From the NCBI RefSeq assembly GCF_018122735.1, contig NZ_JAGRRD010000001.1, positions 4,647,486 to 4,711,485 of the forward strand: DNA of 64,000 bases. The letters are read 5' to 3'. The notes beneath the pieces were generated by a model, which was not told where the DNA came from, did no database searches, and saw only the letters and a list, made by a program, of their open reading frames with translations. The DNA comes from Azoarcus sp. L1K30. GTDB taxonomy: Bacteria; Pseudomonadota; Gammaproteobacteria; Burkholderiales; Rhodocyclaceae. This document shows, in pieces, positions 1 to 64,000 of the stretch (the stretch's first letter is position 1; each line of letters starts with the position of its first letter). The translations under genes were made by a program, and so were the position numbers.

Positions 1-28
1 CGCCCCATCCTCGGAGGAGAGAGAGACG

Positions 29-832
29 ATGAGGAATGCACTCAAACCGATCGCAATTGTGGCAGCGCTCGTGATGTCGCACGGGACCGCAGTTGCGCAG
101 TCCACTGCCGACGACATTGCCAAGTATCGCGAGATGATCGCCGATGGCAACCCGTCGGAGCTTTTCGAGATGGAAGGCGAAGAGCTGTGGAAGACGCCAC
201 GCGGGCCGATGAAAGCAACGCTTGAAAAATGCGACCTGGGTATGGGGCCGGGCGTGGTGAAGGGCGCGTCAGCCCGAATGCCGCGCTTCTTCAAGGATAC
301 CGGCAGGGTACAGGATCTGGAGTCGCGCCTGCTGACCTGCATGCAGACCTTGCAGGGCATCGACCCCAAGCTCGTCATCGACGGCAAGTTCAACAGCGGC
401 GAGCGCAAGACTATGGCCGCCCTGGTGGCCTACGTGGTCACACATTCCAAGGGCGACAAGGTCCGGGTTGATATGACGAACCCGCAGATGAAGGAACTCT
501 ATGCTCTGGGCGAGCGTGCCTTCTACTATCGCACCGGGCCGATGGACTTTTCCTGCGCCACCTGTCATGGCGAGGATGGCAAGCGGATCCGTCTGCAGGA
601 CCTGCCCAATCTCACCAAGCATGAGGGGGCCGCGGCAGGCTGGGGCAGCTGGCCAGCCTACCGGGTGTCGAACAGTCAGTTCTGGACCATGCAGCACCGC
701 CTGAACGACTGTTTCCGCCAGCAGCGGACCGCAGAACCCATCTATGCATCCGATGTCACCATCGCGCTGTCGGTCTACATGGCGGCAAAAGCGAATGGCG
801 GCGAGGTGATGACCCCTGGACTGAAGCGCTGA
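29..832 (+). CDS. soxA: SoxA, thiosulfate-oxidising cytochrome c subunit
   Basis: SoxA is the catalytic cytochrome of the periplasmic SoxAX complex, which joins thiosulfate to the SoxY carrier cysteine. The 267-residue product begins with a signal peptide (cleavage likely after about residue 24, AVAQ). It has one CxxCH haem motif (C176, C179, H180) and a C-terminal NDCFRQQR segment whose C228 matches the modified cysteine haem ligand of the family. In the N-terminal lobe, C68 and C104 are present but no CxxCH, so this is a single-haem SoxA. The ATG follows a GGAGGA ribosome site by about 10 bases. soxX starts 13 bases downstream, so the two are co-transcribed. Identity is confident from motif spacing and from the soxX and soxB neighbours. 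Confidence 0.95.
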   Translation: MRNALKPIAIVAALVMSHGTAVAQSTADDIAKYREMIADGNPSELFEMEGEELWKTPRGPMKATLEKCDLGMGPGVVKGASARMPRFFKDTGRVQDLESRLLTCMQTLQGIDPKLVIDGKFNSGERKTMAALVAYVVTHSKGDKVRVDMTNPQMKELYALGERAFYYRTGPMDFSCATCHGEDGKRIRLQDLPNLTKHEGAAAGWGSWPAYRVSNSQFWTMQHRLNDCFRQQRTAEPIYASDVTIALSVYMAAKANGGEVMTPGLKR

Positions 833-845
833 GGAGACACGAGCC

Positions 846-1463
846 ATGAATAGAATACTGATTGCGCCCCTGGCCCTTGCCGTCGCAGTGCTGTCGATAC
901 CTGCCCATGCAACCAGCCCGGAAGAACTCGACATCCGTGCGCGGCAGATGATGAAGGATTCCTTCAAGGACCACGGCATCGCCAAGACCTACCGCATGCT
1001 GCAGCTCGATTTCCAGCAGGCCTGCTCGCAGGCCAAACCGCCCTCGGCCGACGTCATGAAGCAGATCGAGGCCGAACAGATGAAAACCATCAAGTGGCCT
1101 GCCGACGGCAAGTATTTTGGTGACTGGAAGGAGGGCGAGAAGATCGCCATCAGCGGGCGAGGCCTGACCTGGACCGACAAGGCTGGCGCCGAGAATGGCG
1201 GCGGCTGCTACAACTGCCACCAGCTTTCGCATCACGAGATCTCCTACGGCACGATCGGCCCCAGCCTGCTCGAGTACGGCAAGGTGCGCGGCAATTCGGA
1301 TGAGATCGTCAAATACACCTGGGGCAAGCTGTGGAATGCCAAGGCGTATAACGCCTGCAGCAACATGCCTCGCAATGGTGATGCGGGCATCCTGACCGAA
1401 GATCAGATCAGGCATCTGATGGCCTATCTGTTCGATCCGGCTTCCCCGGTCAACAAGCGCTGA
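846..1463 (+). CDS. soxX: SoxX, monohaem cytochrome c subunit of SoxAX
   Basis: SoxX is the electron-accepting partner of SoxA in the periplasm. The 205-residue precursor has a short signal peptide (hydrophobic run at about residues 5-18 ending in AHA) and one haem motif CYNCH (C121, C124, H125). A downstream NMPR segment can supply the axial methionine. The length is in the upper range for SoxX. The start follows a GAGGAGAC ribosome site just after the soxA stop, which implies translational linkage. A hairpin with a T-run directly follows the stop, so soxB may receive fewer transcripts or use its own promoter. Confidence 0.94.
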   Translation: MNRILIAPLALAVAVLSIPAHATSPEELDIRARQMMKDSFKDHGIAKTYRMLQLDFQQACSQAKPPSADVMKQIEAEQMKTIKWPADGKYFGDWKEGEKIAISGRGLTWTDKAGAENGGGCYNCHQLSHHEISYGTIGPSLLEYGKVRGNSDEIVKYTWGKLWNAKAYNACSNMPRNGDAGILTEDQIRHLMAYLFDPASPVNKR

Positions 1464-1478
1464 AACGTTCTCCCGTCC

Positions 1479-1511
1479 GGCCCGGTCCGTGACACGGCCG
1501 GGCCATTTTTT
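1479..1511 (+). terminator. Rho-independent terminator-like hairpin after soxX
   Basis: GGCCCGG-T-CCGTG pairs with CACGGCCGGGCC (one bulged T, 2-base loop), followed directly by six T residues at 1506-1511. It lies in the 99-base gap before soxB, so it may attenuate read-through inside the sox cluster. Confidence 0.7.
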
Positions 1512-1562
1512 CGCCCGCATTGCCGTTGCCCGCCCATTTTGCATGACGAAAGGATTCAGACC

Positions 1563-3287
1563 ATGAGCATGAATCGCCGCGAGTTTCTCCAGGTTCTGGC
1601 TGTTGCCGCTGCCGGTGGAATGACACTGCACAGCGATATTGCGAGCGCAGAGAAGGCCGCAGACAAACTCTACGATGTGCCGAAGTTCGGCAATGTCAGC
1701 CTGTTGCACATGACCGATTGTCATGCGCAGTTGCTGCCGATCTATTTCCGCGAACCGAACGTCAACCTCGGGGTCGGTGACATGCTCGGCAAGGCACCCC
1801 ATGTCGTTGGCGAGACGTTTCTCAAGACCTTCGGCATCAAGCCCGGTGGTGCGGAGGCGCACGCCTTCACCTATCTCAATTTCGTCGAGGCTGCCAGGCA
1901 TTACGGCAAGGTGGGCGGATTTGCGCACCTGTCCACGCTGGTCAAGAAAATGAAGGCGAGTCGCCCGGGTGCGCTGCTGCTTGATGGCGGCGACACGTGG
2001 CAGGGCTCGGGTACTGCACTGTGGACCAATGCTCAGGACATGGTCGACGCATGCAAGCTGCTGGGCGTGGATGTGATGACGCTGCACTGGGAATCGACCT
2101 ACGGCGCCGAGCGGGTGAAGGAGATCGAAGAGAAGGACTTTGCCGGCAAGATCGATATCGTGGCGCAGAACGTACGGACCACCGACTTCGAGGATCCGGT
2201 GTTCAAGCCCTACGTGATCAAGAATATCAACGGCGTTCCAGTGGCGATCGTCGGTCAGGCCTTCCCCTACACGCCAATTGCAAACCCGCGCTGGATGACG
2301 CCGAACTGGAGTTTCGGCATCCAGGAGCAGGGCATGCAGGAGGCCGTCAATGCCGCGCGCGCGGAAGGCGCCCAAGTCGTCGTCGTGCTTTCGCACAACG
2401 GCATGGATGTCGATCTCAAGCTCGCCAGCAGGGTGACCGGTATCGATGCCATTTTCGGCGGACACACGCACGATGGCATGCCCGCGCCCACCGTGGTCAG
2501 CAATCCCGGCGGCAGGACGCTGGTGACCAATGCCGGATCGAATGGCAAGTTCCTCGGCGTCATGGACTTCGATGTGCGTGGCGGCAAGGTGGTGGATTTC
2601 CGCTACAAGCTGTTGCCCGTATTCGCCAACATGCTTGCCGCCGACAAGGAAATGGCTGCTTTCATCGACAAGGTACGCGCCCCCTTCATCGAAAAACTGT
2701 CGGAGAAGCTCGCGGTCACCGAGGGTATGCTGTATCGGCGCGGCAACTTCAACGGCTCCTGGGATCAGTTGCTGGTCGATGCGTTGATCGCGGAGAAGGG
2801 GGCCGAGATCGCGTTCTCGCCAGGCTTCCGTTGGGGGACCTCGCTGCTGCCCGGCGACACCATCACCATGGAGCATCTGCTCGATCAGACGGCCATCACC
2901 TATCCGTGGACCACGGTGACGGAAATGAGCGGCGAGATGATCAAGACCGTGCTCGAAGACGTGGCCGACAACCTGTTCAACCCCGATCCCTATTATCAGC
3001 AGGGCGGCGACATGGTGCGGGTCGGCGGACTTCAGTACAGCTGCGACCCGAACGCCGGCATGGGCAAGCGCATCGACAACATGATGCTCGCGGGCAAGCG
3101 CATCGAGCCCGGCAAGACCTACAAGGTCGCCGGCTGGGCGCCGGTGTCCGAGGCCGCTAAAGATGCCGGTCCGGCGGTATGGGATGTGGTGGCCAACTAC
3201 CTTCGCGGACAGAAGGTGATTTCGCAACGTCCGCTCAATCTGCCCACGCTCAAGGGCATGGGGGGCAATCCGGGCGTGGCTGTCTGA
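1563..3287 (+). CDS. soxB: SoxB, thiosulfohydrolase
   Basis: SoxB is the periplasmic dimanganese hydrolase that releases sulfate from the SoxY cysteine S-thiosulfonate. The 574-residue protein starts with a twin-arginine signal (MNRREFL plus a hydrophobic stretch), consistent with export after folding and cofactor insertion. Metal ligands of the 5'-nucleotidase/SoxB fold are visible: D52 and H54 (TDCHAQ), SHNGMD around H278 and GGHTHDG with H301 and H303. A LHWESTYG segment replaces the GNHE box of true nucleotidases, as is usual in SoxB. I chose the ATG at 1563 because GAAAGGA (1548-1554) sits 8 bases upstream; a TTG at 1539 is in frame but lacks a ribosome site. The gene converges on aceK. 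Confidence 0.95.
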   Translation: MSMNRREFLQVLAVAAAGGMTLHSDIASAEKAADKLYDVPKFGNVSLLHMTDCHAQLLPIYFREPNVNLGVGDMLGKAPHVVGETFLKTFGIKPGGAEAHAFTYLNFVEAARHYGKVGGFAHLSTLVKKMKASRPGALLLDGGDTWQGSGTALWTNAQDMVDACKLLGVDVMTLHWESTYGAERVKEIEEKDFAGKIDIVAQNVRTTDFEDPVFKPYVIKNINGVPVAIVGQAFPYTPIANPRWMTPNWSFGIQEQGMQEAVNAARAEGAQVVVVLSHNGMDVDLKLASRVTGIDAIFGGHTHDGMPAPTVVSNPGGRTLVTNAGSNGKFLGVMDFDVRGGKVVDFRYKLLPVFANMLAADKEMAAFIDKVRAPFIEKLSEKLAVTEGMLYRRGNFNGSWDQLLVDALIAEKGAEIAFSPGFRWGTSLLPGDTITMEHLLDQTAITYPWTTVTEMSGEMIKTVLEDVADNLFNPDPYYQQGGDMVRVGGLQYSCDPNAGMGKRIDNMMLAGKRIEPGKTYKVAGWAPVSEAAKDAGPAVWDVVANYLRGQKVISQRPLNLPTLKGMGGNPGVAV

Positions 3288-3309
3288 CGCCGCGGGAGGC
3301 CTCGATCAT

Positions 3310-5064
3310 TCACTGCCTGCCGGGGTAGAGATTGCACAAGCGCAGCGCCTGCGGGTAGGGGAAAAAATCCTCCACGTGGCCGCTGCGGATGCTGTCCTGC
3401 GCCTTGCGCCAGAATTCAGGGGCGAGCAGCTCGCGGTGGTATTTGAGGAAGGCCCTGCGCACACGCGGCGCCCCGAGCAGAAAGGTGGCGAACTCTTCCG
3501 GAAAGACGTCCATCGGTGCCGCAGAGTACCAGGGCTCGGCCGCCATCTCCATCTCTTCGTAGGGGGCCGGGGGGATGTGGCGGAAATTCATGTCGGTCAT
3601 GTACTCGATTTCGTCGTAATCATAGAACACGACCCGCCCGTAACGGGTCACGCCGAAATTCTTCCACAGCATGTCGCCGGGAAAGATATTGGCGATGGCC
3701 AGTTCGCGAATGGCGTTGCCGTACTCGCGCACCGCCTCTTCCACGTCCTCGTCGTTTGCCTGTTCGAGATGAATGTTGAGTGGCGTCATCCTGCGCTCGA
3801 TGTACAGGTGCTTGATCACGATCGACTCGCCGTCGATCTCGAACGAGGAGGGGGCGAGCCGGGCAAGCTCGTCGAGCAGCTCGGGATGAAAGCGCGACCG
3901 CGGCAGCGCGCCGTAGGAGAACTCCAGCGTGTCCGCCATGCGCCCGACCCGGTCGACGTGCTTGACCATCAGGTACTTGCGCTTGACGGTGGCGCGATCC
4001 ATGTTCTTCGACGCGCCGAACACATCCTTGATGATCTTGAACACATAGGGGTAGGACGGCAGCGTGAAGACCAGCATCACCATGCCGCGAATGCCGGGGG
4101 CAATGATGAAGCGGTCGTTGGAGTGACGCAGGTGGGCAAGGAGGTCGCGAAAGAAGATGGTCTTGCCCTGCTTGCCCAGCCCGAGCATGGTGTACAACTC
4201 GCTGCGTGGCTTGTGCGGCAGGATTGAACGCAGGAACTGCACGTATCCCGAGGGCACCTCCATATCGACCAGAAAATAGGCGCGAGACAGCGAGAACAGT
4301 ACCGAGATGCGCCACGGGTCGAGGATCAGCGTGTCGATGTAGAGCTTGCCGGCGCTGTTGTGGCGTATGGCCAGTGTGAATGGGTCGTCCTGGTAGCCGT
4401 TGACGACCTTGCCGATGATATAGGCGGTCTTGTTGCGATAGAAGGCGGCGTACAGCACCTGGATCTGGCAGTTCACTTCCATCTCGGGCCACTTGCCCAG
4501 ATGTGAATGCGCTGCGCGCAGGACGAGGCCGACATCGCGGTCGAGGTCGTCGAAGGGCCGTTGCCAGTCGAAGTCCTCGACGATGCGTTTCAGGGTGGCG
4601 CGCAGTCCGCCGTCCTGCGGGTAATAGCTCGAATAGACCGGCGGATACGATTCGATGTACTCGGTCGAGGTGGCCGGACGGGCGAAGATGTAATCGTTGT
4701 TGAAATAGGTCCGATGCAGGATCTTGCAGCACACCGAATTGAAGAAGGTCTCGGCAAGCTCCGGCTGCTTGTGCCGGATCAGCATGCCGATGAAGTGGAG
4801 CTTGACCTGCTGCCAGGTCGCGTCGTCGAGCGAGTCGGCGTCGAACTCCTCGTGAAGTCGGCGAACGGTTTCGTCGACGCGGTCGTCGTAGAACTGCACG
4901 CGCTCGCGAACGGCATCGAGTTGCGCCTGCCATTGTCCGGACTCGAACATGTCCTTGGCCCGGCGCGACGTCTCGCGAAAGATCCGGTAATGCTTGTTGA
5001 AGCCTTCGATCAGGGTCTGCGCGATGGCTTGCGCAACCGGGTTCTCGCTGCCCGAAGAATCCAT
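3310..5064 (-). CDS. aceK: AceK, isocitrate dehydrogenase kinase/phosphatase
   Basis: AceK phosphorylates and dephosphorylates isocitrate dehydrogenase, diverting carbon into the glyoxylate shunt during growth on acetate-type substrates. The 584-residue product matches the usual length (578 in E. coli). It carries the nucleotide-binding stretch after APGIRG, including YVFKIIKD, and the C-terminal kinase core with FGVTRYGRVVFYDYDE. An upstream extension to 5133 is open, but the ATG at 5064 has a GAGGGT ribosome site and gives the normal N terminus. Its substrate gene icd starts 245 bases away on the other strand, so kinase and target share one divergent regulatory region. In enterobacteria aceK instead sits in the aceBAK operon. 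Confidence 0.95.
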   Translation of the reverse strand: MDSSGSENPVAQAIAQTLIEGFNKHYRIFRETSRRAKDMFESGQWQAQLDAVRERVQFYDDRVDETVRRLHEEFDADSLDDATWQQVKLHFIGMLIRHKQPELAETFFNSVCCKILHRTYFNNDYIFARPATSTEYIESYPPVYSSYYPQDGGLRATLKRIVEDFDWQRPFDDLDRDVGLVLRAAHSHLGKWPEMEVNCQIQVLYAAFYRNKTAYIIGKVVNGYQDDPFTLAIRHNSAGKLYIDTLILDPWRISVLFSLSRAYFLVDMEVPSGYVQFLRSILPHKPRSELYTMLGLGKQGKTIFFRDLLAHLRHSNDRFIIAPGIRGMVMLVFTLPSYPYVFKIIKDVFGASKNMDRATVKRKYLMVKHVDRVGRMADTLEFSYGALPRSRFHPELLDELARLAPSSFEIDGESIVIKHLYIERRMTPLNIHLEQANDEDVEEAVREYGNAIRELAIANIFPGDMLWKNFGVTRYGRVVFYDYDEIEYMTDMNFRHIPPAPYEEMEMAAEPWYSAAPMDVFPEEFATFLLGAPRVRRAFLKYHRELLAPEFWRKAQDSIRSGHVEDFFPYPQALRLCNLYPGRQ

Positions 5065-5309
5065 TTCAGAACCCTCATGAGGTGAGGTCGTGCTCGCCGG
5101 CTCGGGGCCGGAAACTGCTGCCGATTCTAGCATTCAGTGTCGCCGCGGGCCGCGTCGCCGATTCTTCCGAACCTCGCCGAGTTCGTCCATAATCAATTGA
5201 CCGGTGGCTCAGCGGCCGGCATTTCCGCCTGGACCGCCCGTCCGGGTTGCCGCCGCCAACGGTGGTCGCAGCCCCGCAATTCCAACCACAGCACAGTGAG
5301 GGAAGAGCA

Positions 5310-6554
5310 ATGAGCGAATCCAGGATCACGGTACCCGCAGACGGCCAGAAGATCGTTCCGGGTCAGGCCATTCCCGACAATCCGATCATTCCCTTCATCG
5401 AAGGCGATGGTATCGGCGTGGACATCACGCCGGTGATGATCAAGGTCATCGACGCGGCGGTCGCCAAGGCCTACGGGGGCAAGAAGAAAATCCACTGGAT
5501 GGAAGTCTTTGCCGGCGAGAAATCCACCCGCATCTACGGTCCGGACGAATGGTTGCCGCAGGAGACACTGGGCGCATTGAAGGCGTATTCAGTATCGATC
5601 AAGGGGCCGATGACGACGCCGGTCGGCGGCGGTATCCGCTCGCTGAACGTGGCGCTGAGGCAGGAGCTCGATCTCTATCAGTGCGTGCGTCCGGTCCGCT
5701 ATTTCAAGGGCGTGCCGTCGCCGCTGAAGGATCCGAGCAAGGTCGACATGGTGATCTTTCGCGAAAACACCGAGGACATCTATGCCGGTATCGAGTGGCC
5801 TGCGGAGTCCGAAGGAGCGAAAAAGGTCATCAAGTTCCTGACCGAGGAGATGGGGGTCACCAAGATCCGCTTCCCCGATACCTCCGGGATCGGCATCAAA
5901 CCGGTCTCCAGGGAGGGCACCAACCGCCTGGTGCGCGCAGCGATCCGGTATGCGATCGACAATGACCGCCGCAACGTCACCATCGTGCATAAGGGCAACA
6001 TCATGAAGTACACCGAAGGTGGCTTCCGCGACTGGGCGTACGCACTGGCAAAGGCCGAGTTCGGTGCGGTGCCGATCGACGGCGGGCCGTGGTGCAGCTT
6101 CAAGCATCCGAATACGGGTCGTGAGATCGTCGTCAAGGACGCGATCGCCGATGCCTTCCTGCAGCAGATCCTGTTGCGTCCGGGCGAGTATGACGTGATT
6201 GCCTGCTGCAATCTTAACGGCGACTACATCTCCGACGCGCTGGCGGCCGAGGTGGGCGGGATCGGCATTGCGCCAGGTGCAAACATTTCCGACCAGTATG
6301 CGTGCTTCGAGGCGACACATGGCACTGCGCCGAAGTACGCGGGACTCGACAAGGTGAATCCCGGGTCGCTGATCCTGTCGGCCGAAATGATGCTGCGCCA
6401 TCTGGGGTGGACCGATGCGGCCGATCTCGTGATCCATGCAATGGAGGCGGCGATCGGCGACAAGGTGGTGACCTACGACTTTGCACGGCTGATGGAAGGC
6501 GCTTCCGAGGTGAGTTGCTCGGCTTTTGGCGACGCGATGATTGAGCGTATGTAG
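5310..6554 (+). CDS. icd: NADP-dependent isocitrate dehydrogenase
   Basis: This is the TCA-cycle enzyme converting isocitrate to 2-oxoglutarate with NADPH. The product is 414 residues, close to E. coli Icd (416). The substrate loop [12 protein letters not shown] is intact. S111 aligns with E. coli Ser113, the serine that AceK phosphorylates, so control by the neighbouring kinase is plausible. [18 protein letters not shown] and the C-terminal [11 protein letters not shown] segments are typical. The ATG at 5310 follows GAGGGAAGAG; an in-frame upstream extension to 5247 lacks a ribosome site and family homology. The gene is convergent with the universal stress gene at 6649. Confidence 0.96.
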
Positions 6555-6648
6555 TTGCGGCGGCCGGTGGGTCATCCGCGATGGCCGGTGTGACGTGCGG
6601 GCCCGTCATCCGCGGAGGATGTCGGGGCCGCGGCGCGTCGGACGGTGG

Positions 6649-7104
6649 CTAGTGCTCGCCGCGAACGATCAGCACCGAGATATTGACCTTGCGCACGAGG
6701 TTCTCCGCGACGCTGCCAAGTAGCAGGCGCCGGAAGCCGCGGCGTCCATGCGAGCCCACAATCAGCAGGTCCGCACCGGACTTCTCCACCGCACTGGCGA
6801 TCTGGTCCGCCGCGTGCAGATCTTCGGCGGCCATGAATCGTTCGCGTGGTTCGACACCTGCCGCACGTGCCTTCTCAACCGCCTCCTTGAGCGTATTGCG
6901 TCCGCCGTCGAGGAGGGCGTCCTGCATCTTGCCGTGATCGATCAGCGTCACCCCGTGGTTGGAAAAGGACTGCAGCATCGATTCGTCCACAGCGTGCGCG
7001 ATCTCGAGCACTGCATTGTGCAGTCGCGCGAGTGAAATGGCTTCGTCCAGCGCCCTGCCGGAAGTGTGGCTGTCATCGACTGCCACCAGAATATGTTTGT
7101 ACAT
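6649..7104 (-). CDS. Universal stress protein (UspA family, single domain)
   Basis: This is a 151-residue cytoplasmic single-domain Usp. It begins MYKHILVAVDDS and ends with the ATP-binding signature VGSHGRRGFRRLLLGSVAE (G-2x-G-9x-G-S pattern), so it probably binds ATP. Two adjacent ATG codons (7107 and 7104) are possible; AGGAG sits 5 bases before the second, which I prefer. It is divergent from the DUF4212/symporter operon. The exact physiological role of individual Usp proteins cannot be read from sequence. Confidence 0.9.
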   Translation of the reverse strand: MYKHILVAVDDSHTSGRALDEAISLARLHNAVLEIAHAVDESMLQSFSNHGVTLIDHGKMQDALLDGGRNTLKEAVEKARAAGVEPRERFMAAEDLHAADQIASAVEKSGADLLIVGSHGRRGFRRLLLGSVAENLVRKVNISVLIVRGEH

Positions 7105-7418
7105 CATGGCTCCTGTGCCCACAAAACTGAACGAAGCCTAGCACTGGCGCGCGGGGCCGTGCATCGGCGTTTTCCTGTAAGGGGCCTGCTTGGCGCGGGA
7201 ACGCGCACCCGTTCAGAAAACCGTCAGGTATCCGCTTGTCTTCAGGGGCTGATTTTCGCGGGGTTGGCATGCTTTCTCTTGTAAACCTGACAAACAAGTT
7301 TCCGTTTGTAAGCCAGAAGTAAGATCCGCGTTCCTATAATCCACCTGCAGTTTTGTCGGCTGGCCGGTTTTCGGCCGGTGCGGTCGCAAAGCAGGCAACA
7401 TTCATCGGAGGAGACATT
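7105..7418. promoter_or_regulatory. Divergent usp / DUF4212-symporter control region with inverted repeats
   Basis: This 314-base gap contains no gene. It holds an inverted repeat ACAAAC-N8-GTTTGT at 7290-7309, partly overlapping a second one, CTTGT-N11-ACAAG (7278-7298). A perfect TATAAT is at 7336-7341, about 78 bases before the DUF4212 start, but no good -35 lies at the proper distance. That pattern is compatible with an activator-dependent promoter whose regulator binds the inverted repeats. The regulator is unknown. Confidence 0.4.
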
Positions 7419-7673
7419 ATGGAAAACAACAGTGCAGCCTATTGGAAGGCGACGCTGGGGCTGTTGACCAAGATCCTGATCATCTGGTTCTTGGTCTCGT
7501 TCGGCGCCGGCATTCTCTTCGCGCCGATGCTCAACAGCATTCATCTGGGTGGTTACCCGCTTGGATTCTGGTTTGCGCAGCAGGGTTCGATTTATGTGTT
7601 CGTCGTGCTGATCTTCTACTACGCGAAGAAGATGGGTGAGCTCGACGAGCGTTTTGACGTTCACGAAGACTGA
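7419..7673 (+). CDS. DUF4212 small subunit of a sodium/solute symporter
   Basis: This is an 84-residue membrane protein with two predicted helices (about residues 16-38 and 50-70) around the family signature GGYPLGFWFAQQGSIYVFV. DUF4212 proteins are encoded directly upstream of VC_2705-type SSS symporters and are regarded as small subunits or chaperones of monocarboxylate (acetate/propionate/lactate-like) uptake. The ATG at 7419 follows a strong GGAGGAG site (7407-7413). The symporter begins 11 bases after its stop. A second, orphan DUF4212 gene lies at 10114-10377. Confidence 0.9.
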   Translation: MENNSAAYWKATLGLLTKILIIWFLVSFGAGILFAPMLNSIHLGGYPLGFWFAQQGSIYVFVVLIFYYAKKMGELDERFDVHED

Positions 7674-7684
7674 GAGGCGAGCAC

Positions 7685-9490
7685 ATGGATCTTCAGACAA
7701 TTACCTATGTGGTGGTCGGCGCGAGTTTTGCGCTGTACATCGGTATCGCCATCTGGGCGCGTGCCGGTAGCACCAGCGAGTTCTATGTCGCGGGCGGCGG
7801 GGTTCACCCGATCGCAAACGGCATGGCGACGGGCGCCGACTGGATGTCGGCAGCCTCCTTCATCTCCATGGCGGGTCTTATCTCCAACATGGGCTATGGT
7901 GGCGGCCTGTTCCTGATGGGCTGGACCGGTGGCTACGTGCTGCTGGCGATGCTGCTGGCACCGTACCTGCGCAAGTTCGGCAAATTCACCGTACCGCAGT
8001 TCATCGGCGACCGCTTCTATTCGAAGTCGGCCAGCACGGTGGCGGTAATCTGCCTGCTGACCGCTTCCATCACCTACGTCATCGGCCAGATGACCGGTGT
8101 GGGCGTGGCCTTCTCGCGCTTCCTCGGCGTCACCAACGATACCGGTATCTACATTGGTATGGGCATCGTGTTCATGTACGCCGTGTTCGGCGGCATGAAG
8201 GGCATCACCTACACCCAGGTGGCCCAGTACGTCGTGCTGATCCTGGCCTACACGGTTCCGGCGCTGTTCATCTCGCTGCAGCTGACCGGCCATGTCCTGC
8301 CCCAGCTTGGTCTGGGTGGCACGCTGGTCGGTACGGATGTGTCGCTGCTGACGCGTCTCGACCAGGTGGTGACGGATCTGGGCTTCGGCAAGTACACCAC
8401 CTCTGTTCCGGGCAGCACCCTGAACATGTTCGTGTACACCGTGTCGCTGATGATCGGTACGGCAGGTCTGCCGCACGTCATCGTGCGCTTCTTCACCGTG
8501 CCGAAGGTCAAGGACGCGCGTTCGTCTGCCGGTTGGGCGCTGGTCTTCATTGCCCTGCTGTACACGACGGCACCGGGTGTTGCGGCCATGGCCAAATACA
8601 ACCTGATCTCGACGGTGAACTCTGCCGTTGCAACCGACGGTGACCTGTACGCAGCCGATGCCAGCCTGGAAGCCGACAAGCGTCCGGCCTGGATGAAGCG
8701 CTGGGAGCAAACCGGTCTGCTGAAGTTCGAGGACAAGAACGGTGACGGTCGCATCCAGTACTACAACGACAAGACCACCAATGCAGAAGCCAAGGCCAAG
8801 GCCGAAGCGGCTGGCTGGAAGGGCAACGAGCTGACGGTCAATCCCGACATCATCGTGCTCGCCAACCCGGAAATCGCACTGCTTCCCAACTGGGTGATCG
8901 CGCTGATTGCCGCAGGTGGTCTGGCCGCTGCGCTGTCCACGGCTGCGGGTCTGCTGATGGCGATCTCCTCGGCGGTGTCGCATGACCTGGTGAAGAACGT
9001 GATTGCGCCGGATATCTCGGACAAGAACGAGCTGCTGGTCGGCAAGGTCGCCATGGCTTTCGCGATCGTGCTCGCAGGCTATCTTGGTCTGAACCCCCCG
9101 GGCTTCGCTGCCGGTACCGTGGCCCTGGCCTTCGGTATTGCTGCCAGTTCGCTGTTCCCCGCCATCATGATGGGCATCTTCTCCAAGAAGATGAACAAGG
9201 AAGGCGCCATTGCCGGCATGCTGTCGGGTCTGTTCATCACCCTGCTGTACGTGTTTGCGCACAAGGGTCTGTTCTTCATCAAGGGCACCGAGTTCACCGG
9301 TCTGATCGGCGGTCCGAACTCCTTCTTCGGCATCACGCCGGAAGCCTTCGGCGCCATCGGCGCACTGGTGAACTTCGCGGTTGCCTTCCTGGTCGATAAA
9401 GTGACCAAGGAGCCGCCCGAGCACATTCAGGCACTGGTCGAAAGCGTTCGTATCCCGCGTGGTTCGAAGGCGGTCGACGGCGCGCACTAA
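7685..9490 (+). CDS. Sodium/solute symporter, VC_2705/ActP-like subfamily
   Basis: This 601-residue SSS-family permease has about 13 membrane helices. Family stretches are visible: FYVAGGGVHPIANGMATGADWMSAASFISMAG near the N terminus and AAGGLAAALSTAAGLLMAISSAVSHD around residues 415-440. The family imports short monocarboxylates such as acetate with sodium; the substrate here is not determined. A soluble insertion at about residues 320-400 contains an EF-hand-like loop, DKNGDGRIQYYN (residues 350-361), followed by an Ala/Lys-rich helix. It forms a two-gene operon with the upstream DUF4212 subunit, and a strong terminator follows. Confidence 0.9.
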   Translation: MDLQTITYVVVGASFALYIGIAIWARAGSTSEFYVAGGGVHPIANGMATGADWMSAASFISMAGLISNMGYGGGLFLMGWTGGYVLLAMLLAPYLRKFGKFTVPQFIGDRFYSKSASTVAVICLLTASITYVIGQMTGVGVAFSRFLGVTNDTGIYIGMGIVFMYAVFGGMKGITYTQVAQYVVLILAYTVPALFISLQLTGHVLPQLGLGGTLVGTDVSLLTRLDQVVTDLGFGKYTTSVPGSTLNMFVYTVSLMIGTAGLPHVIVRFFTVPKVKDARSSAGWALVFIALLYTTAPGVAAMAKYNLISTVNSAVATDGDLYAADASLEADKRPAWMKRWEQTGLLKFEDKNGDGRIQYYNDKTTNAEAKAKAEAAGWKGNELTVNPDIIVLANPEIALLPNWVIALIAAGGLAAALSTAAGLLMAISSAVSHDLVKNVIAPDISDKNELLVGKVAMAFAIVLAGYLGLNPPGFAAGTVALAFGIAASSLFPAIMMGIFSKKMNKEGAIAGMLSGLFITLLYVFAHKGLFFIKGTEFTGLIGGPNSFFGITPEAFGAIGALVNFAVAFLVDKVTKEPPEHIQALVESVRIPRGSKAVDGAH

Positions 9491-9550
9491 GCAGGCTTGC
9501 AGTAACGCTGCACCGCGTGGGGCCTTCCGGGACACGCGGTGCAGGTGGAA

Positions 9551-9579
9551 CCCCGCCGGATTCGATGGCGGGGTTTTTT
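9551..9579 (+). terminator. Rho-independent terminator after the symporter
   Basis: CCCCGCC (9551-9557) pairs with GGCGGGG (9567-9573) and is followed by six T residues. A second perfect inverted repeat, GCACCGCGTG/CACGCGGTGC (9510-9542), lies just upstream and may form a tandem hairpin. Confidence 0.88.
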
Positions 9580-9634
9580 GTTTTGTGGCACCTTGCAGGC
9601 AGACTTGCCTGCTGAAGGCTAACAGGAGTGCCCG

Positions 9635-10045
9635 ATGGCGTTTGACGTAAGTGTTGCGATGACCTGGATTCTGTTCCTGGCGCTGTTTCCGATGGCTTTC
9701 TTCTGGCTGCGGCGCACGTGGCGAATCCTGGCGATGCATGATTTTTCCGAGGTTGCGCTCAAGCGCGGCGAGTCACCCCCGAACCCGGAGAAATTTGCGC
9801 CCTATGCGGCTGCGATCAACCTCATCGCTGGCGGCGTTGTGGTCTTCGTCATTGGTTGGGTCGTGCTCTACATTGTTTTCGGTGTCGGTGGCGATGTGCC
9901 GAGTTACGAGACCTGGAGCGCGATTGCGGGCAGCACGATCTGGTGCAAGTTCTTTGCCGATTTCGTCCTCAGCCGCCACGCTCATCCAATGGTGATCAAG
10001 AAGCGTGACAAGCCCCAGTCTGCGGCGGAGAAGCCCGGGCAATAA
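9635..10045 (+). CDS. Small two-helix membrane protein of unknown function
   Basis: This is a 136-residue protein that I do not assign to a named family. It has an N-terminal helix (about residues 6-25, with a WLRRTWRI flank) and a second helix (about residues 68-90, GGVVVFVIGWVVLYIVF), then a charged tail rich in Lys and Ala. The ATG follows CAGGAG (9623-9628). It lies after the symporter terminator, so it needs its own promoter, but its position suggests an accessory role to the transport locus. It converges on the orphan DUF4212 gene. Confidence 0.7.
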   Translation: MAFDVSVAMTWILFLALFPMAFFWLRRTWRILAMHDFSEVALKRGESPPNPEKFAPYAAAINLIAGGVVVFVIGWVVLYIVFGVGGDVPSYETWSAIAGSTIWCKFFADFVLSRHAHPMVIKKRDKPQSAAEKPGQ

Positions 10046-10113
10046 GCTGCGCGCGGATGACGTCTGCGGGCAGGCGGTTACAGTGCCGGCTGCCGCGATG
10101 TGGCTCACAACGG

Positions 10114-10377
10114 TCAGGTGCGTCGCTCGGATACACCGTAACGCCGGTCCAGACGATTCATGATGCGAACGTATGCGGCGATGATCAGCAGGTAGGCAAT
10201 CAACGCGCCTTGTGCGAAAAAATAGAACCCGAGCGGAAAACCCAGAAAGCTCAGCTCATTAAGTTCGATGGCGTAATAGCCGGCGACGAAGGTGCCTGAA
10301 AACCAGACCAGCAACAGCGTGCCCGTTAACAGCAGGTTGCGGCGCCAGTAGGCGCGGTGGCGCGCGGTCAGCTCCAT
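10114..10377 (-). CDS. Orphan DUF4212 protein
   Basis: This is an 87-residue two-helix membrane protein with the DUF4212 pattern: RHRAYWRRNLLL, then LGFPLGFYFFAQGALIAYLL and a basic end NRLDRRYGV. It resembles the 7419-7673 protein (YWKATLGLL, GGYPLGFWFAQQG) but has no symporter gene beside it. The upstream gene is the EF-G-like GTPase, 115 bases away on the same strand. No clear ribosome site precedes the ATG at 10377, and the frame stays open upstream, so the start is less certain. It could pair with the 7685 symporter or with one encoded elsewhere. Confidence 0.75.
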   Translation of the reverse strand: MELTARHRAYWRRNLLLTGTLLLVWFSGTFVAGYYAIELNELSFLGFPLGFYFFAQGALIAYLLIIAAYVRIMNRLDRRYGVSERRT

Positions 10378-10492
10378 GGCTGCAATGTCTGCAATGCGTG
10401 CCTCGCGGCGGAATGCGGGTCGGGCAATGACGCCGCCCGGGCGCCAGCGGCCGGCGGCATTCGGTGGTGGCGCATCACACGCGCGGATGTAT

Positions 10493-12529
10493 TCATTGGG
10501 CAGTGCGCTCCCGGCGCAGCTGTGCCTGCGTTTCTGCTGCGACCACTTCGTAGCCGCCGGCACTGATGACGAATTCGCTCTCGCCGGCACAGATCGCCTT
10601 CAGCCGCGCCTCGAATCCATCCATGTTCGCCATCGGCAGGCGTGCCGAGATCAGCGTCCAGCCGCTGGCCGGGCTGTCGGTCGCGGTCAGATGTCCGCGC
10701 CGGCCGGCAAGTTCGGCGCTGACTTCACCGAAACGATCGTCGGCGACCTTCACCGTAATCTCCAGCATCGGTTCGAGAATCTGCGGCCTCGCCGCCAGCA
10801 CGGCTTCGATCAGTGCATGCCGGGCCGCAGTGGAAAACGACACTTCGTTCGAATCCACCGCGTGGTGCTTGCCGTCGGTGACGACGACCTTCAGGTCGTG
10901 AATCGGAAAGCCGGCAAGCGCCCCGTCATCCAGGGCCTGGCGAACGCCTTTTTCAACCGCGGGCATGAAGTGCGTCGGAATCGCGCCGCCCTTGACTTCG
11001 TCTGCCAGCTGCAGGCCCCCGCCGCGTGCCAGCGGTTCCACCCGCAACGCGACTTCGCCGAACTGACCCGAGCCACCACTCTGCTTCTTGTGCCGATAGC
11101 GCGCTTCGGCGGTCGCCGAAATGGTTTCGCGATAGGGAATCGCCGGCGGTGCGGTGTCGAGTTCGAGATTCCAGCGGTTGGCGAGCTGATCGAGCACGAT
11201 CTTGAGGTGTTGTTCGCCCAGCCCGCGCACCACCGTGTGGTGACCACGCGCGTCGTAGCTCACCTCGAGGCAGGGGTCTTCGTCCGTCAGGCGCGCCAGC
11301 GCCTCGGCCAGCTTGTGCTCATCGGCGGGTTTGCGCGCGATCAGGGCGAGGCCGAGCACGGGCTGCGGGTAGGACGGCGTGGCAAGGTGAAACTCGTCTT
11401 CGTCGTGGGAGTCGTGCAGTACGGCATCGCGATGGATCTCATCCACACGTGAGATGGCGCACAGGTCGCCCGGCACCGCACGTGGGGTCTCGACCATGTT
11501 CCGGCCCTGCAGGCGCAGCAGGTGAGCAACCTTGAACGGCTTGCGCGCGTCACCGATGTAGAGGGCGCTGCCAGGGACGATCTGTCCCTGATGAACGCGG
11601 AACATGGCGATCTTGCCGCGGTAGGGGTCGTTACTGACCTGGAACACATGCGCCAGGGCGTGAAGGCTGGTATCGGGGACGGTGGTCACCGCCACGGCGT
11701 TGGCGCCGGCGCCCTTGAAGAACTGTGGCGGATTGCCTTCGGTCGGGTCGGGCATCAGGCGGCCGAGAATGTCGAGCAATTCGGGAATGCCTGCACCGGT
11801 GCGGGCGGAGACGAAGCACACCGGGACCAGGTGGCCCTCACGCAGCGCCTGCTCGAACGGTGCATGCAGCTGTTCGGGATCGAGCGCTTCGCCCTGCTCG
11901 AGGTAGCGTGCCATCAGCGCCTCGTCGAGTTCGATGACCTGGTCGACGATGGCATCATGGGCCGCAGCCGGGCTCGAGAACGCGGTGGCGCGCGCAGTGT
12001 CGGGCGTGAAGAAGCAGTCGACAACGGCGTTTCCGTCGGCCGCGGGCAGGTTGATCGGCAGGCACTCGTTGCCGAATTCCCCGGTGATGGCCTGCGCCAG
12101 TGCGACAAAGTCCGCACTGGCGCTGTCGATCGCATTGACGATGATGATGCGGCATTTTCCCGCGCTGGCAGCCATCATGCGGCGTGTGCCGCTTTCGATG
12201 CCGGTGGCGGCATGAATGACGATCGCAGCCGTTTCCACCGCCGGCAAGGTGGCCAGTGCGCGTCCGGCCAGATCGGGCAGGCCCGGGGTGTCGAGCAGGT
12301 TGATCCAGTGTCCCGCCCATTCGAGGTGCGTCAGGCTCGCGTTGAGCGAGTGCCCCATGGCCTTTTCCTGCGGGTCGTGGTCGGACACCGTGTCGCCTTT
12401 CGCCACGCTGCCGCAACTGGTAATGGCGCCAGATGCGGCGAGCAGCGCCTCCACCAGGGTGGTCTTGCCGCAGCCGGCGTGGCCGAGCAGGCTGAGATTG
12501 CGGATATCGTGAACCGACTCTGGCGTCAT
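10493..12529 (-). CDS. Elongation factor G-like GTPase paralogue with degenerate G motifs
   Basis: This 678-residue protein has the EF-G domain order: an N-terminal GTPase, domain II, then the RYRHKKQSGGSGQFGEV segment that opens domain IV, and a C-terminal domain V. The P-loop is intact (GHAGCGKTT, residues 16-24). However, the switch I RGIT box reads MGHS (58-61), the DTPGH box reads DTPGL (80-84) and the NKxD specificity motif reads NAID (132-135). It therefore belongs to the EF-G-like (EF-G2/FusA2) group rather than being the housekeeping factor, and nucleotide handling may differ. The start has a GGAGGAA site. It is divergent from the P-type ATPase gene. Confidence 0.85.
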   Translation of the reverse strand: MTPESVHDIRNLSLLGHAGCGKTTLVEALLAASGAITSCGSVAKGDTVSDHDPQEKAMGHSLNASLTHLEWAGHWINLLDTPGLPDLAGRALATLPAVETAAIVIHAATGIESGTRRMMAASAGKCRIIIVNAIDSASADFVALAQAITGEFGNECLPINLPAADGNAVVDCFFTPDTARATAFSSPAAAHDAIVDQVIELDEALMARYLEQGEALDPEQLHAPFEQALREGHLVPVCFVSARTGAGIPELLDILGRLMPDPTEGNPPQFFKGAGANAVAVTTVPDTSLHALAHVFQVSNDPYRGKIAMFRVHQGQIVPGSALYIGDARKPFKVAHLLRLQGRNMVETPRAVPGDLCAISRVDEIHRDAVLHDSHDEDEFHLATPSYPQPVLGLALIARKPADEHKLAEALARLTDEDPCLEVSYDARGHHTVVRGLGEQHLKIVLDQLANRWNLELDTAPPAIPYRETISATAEARYRHKKQSGGSGQFGEVALRVEPLARGGGLQLADEVKGGAIPTHFMPAVEKGVRQALDDGALAGFPIHDLKVVVTDGKHHAVDSNEVSFSTAARHALIEAVLAARPQILEPMLEITVKVADDRFGEVSAELAGRRGHLTATDSPASGWTLISARLPMANMDGFEARLKAICAGESEFVISAGGYEVVAAETQAQLRRERTAQ

Positions 12530-12736
12530 GACGCATTCCTCCGGAGAACGAATGGCTCAAGTTTCCGCCAGTGGCGAACGCTTGGCAATGCGCTGGATCA
12601 AGCCCGAGGTCGCCACAGTCCCACATACGGCATTCTTCGCGATCAACGGTGTCGCGCGGGAACCAAAGCGGAAATTGAATGTAGATATGTGCAAGCATGT
12701 GCGCCATGCAACTGAACCTGTCCGGGATGTCCATCG

Positions 12737-15451
12737 ATGAACGTCAGATTCGAACCTGATTCAGTTGGGGAGGCTGTTGATTGGCATGCCTGTCCTGGCG
12801 CTGACGCCGTCGCCAGGCTGGACGCGAACCGGGGCCGGGGCCTGAGCGCCGCCGAACTCGAACACCGCCGTACCCGCTACGGGCCCAACGCATTGCCTTC
12901 ACCGCACCGTCGTGGGCCGATGCTGCGTTTTCTGCTGCAGTTTCACAATGTGCTGATCTACGTGCTGCTTGCGGCTGGCGTCGTGACTACCCTGCTGGGA
13001 CACGCGGTCGACGCTGGCGTGATCTTCGGCGTGGTGTTGATCAATGCCGTCATCGGCGTCATTCAGGAGGGCAAGGCGGAGCGGGCGCTGGACGCGATCC
13101 GCGACATGCTCTCGCCGCAGGCGCAGGTGCTGCGCGACGGACACCGGCAGGACGTGATGGCGGACACGCTGGTACCGGGTGACATCGTCTTTCTGGTGTC
13201 GGGCGACAAGGTGCCGGCCGACCTGCGCCTGCTCGAGGTGCGCAGTCTGCGCATCGACGAGGCGGCCTTGACCGGCGAATCGCTCGCGGTCGAGAAGCAC
13301 ATCACGGCGGTGAATGCGAATGCGGTGCTCGGCGATCGCAGCTGCATGGCCTATTCGGGCACCCTGGTGGTCCATGGTCAGGCGGTCGGTGTGGTCGTGG
13401 CGACGGCGACGCGGACCGAGATTGGCCGCATCAGTGCGATGCTCGATGAGGTGCAGACACTCAGTACCCCCTTGCTGCGTCAGCTGGCCGGATTCGGCCG
13501 TGTGCTGACGTGGGCCATTCTGGGCATCGCGCTCGCGGCCTATGTTTTCGGGGTCGTGGTGCGGGGCTATGCGTCGGGCGAGATGTTCCTTGCTGCGGTC
13601 GGGCTCGCGGTTGCTGCGATCCCCGAAGGACTGCCGGCCATCATGAACATCACGCTGGCGATCGGGGTGCAGGCCATGGCGAGACGCAATGCCATCATCC
13701 GCCGCCTGCCGGCAGTCGAGGCGCTGGGCTCGGTGACGGTGATCTGTACCGACAAGACCGGTACCCTGACGCGAAACGAGATGACGGTGCAGGAGGTTCT
13801 GCTCGGGGACGGAATGCTTGCGGTGTCTGGGGTGGGGTACGCGCCTCACGGCGGCTTCAGCCGCGATGGGCGCGAACTCGATGTGCTCGAGTACCCGCTG
13901 TTGCAACGTGTCGGCCGCGCGGCGTTGTTATGTAACGATGCCGCACTGGCGCTCGACGATGACGCGCGATGGCGTCTGACGGGCGACCCGACTGAGGGGG
14001 CCCTGCTGACGCTGGCTGCCAAGGCCGGCCTCGATGCCGCCTTCGAGCGCGAGGCCTTGCCACGGGTGGACGTGATCCCGTTCGAGTCCGAACACCGCTT
14101 CATGGCGACCCTGCACCACGATCATCGCGGCGGCGGGCTGATCCTGCTCAAGGGCGCGCCTGAACGTGTGCTGTCCTTGTGTGCGACACAGCGCGAAGGC
14201 GCGCATGAGCGCGCGCTCGATCCCGGGTACTGGCATCGTGGCGCCGAACGTGCCGCGGCGCAGGGCATGCGCCTGCTGGCGATTGCCGAGCGCTACGATG
14301 CCGAGCGCCGTCATGCGCTCGACTTCGACGATGTCGAACCCGGCGGTTTTACCTTGCTGGCCATTCTCGGTCTGAGCGATCCGCCGCGCGAGGAGGCCGT
14401 GCAGGCCGTTGCGCAGTGTCGCTCGGCGGGCATCCGGGTGAAGATGATCACCGGTGATCATGCGGTCACGGCGCGTGCAATCGGTCGGCAGCTCGGACTG
14501 GCTGCGGTCGAGCATGTCATCACCGGGGTCGAAATCGAGCAACTCGACGACGCGCAGCTTGCCCGCGTGGTTGGCGGCGTGGACATCTTTGCCCGCGCCA
14601 GCCCGGCGCACAAGCTGCGTCTGGTGAAGGCGCTGCAGGCACAACACGAGGTAGTGTCGATGACGGGCGACGGCATCAACGATGCGCCCGCGCTCAAGCG
14701 CGCCGATGTGGGGGTGGCGATGGGGCGCAAGGGGACAGAGGCGGCCAAGGAGGCGGCCGAGATGGTGCTGGCCGATGACAACTTCGCCTCGGTGGCCGCT
14801 GCGGTGGAGGAGGGGCGGCGGGTGTATGACAATCTGAAGAAGGCCATCGTCTTCATCCTGCCCACCAATATCGGTCAGGGGGCGATGGTCCTGGCGGCGG
14901 TGCTGCTCGGACTGACGATGCCGATCACGCCGGCGCAGATCCTGTGGGTGAACATGATTACTGCCGTCACGCTATCGCTTGCCCTGGCGTTCGAGGCCCC
15001 CGAGCGCGACATCATGTTGCGGCCGCCGCGCAGTCCTTCAGAGCCCTTGCTGACCCGCTTCCTGGTATGGCGTATCGTGTTCGTGGGGGCCTTGCTGGTC
15101 GCTGGCGGGATGGGCCTGTTCCTGTGGGAGCTCGCACGCGGCGCCGGGCTGGCGGCCGCGCGGACGGTGACCGTGAACGCGATCCTGATCGGCGAAGTGT
15201 TCTATCTCTTCAATGTGCGCAGCATTTCCGGCTCCATCCTCAACCGGGAGGGGATGCTTGGCAATCGCTACGTGCTTTATGCCATCGCCTTGCTGTTGCT
15301 TTGCCAGTCGCTGTTTACCTACCTTCCGGCGATGCAGCTCCTGTTCGGCACCGAAGCGCTGGGGCCGGATGAATGGATGCGGATCCTGGTCTTTGGCGTG
15401 ATCGTGTTGCTGGTCGTCGAGGCGGAGAAAGTGCTGTTGCGGGGACGCTGA
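12737..15451 (+). CDS. P2-type cation-transporting ATPase
   Basis: This 904-residue ion pump has the full P-type layout: N-terminal cation ATPase domain, actuator domain with LTGES, membrane helix 4 with PEGLP (296-300), phosphorylation motif DKTGTLT (D339), nucleotide domain with KGAPERV, hinge TGDGINDAPA and six C-terminal helices. PEGLP and overall form place it in the P2 group (calcium/proton/sodium pumps). Helix 6 reads NMITAVTLSLALAFE and lacks the Asp of SERCA-type calcium pumps, so I do not assign the ion. No strong ribosome site is seen before the ATG. The universal stress gene follows 83 bases after its stop, suggesting a stress-linked unit. Confidence 0.9.
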   Translation: MNVRFEPDSVGEAVDWHACPGADAVARLDANRGRGLSAAELEHRRTRYGPNALPSPHRRGPMLRFLLQFHNVLIYVLLAAGVVTTLLGHAVDAGVIFGVVLINAVIGVIQEGKAERALDAIRDMLSPQAQVLRDGHRQDVMADTLVPGDIVFLVSGDKVPADLRLLEVRSLRIDEAALTGESLAVEKHITAVNANAVLGDRSCMAYSGTLVVHGQAVGVVVATATRTEIGRISAMLDEVQTLSTPLLRQLAGFGRVLTWAILGIALAAYVFGVVVRGYASGEMFLAAVGLAVAAIPEGLPAIMNITLAIGVQAMARRNAIIRRLPAVEALGSVTVICTDKTGTLTRNEMTVQEVLLGDGMLAVSGVGYAPHGGFSRDGRELDVLEYPLLQRVGRAALLCNDAALALDDDARWRLTGDPTEGALLTLAAKAGLDAAFEREALPRVDVIPFESEHRFMATLHHDHRGGGLILLKGAPERVLSLCATQREGAHERALDPGYWHRGAERAAAQGMRLLAIAERYDAERRHALDFDDVEPGGFTLLAILGLSDPPREEAVQAVAQCRSAGIRVKMITGDHAVTARAIGRQLGLAAVEHVITGVEIEQLDDAQLARVVGGVDIFARASPAHKLRLVKALQAQHEVVSMTGDGINDAPALKRADVGVAMGRKGTEAAKEAAEMVLADDNFASVAAAVEEGRRVYDNLKKAIVFILPTNIGQGAMVLAAVLLGLTMPITPAQILWVNMITAVTLSLALAFEAPERDIMLRPPRSPSEPLLTRFLVWRIVFVGALLVAGGMGLFLWELARGAGLAAARTVTVNAILIGEVFYLFNVRSISGSILNREGMLGNRYVLYAIALLLLCQSLFTYLPAMQLLFGTEALGPDEWMRILVFGVIVLLVVEAEKVLLRGR

Positions 15452-15534
15452 CGCCGACCGCGCCGGAGACGGCTGCGTCATGTAGAGAATGGAAGCCCGG
15501 CAATGCACCGGGTGAGACGATGGAGAACATACAC

Positions 15535-16431
15535 ATGCATCCGATTCGCACATTGCTTGCAGCGAGCGACCTCTCAGCCTTTGCACGGCACGCTGCAGCA
15601 AGGGCCGCCATCGTGGCGCGCGGGCTCGGTGCCCGGCTGTCGATCGCCCATGTGGTCAATGGTGGGGGGCTGAACATCCTGCGGCACCTGGTCGATGCCG
15701 GCACTGGCGACGTCGCCGCGCGTCTGCTCGACGAGGTGCGCGGCGAGGTCCGCGAGTTGGTCGACGAAATCGACCAGCGCTACGGCGGCGGGGTGGACAT
15801 GCATCTGGCTACCGGCTCGGTATTGTCCGAGCTCAGTGCCTGTGCCGATGCCATCGACGCCGATCTGCTGGTGTTCGGCGCCCGCGGGTCGAGCGTGGTG
15901 CGCGAGTGGTTGCTCGGATCGACCACCGAGCGCATGTTGAGCAAGACCTCGCGAGCCATGCTGGTGGTGAAGCAGATGCCGCATGAGCGCTATCAACGTG
16001 TGTTGATTCCGGTCGACTTCTCGCCGCGCGCCATCGACGCGTTGCGTCTTGCCCGCGCAGTGGCGCCGCAGGCTGATCTGATCCTGCTCCACGCCTTCGA
16101 AGTGCCCTTCGAAGGCAAGCTGCGCTACGCCGGGGTCGAGGCCGACGCCCTGGCGGCCTTGCGGGTGACGGCAAAGCGCGAGGCCGTGGAGAAAATGAAC
16201 GCGCTCGTCGATGCAGCGGGACTGGGGGATGCAGGCGTGCGTCGCATCGTGCTGCACGGCGATGCGGCCGCCACGATTCTGGCGCAGGAGCAGGAGCAGG
16301 ATTGCGACCTGATCGTGATCGGCAAGCGCGGACTGGGGCTGCTTGGAGAGTTGCTGCTGGGCAGCGTGACCAAGCATGTCCTTGCCCAGTCCAGCGCGGA
16401 TGTGCTGGTGAGCGACCGCGATTTAGGTTGA
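15535..16431 (+). CDS. Tandem universal stress protein (two Usp domains)
   Basis: This 298-residue protein has two fused Usp domains. Domain 1 (about 1-145) ends with FGARGSSVVREWLLGSTTERML and domain 2 (about 150-298) with IGKRGLGLLGELLLGSVTKHVL. Both keep the G-2x-G-9x-G-S ATP-binding signature. I prefer the ATG at 15535 because GGAG lies 9 bases upstream; an ATG at 15520 is in frame. It follows the P-type ATPase closely on the same strand. Confidence 0.9.
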   Translation: MHPIRTLLAASDLSAFARHAAARAAIVARGLGARLSIAHVVNGGGLNILRHLVDAGTGDVAARLLDEVRGEVRELVDEIDQRYGGGVDMHLATGSVLSELSACADAIDADLLVFGARGSSVVREWLLGSTTERMLSKTSRAMLVVKQMPHERYQRVLIPVDFSPRAIDALRLARAVAPQADLILLHAFEVPFEGKLRYAGVEADALAALRVTAKREAVEKMNALVDAAGLGDAGVRRIVLHGDAAATILAQEQEQDCDLIVIGKRGLGLLGELLLGSVTKHVLAQSSADVLVSDRDLG

Positions 16432-16561
16432 ACACATGCGCGGGGGCGGGTCTCCTGCCCGTCTCGTCACACTGGCGCGTTCGCGATGAGGTTGGGCATG
16501 AGCCCCCGGGCATCTTACACTTCCGGTTTCGCGGCCAGAAGCTGCCCCCGCCGGAGTCAGA

Positions 16562-19246
16562 ATGAGAACCGAACAAGCCCCCACCATTGAACGCGTCGAC
16601 TACCAGCCGCTGGCCTGGGTGGTCGAGCGCATCGACCTTCACTTCCGCCTCGAGCCTGCGGCGACGATCGTCACCAACCGCATGGTCTGCGTGCGCAACC
16701 CGGCCGTGGTCGCGGACGGTCCGATCCGTCTGTGGGGCGAGGCGCAGGAGCGCGTGTCGCTGAGCATCGACGGCGCAGCGCCGGCCACTGGTGCGCTGCG
16801 CGAGCATGGCGACCTGGTCGAGATCGACGTGGCCGGCGAAGCCCGGTCGGTGACACTCGAAGTGGTCACCCGGATCAATCCGCAAGCCAACACCACGCTC
16901 TCCGGGCTCTACCTCTCGAACGGCGGCTATTTTACCCAGTGCGAGGCGGAGGGTTTTCGTCGCATTACCTGTTTCCCCGACCGTCCGGACGTGATGGCGC
17001 GTTTCACCGTCACCCTCGACGCCGACCGCGATGCCTGCCCGGTCCTGCTGTCGAACGGCAATCTGCTTGAACAGGGCGAATTGCCGCAAGGGCGTCACTA
17101 CGCGAAGTGGGAAGATCCCTTTCCAAAACCGTCCTACCTGTTTGCGCTGGTGGCGGCCAGGCTGGTGGCGCTCGAGCGCGAAGTGGAAACCGCGTCCGGG
17201 CGCAAGGTGCTGCTGCAGGTGTGGGTCGAGGAGGGCAACCTCGACCGCTGTGAGCATGCGATGGATTCGCTCGTCCACTCGATGCGCTGGGACGAATCCA
17301 CTTTCGGGCTCGAACTCGATCTGGACCGCTTCATGATCGTGGCGGTGGCCGATTTCAACATGGGGGCGATGGAGAACAAGGGCCTTAATATCTTCAACAC
17401 CAAGTTCGTGCTGGCCAAACCGGACACCGCGACCGACACGGATTTCGAGAACGTCGAGAGCGTGGTGGCGCACGAGTACTTCCACAACTGGACCGGCAAC
17501 CGGGTCACCTGCCGCGACTGGTTCCAGCTCACGCTCAAGGAAGGTCTCACGGTGTTCCGCGACCAGCAGTTCTCGGCCGACATGCTTGCGCGTGCGGCCG
17601 GTCCGGAAGGTGCGGCTTCGGCGCGCGCGGTGAAGCGCATCGACGATGTCCGTGTGCTGCGCGCGGCGCAGTTTCCTGAAGATGGCGGGCCGATGGCGCA
17701 TCCGATTCGTCCCGACAGCTACCAGGAGATCAACAACTTCTACACCGCCACGGTGTATGAGAAGGGGGCCGAGGTCATCCGCATGCTGCACACCTTGCTG
17801 GGACCGGAAGGCTTCCGCAACGGCATGGATCTGTACTTCAGCTATCACGACGGTTGCGCCGTCACCTGCGATGACTTTGTCGACGCGATGGCCGAGGCCA
17901 ACGGTCGCGATCTCGACCAGTTCATGCGCTGGTACGGCCAGGCGGGTACGCCGCGCCTGCGTGCGACCTGCGCCTGGGATGCCGGCACGGGCACCTACAC
18001 GCTGAACCTCGCCCAGCACACGCCACCCACGCCGGGACAGCACGACAAGCTGCCGCTGGTGATTCCGGTGGCGCTCGGCCTGATCGGCCCCGACGGGCAT
18101 GACTGCCCGCTGCAACTCGACGGCGAGGCCCAGCCCGGAGCCGCCACGCGCGTGCTGGCCCTGACCGAGGAGGCGCAATCCTTCCGCTTCGTCGGTCTGA
18201 CCGCCGAGCCGGTACCGTCACTGTTGCGCGGCTTTTCTGCGCCGGTGATGCTCGAGGTGGACGAGGATGACGCCCGCCTGGCGTTTCGCATGGCGCATGA
18301 TTCGGACCCGTTCAATCGCTGGGACGCCGCGCAGCGCTACAGCGAGCGCATCGTGCTGGCGCTGGCCGCTGGTAGCGCGGCCGAGGTGCCACCGGCCTTC
18401 GTCGCGGCATTCCGCAGCCTGCTCGAGGATGCCCGGCTCGACCCCGCTTTTCGCGCGCAGGCGCTCACCCTGCCGACCGAGGGCTTCCTGCTCGAGCGCA
18501 TGAGTCCGGCCGACCCGCAGGCGCTGCGTGCGGCGCTGGTGACCTTGACGCGCCACCTCGGCGGTACGCTGGCCGAGCAGTGGCTGACCTTGTTCAAAGC
18601 CATGCAGGTACTGGGCCCTTACCGCTATCATCCCGCCGACGCCGGGCGTCGCGCGCTGGCCAACCTGGCGCTGCGTTACCTGGCTGCGGCGCAGGATCCA
18701 CGCGGGATTGCGCTGGCACGGCAGCGCTTCGAGGCGGCTACCAACATGACCGAGCGCTTCGGCGCGCTGGCGGCACTTGCCGTGAATGCCGGCGCGGCCC
18801 GCGATACTGCGCTGCAGAACTTTCATGCGCGCTATCAAAATGACCCGCTGGTGTTGGACAAGTGGTTTGCGCTGCAGGCGGGGGCATGGCGCTGGAGCGC
18901 TGCCGCCGCGCCGACCGTCGAGCAGGTGCGCGCGCTGATGGCCGATCCGGCCTTCAGCCTGTCCAATCCGAACAAGGTCTACGCGCTGCTGGGGACCTTC
19001 TTCCGCGCCAATGCCGGCGAATTCCACGCTGCTGATGGTAGCGGACACGTGTTCTGGGCCGACCAGGTCATCGCCCTCGATGCGACCAACCCGCAGGTTG
19101 CAGCGCGCATGGCGCGGGCGCTGGAGAACTGGCGTCGATACACCCCTGCGCTGCAGGCAAGCATCCGGCCGCAGCTCGAACGCGTGCTGGCGACGGAAAA
19201 GCTGTCGGCCGACGTCGCCGAAGTGGTGGGAAAGGCACTGGGTTGA
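16562..19246 (+). CDS. pepN: Aminopeptidase N
   Basis: PepN is a broad-specificity cytoplasmic zinc aminopeptidase of the M1 family that finishes peptide turnover. The 894-residue length is standard for bacterial PepN. The exopeptidase motif GAMENKGLN precedes the zinc site HEYFH (H304, E305, H308) with the third ligand E327 in KEG. The C-terminal half is the all-helical PepN-specific domain. The ATG follows GGAG (16553-16556). It is monocistronic, with no gene on the same strand close by. Confidence 0.96.
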   Translation: MRTEQAPTIERVDYQPLAWVVERIDLHFRLEPAATIVTNRMVCVRNPAVVADGPIRLWGEAQERVSLSIDGAAPATGALREHGDLVEIDVAGEARSVTLEVVTRINPQANTTLSGLYLSNGGYFTQCEAEGFRRITCFPDRPDVMARFTVTLDADRDACPVLLSNGNLLEQGELPQGRHYAKWEDPFPKPSYLFALVAARLVALEREVETASGRKVLLQVWVEEGNLDRCEHAMDSLVHSMRWDESTFGLELDLDRFMIVAVADFNMGAMENKGLNIFNTKFVLAKPDTATDTDFENVESVVAHEYFHNWTGNRVTCRDWFQLTLKEGLTVFRDQQFSADMLARAAGPEGAASARAVKRIDDVRVLRAAQFPEDGGPMAHPIRPDSYQEINNFYTATVYEKGAEVIRMLHTLLGPEGFRNGMDLYFSYHDGCAVTCDDFVDAMAEANGRDLDQFMRWYGQAGTPRLRATCAWDAGTGTYTLNLAQHTPPTPGQHDKLPLVIPVALGLIGPDGHDCPLQLDGEAQPGAATRVLALTEEAQSFRFVGLTAEPVPSLLRGFSAPVMLEVDEDDARLAFRMAHDSDPFNRWDAAQRYSERIVLALAAGSAAEVPPAFVAAFRSLLEDARLDPAFRAQALTLPTEGFLLERMSPADPQALRAALVTLTRHLGGTLAEQWLTLFKAMQVLGPYRYHPADAGRRALANLALRYLAAAQDPRGIALARQRFEAATNMTERFGALAALAVNAGAARDTALQNFHARYQNDPLVLDKWFALQAGAWRWSAAAAPTVEQVRALMADPAFSLSNPNKVYALLGTFFRANAGEFHAADGSGHVFWADQVIALDATNPQVAARMARALENWRRYTPALQASIRPQLERVLATEKLSADVAEVVGKALG

Positions 19247-19340
19247 AGTACGGCCCGGCAGCGGACGGAAGCGGTGTCCACTGCCGGGCCCGATGTCGCG
19301 CGCGTGGTGCGATCCGATGACGCGCGTCAGGGGTTGAAAG

Positions 19341-19784
19341 TCAGGTGGCGAGGTCGCCGGCAATGTAGCTGGACAATTGCTCGATCGTGGCCTGCTGTTG
19401 GGTGACGATACACTTGACCATGTCGCCAATGGTCACGATCCCGGCAATCCTGCCGTGATCGACCACCGGAAGGTGACGGAAGCGGTTCTCGGTCATGGTG
19501 TGCATGACCTCGTCCACCGTGCACGACGGCGTCACCGTGCACGGGTTCGGCGTCATCAGTTCGCGAACCTTGACGTCGCGGGACACGAGTCCCTTGAGCA
19601 CCACCTTGCGCGCATAGTCCCGTTCGGTAAAGATGCCCAGCAGCTGCTCCCCCTGTACGACGAGCACGGCGCCGATGTCATGCTCCGCCATGATGCTCAG
19701 CGCATCGAACACTGAGCTGTCGGGAAGCACGGCCATCGCCTTGTTGCCCTTCTGGGAAAGAATCTGTCCTACGGTCGTTGTCAT
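19341..19784 (-). CDS. Tandem CBS-domain protein
   Basis: This 147-residue protein consists almost entirely of a CBS pair (about residues 8-65 and 75-132), including GIFTERDYARKV and the MTPNPCTV linker. Such stand-alone pairs bind adenine nucleotides and act as energy sensors; a partner is not evident here. AGGAGG lies 10 bases before the ATG, with GGAG immediately adjacent. It is convergent with pepN and upstream of panC on the same strand, with a 122-base gap. Confidence 0.9.
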   Translation of the reverse strand: MTTTVGQILSQKGNKAMAVLPDSSVFDALSIMAEHDIGAVLVVQGEQLLGIFTERDYARKVVLKGLVSRDVKVRELMTPNPCTVTPSCTVDEVMHTMTENRFRHLPVVDHGRIAGIVTIGDMVKCIVTQQQATIEQLSSYIAGDLAT

Positions 19785-19906
19785 CTCCGGGGTCCCTCCT
19801 GTGGTTGCTGCGGGGATTTCGCCAAGGCAGGCGTTCTTGTCCGTGTAGCTTCCAATGTTCTGCGCCCTTATGCAAGGGGGGGCGAACCCTGATATGACAA
19901 CGGGCG

Positions 19907-21585
<1,679 letters not shown>

Positions 21586-21666
21586 CGTTCGCTCCTGAAA
21601 GGAGGGCGCAGTTTTCACCAAACTGGTGCAATGCACAAGCGGGAATTGAGCATCGGCTCCGTCAGC

Positions 21667-22308
21667 CTAGCCTGCGTAGGCGAAAAATTCGCGATAGCTG
21701 CGCATGTTGCGCAGGCGGTCGACCAGCAGTTCGAAGTCGGCTTCGCTATCCACCGGATTGAGCACGCCCGCGTCCACCACGAACAGGGGGGCAGCCTCGT
21801 AATCATAGAAGAAGCGTGCGTAGTGATCTGCAACCCGTTCCAGATAGGCCTCGGTGATGCGCCGCTCGGCCTCCATGCCGCGCTTGCGGATGCGCTCCAT
21901 CAGCGTGTCGGGGCGGGCCTGAAGATAGATCACCAGGTCGGGCTTGGGCGGTGTGGCGGGCTTGACCGCATCGAATATGCGCTCGTACAGCGCCCGCTCT
22001 TCGTCGGCAAGGTTCAGCCGCGCGAACAAGGGGTCCTTGTCGAGGAGAAAGTCCGACACGATGCGCGGTGTGTCGGCGTCGTCCTGCGCCAGGGCTGCGA
22101 GCTGGTCGATGCGCTGGAAGAGGAAGGACAGTTGCGTCGAGATCGCCCAGCGTTCGGCATTCTGGTAGAAACGCGCAAGAAAGGGATTGGCCTCGGGCTG
22201 CTCGAACAGCGTGTCTGCCTGCAGGTATTGGGCAAGGCGGGTTGCGAGCGAGGTCTTGCCGGCGCCGATCGGACCTTCGACGACGATGTAGCGCGCCTTG
22301 TCGAGCAT
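21667..22308 (-). CDS. Deoxynucleoside kinase (dAK/dGK family)
   Basis: This 213-residue kinase of the deoxyadenosine/deoxyguanosine kinase family salvages deoxynucleosides. The P-loop is VEGPIGAGKTSL near residues 10-21, and there is a YLQARPDTLMERIRKRGMEAE substrate/lid region. Its position upstream of panB-panC matches the frequent folK-dNK-panB-panC order, but an EAL-domain gene occupies the place of folK. The ribosome site is weak. Confidence 0.9.
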   Translation of the reverse strand: MLDKARYIVVEGPIGAGKTSLATRLAQYLQADTLFEQPEANPFLARFYQNAERWAISTQLSFLFQRIDQLAALAQDDADTPRIVSDFLLDKDPLFARLNLADEERALYERIFDAVKPATPPKPDLVIYLQARPDTLMERIRKRGMEAERRITEAYLERVADHYARFFYDYEAAPLFVVDAGVLNPVDSEADFELLVDRLRNMRSYREFFAYAG

Positions 22309-22377
22309 GTGGGGTATGTGCCTTGTGCGAGACGGTGGAGGGCAGGTCCGGGATTCAGGCCCCGGCCGGTGGTGATC

Positions 22378-23952
22378 CTAGCAAAAAAGCTGATCCGAGA
22401 GAAAATCGCTGAAGTTCGCCTCCGGCATCGGCAGGCCGAACAGCGGGCCTTGCTGCAACTCGCAACCGAGTGCGAGCAGGAAGGCCTGTTGCGCCTCGTT
22501 TTCGACGCCGCGTGCGAGCACCTTGAGACCGAGCGGGGCCGCCATGCAGACGATCGCCTCGACCAGCGCATCGCTTTCATCTTCCTTGCCCACTCGCCCG
22601 ACCAGTTCCGGCGCCAGCTTGAGTGCCCGAACGGGGTAGCGCTTCAGGCGCTGGATGTTGCTCAGTCCGCGGCCGAAATCGTCAATGGCAAGGCGCACGC
22701 CAAGCTCGGCAAGCGTCTGCAACGTGTCGGCAAGTCCGGCATCGGGTACGGCCAGCACCTGCTCGTCGAGATCGAGCTCGAGGCGCCCGGGTGCAATGCC
22801 GCTTTCGCTCAGCGCGGTGGTGACCTGTTGCACCAGCGCGCCGTGCAGGATCTGCTCGATCGATATGTTGACCGTGACGGTGAGCGCCCGTCCCTGCATC
22901 CGTGGCCAGGCACTTGCCTTGCTGCAGGCCGCACGCAGGGCCCAGCCACCGAGCTCGGGCAGGCGACCCTCGTCGCGTGCCGCGTCGACGAACTGGTGGA
23001 AAGGGATCAGACCCTGTTTGGGGTGGTGCCAGCGCAATAGGGCCTCTCCGGCATGGATGGCAGCGTCGCGCGCATGAACCAGGGGCTGGAAATGAAGTTC
23101 GAGTCGGGAGTTCTCAATGCGCGGATGGACCCTGACCGCGGTGCTCCTGGCGCCGACGCTTGCGATCGGGATAGTGGCAACGGCGGCGTCCGGTCCTGCG
23201 CTCACCGGTGGCAGCAGCAGCAGATGCCAGCCCGTACGGGGTCCCGGCAGCATGCGCGCATGAATCGGGCGGGCCTGGCCGCGCGGTTGAATGCGGGCGA
23301 CGGACGATCCGCCGGCGTCCGGCCAGCGCACCCTGAGACAGTTGGATGCGTCGTGGCCGATCAGGTTGGCGCGGTCCATGCCCAGCGCGCTCATTGCGGC
23401 CGCGTTGGCGGCGCTGACGCGATTGCGGTCGTCGACCACGATCACCGGTTGCACCAGTGCGGCGGCCAGCCGCGGCCAGACCTTGTCTGCGAGACCCGCG
23501 GCGGCGGCGCGAGTGGTCGACATGTCGCCACTATCGAAGGTAGCTGGGTCGGGGGTGATGATCAGTGCATGAATGCCGGGGCGCAGGCGCGCCGCGGCAA
23601 CGAACTGGAACCGGCGGCCGGCACCGTCAGGCAGTGCGATCTGAAGGGTGCCGCGCATCTCGCCCTGGATGAAGAGGCGGGCGCGGGCGTCCAGAAACGC
23701 GCGTTCGTCGACGAACAGCTCTGCGAGCGGGCGGCCTGCGATTTGCCGGTAGTCTCGTTCGAGCATGCGGCAGGCAGCACTGTTGGCGTCAATGATGCGC
23801 TCGTCGCCGGTGATGATCAGGCCCTCGTCGATGAGTTCGAGCAAGGCCAGATAGACGCCCGTCTCCGCCCCTTCCGACAGGTCGGGAACGAAGGGCTCGT
23901 CAGGATTGGCATTGCCCCTCGAGGGGCCAGGGTGGTTCATGGGCGACAGCAT
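22378..23952 (-). CDS. PAS-PAS-EAL protein, EAL domain probably inactive
   Basis: This 524-residue cytoplasmic protein has two PAS-like sensor segments (about residues 30-130 and 165-215) and a C-terminal EAL domain (about 275-520). EAL domains normally hydrolyse cyclic di-GMP. The EAL box itself is present (GEALLRW, E303), with NIS and DDFG (D424, D425) and a kept lysine (K445). However, the LEITE box reads LDLDE, the LKID box reads LKLA (A447), and the catalytic AEGVE box reads ARGVE (R481). Loss of that glutamate suggests a cyclic di-GMP or protein-binding role without hydrolysis. ATG codons at 23952 and 23940 are both possible; neither has a good ribosome site. Confidence 0.85.
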   Translation of the reverse strand: MLSPMNHPGPSRGNANPDEPFVPDLSEGAETGVYLALLELIDEGLIITGDERIIDANSAACRMLERDYRQIAGRPLAELFVDERAFLDARARLFIQGEMRGTLQIALPDGAGRRFQFVAAARLRPGIHALIITPDPATFDSGDMSTTRAAAAGLADKVWPRLAAALVQPVIVVDDRNRVSAANAAAMSALGMDRANLIGHDASNCLRVRWPDAGGSSVARIQPRGQARPIHARMLPGPRTGWHLLLLPPVSAGPDAAVATIPIASVGARSTAVRVHPRIENSRLELHFQPLVHARDAAIHAGEALLRWHHPKQGLIPFHQFVDAARDEGRLPELGGWALRAACSKASAWPRMQGRALTVTVNISIEQILHGALVQQVTTALSESGIAPGRLELDLDEQVLAVPDAGLADTLQTLAELGVRLAIDDFGRGLSNIQRLKRYPVRALKLAPELVGRVGKEDESDALVEAIVCMAAPLGLKVLARGVENEAQQAFLLALGCELQQGPLFGLPMPEANFSDFLSDQLFC

Positions 23953-24040
23953 GTGAGGATTTCAAGCCATTTAACGGCAGGAACCCAGCATACTTGAAGT
24001 ATCGCCCGGCGAATCACTCGAATAAGGGGGCGCCGCGGGC

Positions 24041-25516
24041 CTATTTTCGCCCCAGTCCGCCGAGCAGCACCGCGATCGGGCGCTGCGGGCGTCGCGGGGG
24101 GGCTTTGGCGGCGCCGGCTTCCTGCGCGATTTCCTGCGGGGCGTTGGGTTCGTAGGGCTTGCTGAAATCGAAACCGTCGGCGGCGATGTGAGACTTGTGC
24201 CGCTCCCGTGCGCTGCCCGATCCGTTGCGCGGCGGGCGCGCATCGCTGCCCGAGGCGGGATTGCGCGCCGACGCCGGTGCTGCGCGGCGTGGCTCGGCCG
24301 GCATCGCCGCCGTGCTGGCTGCAGTCCCGCTGCGGCGGCCACGGTGGCGCGTGCCTGCCTCGAAAAAGTCGGGGTCGGGATCGAAGCCGGGTACGATTTC
24401 CTGTGGAATCTCGAGCTTGATCAGCTTCTGGATGTCGGCCAGGTAGTGTTTTTCTTCCGAGCACACCAGCGACACCGCGTTGCCCTTGTGGCCGGCGCGA
24501 CCGGTGCGTCCGATGCGGTGGACGTAGTCTTCGGCGGTGTGGGGAAGCTCGAAATTGATGACGTTCGGCAGTTCGTCGATGTCGATGCCGCGCGCAGCGA
24601 CATCGGTGGCGACCAGTACGCGCAGTTTGCCGGCCTTGAAGGCCTCGAGGGTTTCGGTGCGCTGCTGCTGCCCCTTGTCGCCGTGGATGGCGTCGGCGGA
24701 GATGCCGCTGCGCTCGAGGAAGTGGGCGAGGCGGCCGCACACGATCTTGGTGGCAACGAACACCAGCGCCTGGGTATCGGGCTGGTGACGCAGCAGGTGC
24801 GCAAGCAGGTTGCGCTTCATGCCCGAGGACACCGGGTGCACCACGTGGGTAATCGTCTCCGACACCATGTTGCGGCGCGCGACCTCGATCAGTTGCGGGT
24901 TCTTCAGCATCTGGTCCGCGAGCTTCTTGATCTCGTCGGAGAACGTGGCTGAGAACAGCAGGCTCTGGCGGCTTGCCGGCAGCAGTTCGAGGATGCGCTT
25001 GATATCCGGAATGAAGCCCATGTCGAGCATGCGGTCGGCTTCATCGAGCACCAGCATCTCGACCTGGTTGAGCTGGATCGTCTTCTGCTGTACATGGTCG
25101 AGCAGACGCCCCGGGGTGGCGATGACGATCTCGATGCCGCGGCGCAATTCCTGCACCTGGGCCTTCATGTCGACGCCGCCGTAGATGCAGGTGGCGCGCA
25201 GCGGAATGTGCTTGCTGTAGGTCTTGACGGATTCGAACACCTGCATCGCCAGTTCGCGCGTGGGGGCGAGAATCAGTGCCCGTGTCTGGTGGCGTGCCGG
25301 GGAGGTGCTGGTGCTGGCGTGGCGGGCCAGGCGTTGCAGCAAGGGCAGGGTGAAGCCGGCCGTCTTGCCCGTGCCGGTCTGGGCGCCACCGAGGATGTCG
25401 TGCCCGCCGAGTACGATGGGGATCGCCTGACGCTGGATCGGAGTGGGTTCGGTGTAGCCGGATTCCGCTACGGCTTGCAGGAGTTCCGGGATGAGGCCGA
25501 GGTCGGCAAAACTCAT
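24041..25516 (-). CDS. rhlE: DEAD-box RNA helicase, RhlE type
   Basis: This is an ATP-dependent RNA helicase of 491 residues. It shows MSFADLGL with the Q motif (PTPIQRQAIP), motif I AQTGTGKTA, DEAD (LVLDEADRML), SAT (FSATFS) and HRIGRTGRAG, then a basic, low-complexity tail rich in Arg, Ala and Pro (about residues 380-491) as in RhlE proteins. The role is ribosome assembly or RNA turnover, especially in the cold. The ATG at 25516 follows AGAAAGG. Confidence 0.93.
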   Translation of the reverse strand: MSFADLGLIPELLQAVAESGYTEPTPIQRQAIPIVLGGHDILGGAQTGTGKTAGFTLPLLQRLARHASTSTSPARHQTRALILAPTRELAMQVFESVKTYSKHIPLRATCIYGGVDMKAQVQELRRGIEIVIATPGRLLDHVQQKTIQLNQVEMLVLDEADRMLDMGFIPDIKRILELLPASRQSLLFSATFSDEIKKLADQMLKNPQLIEVARRNMVSETITHVVHPVSSGMKRNLLAHLLRHQPDTQALVFVATKIVCGRLAHFLERSGISADAIHGDKGQQQRTETLEAFKAGKLRVLVATDVAARGIDIDELPNVINFELPHTAEDYVHRIGRTGRAGHKGNAVSLVCSEEKHYLADIQKLIKLEIPQEIVPGFDPDPDFFEAGTRHRGRRSGTAASTAAMPAEPRRAAPASARNPASGSDARPPRNGSGSARERHKSHIAADGFDFSKPYEPNAPQEIAQEAGAAKAPPRRPQRPIAVLLGGLGRK

Positions 25517-25762
25517 GAGTGCCTTTCTGGTTGGGCCGTCTACCACGGCATCATGCGACGCCCGCAGGGCGTCGGGATGAATGCATGCCTGGCCTGCGTC
25601 ACATTTGTGAGCGCGTGCTGGCGGGCAGACTGAAAAAGAATAAAGCGGTGATTATACACGCAGGCTGAAATGCGTTTTGTGACAAGTGCTTCCGTCTGCC
25701 AGGGCGCTGCAGCGATCAAGCGCCCGACGACATGGTCGCAAGCCCTGCGGCCCGGATTGCCG

Positions 25763-26857
25763 TCAGCGCTTGAGCGCGAGATAAGCCGTGACTTCCTCGC
25801 GGTCGTGATACAGCTGCTTGATCCGCAGGTCGTAGGGGCCGACGCTGGCCAGACGCTTCTGGATCAGGATGCGGCATTGCTCGACGGCCTCGAGGCGCCG
25901 CTTCATCGGCAGCTTGAGGTTGAAAATGGTGTGGCGGCAGCGGCCGGTGGCCACCCAGTCGGCCATCAGCGAGGCGATCCGGCTCGGTTGCTCGACCATA
26001 TCGCACACCATCCAGTCGACCGGGCGCGGCGGTCGCCAGGTGAAACCGTCGGCCTTGAGGTGCTCGACCATCTCGGTGGCCATTACGCTGTCCTTCATCG
26101 GGCCGTTGTCGACCGCGATTACGCGCAGCCCGCGATTGGCCAGCTGCCACGTCCACCCGCCGGGCGCCGCGCCGAGGTCGACGGCACGCTGACCGGCGCG
26201 GATGTAGTTTTCGCGCTCCTCGTCGCTGAGCAGGGTCATGAAGGCCTCGGCCAGCTTCAGCGTGGAGCGGCTGGGGGCGTTCGACGGCATGCGCAGGCGC
26301 GGGATGCCCATCGGCCACGGCGCGCACATGCCGGGCAGCCCCGAGGCCAGCCAGGCCGTGGTCGGGCTGGTGAAGACCACGTGCAGCACCGGCAGGCCGG
26401 TGCGACTGGTGCGCAGCCGTCCGGCCTTCTCGAGCGCCCGCGTGAGCGGCTCGGCAAAGCGTCGGCAGAAACCGCTTTGTTGTTTGGCCTCGTCATTGTC
26501 CGGGGTTTCCAGCTGCACGCCCGAGAAGCGCTGTCCGGCGGCATGAACGGCGGCAACGATCGGCGTGGCGCGGTCGCGCTCGGGAAGATCGTCCACCTTG
26601 GCGAACCACGGCAGCAGCTGGCGGGCAAAGACCGGCTTGCGCCAGTCGGCATGCTCGCCGAGGGTGGAAACCGGTACCGGTTCGAAGGCTTCGAAGACGG
26701 CATAGCCGGCGTTGGGCTGGGTGCGCACGAAGCCGATCATGCCGGCGTCTGCAGCAATGTCGTCCAGTTCGGAGGCCAGTTCTTTCTCGAAACCGGGGCG
26801 GCAATAGGCGAGCAGGCCGGAGATGGCAATACTGGCGGGCGGTGTATGGTCGGACAT
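25763..26857 (-). CDS. rlmM: 23S rRNA 2'-O-ribose methyltransferase RlmM
   Basis: RlmM methylates C2498 of 23S rRNA. The 364-residue product has an N-terminal THUMP-like part and a C-terminal Rossmann methyltransferase with the SAM motif VDLGAAPGGWTWQLA. Catalytic-tetrad candidates are MKDS, the WMVCDMVE aspartate and NLKLPMK. It is divergent from the tas-like reductase with a 91-base gap. Identification rests on clear family sequence features. Confidence 0.94.
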   Translation of the reverse strand: MSDHTPPASIAISGLLAYCRPGFEKELASELDDIAADAGMIGFVRTQPNAGYAVFEAFEPVPVSTLGEHADWRKPVFARQLLPWFAKVDDLPERDRATPIVAAVHAAGQRFSGVQLETPDNDEAKQQSGFCRRFAEPLTRALEKAGRLRTSRTGLPVLHVVFTSPTTAWLASGLPGMCAPWPMGIPRLRMPSNAPSRSTLKLAEAFMTLLSDEERENYIRAGQRAVDLGAAPGGWTWQLANRGLRVIAVDNGPMKDSVMATEMVEHLKADGFTWRPPRPVDWMVCDMVEQPSRIASLMADWVATGRCRHTIFNLKLPMKRRLEAVEQCRILIQKRLASVGPYDLRIKQLYHDREEVTAYLALKR

Positions 26858-26948
26858 GGGCAGGGTGCGCAGGTGCGCTGAAGTATCATGGTGATGCGAA
26901 GGGTCGCATGATATGTCGTGACGGCTTGAATCAACAGGAGAAATGCGG

Positions 26949-28001
26949 ATGAGCGGTGGTGATATGCATTATCGGGTGTTGGGCGAGCAGGGGCCGAAGG
27001 TGTCCGCAGTGTGCCTGGGCACCATGACTTTCGGGCAGCAGACCGGCGAGGCCGATGCCCATGCGCAGCTCGACATGGCGTTCGAGCGCGGGGTGAATTT
27101 CGTCGATACCGCCGAGATGTATGCAGTGCCCCCGCGGGCCGAGACCTATGGCGCGAGCGAGACGATCGTGGGTAGCTGGCTGCGTCGGCAGGCGCGCGAA
27201 AAGGTCGTGCTGGCAACCAAGGTCGCCGGGCCGGCGCGCAGCCTGGGCTGGATTCGTGGCGGACCGCCGGCGCTGGATCGCGCCAACATCCGAGCCGCGG
27301 TCGAAGGCAGCCTGCGCCGGCTGCAGACCGACTACATCGATCTGTACCAGCTGCACTGGCCGGAGCGCAACCAGCCGATGTTCGGGCAGTGGGACTACGA
27401 TCCGTCAAACGAGCGCGAATGTACCTCGATCCGGGCGCAGCTCGAGGCGCTGGGCGAACTGGTGGCCGAGGGCAAGATCCGGCATGTCGGGCTGTCGAAC
27501 GAACACCCGTGGGGGGTGGCGGAGTTCGTGCGCGTCGCACGCGAATCCGGGTTGCCGCGAGTGGTCTCGATACAGAACGTCTATAGCCTGCTGTCCCGTG
27601 TATTCGAGTACGGCCTTGCCGAGGTGTGCCATCGCGAACAGGTCGGCCTGCTCGCATACTCGCCGCTGGCATTCGGCCATCTGACGGGCAAGTATCTGAC
27701 GGACCCCGCCGCGCCTGGACGCCTGAACGAATTCGCCGGGTTCGGGCAACGCTACACCAAGCCGAACGTGCAGCCGGCGGTCGAAGCCTATGCGGCGCTG
27801 GCGCACCGGCATGACATGACGCCGACCGAGCTTGCGCTGGCCTTCGTCTATCGGCGGCGCCATGTGGCCAGTACGATCATCGGCGCGAGTTCGGCACGGC
27901 AACTGGCCGAGAACCTCGATGCGTGGCCGCGCGTGCTGTCGCACGAGGTGCAGGAAGAGATCAACCGCATTCACTTGCGCTACACGAATCCGGCGCCCTG
28001 A
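26949..28001 (+). CDS. tas: Aldo-keto reductase, Tas family
   Basis: This 350-residue NADPH-dependent aldo-keto reductase resembles E. coli Tas: LGTMTFGQQTGEADAHAQLD, then VDTAEMYAVPPRAETYGASE with the catalytic tyrosine, LVLATK-type lysine (VVLATKVAGPA) and QLHWPER. The natural substrate is unknown. AGGAG at 26936-26940 is best spaced (8 bases) from the ATG at 26949; ATGs at 26943 and 26964 are also in frame. It ends 15 bases from a convergent lipoprotein gene. Confidence 0.9.
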   Translation: MSGGDMHYRVLGEQGPKVSAVCLGTMTFGQQTGEADAHAQLDMAFERGVNFVDTAEMYAVPPRAETYGASETIVGSWLRRQAREKVVLATKVAGPARSLGWIRGGPPALDRANIRAAVEGSLRRLQTDYIDLYQLHWPERNQPMFGQWDYDPSNERECTSIRAQLEALGELVAEGKIRHVGLSNEHPWGVAEFVRVARESGLPRVVSIQNVYSLLSRVFEYGLAEVCHREQVGLLAYSPLAFGHLTGKYLTDPAAPGRLNEFAGFGQRYTKPNVQPAVEAYAALAHRHDMTPTELALAFVYRRRHVASTIIGASSARQLAENLDAWPRVLSHEVQEEINRIHLRYTNPAP

Positions 28002-28016
28002 TCCGGTGGCCGGCGT

Positions 28017-28388
28017 TCAGTGCGCGCCCGCCTTGGCGGGTGCCGCTGGCGCCTGAGCCTGCGCCTGGGCTTCCGCGGCCGGCGGCGTCACCTCTTTGGG
28101 CTGGAGTTGCGAAGGCACGACTTCGAGCTTGTTCTCCATCATGTAGTCGTTCATCGAGCGCCAGCCGGAAAAGATGGCGGCCTTTTGAGCGCCCGGATTG
28201 AGGATGTAGCAGTCTTCCAGCGAACGCCCGGCGTGCCGGCACGCACTGCCGATGGCTTCACCTTCCGCGGTGGCCATCGCTGCCTCTTTCTTCGGGTTCG
28301 GCAGTTCCAGAAGTTCGATGAGCTGGTCGCAACCACTGAGCAGCGGCATCAGCGCCACGACAGTCGCGAGTCGAATCGTTTTTAGCAT
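28017..28388 (-). CDS. Small lipoprotein of unknown function
   Basis: This 123-residue precursor has a lipoprotein signal: a basic start, a hydrophobic core and lipobox LLSGC with the lipidated C20. The mature part has two more cysteines (SACRHAG and EDCYILNPG) about 11 residues apart that could form a disulfide, then a Pro/Ala/Gln-rich C-terminal tail. I recognise no function. It is divergent from ugpB with a 198-base gap. Confidence 0.75.
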   Translation of the reverse strand: MLKTIRLATVVALMPLLSGCDQLIELLELPNPKKEAAMATAEGEAIGSACRHAGRSLEDCYILNPGAQKAAIFSGWRSMNDYMMENKLEVVPSQLQPKEVTPPAAEAQAQAQAPAAPAKAGAH

Positions 28389-28586
28389 GGTCTGATGGAA
28401 TCGATTTGAGTTATCCGGATTAACGTCATCGTGGCGAAAATCTTGAAAGCGGTGTCAAGCTGTGAGCACATGTGAGGACGAGAGATCTTCTTGCGCCGGA
28501 CGTCTATAATCCGATGTCAATCCCGATGTCGATGACGGTCCGTGTCTCGCATCCGGTCCACTTTCAGCCAGAGACCAGAACACGCC

Positions 28587-29873
28587 ATGCGTTCAATTCT
28601 TGCCGCCGTTGGTTTACGCAGCGCACGCCGTATCGGCGCCCTGACCGCCATCACAATCGCTCCGTTTTGTGCGCACGCCGCCGCACCCAAGCCCGTCGAG
28701 GTGCAGCAGATCGAGCTGTTCCAGCGCCTTCCAGACCAGGCACAGGCGTCGCTGAAGGGTTTGATCGAACGTTTCAATGCACAGAACAAAGACTATCAGG
28801 TCGTGCTCGCAGATCGCGACTGGAAAGCGGCAGATGCGCCCGATCTGATGATCCTGGAAGGCGATGACGAAGAGCGTTTCCTCGCCGGAAAACCGCGGTT
28901 CAAGCCCTTGTACGCGGTGATGAAAGAGGCCGGCGGCGCGCTGCAGACCCTGCGTCCGCCTGCCATGATGACGCGCACGCCGGTCGACGCCAAAGGGCGG
29001 CTGCTAGCGTTGCCGATCGGGCTGTCCACGCCGGTGCTGTTCATCAATCGTGATGCGCTGCGACGCGCCGGCATGAACCCGGCGTCAACCAGCGTGGCGA
29101 CCTGGTTCGATCTGCAGACGGTGCTTGGAAAGCTGGCCGATGCCGGCCATGCCTGCCCCTACACTGTGGCAGAACCGGGACGGGTGATGGTGGAAAACCT
29201 CAGCGCCTGGCACAACGAGCCGGTGGCGACGATGCGCGGCAAAGTGTTCGCACCCTCGTTCAATGGCATGTTCCAGGTCAAGCATGTGGCCATGATGGCG
29301 AGCTGGCATCGTGCGCATTACCTTCAGGTGTTCGAGCGTGCGAACCAGGCCGAAGACGAGTTCGCCAACGGCGATTGTGCGGTGATTGCTGCGCAATCCA
29401 ACCGCTGGACCGAGTTCCGCAGCAAGGGTGGCATCGATGTCGGCGTGACGCGGCTGCCGTACTACGATGACTTTCCCGGTGCACCGCAGAACACCCTTGC
29501 CGACGGCCCGGCGATGTGGGTGTCTGCCGGCAAGAAAGCGGCCGAATACAAGGGCGTGGCGCGCTTCGTGAGTTTCCTGCTGCAGCCCGAGAATCAGGTC
29601 GCCTGGCAGCGTGAAACGGGCTATCTGCCGCTCAACCGCGCCGGCTTGCTGGCATCGCAGAGCGATCTGCTCGGCGGCGATCTCGAGAACATCAAGGTTG
29701 CCGTCGGCCAGCTGACCAACAAGCCGGTCACCAGCGATTCGTCGGCCCAGCCGGTGGTCGGGCGCGAGAAGATACGGCGCATCATCGATGAAGAACTGGC
29801 AGGGGTCTGGGCCGATCGCAAGGCCGCCAAGGAAGCGCTCGACAACGCCGTGACGCGGGCATCCGGGGGCTGA
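28587..29873 (+). CDS. ugpB: Periplasmic solute-binding protein, UgpB-like
   Basis: This 428-residue family 1 extracellular solute-binding protein has a signal peptide ending at about AHAAA (residue 33). Features resembling UgpB (glycerol-3-phosphate/glycerophosphodiester binding) include VEVQQIELFQRLP, LIERFNAQNKDYQVVLA, LFINRDALRRAGM and WQRETGYLPLNRAGL. A phosphodiesterase gene follows 4 bases later, supporting the substrate assignment. No ugpA, ugpE or ugpC gene lies in the neighbourhood, so the ABC partners must be elsewhere or absent. Confidence 0.85.
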   Translation: MRSILAAVGLRSARRIGALTAITIAPFCAHAAAPKPVEVQQIELFQRLPDQAQASLKGLIERFNAQNKDYQVVLADRDWKAADAPDLMILEGDDEERFLAGKPRFKPLYAVMKEAGGALQTLRPPAMMTRTPVDAKGRLLALPIGLSTPVLFINRDALRRAGMNPASTSVATWFDLQTVLGKLADAGHACPYTVAEPGRVMVENLSAWHNEPVATMRGKVFAPSFNGMFQVKHVAMMASWHRAHYLQVFERANQAEDEFANGDCAVIAAQSNRWTEFRSKGGIDVGVTRLPYYDDFPGAPQNTLADGPAMWVSAGKKAAEYKGVARFVSFLLQPENQVAWQRETGYLPLNRAGLLASQSDLLGGDLENIKVAVGQLTNKPVTSDSSAQPVVGREKIRRIIDEELAGVWADRKAAKEALDNAVTRASGG

Positions 29874-29877
29874 GCCA

Positions 29878-30621
29878 TTGTGGCCGCTGCCGCCGGTGCT
29901 GGCGCATCGCTGTGGCGGTGCGCTGGCACCTGAGAACACGCTTGCTGGGCTCGATGTGGCGGCGGCATGTGGCTGTCGAGGCGTCGAGTTCGACGTCATG
30001 CTCAGCGCCGACGGCTTGCCCCTGCTGATCCACGACGAAACCCTCGAACGCACCACCAATGGCCATGGCAGGGTCAGCGCGCAAGCGCTGGCGCAATTGC
30101 GTCGCCTGGATGCAGGAAGCTGGTTCGACCGGCAATTCACCGGCGAACGCCTGCCTGCGCTGGAGGATGCGCTTGCCCGCTGTACCGCGCTCGGTCTTGC
30201 GGTCAATCTGGAACTCAAGCCGGCGGCCGGGTTCGACCGCATGACGGGGCAGGTCGTGGCCGACCGTCTGGTGGCTGGCATTCGCCGCGATCTTCCGGGG
30301 CTGGTGATCTCCTCGTTTTCTAGCGCGGCGCTAAATGCGGCAATGGCCGTGTTGCCCGATGCGTGCTACGGCTGGCTGGTGGACGCACTGCCACATGACT
30401 GGGCAGATCGCGCCGCCGCACTGGGCGTGCAGGCGATCCACACCAATTCCGCGTACTTGAGTCCGGCGCGGTGCGCGGCGGTGCGTGAACGCGGATACCA
30501 CCTCGCGATCTATACCGAGAATGACCCGGTGCGGGCGAAGGCCATGCTGGATGCGGGGGTGGAGACCGTGATCACGGACTTTCCCGACAAGGTTCGACAG
30601 ATCGATATGTCCTTGGTGTAA
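29878..30621 (+). CDS. ugpQ: Glycerophosphodiester phosphodiesterase
   Basis: This enzyme hydrolyses glycerophosphodiesters to glycerol-3-phosphate and an alcohol. The 247-residue protein carries the GDPD signatures LAHRCGGALAPENTLAG (catalytic His-Arg, Glu), FDVMLSADGLPLLIHDETLERTT (Asp and His) and NLELK. It is cytoplasmic, with no signal peptide. The start appears to be TTG at 29878, giving the family N terminus WPLPPVLAHR; no ATG fits. It is coupled to ugpB by a 4-base gap. Confidence 0.9.
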   Translation: MWPLPPVLAHRCGGALAPENTLAGLDVAAACGCRGVEFDVMLSADGLPLLIHDETLERTTNGHGRVSAQALAQLRRLDAGSWFDRQFTGERLPALEDALARCTALGLAVNLELKPAAGFDRMTGQVVADRLVAGIRRDLPGLVISSFSSAALNAAMAVLPDACYGWLVDALPHDWADRAAALGVQAIHTNSAYLSPARCAAVRERGYHLAIYTENDPVRAKAMLDAGVETVITDFPDKVRQIDMSLV

Positions 30622-30716
30622 TCCGGGTTGTCGCGTTGCCGGCACAATCTGCAGTCTTTCTTGACTCGACTTGCAGCGGCCCCCTACCATCCCGTTTTTT
30701 CCGCGAGCATCCCGTC

Positions 30717-31685
30717 TTGTCCGCCCAGCAGCTATTTGCGTCGATCGCCGCCGACATGCAGGCGGTGGATGCTGTCATCCGCCAGCGCCTTCACTCCGAA
30801 GTGGTACTGATTCGTCAGGTTGCGGAGTACATCATCCAAAGTGGCGGCAAGCGTCTGCGGCCCGCGCTGGTGCTGTTTGCCGCGGGCGCGATGGGCTATC
30901 GCGGGACGAACCACCATGAGCTGGCCGCCGTGGTCGAGTTCATCCACACCGCGACCCTGCTCCACGACGACGTGGTCGATGAGTCGGAACTTCGGCGCGG
31001 CAACAAGACCGCAAACGAACTGTTCGGCAATGCCGCATCCGTGCTGGTGGGCGACTTCCTCTACTCGCGCGCGTTCCAGATGATGGTGAGCGTGAATAAC
31101 ATGCGCGTCATGGATGTGCTGTCGGACGCGACCAATGTCATCGCCGAGGGCGAAGTGCTGCAGTTGCTCAACTGCCATAACGCCGACGTCGACATCGACG
31201 ACTACCTGCGCGTGATCCGCTACAAGACCGCCAAGCTGTTCGAGGCCGCAGCACGCCTTGGCGGCATCCTCGCCGACGCGGACGAAGATACCGAGCGCAG
31301 GCTGGCCGACTACGGCATGCACCTGGGCACGGCTTTTCAGATCATTGACGATGTGCTCGACTATTCTTCCGTCGAAGCCGAAACGGGTAAACATCTCGGC
31401 GACGACCTCGCCGAAGGCAAGCCGACGCTGCCATTGATCCACGTCATGCAGCAGGGCACGCCCGAACAGGCGGCGCTGGTCAGGGGCGCGATCGAGAATG
31501 GCGGCAGGGACGATTTCGAAGCCGTACTCGCAGCCATCCACGCCACCGATGCGCTCGATGTCGCCCGTCGCCATGCCCGCGACGAAGCAAAACGCGCATC
31601 CGACGCTATTTCGTCACTTCCCCCTTCCATTTTCAGGGATGCGTTGCTACAATTATCGGACTTTGCAGTTGCTAGAAATTACTGA
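30717..31685 (+). CDS. ispB: Octaprenyl diphosphate synthase
   Basis: IspB makes the C40 isoprenoid side chain of ubiquinone. The 322-residue trans-prenyltransferase shows GGKRLRP, the first Asp-rich motif LLHDDVVD (D84, D85, D88), the second DDVLD in FQIIDDVLDYSS, and GKHLGDDLAEGKPTLPL. I chose the TTG at 30717 because it gives the normal length and N terminus (MSAQQLFASIAADM); an ATG at 30756 would be 13 codons shorter. tRNA-Pro follows 48 bases downstream. Confidence 0.93.
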   Translation: MSAQQLFASIAADMQAVDAVIRQRLHSEVVLIRQVAEYIIQSGGKRLRPALVLFAAGAMGYRGTNHHELAAVVEFIHTATLLHDDVVDESELRRGNKTANELFGNAASVLVGDFLYSRAFQMMVSVNNMRVMDVLSDATNVIAEGEVLQLLNCHNADVDIDDYLRVIRYKTAKLFEAAARLGGILADADEDTERRLADYGMHLGTAFQIIDDVLDYSSVEAETGKHLGDDLAEGKPTLPLIHVMQQGTPEQAALVRGAIENGGRDDFEAVLAAIHATDALDVARRHARDEAKRASDAISSLPPSIFRDALLQLSDFAVARNY

Positions 31686-31733
31686 TATTATTTCTGGCTT
31701 CGCAGAGCACGAAGCAAAGCTGTAAATCAGTGT

Positions 31734-31810
31734 CGGGGAATAGCTCAGCCTGGTAGAGCACTGCGTTCGGGACGCAGGGGCCGGAGGTTCGAATCCTCTT
31801 TCCCCGACCA
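31734..31810 (+). tRNA. tRNA-Pro (anticodon CGG)
   Basis: This 77-base cloverleaf has acceptor stem CGGGGAA/TTCCCCG with encoded CCA. The D arm starts TAGCTCAGCCTGG, the anticodon arm is CTGCG-TTCGGGA-CGCAG with anticodon CGG reading CCG, and the T arm contains GGTTCGAATCC. The strong terminator at 31821 follows. Confidence 0.97.
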
Positions 31811-31820
31811 AAAATCCCGC

Positions 31821-31849
31821 AAAAAAGCCACTCATTGAGTGGCTTTTTT
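31821..31849 (+). terminator. Terminator after tRNA-Pro
   Basis: A perfect stem AAAAAAGCCACTC/GAGTGGCTTTTTT with an ATT loop, followed by further T-rich sequence. The stretch from here to 32081 (about 230 bases) contains no gene or other signal I can support. Confidence 0.92.
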
Positions 31850-32081
31850 GTTTTGTGCGCGATGCATGGCGCACGCCAGATGGGAGATTTCACCAGTTTG
31901 TCGCGCCAGATGTAGTCTGGCATCAGGCTGGGTGCTCGGTTTCCTGGCGAGGATGAACTTGCGGGTGACTTTTTTCCACGTCCCGATTGCTTCCAGAGAC
32001 CTGCTCAGGGGAACGGCTCGTCACGACGTTGCGCCCTTTCCAATACGCCGGCCATTGGAAAGTCCGGCGCAAGCTCCGTTG

Positions 32082-33272
32082 TCAGCGCGGCGAAAAGCTG
32101 AAGAACATCGGCAGGCTCGCAGCCCCGATCGCGCCGGCGTCGGCACCGAAGGAGCCACGGAGCAGCTGTGGCGGATGGCGCGCTTCTGGGGTGATGTCGG
32201 CGAGAGCAAGGGCGAGTTTGCGCATGAGCGCGTCGATCAGACCATTGTCGATATCCGCATCGATGATCACGCGCGGTACGTCCAGCATGCACAGCGCCGA
32301 CTGCAATGCGGGGGCGAGCGCATCGATGCAGTCGTCCAGCCATTCATTGACGGCTGGATGACCGGCCCCGACCAGGCGTGCGAGCGCGGCATGCGTTTCC
32401 ACCGATTCGCCGGCGTGGCGCAGATGGCGCGACAGCGCATTGAGCGAGGCGCGCGACAGTAACAGGTCCCACTTTCCGGCGGAGCGGGGCGACGAGGGCA
32501 GGCTTCCGGGCAGTACGGGCATGACCGCGATGTCGCCTGCGTTGCCGCTGACGCCACGCAGGCAGTCGCCTTCGAGCGCGATACCGCAGCCGATGACCGG
32601 GCCGAGAAAGAGATAAAGGAAATCGTCGAATTCGCGCCCGCAGCCGTAGAACAGCTCGGCAATGGCGGCGGCGTTGCCGTCGTTCTCGCCGAAGACCGCG
32701 AGGCCGGTGGCCTTGCTCAGGTCGTGCGCGAACTCGGCTTTGTCCCAAGCCTGAAAGGCCGGGTCGGTGAGACCGAGCTGCGTCAGCCACGCGCCGAGGT
32801 TGTAGGGCTGGGCCAGTCCCACGCCGGCAAGGCGTTTGCGCTCTCCGGGGCTCAGGACCGCCAGTACCGCTTCGATATCCGCGCAGACGAGGTGCAGCGC
32901 TTCGTCGGGTGGCGGCAGCGCACGATTGTGCTGGCGGCGGGCGAGGATGGCGCCGTCGAAGTCGATCAGTGCGGTCTCGATGCTCTCGCGGTCGATGCGC
33001 ACTCCGACGCCGAATGCGCCCTTCGGATTGAGCCGTATCAGGGTGGAGGGTTGTCCACGGCCTTCCATCCGGCGTCCGCCGTACTCGATGAGGCGGGCTT
33101 CGTCGAGCGCATTGATGATGCTGCCGACGGCCGTATTGGTGAGTTTTGTCTTGCGCGCGAGATCGGCTTTCGAGGCTTCACCGAGACGGCGCAGGGTCTG
33201 AAGCAGCAGGCGCTCGTTGTAGCGACGCAATTGCACCGAGTTCTGACCACGGCCTGGTTTGGGCTTGTCCAT
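32082..33272 (-). CDS. ROK-family transcriptional regulator (ROK1)
   Basis: This 396-residue regulator has an N-terminal winged helix (about residues 10-75, ERLLLQTLRRLGEASKADLARKT) and a ROK sugar-sensing domain. The kinase-type motif is changed to GENDGNAAAIAE, and the usual GHxx...CxCGxxGCxE zinc motif is absent (GNAGDIAVMP instead), so it should sense sugar without phosphorylating it. It is closely similar along its length to the regulator at 38040-39257. It lies downstream of the PfkB kinase of a sugar ABC cluster, with its own operator-like motif 45 bases upstream. ROK regulators such as FrcR, XylR and NagC usually repress linked uptake genes. Confidence 0.88.
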   Translation of the reverse strand: MDKPKPGRGQNSVQLRRYNERLLLQTLRRLGEASKADLARKTKLTNTAVGSIINALDEARLIEYGGRRMEGRGQPSTLIRLNPKGAFGVGVRIDRESIETALIDFDGAILARRQHNRALPPPDEALHLVCADIEAVLAVLSPGERKRLAGVGLAQPYNLGAWLTQLGLTDPAFQAWDKAEFAHDLSKATGLAVFGENDGNAAAIAELFYGCGREFDDFLYLFLGPVIGCGIALEGDCLRGVSGNAGDIAVMPVLPGSLPSSPRSAGKWDLLLSRASLNALSRHLRHAGESVETHAALARLVGAGHPAVNEWLDDCIDALAPALQSALCMLDVPRVIIDADIDNGLIDALMRKLALALADITPEARHPPQLLRGSFGADAGAIGAASLPMFFSFSPR

Positions 33273-33310
33273 CTGGATCTCGAATGAGGTGATGATCTCC
33301 AGTGCGCATT

Positions 33311-33340
33311 ATTAACTAAATCAGCTTGATCAAATAGGGT
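33311..33340 (-). promoter_or_regulatory. Operator-like motif upstream of ROK1
   Basis: It contains ATCA-N3-TGAT (AAATCAGCTTGATCAAA at 33318-33334), the same core as the perfect palindrome in front of the paralogous ROK2. Read on the minus strand both regions share CTATTT followed by a TGATTTA-N-TTA block. It probably binds one or both ROK regulators. Confidence 0.5.
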
Positions 33341-33437
33341 GGCCCAACACCCGGCCGTGATCGGCTGTCCGTCAATACTGGCGCAGAAGCTCGCGGTGTG
33401 CTTTCGTGGGCCCCGCACCCTTGCTTGTCGCGGGCGA

Positions 33438-34370
33438 TCATGGGGGCGGCAGTTCGTGGCGGCGGGGCAGGTCTGCGCCCCGGCGCGAGCAGGTCATGGC
33501 TGCCGCGCACGCAGCGAACTGGAGCAAGTCGCGGAGGTCTCCAGATGGCAGGTGGGCCAGTCGTTCAGGATGCAGTGCGTCGCGTTCGGCAAGATGCGCG
33601 AGCATGGCGGCCTGGAACGTATCGCCTGCGCCCACGGTATCGACGACCGTCACCCGGGGAGCATCGACATCGACCCGTCCACGGCTGTTCCAAGCCGTGG
33701 CGCCCTTGCCGCCGCGCGTCATCACCACCAGCGACGCACCAGCGTCCAGCCAGCGCCGGGCGAGCGCATCGTCGCCGGCGTCGCCATAGAGCAGGCCGGC
33801 GTCCTCGTCCGAGATCTTCACCAGGTGGGCGAGGGCGGCAAGCGTCTCGACCCGCTCGCGCCATCGTGCCAGGGAGGGTTCGACGTTGAGCCGCACGTTG
33901 GGGTCATAGGCCACCAGTCGCCCTTCACGCTCGCGTCGCACCAGCGCTTCGAGCGCGGTGGCGACCGGCTCGACCACGGTGGCGAAGGAGCCAAGGTGAA
34001 TCGAGCGGATTGACACGGGCAGCGTGGGCAGGTGAGCCGTGTCCGGCAGGCGGTCGGCGGCGCCGTTGCCATAGAAGGCGTAGCGCGGTACGCCTGCCTC
34101 GCCGAGCTCGATCAGGCCCAGCGTCGTGGGCGCGTCGAAGCGCGGCGCGAGCGTGGTATTGACGCCTTCGCGTGCCAGTGCGCGCGCCAGGCGTTCGCCC
34201 AGCATGTCGGTGGACAGCCCGCCGAAGAATGCGACTGGCTGTGCAAGCCGGGCCAGGCCGACCGCCACGTTGTATGGAGAACCGCCCAGGCGGGCGTCGA
34301 GATGGAGTGCCTGATCGTCTTCACTGCCGATGAAGACGTCGAACAGGGCTTCGCCACAGACCAGGAACAT
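33438..34370 (-). CDS. PfkB-family sugar kinase, probable fructokinase
   Basis: This 310-residue cytoplasmic ribokinase/PfkB-family kinase has an N-terminal GEALFDVF and a LGGSPYNVAVGLARLA substrate segment typical of fructokinases, plus the catalytic motif VDTVGAGDTFQAAML with the base Asp. It follows the binding-protein gene by 45 bases on the same strand and would phosphorylate the imported sugar, most simply fructose to fructose-6-phosphate that feeds Pgi. The gene order resembles rhizobial frcBCAK with a ROK regulator. Other PfkB substrates cannot be excluded. Confidence 0.85.
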   Translation of the reverse strand: MFLVCGEALFDVFIGSEDDQALHLDARLGGSPYNVAVGLARLAQPVAFFGGLSTDMLGERLARALAREGVNTTLAPRFDAPTTLGLIELGEAGVPRYAFYGNGAADRLPDTAHLPTLPVSIRSIHLGSFATVVEPVATALEALVRREREGRLVAYDPNVRLNVEPSLARWRERVETLAALAHLVKISDEDAGLLYGDAGDDALARRWLDAGASLVVMTRGGKGATAWNSRGRVDVDAPRVTVVDTVGAGDTFQAAMLAHLAERDALHPERLAHLPSGDLRDLLQFAACAAAMTCSRRGADLPRRHELPPP

Positions 34371-34415
34371 GGAAGTCGACCGTTTGGAGTGTTGGGAAAA
34401 GGTTCGTGGGGATGC

Positions 34416-35345
34416 TCAGCGTGGCGAAGACCAGCCTTTGTAGCTGCCGACGTTGTCGCGCGTGATCAGCGTCGAAGGCATCAGTACCATCGGGTTTGCC
34501 GGGCGTTTGCCGTTCAGAATGCCGTGACCGATTTCGATCGCCTTCTGCGCCATGGCCCAGGGGTCCTGGCTTGCCGACGCTTCGACCAGGGTGTCCGATT
34601 TCAGCGCGGCTTCGATGTCGGGGGCGCCGTCGACCGAGGTGACGATGGTCTTGCGCTTGAGCTGCTTGGCCGCGAGCGCGGTGCCGATCGCCTGCGGGTC
34701 GTTGATGGTGAAGACCGCGTCGATCTTCTGGAAACGGGTCAGGTGGCCGAGCATCACGTCCATCCCGCCTTCGCGCGAACCCTTGCCATCCTGGTCGTCG
34801 GACAGCACCTTGATGCCGGGTGCTTTGGCGAGCACGGCCTTGCAGCCATCGACACGATCGACGACGGCCGATACCTGAGGGCCATTCTGGATGATGACGT
34901 TGCCCTTGCCGCCGATCTTGTCGACGATGTACTGGCAGGCAATCTGGCCCGCCTGCACATTGTCGGTCTGCACCGTGGCGTCGGCGCCGGCGGCAGCGAC
35001 GTCCACGCCGACCACGGCGATGCCGGCCTTCTGTGCCTTGCGCACTGCAGGTTCGATGGCCTTGGCGTCGGCGGCGTTGAGCAGGATCAGATCGACGCCC
35101 GAGGCGATGAAATTGTCGATCTGGGTGAATTGCTTGTTGAGGTCATAGTCGGCCGACACCGTCAGCACCTTGGCATTGGGGTTCAGCGCCTTTACTTTCG
35201 CTTCGGCACCCTTGGCAATGGTGACAAAGAAGGGATTGCCGAGCGACCCCACGGTGATGCCGACCGAATTGAGGTCGCGCGCCTGGGCGATGCCCGTGCC
35301 GAGGGCAAGTGCGAGAACGGCGGTAAGGGTCTTGTATTTGTACAT
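34416..35345 (-). CDS. Periplasmic sugar-binding protein of an ABC importer
   Basis: This 309-residue ribose/galactose-type (family 4, RbsB-like) binding protein has a signal peptide (KTLTAVLALALGTGIAQA). The mature protein begins with VGITVGSLGNPFFVTIAKGAE and has FIASGVDLILLNAADAKAIEPAV. The ATG at 35345 follows AGGAG. It belongs to the operon with the permease and ATPase genes upstream. A 9-base-pair hairpin precedes it and may raise its expression above that of the permease. The substrate is inferred to be fructose or a related monosaccharide from the linked kinase and ROK genes. Confidence 0.9.
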   Translation of the reverse strand: MYKYKTLTAVLALALGTGIAQARDLNSVGITVGSLGNPFFVTIAKGAEAKVKALNPNAKVLTVSADYDLNKQFTQIDNFIASGVDLILLNAADAKAIEPAVRKAQKAGIAVVGVDVAAAGADATVQTDNVQAGQIACQYIVDKIGGKGNVIIQNGPQVSAVVDRVDGCKAVLAKAPGIKVLSDDQDGKGSREGGMDVMLGHLTRFQKIDAVFTINDPQAIGTALAAKQLKRKTIVTSVDGAPDIEAALKSDTLVEASASQDPWAMAQKAIEIGHGILNGKRPANPMVLMPSTLITRDNVGSYKGWSSPR

Positions 35346-35382
35346 CGATGTCTCCTGCCTGAGTGGTGGTGGATTGGTACCG

Positions 35383-35407
35383 AACGCGGCGGACCAGACG
35401 CCGCGTT
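35383..35407. promoter_or_regulatory. Intercistronic hairpin between permease and binding-protein genes
   Basis: Perfect inverted repeat AACGCGGCG-N7-CGCCGCGTT. On the transcribed minus strand no T-run follows, so it looks like an mRNA-stabilising or processing hairpin rather than a terminator. On the plus strand it is followed by five T residues. Confidence 0.55.
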
Positions 35408-35437
35408 TTTGAGGAAAAGAGCTCGAAAGCCAGCGAG

Positions 35438-36436
35438 TCAGGTTCGGGCGCCGGATTGACGGTAGCGGTCGAGCGCGACGGCGCCGATGATGACCAGGCC
35501 CTTGATGATGTACTGCCAGATGTCGGATACGCCGACCAGGATCAGGCCGTTGGACAGCACCGCAATGATCAGCGCGCCCACCAGGGTGCCCATGATCGAA
35601 CCGACGCCACCGACAAAGCTGGTGCCGCCCAGAATCACCGCCGCGATCGCGTCGAGTTCGTAGGACTGGCCCAGCTGCAGGCCATTGGCGGCGAGGATGC
35701 GCGACGTCGTCATGATCGCGCCGATGCCGGCGAAGAGGCCCGAGATTGCATAGACGAAGAGCAGCACCTTCCACACCTTGATGCCCGACAGGCGGGCGGC
35801 TTCGGGGTTGCTGCCGACCGAGTAGATATGCAGCCCGAGCACCGTGCGGCGCAGGATGAACCACGATACCGCGATCACCGCGCCGGCGATGATCACCAGC
35901 CAGGGCACGCCGAGCACGGTATCGCTGCCGATGAACGCAAAGGGCAGATCCGGGTTGAACACGGTCTTGTCGTCGCCCAGCAGGCGGGCCACGCCGCGAA
36001 CCGCGGTCAATGCGCCAAGGGTGACGATGAAGGGCGGCAGCCTGGCGAACGCCACCAGGCCGCCGTTGATGAGGCCGAAGGCGAGTCCGGTGAGCATGGC
36101 GGCCAGAATGCCGATGATGCCCCCTGCGGGCAACGTTGACGCCATGACGGTCACCACTGCGGCGGCGGCCAGCACTGCGCCCACCGAAAGGTCGATACCG
36201 GCGGTGAGAATGACGAGGGTCATGCCGGCTGCCAGCACCGTATTGATCGAGGCCTGCTGGGCGATGATCGAGAAGTTCTGCACCGAGAGGAAGCCGTCGG
36301 CGACGAAGCCGAAGACGAGCACGACGAGGATCAGGACCGGCAGCATGCCGACGGTGCGCATCAGGGCCTGGAACTTCTCACGGCTGCCGGGGCTGCTCGG
36401 GGAGGTCGCGACGACGGTTTGAGTGTGGGTGGCCAT
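35438..36436 (-). CDS. Sugar ABC transporter permease (RbsC-like)
   Basis: This 332-residue inner-membrane permease of the BPD_transp_2 family has about 8-10 helices. The family motif AAGMTLVILTAGIDLSVGAVLA is near residues 70-90 and GGTSFVGGVGSIMGTLVGALI is near the C terminus. The ATG at 36436 has GGAG 6 bases upstream; a longer in-frame version (to 36553) is less likely. It is in operon order ROK2, ATPase, permease, binding protein, kinase. Confidence 0.93.
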   Translation of the reverse strand: MATHTQTVVATSPSSPGSREKFQALMRTVGMLPVLILVVLVFGFVADGFLSVQNFSIIAQQASINTVLAAGMTLVILTAGIDLSVGAVLAAAAVVTVMASTLPAGGIIGILAAMLTGLAFGLINGGLVAFARLPPFIVTLGALTAVRGVARLLGDDKTVFNPDLPFAFIGSDTVLGVPWLVIIAGAVIAVSWFILRRTVLGLHIYSVGSNPEAARLSGIKVWKVLLFVYAISGLFAGIGAIMTTSRILAANGLQLGQSYELDAIAAVILGGTSFVGGVGSIMGTLVGALIIAVLSNGLILVGVSDIWQYIIKGLVIIGAVALDRYRQSGART

Positions 36437-36476
36437 GGGTGTCTCCATTGCGGTTCGATGTGGTGTGGCGGCCGTC

Positions 36477-38024
36477 TCAAGCGGCTTGTGCGAGCGGCTG
36501 GCGTGCGCTGCCAGTGGCAAGTTCGATGATTGCTTCCTGGGTGATGGCAGCACCCGAATGTCCCCCCTGTTCGCCCACCAGTTCGCCTTCGCGCATGACC
36601 AGCACGCGGTCTGCGGTGCCGACGATTTCCGGCAGTTCGCTGGAGATCACGATGACGCCGACGCCCTTGGCGGCAAGGTCATTGATGATCCGGTAGATCT
36701 CCGACTTGGCGCCGATATCGACGCCCCGCGTGGGTTCGTCGAGAATGAGGACACGCGGGTTGATCTCGAGCAGGCGCGACAGCAGTACTTTCTGCTGGTT
36801 TCCGCCCGACAGGGCGCCGACGTTGACCAGCGAATTCGGCACCCGGATCGACAGGTTCTTGATCGCGGAGTCAGCGCGACGGCGCGCCTCGCGGCGGTTG
36901 AGCACGCCGCCCAGGCGGGCGTCCTTGCTGCAGGCACACAGGTTGATGTTGTCGCGTACGCTGGCATCGAGGAAGAGCCCCTTGCCCTTGCGGTCTTCGG
37001 TGAGATAGACGATGCCGGCGTTGATGGCGTCGAGCGGGGTCCGCAATGTCACCGGCAACCCCTCGATCTCGACCTCGCCACTGGTGCGCGGGTCACAGGC
37101 GAAGATCAGGCGCGCAAGCTCGGTGCGTCCCGCACCCACCAGTCCGGCAATACCGAGGACTTCGCCGGCGTGCAGGTCGAAGCTGCAATGGCGCACGCGG
37201 CGACCGTCCGACATCCCGCGCACGCCCATGACCACGTGGCCGGGGTCGTAGGGGGCGTGCTCCTTCTTGTAGAAGCCCGACAGATCGCGTCCCACCATCA
37301 TCTGCACCAGGGTCTCGGCGGACAGGCTCGCGCGTTCCAGCGTACCGACATAGCAACCGTCGCGCAGTACCGATACCCGATCCGACAACTCGTAGATTTC
37401 AGCCATGCGGTGGCTGATATAGACGATGGCCAGGCCCTCGGCGCGCAGTTTGCGGATCAGCTCGAAGAGGCGGTCGGTTTCGCGCGACGACAGCGGCGTG
37501 GTGGGTTCGTCCATGACCAGAATGCGAGCCTTCGAATGCAGTGCGCGGGCGATCTCCACCAATTGGCGTTCCGCAATCGACAGGTCGGACACCGGCGTGC
37601 GGGCGGTGAAGTTCGCGCCCAGCCGTTGCAGGATATCGGTGCACGCGGCTTCCATCGAAGGCCGGTCGATACGGCCGCCGTGGCTGAGTTCGCGGCCAAG
37701 GTAGATGTTCTCGGCAACGCTCAGGCTGGGGCACAGCGAGAGCTCCTGGTAAATGACCGCGACCCCCAGGGCCTTGGCCGCCAACGGACCGTCGATGCGC
37801 GCCGGCTCGCCGTCGATGCAGATCTCTCCGCCTGCGTCCGGCGTGTAGGCACCGGACAAGATTTTCATCAGCGTCGACTTCCCGGCGCCGTTCTCTCCCA
37901 TCAAGGCGTGAATCTCGCCTGGCAAGACCGTCAGCGAGACGTTCGTCAGCGCCTTTACGCCGGGGAAGGTCTTCGAGATCCCGCGCATCGTGAGTACGGG
38001 TTTGCACTGCGTGTTGTCGGCCAT
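36477..38024 (-). CDS. Sugar ABC transporter ATP-binding protein (RbsA/MglA-like)
   Basis: This 515-residue protein has two fused ABC domains. Domain 1 has Walker [11 protein letters not shown], signature [15 protein letters not shown] and Walker [13 protein letters not shown]. Domain 2 has the degenerate Walker [11 protein letters not shown] and signature [13 protein letters not shown], as usual in the monosaccharide (CUT2) class. The start has GGAGGA. It lies 15 bases behind the ROK2 stop, so the regulator is the first gene of the transport operon. Confidence 0.94.
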
Positions 38025-38039
38025 TTCAGAGTCCTCCGG

Positions 38040-39257
38040 TTACTTGGTGCCGTTGTGCAGAATGTCGGTACGTGGCGAGAAGCTGAAAAACATCGGCAGG
38101 CTGGCGGCGCCGAGCGCGCCCGCGTCGGAACCGAACGAGCCGCGCACCAGTCCGGGCGCGGTATGGGCCTCGGGTGCGGCGGCCTCGAGTGCGCGGGCCA
38201 GGCGCTGCATGAGCAGATCGATCAAACCGTCATCCACGTCGGCGTCGATCACCGCCAGCGGTGCATCGAGCATGCAGCTTGCGGAGAGCAATGCCGGTAC
38301 CAGCGCGTCGATACAATCCTCGACCCACTCTTCGACGGCCGGATGGTGCGACTTGATGAAACGCGACAGGTCGCCGTGCGTATTCACCGATTCTCCGGCG
38401 TGACGCAGGTGGCGGGTGAGGGCGTTGAGCGAGGCGCGCGACAGCAGCAGCTCCCACTTGCCGCCATTGTTCGGGGCAGAGGCCAGGCGGCTGGGCGGGA
38501 CCGGCATGACCGCAATGTCGCCGGCGTTGCCGCTGACGCCGCGCAAACAATCGCCGTCGAGCGCGATGCCGCAACCGATGACCGGGCCGAGGAAAAGATA
38601 GATGAAGTCGTCGAATTCGCGTCCGCGACCGTAGAACAGCTCGGCGATCGCTGCGGCATTGCCGTCGTTCTCACAGAACACCGGCAGACCGGTCAGCTGT
38701 CCGAGTTCGAAGCCGAAGTCGATCTCGTCCCAGTCGCGGAACGCGGGCGTGCTGATCACGATCTGGCTCAGCCAGGCGCCGAGATTGAAGGGTTGTGCGA
38801 CGCCCACGCCGGCCAGACGCTGACGCTCTGCGGGGCTCAGGATGTCGAGCAGGCTGTCGATGTCCTGGCGCACCAGCGCGAGCGCTTCGTCGGGTGACGG
38901 CAGGATGCGGTCATGCACCCGGCGGCCCAGCATCTCGCCACCGAAGTCGACCAGCGCCGTCTCGATGCTGTCGCGGTCGAGGCGAACGCCAAGGCCGAAC
39001 GCACCCTTGGGGTTGAGCCGCAGCAGCGTGGCGGGTTGACCGCGCCCTTCCGAGCGCCGGCCGCCAACTTCGATGAGCTCACACGCCTCGAGCCCGCCGA
39101 TGATGCCGCCGATAGCCGTGCCGGTGAGTTTGGTCTTGCGCGCGAGCTCCGCCTTGGACGCCTCGCCCGCACGACGCAGCGTCTGGAGCAGCAGGCGTTC
39201 GTTGTAGCGGCGCAGCTGTACCGAGTTGCACCCGCGACCTTCGTCCGCAGCAAACAT
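38040..39257 (-). CDS. ROK-family transcriptional regulator (ROK2)
   Basis: This 405-residue paralogue of the 32082-33272 regulator shares RRYNERLLLQTLRR, GEASKA, LARKTKLT, ENDGNAAAIAELFYG and GVSGNAGDIAVMPV. It has the N-terminal winged helix and a ROK domain without the Cys-rich zinc motif. It is the first gene of the sugar ABC operon, and a perfect palindrome overlaps its probable promoter, suggesting autorepression released by the imported sugar or its phosphate. The ATG at 39257 is preceded by GGAG. Confidence 0.88.
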   Translation of the reverse strand: MFAADEGRGCNSVQLRRYNERLLLQTLRRAGEASKAELARKTKLTGTAIGGIIGGLEACELIEVGGRRSEGRGQPATLLRLNPKGAFGLGVRLDRDSIETALVDFGGEMLGRRVHDRILPSPDEALALVRQDIDSLLDILSPAERQRLAGVGVAQPFNLGAWLSQIVISTPAFRDWDEIDFGFELGQLTGLPVFCENDGNAAAIAELFYGRGREFDDFIYLFLGPVIGCGIALDGDCLRGVSGNAGDIAVMPVPPSRLASAPNNGGKWELLLSRASLNALTRHLRHAGESVNTHGDLSRFIKSHHPAVEEWVEDCIDALVPALLSASCMLDAPLAVIDADVDDGLIDLLMQRLARALEAAAPEAHTAPGLVRGSFGSDAGALGAASLPMFFSFSPRTDILHNGTK

Positions 39258-39298
39258 GATTCGTCTCCGCCTGCCGATTAAGTCGGCTTATCTATAAT

Positions 39299-39315
39299 TA
39301 AATCAAGTTGATTTA
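39299..39315 (-). promoter_or_regulatory. Palindromic operator upstream of ROK2 and the sugar operon
   Basis: Perfect 8-1-8 palindrome TAAATCAAGTTGATTTA, 41 bases before the ROK2 start, with AT-rich -10-like sequence (TATAGA on the minus strand) beside it. A second short palindrome, GCCGA-N5-TCGGC, lies at 39273-39287. The core ATCA-N3-TGAT recurs before ROK1. Confidence 0.6.
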
Positions 39316-39442
39316 TTAAATAGCGCGAGGACGTGTTTGTCAAGAATTTAGTGCGGCGTTTTTCGCGACCCGTGTCCGCACCTGACGCGTCCCGAAAGCG
39401 TGCGATCTACACCTGCCGCGCGGTCACGGCAGGAGGGCATGA

Positions 39443-39544
39443 ATGCACACGGTGCAGGTGCTGGATCTCGACAATCAAAATGAAGCGTTTGCGCTCGCGC
39501 CGGCGCAGCGGCGAGGCGTCGCCGAGACTACCGGACGCCGCTGA
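39443..39544 (+). CDS. Possible 33-residue small protein
   Basis: This short frame starts at an ATG 6 bases after a perfect AGGAGG (39431-39436) and encodes MHTVQVLDLDNQNEAFALAP followed by a basic tail, with no recognisable family. It is the only gene-like signal on the plus strand in the 313-base space between ROK2 and the oxidoreductase gene. It may be a real small protein, a leader peptide, or the head of a lost gene. Confidence 0.25.
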   Translation: MHTVQVLDLDNQNEAFALAPAQRRGVAETTGRR

Positions 39545-39570
39545 CGGAAGGAATCGAGTTGCCCCGACCC

Positions 39571-40650
39571 TCAGGCCGGGGATCTGACTTCGTTGAAAGC
39601 GTTTACTTCGTCGGTGCTCAGGGGGAGGCCAAGCCAGGCGCCGGCATGGGCCGCATCGACCGCGGTTTCGAGCACCGCCATCGTTGCCACGGCCTGGGCC
39701 GGCGGCACCGGATTGGCACCTTTGCCCGACAGGGCATCACGGAAGCCGGCGTAATAGCGCCGGTAGTCCCCGGCCGGAACCGGCACAGGCCTTCCGTCCA
39801 TGTCGCCGCAGAAAATACGCGCCGGACGCGGGTCGACGCCCCATCCGGGATCGCCGGGTCGTTGCCCGGCACGAAGCTGGTCTTCCTGGGGGTCTAGCCC
39901 GTGTTTGAGCCAGCTGCCCCGGGTCCCATGCGCGGCGAAACGCGGCATGCCGCCGCCGACCAGCGCCGATGCGGACAGGCTTACCTGGAAGTGGCCGTAG
40001 TCGAGCTGGATCTGGCTCCAGTCATCCGCGCGGGCACCATCGCGGTGCGCTGCGATACGGCCCCCCACGGTACGGGGAAGGCCGAACAGGAGCAGCATCT
40101 GATCGATCAGGTGCGGCGCCAGATCGAGCCACAGGCCGCCCGCTGGTGCCCGATCGCGCCACCGATCCGGCACCTCCGGCCTGAAGCGGTCGAACCGGGA
40201 TTCGAGGTGAGTGAGGCGGCCGATGAGTCCGGAACCCAGCGCCGCGCGCAAACCGAGGAAGTCGCTGTCCCAGCGCCGGTTCTGGAATACCGACAGGATC
40301 AGGCCGCGTTCATCCGCGAGCGCGCGCAGTTGTCTCGCCTGCGCCAGTGAAAGTGCGAGCGGCTTGTCCACCACTACGTGTTTGCCGGCGCGCATCGCCG
40401 CCTCGGCAAGCGGGGCATGGGTGTCGTTCGGGGTGGCGATGACCACCGCCGAGATCGTCGGGTCAGCGAAGGCCTCAGCCGGCGTGGCCAGGGGATGTAT
40501 GCCGGGCAGGGCAGCACGCACCGAATCGGGCTGACCGGTGACGACGGCGGACAGGTCGAGACCGGGTGTGCTGCGGATCAACGGGGCGTGAAAGGTCCTG
40601 CCGGCGAAGCCATGGCCGATCAAGGCGAGGCGGGGCATCGCGGGTGTCAC
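39571..40650 (-). CDS. Gfo/Idh/MocA-family oxidoreductase
   Basis: This 359-residue NAD(P)-dependent sugar/inositol oxidoreductase has an N-terminal Rossmann fold (LALIGHGFAGRTFHAPLI), a VVIATPNDTHAPLAEAAMRAGKHVVVDKPLAL segment carrying the conserved EKP-type lysine (here DKP), and a C-terminal alpha/beta domain. The GTG at 40650 has GAGG upstream that overlaps the pgi stop, so translation is probably coupled; an ATG at 40638 is in frame. Its substrate is unknown, but it is the last gene of the zwf-pgl-hexR-pgi unit. Confidence 0.85.
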   Translation of the reverse strand: MTPAMPRLALIGHGFAGRTFHAPLIRSTPGLDLSAVVTGQPDSVRAALPGIHPLATPAEAFADPTISAVVIATPNDTHAPLAEAAMRAGKHVVVDKPLALSLAQARQLRALADERGLILSVFQNRRWDSDFLGLRAALGSGLIGRLTHLESRFDRFRPEVPDRWRDRAPAGGLWLDLAPHLIDQMLLLFGLPRTVGGRIAAHRDGARADDWSQIQLDYGHFQVSLSASALVGGGMPRFAAHGTRGSWLKHGLDPQEDQLRAGQRPGDPGWGVDPRPARIFCGDMDGRPVPVPAGDYRRYYAGFRDALSGKGANPVPPAQAVATMAVLETAVDAAHAGAWLGLPLSTDEVNAFNEVRSPA

Positions 40651-40657
40651 GCAGGCC

Positions 40658-42313
40658 TCACGATGTCGCCGCGCGCGCCAGCGCGATCAGTCCCGCGGTG
40701 GAGGCGTCATGATCGCCGGGGGCTGCGCCAGCCAGCTCGCCGGCAATGCGGGTGGCGATCTGCTTGCCGAGTTCGACCCCCCATTGATCGAAGCTGTTGA
40801 CGTCCCAGATGACGCCCTGCACGAACACCTTGTGCTCGTAGAGCGCGATCAGGGCGCCGAGCGTGCGCGGTGCCAGTTCAGGCATGAGCAGGGTGTTGCT
40901 GGGCCGGTTGCCCGGAAAGACCCGGTGCGGTACGAGCGCTTCGGCTGCCTCGGCGTTCATGCCGCTTGCCGCCAGTTCCGCTCGTACCTCGTCGGCGGTC
41001 TTGCCGATCATCAGCGCCTTGCTCTGGGCGATACAGTTGGCCAGCAGCAGGCGATGATGACCGGGCAGGTTGTGGCTGGCCTTGAGTGGTGCGATGAAGT
41101 CGACCGGGATGAGATCGGTGCCCTGATGCAGGAGCTGGAAAAAGGCGTGCTGCCCGTTGGTGCCGGGTTCGCCCCATACGACCGGACAGGTGGGCGATGC
41201 CGCCGGCTGCCCGTCGCGGGTCACCGACTTGCCGTTGCTTTCCATCTCCAGTTGCTGCAGATAGGCGGGCATGCGCGACAGCGCCTGGGCATAAGGGGCG
41301 ATGCACAGGCTGCCGGCGTCGAAAAAGTTGCGATACCAGACCCCGAGCAGGGCCAGAATGACCGGCATGTTCACTTCGAGCGGGGCTTCGGAAAAGTGCC
41401 GGTCCATCTCGTGCGCGCCGTCGAGCATGGCCTCGAAACCGTCGCGCCCGACACACAGCGCAATCGGCAGTCCGACTGCCGACCACATTGAATAGCGACC
41501 GCCCACCCAGTCCCAGAAGCCGAACATGTTGTCGGGGGCGATACCGAATTCGGCCACCCGCGCCGCGTTCGTCGAGACCGCGACGAAATGGCGGGCAATG
41601 TCCTTTTCGCCGGCGCCGCTGGCAAGAAACCAGTCGCGCGCGCTGGCCGCGTTGGTCATGGTCTCGATGGTGGTGAAGGTCTTCGAGGCGATGATGAACA
41701 GCGTTCGGGCCGGATTGACGCTTGCCAGCACCCGTGCCAGCTGGTCGCCGTCGACGTTGGACACGAAGTGCAGCTTCAGGCGCGGGTGCCCGTGCGCCGC
41801 CAGCGCTTCGCAGGCCATGGCTGGACCGAGGTCCGAGCCGCCGATGCCGATATTCACCACGTCGGTGACGACCTCGCCGCTGTAACCCGTCCATCGGCTC
41901 TCGCGCACGGCCTCGGCAAACGCGCCGACGCGTTGGCGCACGGCCAGCACCGCCGGCATGACGTTCTCGCCGTCGACCTCGATGCAGCTGCCAGCTGGAT
42001 TGCGCAGCGCGGTGTGCAGCACCGCGCGGTCTTCGGTGCTGTTGATGCGGGCGCCGGCAAACATGGCGTTGCGGGCGTGTTCGAGCTGACGTTCGCGGGC
42101 GAGTGCGACAAGCAGTTCAAGGGTGTGCTTTGTGATCCGGTTCTTCGAGTAGTCCAGGGTCAGGCCGGCCGCGTGCAGGCAGAAGCGCTCGAAGCGTTGC
42201 GGATCGCGCGCAAACAGAGTGCGCAGGTCGGTCGCGGCGATATCCGCGCGGTGGGCGGACAGCGCCTGCCATGCGGGCGAAACGGCAGGGGTGGGGGCTT
42301 GAGTCTGAGTCAT
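40658..42313 (-). CDS. pgi: Glucose-6-phosphate isomerase
   Basis: Pgi interconverts fructose-6-phosphate and glucose-6-phosphate. Here it would feed fructose-derived phosphate into Zwf and the Entner-Doudoroff route. The product is 551 residues. Signatures include [52 protein letters not shown] and the C-terminal Pgi box region. The ATG at 42313 lies one base after the hexR stop triplet, so the two are translationally coupled. Confidence 0.96.
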
Positions 42314-42314
42314 G

Positions 42315-43238
42315 TCATTCACCAAATCCGCGGATGCGCTTGTCGCGCAGGGTTTGCTTGGTCCGTTCAAGGCGTTTGAGCAGCTCGGGGCCGCCGGCGA
42401 GGGCCACACCGACCGACAGGGCGTCGATGATGGTCAGATGCACGATGCGCGAACTCATCGGTGCGTAGATGTCGGGATCCTCCTGAACATCGGCGCCCAG
42501 CGTCAGGCTTGCGATTCGTGACAGGGCCGAGCCGCTGGCTGTGATCGCGATCACGTGCGCACCCGCCTCGCGCGCGAGCTCGCAGGCGCGCAGCAGGTCT
42601 TCGGTACGCCCGCTGGCCGACAGCGCGACCACGACGTCGTCTGGCTGCAGCAGTGTCGCAGCCATGCCTTGCGTGTGCGGGTCGCTGTAGGCCACCGACG
42701 GAACGCCGAAGCGGAAGAATTTGTGCTGTGCATCCTGTGCAACGATACCGGAGTTGCCAATGCCATAAAACTCCAATCTGCGTGCGCGGCTCAACAATTC
42801 GACCGCCTCGGCAAAGCGGGCGCCGTCGAGCTGGTTGCGTACGCTCATCAATGCCGTGATGCTGCGGTCGAACACCTTGGGGGCGACTTCGCTCAGCGGG
42901 TCGTCGGCGGAAACGTCGCGGTGCACGAATTGCACCCCGGTCGCCAGGCTTTGTGCGAGCCGCAGCTTGAAGTCCTTGAAGCCGCTGAAGCCCAGCGCGT
43001 TGACGAAGCGCGCGACCGTCGGTTGGCTGACGCCCACGCGGAAGGCCAGTTCGGCAATGGAGATGTTGAGCACTTCGTTGGGCTGGGCGAGGACGAAATC
43101 TGCGACCGCGCGCTCGGAGCGGCGCAACAGATCGAAACTGGCCTCGATGCGTGCAAGCAGCGGGGTGTTTTCGGCTGCGGGAGTGAGGATGGCTTCTTTG
43201 CGCTCGTGCGCGAGGTTGGTCAGTTTGTTCATGTCCAT
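42315..43238 (-). CDS. hexR: HexR, RpiR-family repressor of glucose/ED genes
   Basis: This 307-residue regulator has an N-terminal RpiR-type helix-turn-helix (about residues 25-100, [36 protein letters not shown]) and a C-terminal SIS phosphosugar-binding domain ([34 protein letters not shown]). HexR proteins repress zwf, edd, eda and related genes until KDPG binds the SIS domain. It sits inside zwf-pgl-hexR-pgi, and a HexR-like palindrome overlaps the edd promoter (45739-45768). The start may be GTG 43244, ATG 43238 or ATG 43232; the middle one follows AGTGG. Confidence 0.92.
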
Positions 43239-43298
43239 GCCCACTGTTCAAAAAGTCGACGCGAAAGGTGCCCGTGATCGCCGGCGAACCCTGCCGCC

Positions 43299-44035
43299 CT
43301 AATCGCAAGCCGCATGAAGCACCTCGACCGGCGTGTCGTGCTGCAGCAGTATGCCAGCCACCGGCATGCGCATCGCGTCGCCTTCGGCGCAGGCCTGCTC
43401 GATCACCGCGCGTTTGTTCCGGCCCGCAATCGGCAGCAGGATCAAACGCGAGTCGAGCAGGGCCGGCAGGCTCAGGCTGATCCGCGCATGCGGGGCCAGC
43501 GCAGGATGCACGGCGCCCACGCGGGGCGCGCTGGCATCGAGCAGTCCGGGCAGGGCGGCGCTGCCGGGAAACAGGGAGGCGGTGTGGCCATCCTCGCCCA
43601 TGCCCAGCACCACGACATCCAGTGTCTGCGGCAGTGCCGTCAGTCGCCGCAGACAGGGCGCCAGCGCAGCTTCCGCCGTCGGCTCGCCATCATACAGTGT
43701 GATGAAGCGGGCATGCGCCGCCTCGCCCTGCAGCAGGGTGCGCTGCAACATGCCGGCATTGCTGTCGGCGTGCGTTGCCGGCACGCAACGTTCGTCTGCC
43801 AGGCTTATGATCACATGCGACCAGTCGAGTGGCTGTTGCGACAGGGTGTGCAGGAAGACCTCTGGGCTGCGCCCGCCCGACACCACCAGGCTGGCCGTCC
43901 CGCGTGCGCGCAGGGCCGCATCGAGCGCGAGTGCGACACGGCGGGCGAGGGCGGCGGATGCCGTCTCTGCGTCTGCATAGCACTGCTGCCTGACGTGCGC
44001 AGGCAAGGCCAGCGGCGGGGAAGGCGGCAGCGTCA

Positions 44036-44036
<1 letters not shown>
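43299..44036 (-). CDS. pgl: 6-phosphogluconolactonase
   Basis: Pgl hydrolyses 6-phosphogluconolactone to 6-phosphogluconate. The 245-residue DevB-type protein shows SLVVSGGRSPEVFLHTLS, ISLADERCVPATHADSN and VVLGMGEDGHTASLFPGS. Its ATG shares one base with the zwf stop (TGATG), indicating translational coupling. It is the second step of the G6P-to-6PG branch in this operon. Confidence 0.95.
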
Positions 44037-45499
<1,463 letters not shown>

Positions 45500-45555
45500 G
45501 GGTCGCCTCTTTGGTCGGAAAGTTCGGCCATCTTCTGTCGTGTGGCTTCGAGGTA

Positions 45556-45570
45556 TGTGCAAAAGCTACA
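45556..45570 (-). promoter_or_regulatory. Weak HexR-like half palindrome upstream of zwf
   Basis: TGTGCAAAAGCTACA matches the edd-side palindrome at 11 of 15 positions; the right arm CTACA is intact. It lies about 57 bases before the zwf start. It may be a second, weaker HexR site. Confidence 0.3.
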
Positions 45571-45738
45571 TCCATTAAACAAACTGCCATGTGCAAAGTC
45601 AACATCGGTATCGCTTAGATCGCGCTATGAGTGACTTTTCCAGCATGGTCGTCGCGAATATTCTTGAATTCTTCGAGTGAAAATCCTTTTAAATCAGTAT
45701 TCAGGTTCAATCAATGTAGAAAAGAAACAAAATCACCT

Positions 45739-45768
45739 TGCAAGTTAATCTGTAGTAAATCTACAATC
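45739..45768 (+). promoter_or_regulatory. edd promoter with overlapping HexR operator
   Basis: TTGCAA (45739-45744) and TACAAT (45763-45768) are spaced 18 bases, a plausible sigma-70 promoter. The palindrome TGTAGTAAATCTACA (45752-45766) covers the spacer and -10. It closely matches the known HexR pattern TGTARTNNNAYTACA. Bound repressor would block the promoter of edd-eda-galM-pyk-gapN. The rest of the 357-base zwf-edd gap shows no gene. Confidence 0.7.
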
Positions 45769-45856
45769 TGTTCATGTTCCGCTTCCCGGCGCTTCTGTGC
45801 GCAGCACAGCGCGAGTGATTCCGCGGGGGCAACCAGATTTTCCGACAGGAGGCCAG

Positions 45857-47695
<1,839 letters not shown>

Positions 47696-47722
47696 ATACA
47701 GGAATCTTCAAGGAGAATGCAC

Positions 47723-48367
47723 GTGGAAATCCGTTCCGTACTGGCTGCGAGCCCGGTGATGCCGGTGATCGTTATCGACGACCTTGCGCATGCCGTACCG
47801 CTGGCACGCGCCCTGGTGGCAGGCGGCATCCGGGTGCTAGAGGTGACGTTGCGCACCGCGGCCGCGCTCGACAGCATCCGCGCGATCGCCGCCGAAGTGC
47901 CCGATGCGCTGGTGGGCGCCGGCACGGTCCTCAGCGCCGCCGACCTCGACGCCGCCGCGACTGCCGGTGCGCGGTTCGCGGTTAGCCCCGGCGCCTCGAC
48001 CGCGCTGCTCGAGGCCGCGCACGCCGCGTCGATTCCCTTGCTGCCGGGGGTGATGTCACCTTCGGACGTGATCGCCGGGCTCGATGCCGGGATGGATACG
48101 TTCAAGCTCTTTCCCGCGGCCCAGGCTGGCGGACTCGGCATGCTCAAGGCGCTCGGCGGGCCCTTCCCGCAGGTGCTGTTCTGTCCGACCGGGGGCATCG
48201 ATGCCTCCACCGCACCGGCCTTTCTCGCATTGCCCAACGTCGCCTGCGTGGGGGGGTCGTGGCTGTGCCCGGGCGAGCTCGTCCGGAGCGGCGACTGGGC
48301 GGCCATTACCGCGCTGGCTTGCGGCGCCGCCGCGCTGCGTCCGACGGCGGTGAAGGCGCAGGCATGA
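47723..48367 (+). CDS. eda: KDPG aldolase
   Basis: Eda cleaves 2-keto-3-deoxy-6-phosphogluconate to pyruvate and glyceraldehyde-3-phosphate. The 214-residue class I aldolase has the Schiff-base lysine K128 in DTFKLFPA, plus VGAGTVLS and LPGVMSPSDV. The GTG at 47723 is 7 bases after AAGGAG; the ATG at 47717 is too close to that site. Its stop overlaps the galM start (ATGA). Confidence 0.96.
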   Translation: MEIRSVLAASPVMPVIVIDDLAHAVPLARALVAGGIRVLEVTLRTAAALDSIRAIAAEVPDALVGAGTVLSAADLDAAATAGARFAVSPGASTALLEAAHAASIPLLPGVMSPSDVIAGLDAGMDTFKLFPAAQAGGLGMLKALGGPFPQVLFCPTGGIDASTAPAFLALPNVACVGGSWLCPGELVRSGDWAAITALACGAAALRPTAVKAQA

Positions 48368-49425
48368 TGCATGCACCGGTCAGCGCGCCGGCGGTCACGG
48401 GGTTTCGTGTCCGTCGCGAGTCGTTTCGCGGTATCGACGCCCTGCGTTTCAGCAATGACGCGATGCAAGCGGTATTTGCCTTGCGTGGCGCCACGCTGCT
48501 CGACTGGCGCGTACGTACGGACGACGGCGAACTGGGGCTCACGGATGGCTATCGCTCAGCTGCCGAGCTCGACGCCCAGAACGGCGTCAGGAACGGCATC
48601 CTGGCACCGTTCCAGAATCGCATTGCCCACGCGCGCTACTGCTTTGACGGCGTCATGCACGATCTCCTGCCGGCGTGCGGTGTGGGCGCGCGCGAGATCT
48701 ACCATGGCTTCGCGCGCATGCTCGATTTCGAACCGCTGCTGATGACGGACGGGCGTGACGGCGCCGCTGCCGTGCTTGCCTGCGAGGGGATTCGTCCCGG
48801 GGTGTTCCCCGGCTACCCGTTTGCGATCTCGTTGCGGATCCGGCTCGCGCTGTCGGCCGCGGGGATCGCGTTGCACATCAGCGCGACCAATGTCGGTGAA
48901 CGCGATGCGCCGGTGACGCTGGGTTGGCACCCGTACTTCCGCCTGGGCGAGGGCGGGATCGATGCGCTCGAGCTCAAGCTGCCGGCGACCGAGCGGATTC
49001 TTACCGACGCACGCTTGATTCCCTTGCCTGGCGATGCGGCGCGCGCTTCGCTCGGCACTCGCCCGGAAGCGGACTTCCGTGCCTTCCGCGTTCTGGGTGG
49101 CACAGTGCTCGATTGCTGCCATGGTGGCAACGTAGCCGGCGCGGACGGCCTGATTCGCAGCGTGCTGCGCGACCCGCGCAGCGGCCATCGTCTCTCGGTG
49201 TGGCAGGAAAGCGGACTGGTGCACGTATTCACCGGCGACACCCTGGCGCGTGACGCCCGGCGCGCGATCGCCATCGAGCCGGTGGATGCGCCGACCGACG
49301 CCTTCAATCGCGAGGCGTGCGCGGCGGACATCCGGCTACCGCCGATGGCCAGTCGGACCTTCTCCTGCGGCGTCGATTTCCTGGCGTCCTCTCACCGTAC
49401 GCAAAACGCCGGGACATGCTCATGA
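48364..49425 (+). CDS. Aldose 1-epimerase family protein
   Basis: This 353-residue mutarotase-fold protein (GalM or hexose-6-phosphate mutarotase type) has NRIAHARYCFDG near the substrate site, the conserved LGWHPYFRL histidine and a late acidic residue in AIEPVDAPTDAFN. It would speed anomer conversion of glucose or its phosphate for Glk or Zwf. ATGA overlaps with eda upstream and pyk downstream show tight coupling. Confidence 0.87.
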   Translation: MMHAPVSAPAVTGFRVRRESFRGIDALRFSNDAMQAVFALRGATLLDWRVRTDDGELGLTDGYRSAAELDAQNGVRNGILAPFQNRIAHARYCFDGVMHDLLPACGVGAREIYHGFARMLDFEPLLMTDGRDGAAAVLACEGIRPGVFPGYPFAISLRIRLALSAAGIALHISATNVGERDAPVTLGWHPYFRLGEGGIDALELKLPATERILTDARLIPLPGDAARASLGTRPEADFRAFRVLGGTVLDCCHGGNVAGADGLIRSVLRDPRSGHRLSVWQESGLVHVFTGDTLARDARRAIAIEPVDAPTDAFNREACAADIRLPPMASRTFSCGVDFLASSHRTQNAGTCS

Positions 49426-50840
49426 GCGCAATCAAGTTCACCAAGATTCTGGCCACGCTCGGCCCCGCCAGCGGCAATGAAGACACCATCCGCGCGCTGG
49501 TGGACGCGGGCGCGGACGTGTTCAGGCTCAACTTCAGCCATGGCACGCATGATCAGCACCGCGCAGTGCATGGAATGATCCGCCGGGTCGAGGCAGCACT
49601 GGGCCGCCCGATCGGCATCCTGATGGACCTGCAGGGACCGAAGTTGCGCCTGGGCACCTTTGCCGAGGGCAAGGTCACGCTTGCCGCCGGCGCGCGCATC
49701 CGTTTCGACCTCGACCGCACGCCGGGCGATGCGCACCGGGTGTGCATTCCGCATCCCGAGATCATCGGCGCCGTCGCCGCCGGGCATGAACTGCTGATCG
49801 ATGACGGCAAGATGCGCCTGACCGTGGTGGCGCGGGGCGAAGGCTGGGTGGAGGCACAGGCGCAGACCGCCGGCGTGCTGTCGGACCGCAAGGGGGTGAA
49901 TGTACCCTCGGTGACGCTGCCGCTGTCGGCGATGACGGCCAAGGATCACGCCGACCTCGCGTTCGGGCTCGATCTTGGCGTGGATTGGGTGGCACTGTCC
50001 TTCGTGCAGCGGCCCGAGGACCTGTTCGAAGCGCGTGCGCTGATCGGCGAGCGTGCGTGGCTGATGGCCAAGATCGAGAAGCCCGCCGCGCTCGGCTGCC
50101 TCGATGCCATCATTGCCGAGGCCGACGGCATCATGGTGGCGCGTGGCGATCTGGGCGTCGAGCTGCCGGCCGAAGAAGTGCCGGTGCAGCAGAAACGTAT
50201 CGTTGCCGCCTGTCGCGAAGCGGGCAAACCGGTGGTGATTGCCACCCAGATGCTCGAATCGATGATTTCCGCGCCCACGCCCACGCGGGCCGAAGCGTCG
50301 GACGTGGCCACCGCCGTGTTCGACGGTGTGGACGCGGTGATGCTGTCGGCGGAATCGGCCTCGGGCGCCTATCCGGTCGAGGCGGTGTCGATGATGGCGC
50401 GCATCATCGGCCGCACCGAGGCCGATCCGCTGCAGCGCAAGCTCATGGAAGCGATCAGCTCGCGCGTGGTGGCTACCAGCACCGATGCCATCGGCACGGC
50501 CATCCGGGCGGTCGCCCTGGCTTTGCCCGTGTCGGCTACGGTGGCCTTTACCGCCTCCGGCTCGACCACGCTGCGCATCGCCAGCCAGCGCCCGCACTCG
50601 GCGGTGGTGAGCCTGAGCCCGCGTGCGGAAGTCGCCGGGCGCCTGGCGCTGGTGTGGGGCGTGCGTTCGCGCTGCTGCGATACCACCTGTGAAAGCGATG
50701 CCGAGATGGTGGCCGAAGCGACCGCCGCCTGTCGCGCCGAAGATCTGATCAAGCCCGGACATGCCGTCCTGCTCACCGCCGGCGTGCCATTCGGCACGCC
50801 AGGCAGTACCAACCTGATGCGCGTGGTATGGCCGGACTGA
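49422..50840 (+). CDS. pyk: Pyruvate kinase
   Basis: This 472-residue pyruvate kinase makes pyruvate and ATP from phosphoenolpyruvate. Signatures are KFTKILATLGPAS, RLNFSHGTHDQH, the active-site IMVARGDLGVEL and ATQMLESMISAPTPTRAE. The ATG at 49422 overlaps the galM stop (ATGA); a second in-frame ATG is at 49416. It closes the lower half of the Entner-Doudoroff route in this operon. Confidence 0.96.
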   Translation: MSAIKFTKILATLGPASGNEDTIRALVDAGADVFRLNFSHGTHDQHRAVHGMIRRVEAALGRPIGILMDLQGPKLRLGTFAEGKVTLAAGARIRFDLDRTPGDAHRVCIPHPEIIGAVAAGHELLIDDGKMRLTVVARGEGWVEAQAQTAGVLSDRKGVNVPSVTLPLSAMTAKDHADLAFGLDLGVDWVALSFVQRPEDLFEARALIGERAWLMAKIEKPAALGCLDAIIAEADGIMVARGDLGVELPAEEVPVQQKRIVAACREAGKPVVIATQMLESMISAPTPTRAEASDVATAVFDGVDAVMLSAESASGAYPVEAVSMMARIIGRTEADPLQRKLMEAISSRVVATSTDAIGTAIRAVALALPVSATVAFTASGSTTLRIASQRPHSAVVSLSPRAEVAGRLALVWGVRSRCCDTTCESDAEMVAEATAACRAEDLIKPGHAVLLTAGVPFGTPGSTNLMRVVWPD

Positions 50841-50889
50841 AGGCTACGACCACATTTGACCCATGCCCGGAATGCCGGAGGAGACACCG

Positions 50890-52524
50890 ATGAGTACCGA
50901 ACTGAAACAGCGCCTGCTTGAGTGCTTTCCCGATGCCGACGCAATTCCCGCCGACTGCCGGATCCTGTCGCCCATCCACCAGCGCGCGATCCTGCTCAAT
51001 GGCGAAATGCGGATGTGGAAGGGCGATACCCGTGCGGTGTATTCGCCGGTGCGCACACGCGCAGCCGACGGCACGCTGACCGCGGTGGAGCTGGGCAGCT
51101 TCCCCGTCACCGGTACCGAAGAAGCGGATGCCGCCATCGATGCCGCGTGCAAGGCCTACGACAACGGACGCGGCAAGTGGCCGACGATGTCGGTGGCCGA
51201 GCGCATCGCCTGCGTGGAGAACTTCACCAACCAGCTACTGGCCCGGCGCAGCGAGATCGTGAACCTGATCATGTGGGAGATTGGCAAGAGCCTGGCCGAC
51301 TCGCAGAAGGAGTTCGACCGCACCATCGACTACATCAAGGCCACCATCGTCGAACTCAAGGCGCTCGACAATGCCAACTCGCGCTTTCAGATCGTCGACG
51401 GCACCATCGCCCAGATCCGCCGCTCGCCGCTGGGCATCGTGCTGTGCATGGGGCCGTACAACTACCCGATGAACGAGACCTTCTGCACCTTGATCCCCGC
51501 GCTGATCATGGGCAATGTGGTGCTGTTCAAGCCGCCGCGCTTCGGCGTGCTGCTCTACTACCCGATGCTCGAAGCCTTCCGCAGCGCGTTTCCGGCCGGG
51601 GCAATCAACATCGTCTACGGCCAGGGCAACCAGGTGGTGCCGCACATCATGGCCTCGGGCAAGGTCAATACGCTGGCGCTGATCGGCACCAGCAAGGTGG
51701 CCGATCAGCTGAAGAAGGCCCATCCGAAGACCAACCGCCTGCGCGCGGTGCTCGGGCTCGAGGCCAAGAATGCGGCCATCGTGCTGGCCGACGCCGATAT
51801 CGAGCTCACGGTAAAGGAGTGTATCGCCGGCAGCCTGTCCTTCAATGGCCAGCGTTGCACCGCGATCAAGATGATCCTGGTGCACCAGGCCATTGCCGAG
51901 CAGTTCCTGCGCCGCTTCAGCGAGGAGATCGCCAGGCTCAGGATGGGCATGCCGTGGGAGCAGGGGGTGATGATCACACCGCTGCCGGAGATGTCCAAGG
52001 TGGCCTACATGCAGGAATGCATCGACGACGCCGTAGCCCGGGGCGCGCGCGTGCTCAATCCCGGTGGCGGCACGGCGGTGGAGACCCTGTTCTACCCGGC
52101 GGTGGTTTTCCCGGTCAAGGAGGGCATGAAGCTGTACCGGGAGGAGCAGTTCGGGCCGGTGATTCCGGTGGCACCGTTCGAGGACATCGAGACGGCACTC
52201 GAGTACGTGATCAGCTCCGACCATGGTCAGCAGGTGTCGATCTTCGGCACCAATCCGGACCAGATCGCCAATCTGGTCGATCCCCTGGTCAATCAGGTGT
52301 GCAGGGTGAACCTGAACTGCCAGTGCCAGCGCAGCCCGGACGTGTTTCCGTTCGCGGGGCGCAAGGATTCAGCCGAGGGTACGCTGTCGGTGCACGACGC
52401 ACTGCGTGCCTTCTCCATCCGCACCATGGTCGCGGCCAAGCAGACCGAGGCGAGCAAGAAGCTGCTCGACGCAATGGTGCTGGGCAACAAGTCGAACTTC
52501 GTCAACACGCATTTCATCCTCTGA
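50890..52524 (+). CDS. gapN: Non-phosphorylating NADP glyceraldehyde-3-phosphate dehydrogenase
   Basis: GapN oxidises glyceraldehyde-3-phosphate directly to 3-phosphoglycerate with NADP, skipping the ATP-forming GAPDH/PGK pair. The 544-residue aldehyde-dehydrogenase-fold enzyme has catalytic C323 (FNGQRCTAIKM), E291 (GLEAKN) and the PYNYPMNETF cofactor region. It has a longer N terminus than streptococcal GapN. The ATG follows GGAGGAGAC. It is the last intact gene of the edd operon, so one triose product of Eda would yield NADPH instead of ATP. Confidence 0.9.
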   Translation: MSTELKQRLLECFPDADAIPADCRILSPIHQRAILLNGEMRMWKGDTRAVYSPVRTRAADGTLTAVELGSFPVTGTEEADAAIDAACKAYDNGRGKWPTMSVAERIACVENFTNQLLARRSEIVNLIMWEIGKSLADSQKEFDRTIDYIKATIVELKALDNANSRFQIVDGTIAQIRRSPLGIVLCMGPYNYPMNETFCTLIPALIMGNVVLFKPPRFGVLLYYPMLEAFRSAFPAGAINIVYGQGNQVVPHIMASGKVNTLALIGTSKVADQLKKAHPKTNRLRAVLGLEAKNAAIVLADADIELTVKECIAGSLSFNGQRCTAIKMILVHQAIAEQFLRRFSEEIARLRMGMPWEQGVMITPLPEMSKVAYMQECIDDAVARGARVLNPGGGTAVETLFYPAVVFPVKEGMKLYREEQFGPVIPVAPFEDIETALEYVISSDHGQQVSIFGTNPDQIANLVDPLVNQVCRVNLNCQCQRSPDVFPFAGRKDSAEGTLSVHDALRAFSIRTMVAAKQTEASKKLLDAMVLGNKSNFVNTHFIL

Positions 52525-52551
52525 CCCGTTTCATCCCTTGGGCTCCCTCCG

Positions 52552-52600
52552 GGGCCGGCGGCGCCCTCTCCCTCCTCTCCCGCTGCCGGCCCTCTTTTTT
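52552..52600 (+). terminator. Possible terminator after gapN
   Basis: GGGCCGGC (52552-52559) pairs with GCCGGCCC (52585-52592) across a 25-base loop, followed by TCTTTTTT. The loop is long, so strength is uncertain. It would end the edd operon before the eno fragment. Confidence 0.5.
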
Positions 52601-52611
52601 GGACGAACGAC

Positions 52612-52776
52612 ATGGACAAGATCAACAGCCTGACCGGGCTTGAAATTCTCGATTCGGGCGGCAATCCCACCCTGCAGGCCACGGTCACGCTGGCACAACC
52701 AAGCTCCCTCCCCTTCGAGGGGAGGGTTTGGGTGGGGATGGGTTTCAAGTGTCAGGAAATGCCATCCCCCTCTTAA
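52612..52776 (+). pseudogene. eno: Truncated enolase (N-terminal fragment)
   Basis: A 54-codon frame starts MDKINSLTGLEILDS and continues GGNPTLQATVTLA. Its first 28 residues match the N terminus of enolase (family form xEILDSRGNPT..V.L), with the invariant Arg of SRGNP changed to Gly. From about base 52696 the reading runs into a palindromic repeat and stops at 52774-52776, so over 90 percent of the gene is missing. The fragment lies where an enolase would complete the pathway between GapN and Pyk/Ppc. A functional eno must exist elsewhere. The fragment is probably the scar of a lost second copy. Confidence 0.75.
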
Positions 52777-52868
52777 TAAGTAGTCTCGGCGTAGCCTCGC
52801 CGTTACGCCGGGAGCGAGCGGTGCTCGCTGAAACCCCGGCGCCTCCCCCTTGAAGGGGGAGGAGCCCA
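52699..52868. repeat. REPIN-like palindromic element between eno fragment and ppc
   Basis: Two similar C-rich hairpins in head-to-head arrangement bound the element: CCCTCCCCT-TCG-AGGGGAGGG (52706-52726) and CCTCCCCC-TTGAA-GGGGGAGG (52842-52862). Between them lie GGGGATGG/CCATCCCC (52734-52769) and a long stem CGCCGGGAGCGAGC with its complement (52806-52841). The layout is like paired REP sequences (REPIN) or a short MITE. It starts almost exactly where enolase homology ends. The remainder up to the ppc start (52869-52993) shows nothing else. Confidence 0.65.
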
Positions 52869-52993
52869 TGCGAACCCGAACAGCAGGTTCGGGTGGCTCA
52901 ACGATTCATCGCTCAGCGGCGCTGGATTCACTTTGCCCACGGCAAGGCCTGATTCCGGGCTTCTTTGTCTGTCGCTTATCAGAGGACGCGCTC

Positions 52994-55783
52994 ATGGATG
53001 CTCAAGTACAAACCCTGCCGGATGCCCCGGTCACCGCCAATGAGGACAAGGACGAACCGCTGCGTGAAGACATCCGCCAGCTTGGCCGGATTCTGGGCGA
53101 CACCGTGCGCACTCAGGAGGGCGAAGCTGTGTTCGAGCGTATCGAGCACATCCGCCAGCTGTCGATCCGCTTTCGCCGTGACGACGATCTCGGCGCGAGG
53201 CGCGAACTCGAAGCCGTGCTGGATTCACTCTCGCGCGAACAGACTCTGCACGTGGTACGCGCGTTCAGCTACTTCTCCCATCTTGCCAATCTTGCCGAAG
53301 ACCAGCATCACATCCGGCGTTCGCGGGCGCATTTGATTGCCGGCTCGGCGCCGCGCGAAGGCAGTCTCGCCCATGCCATCGGACGGGCCTTCGATGCCGG
53401 TCTCGAAGCCCGTGCGATTGCCGACTTTTTCGCGTCCGCACAGGTGACACCGGTGTTGACGGCGCACCCGACCGAGGTCTCGCGCAAGAGCGTACTCAAC
53501 TGCCAGATGGCGATTTCGCGTCTGCTCGATGCCCGCGACCGCATGCGGCTCACGCCCGACGAGGCACGGCAGAACGAGGATGCGCTGCGTCGCGGGGTCT
53601 TGACCTTGTGGCAGACCCGCATGCTGCGTCCGAACAAACTGTCGGTGATCGACGAGGTCGCCAACGGGCTGACCTATTTCGACTACACCTTCCTGAGCGA
53701 GGTGCCGCAGGTCTATGCGGCACTCGAGGACCAGCTTGGCGCAAGCCATCCCGCGCTCGCCGGGCTCGAGCTGCCGACCTTTCTCCAGGTCGGCAGCTGG
53801 ATCGGCGGCGACCGCGATGGCAATCCCTTCGTCACTGCGGAGGTGCTCGATCAGGCGCTGAGAATGCAGTGCGAGCGTGTGCTGACCCATTACCTCGATG
53901 AAGTGCGCATGCTGGGCTCGCAGCTTTCACTGGCCTCGCTGCTGGTGTCGCCGTCGGACGCGCTACTGGCGCTTGCCGAGCAGTCACCCGACACGTCACC
54001 CCATCGCCGCGACGAGCCGTATCGTCGCGCGCTGGCCAGAGTGGGTGCCAGGCTTGGCGCCACCTGCTCGCGCCTGACCGGACAGCCGTGCGCGCCTCAG
54101 CCCCAAGGCGCCGCCCCCGCGTATAACGATGTCGCCGAATTCGCCGCCGATCTGGATATCGTCCATCGCTCGCTGCAGGCGAACGGTTCGGCGCCGCTCG
54201 CGGGCGGACGGCTCAGGCATCTGCGGCGTGCGGTCGGCGTGTTCGGCTTCCACCTGGCGCCGATCGACCTGCGCCAGAACGCCGATGTTCACGAGCGGGT
54301 CGTCGCCGAATTGCTGGCGGTCGCGCGCCCGGACATTGACTACCTGGCGCTGGACGAGGAGGCGCGGATTGCGCTGCTGCTCGAAGAGATCGCGTCACCG
54401 CGGCCCCTGTATTCGCCGTTCGCGCAATACTCGGCGCTCAGCAGCGGTGAGCTGGCGATTTTCCGCATGGCGCGCGAAGCGCATCAGCGTTACGGCGCAG
54501 CCGCGGTGCCGAACTGCATCATCTCCAAGACCGACGGCGTCTCGGACATGCTCGAACTGGCCTTGCTGCTCAAGGAGTGCGGGCTGCTCGACCCGCGCGC
54601 AGGCACCCTCGCGGTGAATGTGATTCCCTTGTTCGAGACCATCGGCGACCTGCAGGCGAGTGGTCCGGTAATGGACCGCCTGCTGGCCCTGCCTGCGTAT
54701 CGCAGGCTTCTTGCGTCGCGCGGTATGAGTCAGGAAGTCATGCTGGGCTATTCCGACTCCAACAAGGATGGCGGTTTTCTGACCTCCGGCTGGGCGTTGT
54801 ACAAGGCCGAGATTGCGCTGGTCGACGTGTTTGCCCGTCATGGCGTACGTCTGCGCCTGTTTCATGGTCGTGGCGGCTCGGTCGGCCGCGGCGGTGGTCC
54901 GAGCTACCAGGCCATTCTTGCCCAGCCCGGCGGCGCGGTGCAGGGACAGCTCCGGCTCACCGAGCAGGGTGAGGTCATCTCCGCCAAGTACGGCAACCCC
55001 GAGGTTGGCCGGCGCAACCTGGAGGTGCTTACCGCGGCCACGCTGGAGGCGAGTCTGTTCGCCGACGCCGAGCCGGCGCCCAGGCCGGAGTACCTGGCCG
55101 CAATGGATGCGCTCTCGGCAAGCGCATTCGAAGCCTATCGTGCATTGGTCTATGAAACCGAGGGCTTCGAGACCTACTTTCGTGAATCGACGGTGATCGA
55201 GGAGATCGCGCATCTGAATATCGGCAGCCGCCCGGCTGCGCGCAAGAAGACGACGAGCATCGAGGATCTGCGCGCCATTCCGTGGGTGTTCAGCTGGGCC
55301 CAGTGCCGCCTGATGCTGCCGGGCTGGTTCGGCTTCGGCAGCGCGGTGAGGGCCTACCTTGGCGCGCATGGGGAAGACGGCCTGCGGCGGCTGCAGGCGA
55401 TGAACCGGGAGTGGGGCTTCTTTTCCACGCTGTTGTCGAACATGGACATGGTGCTGGCAAAGAGCGACATCGCCATTGCCAGCCGCTATGCGGGTCTGGT
55501 GCGCGACGTGAAATTGCGCGAGAACATCTTTGCCCGCATCCGCGGCGAGCATGAAGCGACCATTACCGCACTGCTCGACATTACCGGGCAGGGGGCACTG
55601 CTCGATGGCAACCCCTTGCTCAAGCGCTCCATCCGCAATCGTTTCCCCTACCTCGATCCCCTCAACCACGTGCAGGTGGAGTTGCTCCACCGTCACCGCG
55701 AGGGCAGTGACGACGAGCGCATCAAGCGCGGGATTCATCTGTCGATCAACGGCATCGCCGCGGGGCTCAGGAATAGCGGCTGA
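52994..55783 (+). CDS. ppc: Phosphoenolpyruvate carboxylase
   Basis: Ppc makes oxaloacetate from phosphoenolpyruvate and bicarbonate, refilling the TCA cycle. The 929-residue protein has the catalytic motifs [47 protein letters not shown] and the C-terminal [15 protein letters not shown]. The ATG at 52994 follows AGAGGA by 7 bases; an in-frame extension to 52850 runs through the repeat and is rejected. It lies downstream of the edd operon and upstream of glk. Confidence 0.96.
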
Positions 55784-55957
55784 GTGAAGGGGGGCGGGTA
55801 GGGGCGCACCGACTGGTCGTGGCGTCGATGCCCCCCTGCTATCCCCCTTGGGTGGCACGAGGATTTGTGCAAGACTGCCTGGCATGCGCTGCAAGGGTTC
55901 CCGCAAGCGGGGCGGCGCGAAGCAATCTCCATTTTCCGTATTCGCGAGCCGATTGCC

Positions 55958-56932
55958 ATGCCTCTTGCACACGCCGGCAGCTTTCCCCGATTGGTAGGCG
56001 ACATCGGGGGCACCAATGCGCGTTTCGCGCTGCTGCATCGCCCTGGCGGCGTGCCCGAGCAGGTGGAGGCCTTCCGCTGCGCCGAGTTCGCCGGGCCGCA
56101 AGCGGTAATCGAACGTTATCTGGCGGGCCGCGGCGGTTGCAGACCGGTGTGGGCCGCCATCGGCATTGCGAACCCGGTCGATGGCGATCAGGTGCGCATG
56201 ACCAATCACGACTGGTCGTTTTCGATCGAGGGCTTGCGTCAGGGCCTCGGCCTCGAGCGCCTGCGGATCATCAATGATTTCACCGCGCTGGCGCTGTCGA
56301 TTCCTGCACTGGCAGCACACGAACTGCGCAAGGTCGGCGGGGGGGAAGCGCTGCCGGGGCGCGCGATCGGTGTCGTCGGGCCCGGTACCGGGCTCGGCGT
56401 GTCGGGTTTGCTGCCGTGCGGTGACGGCTGGGTGCCCATCGAGGGGGAGGGCGGGCACATCACGCTGGCGGCGAGTACCGCGCATGAGGCCGGTTTGATC
56501 GCCCAGCTTGCGCAGCGCTTTTCACATGTATCGGCCGAACGCCTGCTCTCCGGCCCCGGACTGGTCGCGCTGCTCGAGGCCAATGCAGCACTCAGGCGGG
56601 AAGCGGCGGAACGGCTCGGCCCGGACGAAATCACCCGTCGCGCGCTCAGTGGCGAATGCGAGCGCTGCATGGGCGCATTGAACGATTTCTGCGCCTTGCT
56701 GGGCACGGTGGCGGCCGACATTGCGCTGATTATCGGCGCGCGCGGCGGACTCTGCATCGGTGGCGGAATCGTGCCCAGACTCGGCACGTTCTTCGACGCG
56801 TCGCCATTTCGCGCCCGCTTCGAGAGCAAGGGGCGTTTCAGCGATTATCTGGCCGCGATACCGACCTTTGTCATCGAGGCGCCTTTTCCGGCGCTGCTGG
56901 GGGCCGCACGCAGTCTGGACACGGATGGCTGA
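55958..56932 (+). CDS. glk: Glucokinase
   Basis: Glk phosphorylates glucose with ATP, feeding G6P to Zwf. The 324-residue protein is of the proteobacterial Glk (non-ROK) type, with LVGDIGGTNARFALL, NDFTALALSIP, GVVGPGTGLGVSGL and GEGGHITLAAS. The ATG at 55958 gives the usual N terminus; the ribosome site is weak. The last 88 bases overlap the 3' end of the convergent RHH-domain gene. Confidence 0.95.
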   Translation: MPLAHAGSFPRLVGDIGGTNARFALLHRPGGVPEQVEAFRCAEFAGPQAVIERYLAGRGGCRPVWAAIGIANPVDGDQVRMTNHDWSFSIEGLRQGLGLERLRIINDFTALALSIPALAAHELRKVGGGEALPGRAIGVVGPGTGLGVSGLLPCGDGWVPIEGEGGHITLAASTAHEAGLIAQLAQRFSHVSAERLLSGPGLVALLEANAALRREAAERLGPDEITRRALSGECERCMGALNDFCALLGTVAADIALIIGARGGLCIGGGIVPRLGTFFDASPFRARFESKGRFSDYLAAIPTFVIEAPFPALLGAARSLDTDG

Positions 56933-57375
56933 CGGGGCGCGTCTTGACCTGCCGCCGGTGCGGGAGGCGGCTCTTCACGTCGCCAACCGATTTGCGGACG
57001 GCCCGCATCCTCAAACGTGAGCCGCGACTTGCGCTGCTCCCCCGCCAGTACGCTACGGGCGTCGAGTGAGCCGATCGGCACCGAGGGGTCGGCAGGGATC
57101 AGCTCCGACACTTCGAGCTCGAGATAACGTGTGCAGCTGACGCGCAGAAATGACGTGAAATTCGCGCGATCCTGCAGCTTGCCCGCCGTGGTCAGCTCAT
57201 CGTGCAGGCGGGTGACGAGCTGAGGCACGCTGAGGCCGTCGCGGCGCCCGATTTCGTCGAGCACCTGCCAGAAGATGTTCTCCAGACGTATGCTCGTCGC
57301 GACGCCACGCAGTCGGATCGAACGTGCGCGGCAGGCGTAGAGATCGGGGTCGGCATGGGTGAAGATCTGGCACAT
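56845..57375 (-). CDS. Ribbon-helix-helix (RHH_4) domain protein
   Basis: This 176-residue protein has a predicted RHH_4 DNA-binding-like domain at about residues 15-90: RARSIRLRGVATSIRLENIFWQVLDEIGRRDGLSVPQ, split by LHDELTT and ending with FLRVSCTRYLELE. The rest is a Pro/Ala/Arg-rich tail. The last about 29 residues are read antisense to the end of glk, so the tail may be a stop-loss extension. The target is unknown. Confidence 0.75.
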   Translation of the reverse strand: MCQIFTHADPDLYACRARSIRLRGVATSIRLENIFWQVLDEIGRRDGLSVPQLVTRLHDELTTAGKLQDRANFTSFLRVSCTRYLELEVSELIPADPSVPIGSLDARSVLAGEQRKSRLTFEDAGRPQIGWRREEPPPAPAAGQDAPRQPSVSRLRAAPSSAGKGASMTKVGIAAR

Positions 57376-57460
57376 GAGCAGGTCCGCCGGGCAGTATTCT
57401 CCATCGCATTGTAGGCGCCGGCCGCGTGTCGCGCGATACGCGGCCGGCGCCGATGCGAGC

Positions 57461-58039
57461 TCAGTGCGAGATGCGGGTACCGAGCAGGGCGAGAAACTGC
57501 GACAGCCACGCCGGGTGCGCGGGCCAGGCCGGCGCACTGACCAGATTGCCGTCGGTCACGGCCTGGTCGATGGGGATGTCGGCATAGGTGCCGCCGGCCA
57601 GCTCGACGTCGTGGCGGCAGGCGGGATAGGCAGAACACTTGCGGCCTTCGAGCACGCGCGCGCCTGCCAGCAGCTGCGCGCCATGGCATACGGCCGCGAC
57701 CGGTTTGTTGGCGGCGAAGAAGTGGCGCACGGCGGCGACCACCTTGTCGTTCAGGCGCAGATATTCGGGGCCGCGGCCGCCCGGAATCAACAGTGCGTCG
57801 TAGCTCGATGGGTCGATGTCGTCGAAGCTGGCATTGAGGCTGAAATTGTGGCCCCGCTTTTCGGAGTAGGTCTGGTCGCCTTCGAAGTCGTGAATTGCCG
57901 TGGCGATGGTGTCGCCGGCCTTCTTGCCGGGGCATACGGCATGCACCGTGTGGCCGACCGCCAGCAGGGTCTGGAAGGGCACCATGGTTTCATAGTCTTC
58001 GCAGAAGTCACCGCAGATCATCAGGATTTTCTTGCCCAT
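57461..58039 (-). CDS. DJ-1/PfpI family protein
   Basis: This 192-residue protein has the class I glutamine amidotransferase-like fold of the DJ-1/PfpI family. It begins [16 protein letters not shown] (conserved Glu) and has the nucleophile elbow [14 protein letters not shown] with the reactive cysteine. Members act as chaperone, glyoxalase III or protease-like hydrolases; which applies is unknown. The ATG at 58039 follows AAGGAG. It is downstream of the ALDH7 gene. Confidence 0.9.
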
Positions 58040-58198
58040 CGTCGTCTCCTTGAGTTGTTGGTCGCTACCGCGGGCGATGCCGGCGGCGAACCGCCGACGC
58101 CACATCGCTGGTCACAGTCTGGGCGATTCGGCGGGGCGGCGGGTGGTATCCGGTTGTGACGCGCCGCGCTGTCGGGCGGCCGTGCCGACGCCCATGCC

Positions 58199-59707
<1,509 letters not shown>

Positions 59708-59884
59708 GATGTCCTCCACTGGATTGGCGACAGCCGGGGCAACGGCGCAGCAGCGCAGGTCGGCGCCGCCAGGGCGCGCTCCGACGCCGAGTGTGCGTTC
59801 GCGGGCGTCGAGCGGAAGGCGTCTGTCCCAGTGGTCGGACAACGCGGTGTGCAATTGGTGCCGAAATCGGCTGGTGCGCAGGAT

Positions 59885-61099
59885 TCAGACCGCGGCGACA
59901 GTCGGGGCCTGCGGGGGCGCAGGGGTGTCGTCGATTCTTACCCGGTTACGGCCGCTACGCTTGGCGCGGTATAGCGCGGCGTCTGCCCGAGCCATCAGAT
60001 TGTCGAGCGATTCACCGGGATACATCGTCGCCAGGCCGATGCTGATGGTTGTACTGATCAATGCACGCGGGCGCTCCAGGATTGCCAGCGGCAGGGCGGC
60101 GATTTCGGCGCGCAGGCGCTCTGCCACCCGTGCAGCCTCATTTGCGTCTGCGCCGTTCATTGCCACCGCGAATTCTTCACCGCCTATGCGTCCAATGACA
60201 TCGACTTCGCGGACCGACGCTTCGCAGCGGCGTGCGAAGTTGATCAGCACCGCGTCGCCTGCTGCGTGGCCATGGCTGTCGTTGATTTGCTTGAAATAGT
60301 CGAGATCAATGCTCAGTACCGACAGGGGATAGCCGTTACGATGGGCCGATGCGGCCATGGTGCGTAATCGCTGGAAAAATGCGCGGCGATTGTTGACGCC
60401 GGTCAGGCTGTCGCTCATTGCCAGCGCCCGCAGGACTTCGCCGGTGCGCTCTTTGTCGAGCAGCACCACGCCATAGCCGTTGGTCAGCATCAACAGGAAC
60501 AGGGCGAGGAAGGTTGCGACCTGGATGCCATTATTGTCGAGCAGGCCGAAGCTGTGGGCAGGAAGGGCGGCGAAGATTCCGCGCAACAGGACGACGGCGG
60601 CCAGGAGCAGTGTGCTGCCGCCGACAAAATACTGCAGGCGCGAGCGCTCCGCACGCAGGTGGACGAGGGCGAAACCCGTGAGGCCGAACAGCCCGGCTGA
60701 CATCAGGGACGCGACCACGACGCGATGCTCCGGGCTGTCTCCACCCAGCTGGTTGAGCGGATAGCGCGCGAGAACTACACCCACCACGACAAGGAGCAAC
60801 CAGGACGGCCGGCGTCGGGTGGCAAACTGCCATGCCGCCAGACTTTCAAGTCCGAAACCGGCCAGCAGCAAAGTGTTGCCGATCTCGATCGACCACAGCG
60901 GCGGTATCTCCCCTCGCATCCACAGCAGCATCCATGCCACCGACTGCAGCAGCTTGGAATAGGCCCATGACTGGCTTACGCCGGACTGATGGTCCTCGTG
61001 AACGAAGCGAAAACTCTTGAGGCTGAGGAAGAGCAGCAGATTTCCCAGTCCTAGCAGCAGGATCAGGGTACGAATGTCCACCGACGGCATAAGCGTCAT
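59885..61099 (-). CDS. Membrane-bound diguanylate cyclase (GGDEF)
   Basis: This 404-residue protein has an N-terminal membrane sensor of about 6-7 helices (residues 8-210) and a C-terminal GGDEF domain that makes cyclic di-GMP. The active site is GGEEF (306-310), and a product-inhibition I-site RxxD (REVD) stands 5 residues before it, so it should be active and feedback-controlled. LTGVNNRRAFFQRL is typical. It follows the DUF302 gene by 85 bases, perhaps in one unit with the TonB receptor. Confidence 0.92.
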   Translation of the reverse strand: MTLMPSVDIRTLILLLGLGNLLLFLSLKSFRFVHEDHQSGVSQSWAYSKLLQSVAWMLLWMRGEIPPLWSIEIGNTLLLAGFGLESLAAWQFATRRRPSWLLLVVVGVVLARYPLNQLGGDSPEHRVVVASLMSAGLFGLTGFALVHLRAERSRLQYFVGGSTLLLAAVVLLRGIFAALPAHSFGLLDNNGIQVATFLALFLLMLTNGYGVVLLDKERTGEVLRALAMSDSLTGVNNRRAFFQRLRTMAASAHRNGYPLSVLSIDLDYFKQINDSHGHAAGDAVLINFARRCEASVREVDVIGRIGGEEFAVAMNGADANEAARVAERLRAEIAALPLAILERPRALISTTISIGLATMYPGESLDNLMARADAALYRAKRSGRNRVRIDDTPAPPQAPTVAAV

Positions 61100-61184
61100 G
61101 AGCTACTAGAACGAAGGTCGTAGTCTAGCAGGTATCGCCAAGGGCGCGCGGAGCGCCGCTGTACGTGGGCGCCATGTGGGTAGA

Positions 61185-61679
61185 TCAGTGCGGCCTGCGC
61201 TCGAATTGCGCGGACGTACGGGCGGCAATGCGTGCGAGCAGAGCGTCGGCTTGGCGCCCTCCCGGTGAGTCGACGCTGCGGCGATAGCCCAGATAGACCC
61301 TGCCGGGTTCGTCTGGCGTCTGGTACACCGCCATTGACAGCGGACACTGGGCGATGTTGTGCGCGGACTCGGTCGTCAGCCGGGCCGCGATCATCACACT
61401 GCAAAAGGTGTAGATGCGCGCTTCGGCAAAGAGGTCAGGGCGGTGGCCGAGGTCCGGCGCGGTACGGGTCAACATCTCGCCGAAGCGACTTTCCGTCGTG
61501 GCACCGATTCCTTCTTCGGCAATGGCGTCGACGAGCGCAATGCGGACATCGTCGAAGCTCGCGTCCTCGATGGTGCGGGTCACGTTGTCACCGGCGTTTG
61601 CGCCGCAGGACAGCAGGGCGAACGCGAAGGCCATCGCCTGCAGTCCCTTGCGCGCTGCGGTCGATCCGCGATGGCGCAT
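61185..61679 (-). CDS. DUF302 domain protein, exported
   Basis: This 164-residue precursor has an N-terminal signal (GLQAMAFAFALLSCGANA) and a DUF302-like domain at about residues 35-150, with IYTFCSVMIAARL and QCPLSMAVYQTPDEPGRVYLGYRR. Two cysteines (FCSV and AQCPL) may pair. It starts 4 bases after the TonB-receptor stop, so it is co-translated with it. The function of DUF302 is not established; some members link to redox or metal stress. Confidence 0.8.
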   Translation of the reverse strand: MRHRGSTAARKGLQAMAFAFALLSCGANAGDNVTRTIEDASFDDVRIALVDAIAEEGIGATTESRFGEMLTRTAPDLGHRPDLFAEARIYTFCSVMIAARLTTESAHNIAQCPLSMAVYQTPDEPGRVYLGYRRSVDSPGGRQADALLARIAARTSAQFERRPH

Positions 61680-61683
61680 GCAA

Positions 61684-63771
61684 TCAGAATCGGTAGGTGG
61701 CGCGAATGCCGCCATAGATGCCTCGGCCCGGACCGGGTTCGTAATAGCGCCCGTTGCGATCGCCGACGATGACCGAACCGATGTACTTGCGGTCGAACAG
61801 GTTGTCCAGGCGCAACAATTCGTTGAATGTCCAGGGCCCGGACTGCTGCTCGGCTCCCAGGCGCAGGTTCATCAGCGTGTATGACGGTGCCGGATGGTCG
61901 GTATTGTTGTCGTTGACCTGCACCTTGCTCCGATGCACGACTTCGACCGCGGTGCTGAGGCCGTCAACCGGCTTCCATGCGAGTTCCCCATAGGCCGATA
62001 CCGCCGGCACGCCCGGGATGCGATTGCCGGCGGGCACGGTGTCGAAGGCTTCGTCGTACACCGCGCGCATCACGGTCAGGGCGCCGCGAGCGCTCAGGGT
62101 CCGGGTGAGCCCGGTCTCGGCGGCGAGTTCGAGGCCCTGGCGCAGGGTGCGACCGGCGTTGGTGTAGCTCGTGCGTCCGCCGCTCGAGCCGGCGACGACG
62201 ATTTCATCATCGGTGGTGATCTGGAACAACGCCGCGTTGATGCGTCCGGTTTCGCCGGCGTAGGTCTTCAGCCCCAGTTCGAACTGTCTGCTGCGCGAAG
62301 CCTTGAGGTCGAAATTGAAACCGCCGCTGGGCGCATACGACAATTCGCCCAGGGTCGGCGTTTCGAAGCCGGTGCCAAAGCTCGCGTACAGGTTGAGGAG
62401 CGGGGTCGCACGCCACAGCACACCGATTGCCGGGGTGGTCCTGCTGTAGCTAACCGAACCGCTGTCGTCGCCGTTGGCGCCGACGATGAAGTGATCGTCT
62501 ACGTCGAACTTGACGTTGCTGTGGCGCACGCCGACGGACCAGTCCCAGTCGCCCTGCTGCCAGCTGAGTTGGGCATAGGGGTCGAGGCTGGTGACGGTGT
62601 CGATCTCGTCACGGCGCAGTGCGCCCTTCACGCCGAGGGTGTTGCCGATGAAGTTCTGATATCCCTGGCGGTCGTCCTCTGCCTGGTCATAGTCGAGGCC
62701 GCCGGTGACGGTCAGTTTGCCGGTCTCGAGCGTGCGCTGGGCAATCCAGCGTGCGCCGAGACCATGGAAACTGCGGTCGAAGTCGATGACGCCGCCGGCC
62801 TGGGTGATGGCCGATTGCGCGACCTTCGGAATGGACTGGTACTGGATGACGCTGCGCTGGCCGGCATAGGCTTGGACCTGCAGCTTGTCCTCGCCGAAGC
62901 GGCGCTCATACACCGCGCCGCCCTGCATGTGCTCAATGCTCTTGCGCGTTTTGTACTGCAGAGCGACCGCCTCGACGGCGGTGGCGTCCCGCTTCCAGGT
63001 GTCCCAGGTGAGGCCGAGCGGGTCTTCGGTGTCGGGCTGGCGCAAGCCGCTTGCGAGCAGGGTGAGTTTGCTGTCCTCGTCCGGGGCCAGCGTCAATTTG
63101 GCGAAGGCCTGATCGCGCGTTGCCGCACTGTAGTCGCGTTCGCCGTCGGTTTCAAAATGGGAGGCGTCGAGGACATAGCCGACACCATCCTTCTCGCCCT
63201 CGGCACCGATGTCGACCTTCAGCGTGCCGTGATCGCCGCCGGCCACGCCGGCACGGATGCGGGGCGCGCCCTTGCCGTCGCGCGAGAACAGCTGGATCAC
63301 GCCGCCGGCGTGATTGCCATACACGGTCGCGAAGGGGCCGCGCAGGACTTCGATGCGTTCGGCCGTGTCGAGGTTGAAGGTTGCCGCCTGGCCCTGGCCG
63401 TCTGGATTGGTGGCCGGAATGCCGTCGGCGACGAGCTTGACGCCGCGCACACCGAAGGCTGCGCGAGCGCCGAAGCCGCGCACTGAAATCTGCAAATCCT
63501 GAGCGTAGTTCTGGCGGTTCTGCACTACTACCCCGGGAACACCGGCGAGCACTTCCGAGACATTCACCCGCAGGCCCTGGGCAGCGTTTTCCTGCAGCGG
63601 CACGCCTTCGACCGAATACGGCACGTCGAAGGGAGAAACTTCCACCCGGCTGCCGGTGATGACCACGGTGCCCAGCGTCTGCTCCTGGGCACAGGCCGTT
63701 CCGGCGGTGAAGCCGAGTGCGAGCAGGATGACCAGTCGAAGCGGTGCGGTGCGGGGGCGAAGATCATGCAT
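61684..63771 (-). CDS. TonB-dependent outer-membrane receptor
   Basis: This 695-residue outer-membrane receptor has a signal peptide (LVILLALGFTAGTACAQ), a TonB-box-like GTVVITGSR, a plug domain (about 45-150: RVNVSEVLAGVPGVVVQNR, ISVRGFGARAAFGVRGVKLVADGIP, IEVLRGPFATVYGNHAGGVI) and a beta-barrel ending in the terminal phenylalanine (ATYRF). The ligand is probably an iron chelate or other metal complex but is not determined. A Fur-box-like palindrome 112 bases upstream supports iron control. It is in one unit with the DUF302 gene. Confidence 0.9.
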   Translation of the reverse strand: MHDLRPRTAPLRLVILLALGFTAGTACAQEQTLGTVVITGSRVEVSPFDVPYSVEGVPLQENAAQGLRVNVSEVLAGVPGVVVQNRQNYAQDLQISVRGFGARAAFGVRGVKLVADGIPATNPDGQGQAATFNLDTAERIEVLRGPFATVYGNHAGGVIQLFSRDGKGAPRIRAGVAGGDHGTLKVDIGAEGEKDGVGYVLDASHFETDGERDYSAATRDQAFAKLTLAPDEDSKLTLLASGLRQPDTEDPLGLTWDTWKRDATAVEAVALQYKTRKSIEHMQGGAVYERRFGEDKLQVQAYAGQRSVIQYQSIPKVAQSAITQAGGVIDFDRSFHGLGARWIAQRTLETGKLTVTGGLDYDQAEDDRQGYQNFIGNTLGVKGALRRDEIDTVTSLDPYAQLSWQQGDWDWSVGVRHSNVKFDVDDHFIVGANGDDSGSVSYSRTTPAIGVLWRATPLLNLYASFGTGFETPTLGELSYAPSGGFNFDLKASRSRQFELGLKTYAGETGRINAALFQITTDDEIVVAGSSGGRTSYTNAGRTLRQGLELAAETGLTRTLSARGALTVMRAVYDEAFDTVPAGNRIPGVPAVSAYGELAWKPVDGLSTAVEVVHRSKVQVNDNNTDHPAPSYTLMNLRLGAEQQSGPWTFNELLRLDNLFDRKYIGSVIVGDRNGRYYEPGPGRGIYGGIRATYRF

Positions 63772-63882
63772 GGTCCGGATCCTGATTGATGGCGTGGTTC
63801 GGAGAGAGGCGTGGCATGCCCCTGCGTGTCGTGCACTTTACTGCCTTCGCGGGCTGCCAACCTCCTGCGGACGCCTGAATTC

Positions 63883-63901
63883 GCTCATGAAAATCATGAG
63901 A
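63883..63901. promoter_or_regulatory. Fur-box-like palindrome upstream of TonB receptor
   Basis: GCTCATGAAAATCATGAGA contains a perfect CTCATGA-AAA-TCATGAG palindrome. It matches the 19-base consensus Fur box at 13 positions by my count. It lies about 112 bases before the receptor start, in a promoter position. No gene is seen from 63772 to the window end. Confidence 0.45.
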
Positions 63902-64000
63902 TGCAGTGGAGCGGGCGTGGGGCGCCGCATTGGGGGGCGGTCTGTCAATTCTGAACACCCGGCACTGTTCCGTCAGTGAGCAGATGTCCTCAATCTGAAC

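Follow-up and report, generated by a model that had tools for sequence, protein, structure and literature searches.

A truncated accessory enolase gene adjoining a dispersed palindromic repeat in a glucose cluster of Azoarcus sp. L1K30

A 28-codon enolase stub between gapN and ppc in Azoarcus sp. L1K30 is very probably the relic of an accessory enolase gene, eno2, that was deleted in place, and the position of the missing part is now taken by a dispersed palindromic repeat. The locus is a pseudogene relic, resulting from the ordinary decay of a redundant gene. It lies in a divergent glucose/Entner-Doudoroff cluster within the window (the whole stretch of 64,000 nucleotides that was analyzed), which comprises a minus-strand half and the plus-strand order edd-eda-galM-pyk-gapN-(stub)-ppc-glk. 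The features of the cluster are as follows, with their evidence in parentheses.

40658..45562, minus strand: pgi, an RpiR-type regulator, pgl, and zwf, the divergent half (Pfam; zwf above the NCBIfam cut-off)
45797..47695, plus strand: edd, phosphogluconate dehydratase, the first plus-strand gene of the cluster (NCBIfam TIGR01196, E = 3.5e-299, above cut-off)
47717..48367, plus strand: eda, KDPG aldolase (Pfam PF01081, E = 5e-75; NCBIfam TIGR01182, above cut-off)
48367..49425, plus strand: galM-like aldose epimerase, start codon of our choice (Pfam PF01263, E = 3.9e-24; NCBIfam match below cut-off)
49425..50840, plus strand: pyk, pyruvate kinase, start codon of our choice (NCBIfam TIGR01064, above cut-off)
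50890..52524, plus strand: gapN, aldehyde dehydrogenase, start codon of our choice (Pfam PF00171; PDB 3prl and 1euh)
52525..52611, plus strand: gapN-eno spacer with a GC-rich stem and a T run (spacer alignment to relatives)
52612..52695, plus strand: eno2 stub of codons 1-28, carrying SGGNP in place of SRGNP (Pfam and alignments to enolases)
52703..52865, plus strand: dispersed palindromic repeat, composite and REP-like, in place of eno2 codons 29 to end (genome copies; fold)
52899..52966, plus strand: possible eno-ppc spacer remnant (weak alignment to the spacers of relatives)
52994..55783, plus strand: ppc, phosphoenolpyruvate carboxylase, accessory copy, start of our choice, ATG at 52994 (NCBIfam NF000584, above cut-off)
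55865..56932, plus strand: glk, glucokinase (NCBIfam TIGR00749, above cut-off)

The best solved relatives of the gapN product are NADP-dependent (non-phosphorylating) glyceraldehyde-3-phosphate dehydrogenases (PDB 3prl, E = 5.6e-68; 1euh, E = 5.8e-66), and among the best 25 of its 39 NCBIfam matches none reaches the cut-off. An Rfam scan of 52400-53100 returned nothing at gathering scores.

The stub opens an ORF of 54 amino acids (52612-52776) that is located between the gapN stop (52524) and the ppc ATG (52994), and its first 28 codons had been read in the initial annotation as the beginning of an enolase. This reading holds. Residues 4-29 match positions 1-26 of the Pfam family Enolase_N (E = 0.0011; 19.5 bits, which does not reach the curated cut-off of 35 bits), while a search of the 54-amino-acid ORF against NCBIfam gave no match at 1e-10. 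From the start codon onward, the 28 codons can be aligned with those of accessory enolases, and 18 to 21 of 28 residues are identical across 13 rows. These rows are not all independent, as L044 and L048 are the same gene, and because they were picked by a pattern that required SRGNP, L046, L057, L058, and L123 are left out of these 13-row tests. Identity to the housekeeping enolase is 14/28 in five rows of this genus, the genome's own included. At the DNA level, alignment scores are 28 to 39 against the 13 accessory rows and 23 to 27 against the 5 housekeeping rows, with a shuffled maximum of 18 to 21. The reported change of the SRGNP arginine to Gly was also borne out: in 52 out of 52 distinct enolase alignments that cover it, the site is Arg (tblastn at E ≤ 1e-30 against the collected loci, without the motif as a condition). 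The locus bears the marks of a truncated enolase pseudogene, namely in-frame N-terminal homology from the start codon, absence of the C-terminal domain, and a gene in the same slot of some relatives, and the stub presumably has no function.

The eno2 homology stops at 52695 and the repeat starts at ~52703. The junction is therefore tight, as had been noted, but the stub does not stop exactly at the element, the two being separated by 7 bp. As codons 31-54 of the 54-amino-acid ORF are repeat sequence, the ORF consists of an enolase head and a repeat-encoded tail. It is highly improbable that this ORF is a translated leader or small protein coupling gapN to ppc expression; while its start codon and its open frame of 54 codons persist, the tail codons come from the repeat, the otherwise constant arginine has been lost, and 0 such fusions were found in the loci of relatives that were searched. 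Outside the window, the stub matches only full-length or contig-cut enolase genes in those loci, and the pattern that the initial annotation associated with a real small protein, an identical fragment joined to the repeat in every relative, was not seen.

The position of the fragment between gapN and ppc, where an enolase had been expected, agrees with the gene order of some relatives. We collected 79 gapN loci from a genome collection, 74 of them with at least 1.5 kb of downstream sequence. An eno gene is present within 600 bp downstream of gapN in 15 loci, from Aromatoleum, Azoarcus, Thauera, and unnamed MAGs, and is not found there in 64. The order gapN-eno-ppc occurs in 11/79 loci, and the whole order eda-galM-pyk-gapN-eno-ppc in 7; no ppc is located within 600 bp after eno in 4 of the 15 (L046, whose eno is cut by the contig end, L048, L050, and L100). 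In L057, L058, and L123 (~7643-8911), an enolase of a different type fills the gapN-eno-ppc slot, pointing to replacement or recruitment of the slot's gene on more than one occasion. A gapN tree was built from the window and 50 of the 79 loci. In it, eno follows gapN in each of the five rows at the shortest path distance from the window's gapN, which itself is without a well-supported sister group. The ancestral cluster would have carried, like these relatives, an accessory, pathway-linked eno2 after gapN, and the deletion would have removed codons 29 to end, or ~399 codons if reckoned from the 427-codon genes of most relatives. The composite repeat would now lie between the stub and the probable old eno2-ppc spacer.

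The genome retains one complete enolase gene elsewhere, which answers the question raised initially of whether another eno exists: Enolase_C (PF00113) matches at C1:1534654-1535508, 3.2 Mb away along the contig, and no second Enolase_C match was found in any of the 6 contigs of the genome. A second ppc is also present (G000:C1:2333369-2336119). The housekeeping enolase could supply the step from 2-phosphoglycerate to PEP, and because it covers this step, the loss of eno2 would have been tolerated and the stub left to drift. At 1e-150, gapN is absent from 59 of the 61 genomes sampled for kinship, only the present genome and a genus mate (G004) having it. Three of four genus mates carry a single enolase and lack a gapN match at 1e-150, while G004 has gapN and an intact eno2; since gapN and eno2 are absent from most genus mates, the accessory set is dispensable in the genus. 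Locus L048 is the same sequence as G004 from gapN through eno2. In G004, the next gene past eno2 is not ppc, and the accessory ppc is found ~11 kb from gapN, on the other side. G004 also has a third enolase gene (L161:7855-9138) in an apparent glycerate cluster, the other genes of which we take, by eye from their translations, to encode glyoxylate carboligase, hydroxypyruvate isomerase, tartronate semialdehyde reductase, glycerate kinase, and pyruvate kinase.

An assembly in which eno2, intact in the cell, was collapsed between two repeat copies would give a similar picture, and a collapsible layout does exist in Aromatoleum evansii (L047), where an intact eno2 is flanked by same-head repeats in direct orientation, one at 7662 between gapN and eno and one at 9178 between eno and ppc. 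We regard such an artefact as very unlikely for Azoarcus sp. L1K30: the window is part of a single 4.96-Mb contig, the completeness score of the genome is 100%, the 6 contigs lack a second Enolase_C match, the break falls inside the gene and not in the spacers, and the Arg-to-Gly change marks decay independently.

The gapN-stub spacer aligns above 300 shuffles to the corresponding spacers of 2 out of 9 relatives, the genus mate L048 and L055 (p = 0.14 to 0.88 for the other 7). It ranks first among 5114 window segments scored against these two, in a control for which L048 and L055 were chosen as the best scorers of the earlier nine-spacer test. Judging from these alignments, the spacer was probably retained from the ancestral arrangement. 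On the other side of the repeat, 52899-52966 forms a 69-column alignment with the eno-ppc spacer of L051 that begins at a common CAACGATT. The stretch after the repeat is collinear with the eno-ppc spacer of Aromatoleum but weakly similar to it (p < 0.05 for the spacers of 4 of 11 relatives), and 10 of 5114 window segments score equally or higher against five Aromatoleum eno-ppc spacers (L048 excluded), so that it is suggestive only that 52899-52966 may be a remnant of the old eno2-ppc spacer. No remnant of the enolase C-terminus was detected when the DNA of 52866-52993 was compared with the 13 accessory rows: whole-gene p values are 0.15 to 0.74, and those for the last 180 bases of eno2 are 0.03 to 0.93, the single row of the 13 below 0.05 being taken as chance. 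A likeness by eye of a downstream reading frame to the enolase C-terminus was dropped on the basis of this search. The weak 3′ spacer homology, the match of the upstream spacer to only 2 of 9 relatives, and a gapN-eno arrangement that is far from universal count against loss in place, which we nonetheless retain as the reading of the locus.

The repeat (52703-52865, ~163 bp) matches at least 86 pieces of its own genome at E ≤ 1e-3, itself counted; this number is a lower bound, since scoring covered 40 of the 71 candidates of a first look, and a single copy may contribute more than one piece. Most pieces are partial, while 10 of the 86 (itself included) span at least 138 of the 163 bases, and the best other copy is 85% identical. 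The repeat is a mosaic: G-rich sequence comes after the head CTCCCTCCCCTTCRAGGGGAGGG, and a middle module and an inverted end complete it. Its 23-bp head occurs once in the window with at most 3 mismatches (0 of 100 shuffles). As a single strand, 52700-52870 is predicted to fold at −99.4 kcal/mol (z = −6.87; 0 of 200 shuffles equally stable), with the outer ends paired with each other, so that the two inverted ends form one hairpin. The stretch 52860-52995 was rejected as a repeat in its own right: of its 19 matches at E ≤ 10, only the self match is below 0.001.

The element had been described as REPIN/MITE-like. Its inverted ends and hairpin fit a REPIN, but as a REPIN in the strict sense it is incomplete, as no match to the RAYT (Y1 transposase) family PF01797 was found in the genome at E ≤ 1e-3 (3 candidates scored), in a search whose control was positive in 5 of 14 genomes. 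In an alignment of 11 repeat copies with their flanks, no target site duplication of the kind that marks a MITE was obvious by eye. Extragenic placement was assessed for 10 copies against mechanical ORFs of at least 80 amino acids with GC3 > 0.6. Three copies (L007, L009, and L010) are touched by no such ORF, four (L003, L004, L005, and L012) are touched by ORFs of 95 to 127 amino acids, two (L011 and L008) by ORFs of 213 and 536 amino acids, and one (L006) has a 44-bp overlap with an ORF of 297 amino acids. The exact head CTCCCTCCCCTTCAAGGGGAGGG is present in 31 copies in this genome, the window's copy, which differs by one base, not being counted; 22 of the 31 fall within the initial 1.47 Mb of the contig, which is 4.96 Mb long. 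It occurs in 7 of 61 genomes, with 0 copies in the four genus mates, 41 in G030, which belongs to another genus of the family, and 1 to 7 in five more.

Genes broken beside other copies were sought among 10 flanking ORFs from 8 of 30 repeat loci of this genome (L002-L031): 3 belong to no Pfam family, in 6 no profile is clearly interrupted where the repeat lies, and 1 may be a second case. The latter ORF (L005:202-1440) ends ~60 bp before another repeat copy and combines a fatty acid desaturase domain (residues 33-234) with part of an ISL3-type transposase (residues 288-410, profile positions 79-196 of 240).

The initial annotation proposed an element-associated deletion of a second eno, a reading that is correct for the most part. 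A second eno was lost and a dispersed palindromic repeat stands in place of the lost part, but causation is argued from position only and is unproven. On balance we lean toward a part for the repeat in the deletion: it would have inserted into eno2 and then recombined with a copy in a spacer, or its hairpin would have driven replication slippage. In favor of such a role are the very stable hairpin of the window's repeat and the direct-orientation, same-head repeats around the intact eno of A. evansii; from the latter it follows that such repeats come to adjoin eno2 and that a relative offers a substrate for recombination. Recombination between two spacer copies cannot by itself account for the loss, because the 5′ break is inside the gene, while the repeats of relatives are in spacers. 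There is a lesser but real chance that the repeat had no connection with the loss: either eno2 would have been deleted first by an unrelated event and the repeat would have arrived later in the neutral stretch, or a repeat already present in the spacer would by chance have been the end point. Relatives with an intact eno (L047 and L052) do have such repeats in the spacer before or after it, but the eno2 homology ends no more than 7 bp from the repeat, and a later independent arrival would need a chance hit. A further-reaching reading, which we consider unlikely, is that a patchily distributed palindromic repeat family without a recognizable RAYT here repeatedly settles around the eno2 of glucose clusters in this family of bacteria, making the locus a recurrent hot spot for eno2 loss. 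Exact repeat heads are present around eno2 in A. evansii and A. toluolicum, and a variant was seen by eye in A. tolulyticum.

The locus is a clear example of the loss of a redundant gene of central metabolism, with the neighbors intact, the start of the gene in place, and the remainder replaced by a dispersed repeat. It is also a warning for annotation, as the 54-amino-acid ORF should not be called a protein and an enolase should not be assumed in the operon. No general view is altered by this finding, and none of the papers listed in a literature search, judged by title and abstract opening, concerns this locus.

Repeat-associated deletion can leave a pseudogene at the junction. The present locus likewise has gene homology ending at a dispersed repeat, while no second parent repeat was observed inside the gene. 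REPINs and their link to RAYTs have been described (PMC3116915). Like REPIN and BIME palindromes (PMC3116915; see also PMC2817692), the window's repeat has pairing inverted palindromic ends, a strong single-strand hairpin, many dispersed copies, and composite modules; it differs in that its genome has no Y1/RAYT match and most matching pieces are partial. The closest counterparts of the stub itself are the accessory eno2 loci of Aromatoleum, Azoarcus, and Thauera (L047, L048, L051, L052, L053, and L055), which share the slot after gapN and the same protein start and, in L048 and L055, also an upstream spacer like that of the window. These loci, of which L048 (the G004 locus) is without ppc next to it, contain the full gene, whereas the window has kept its first 28 codons.
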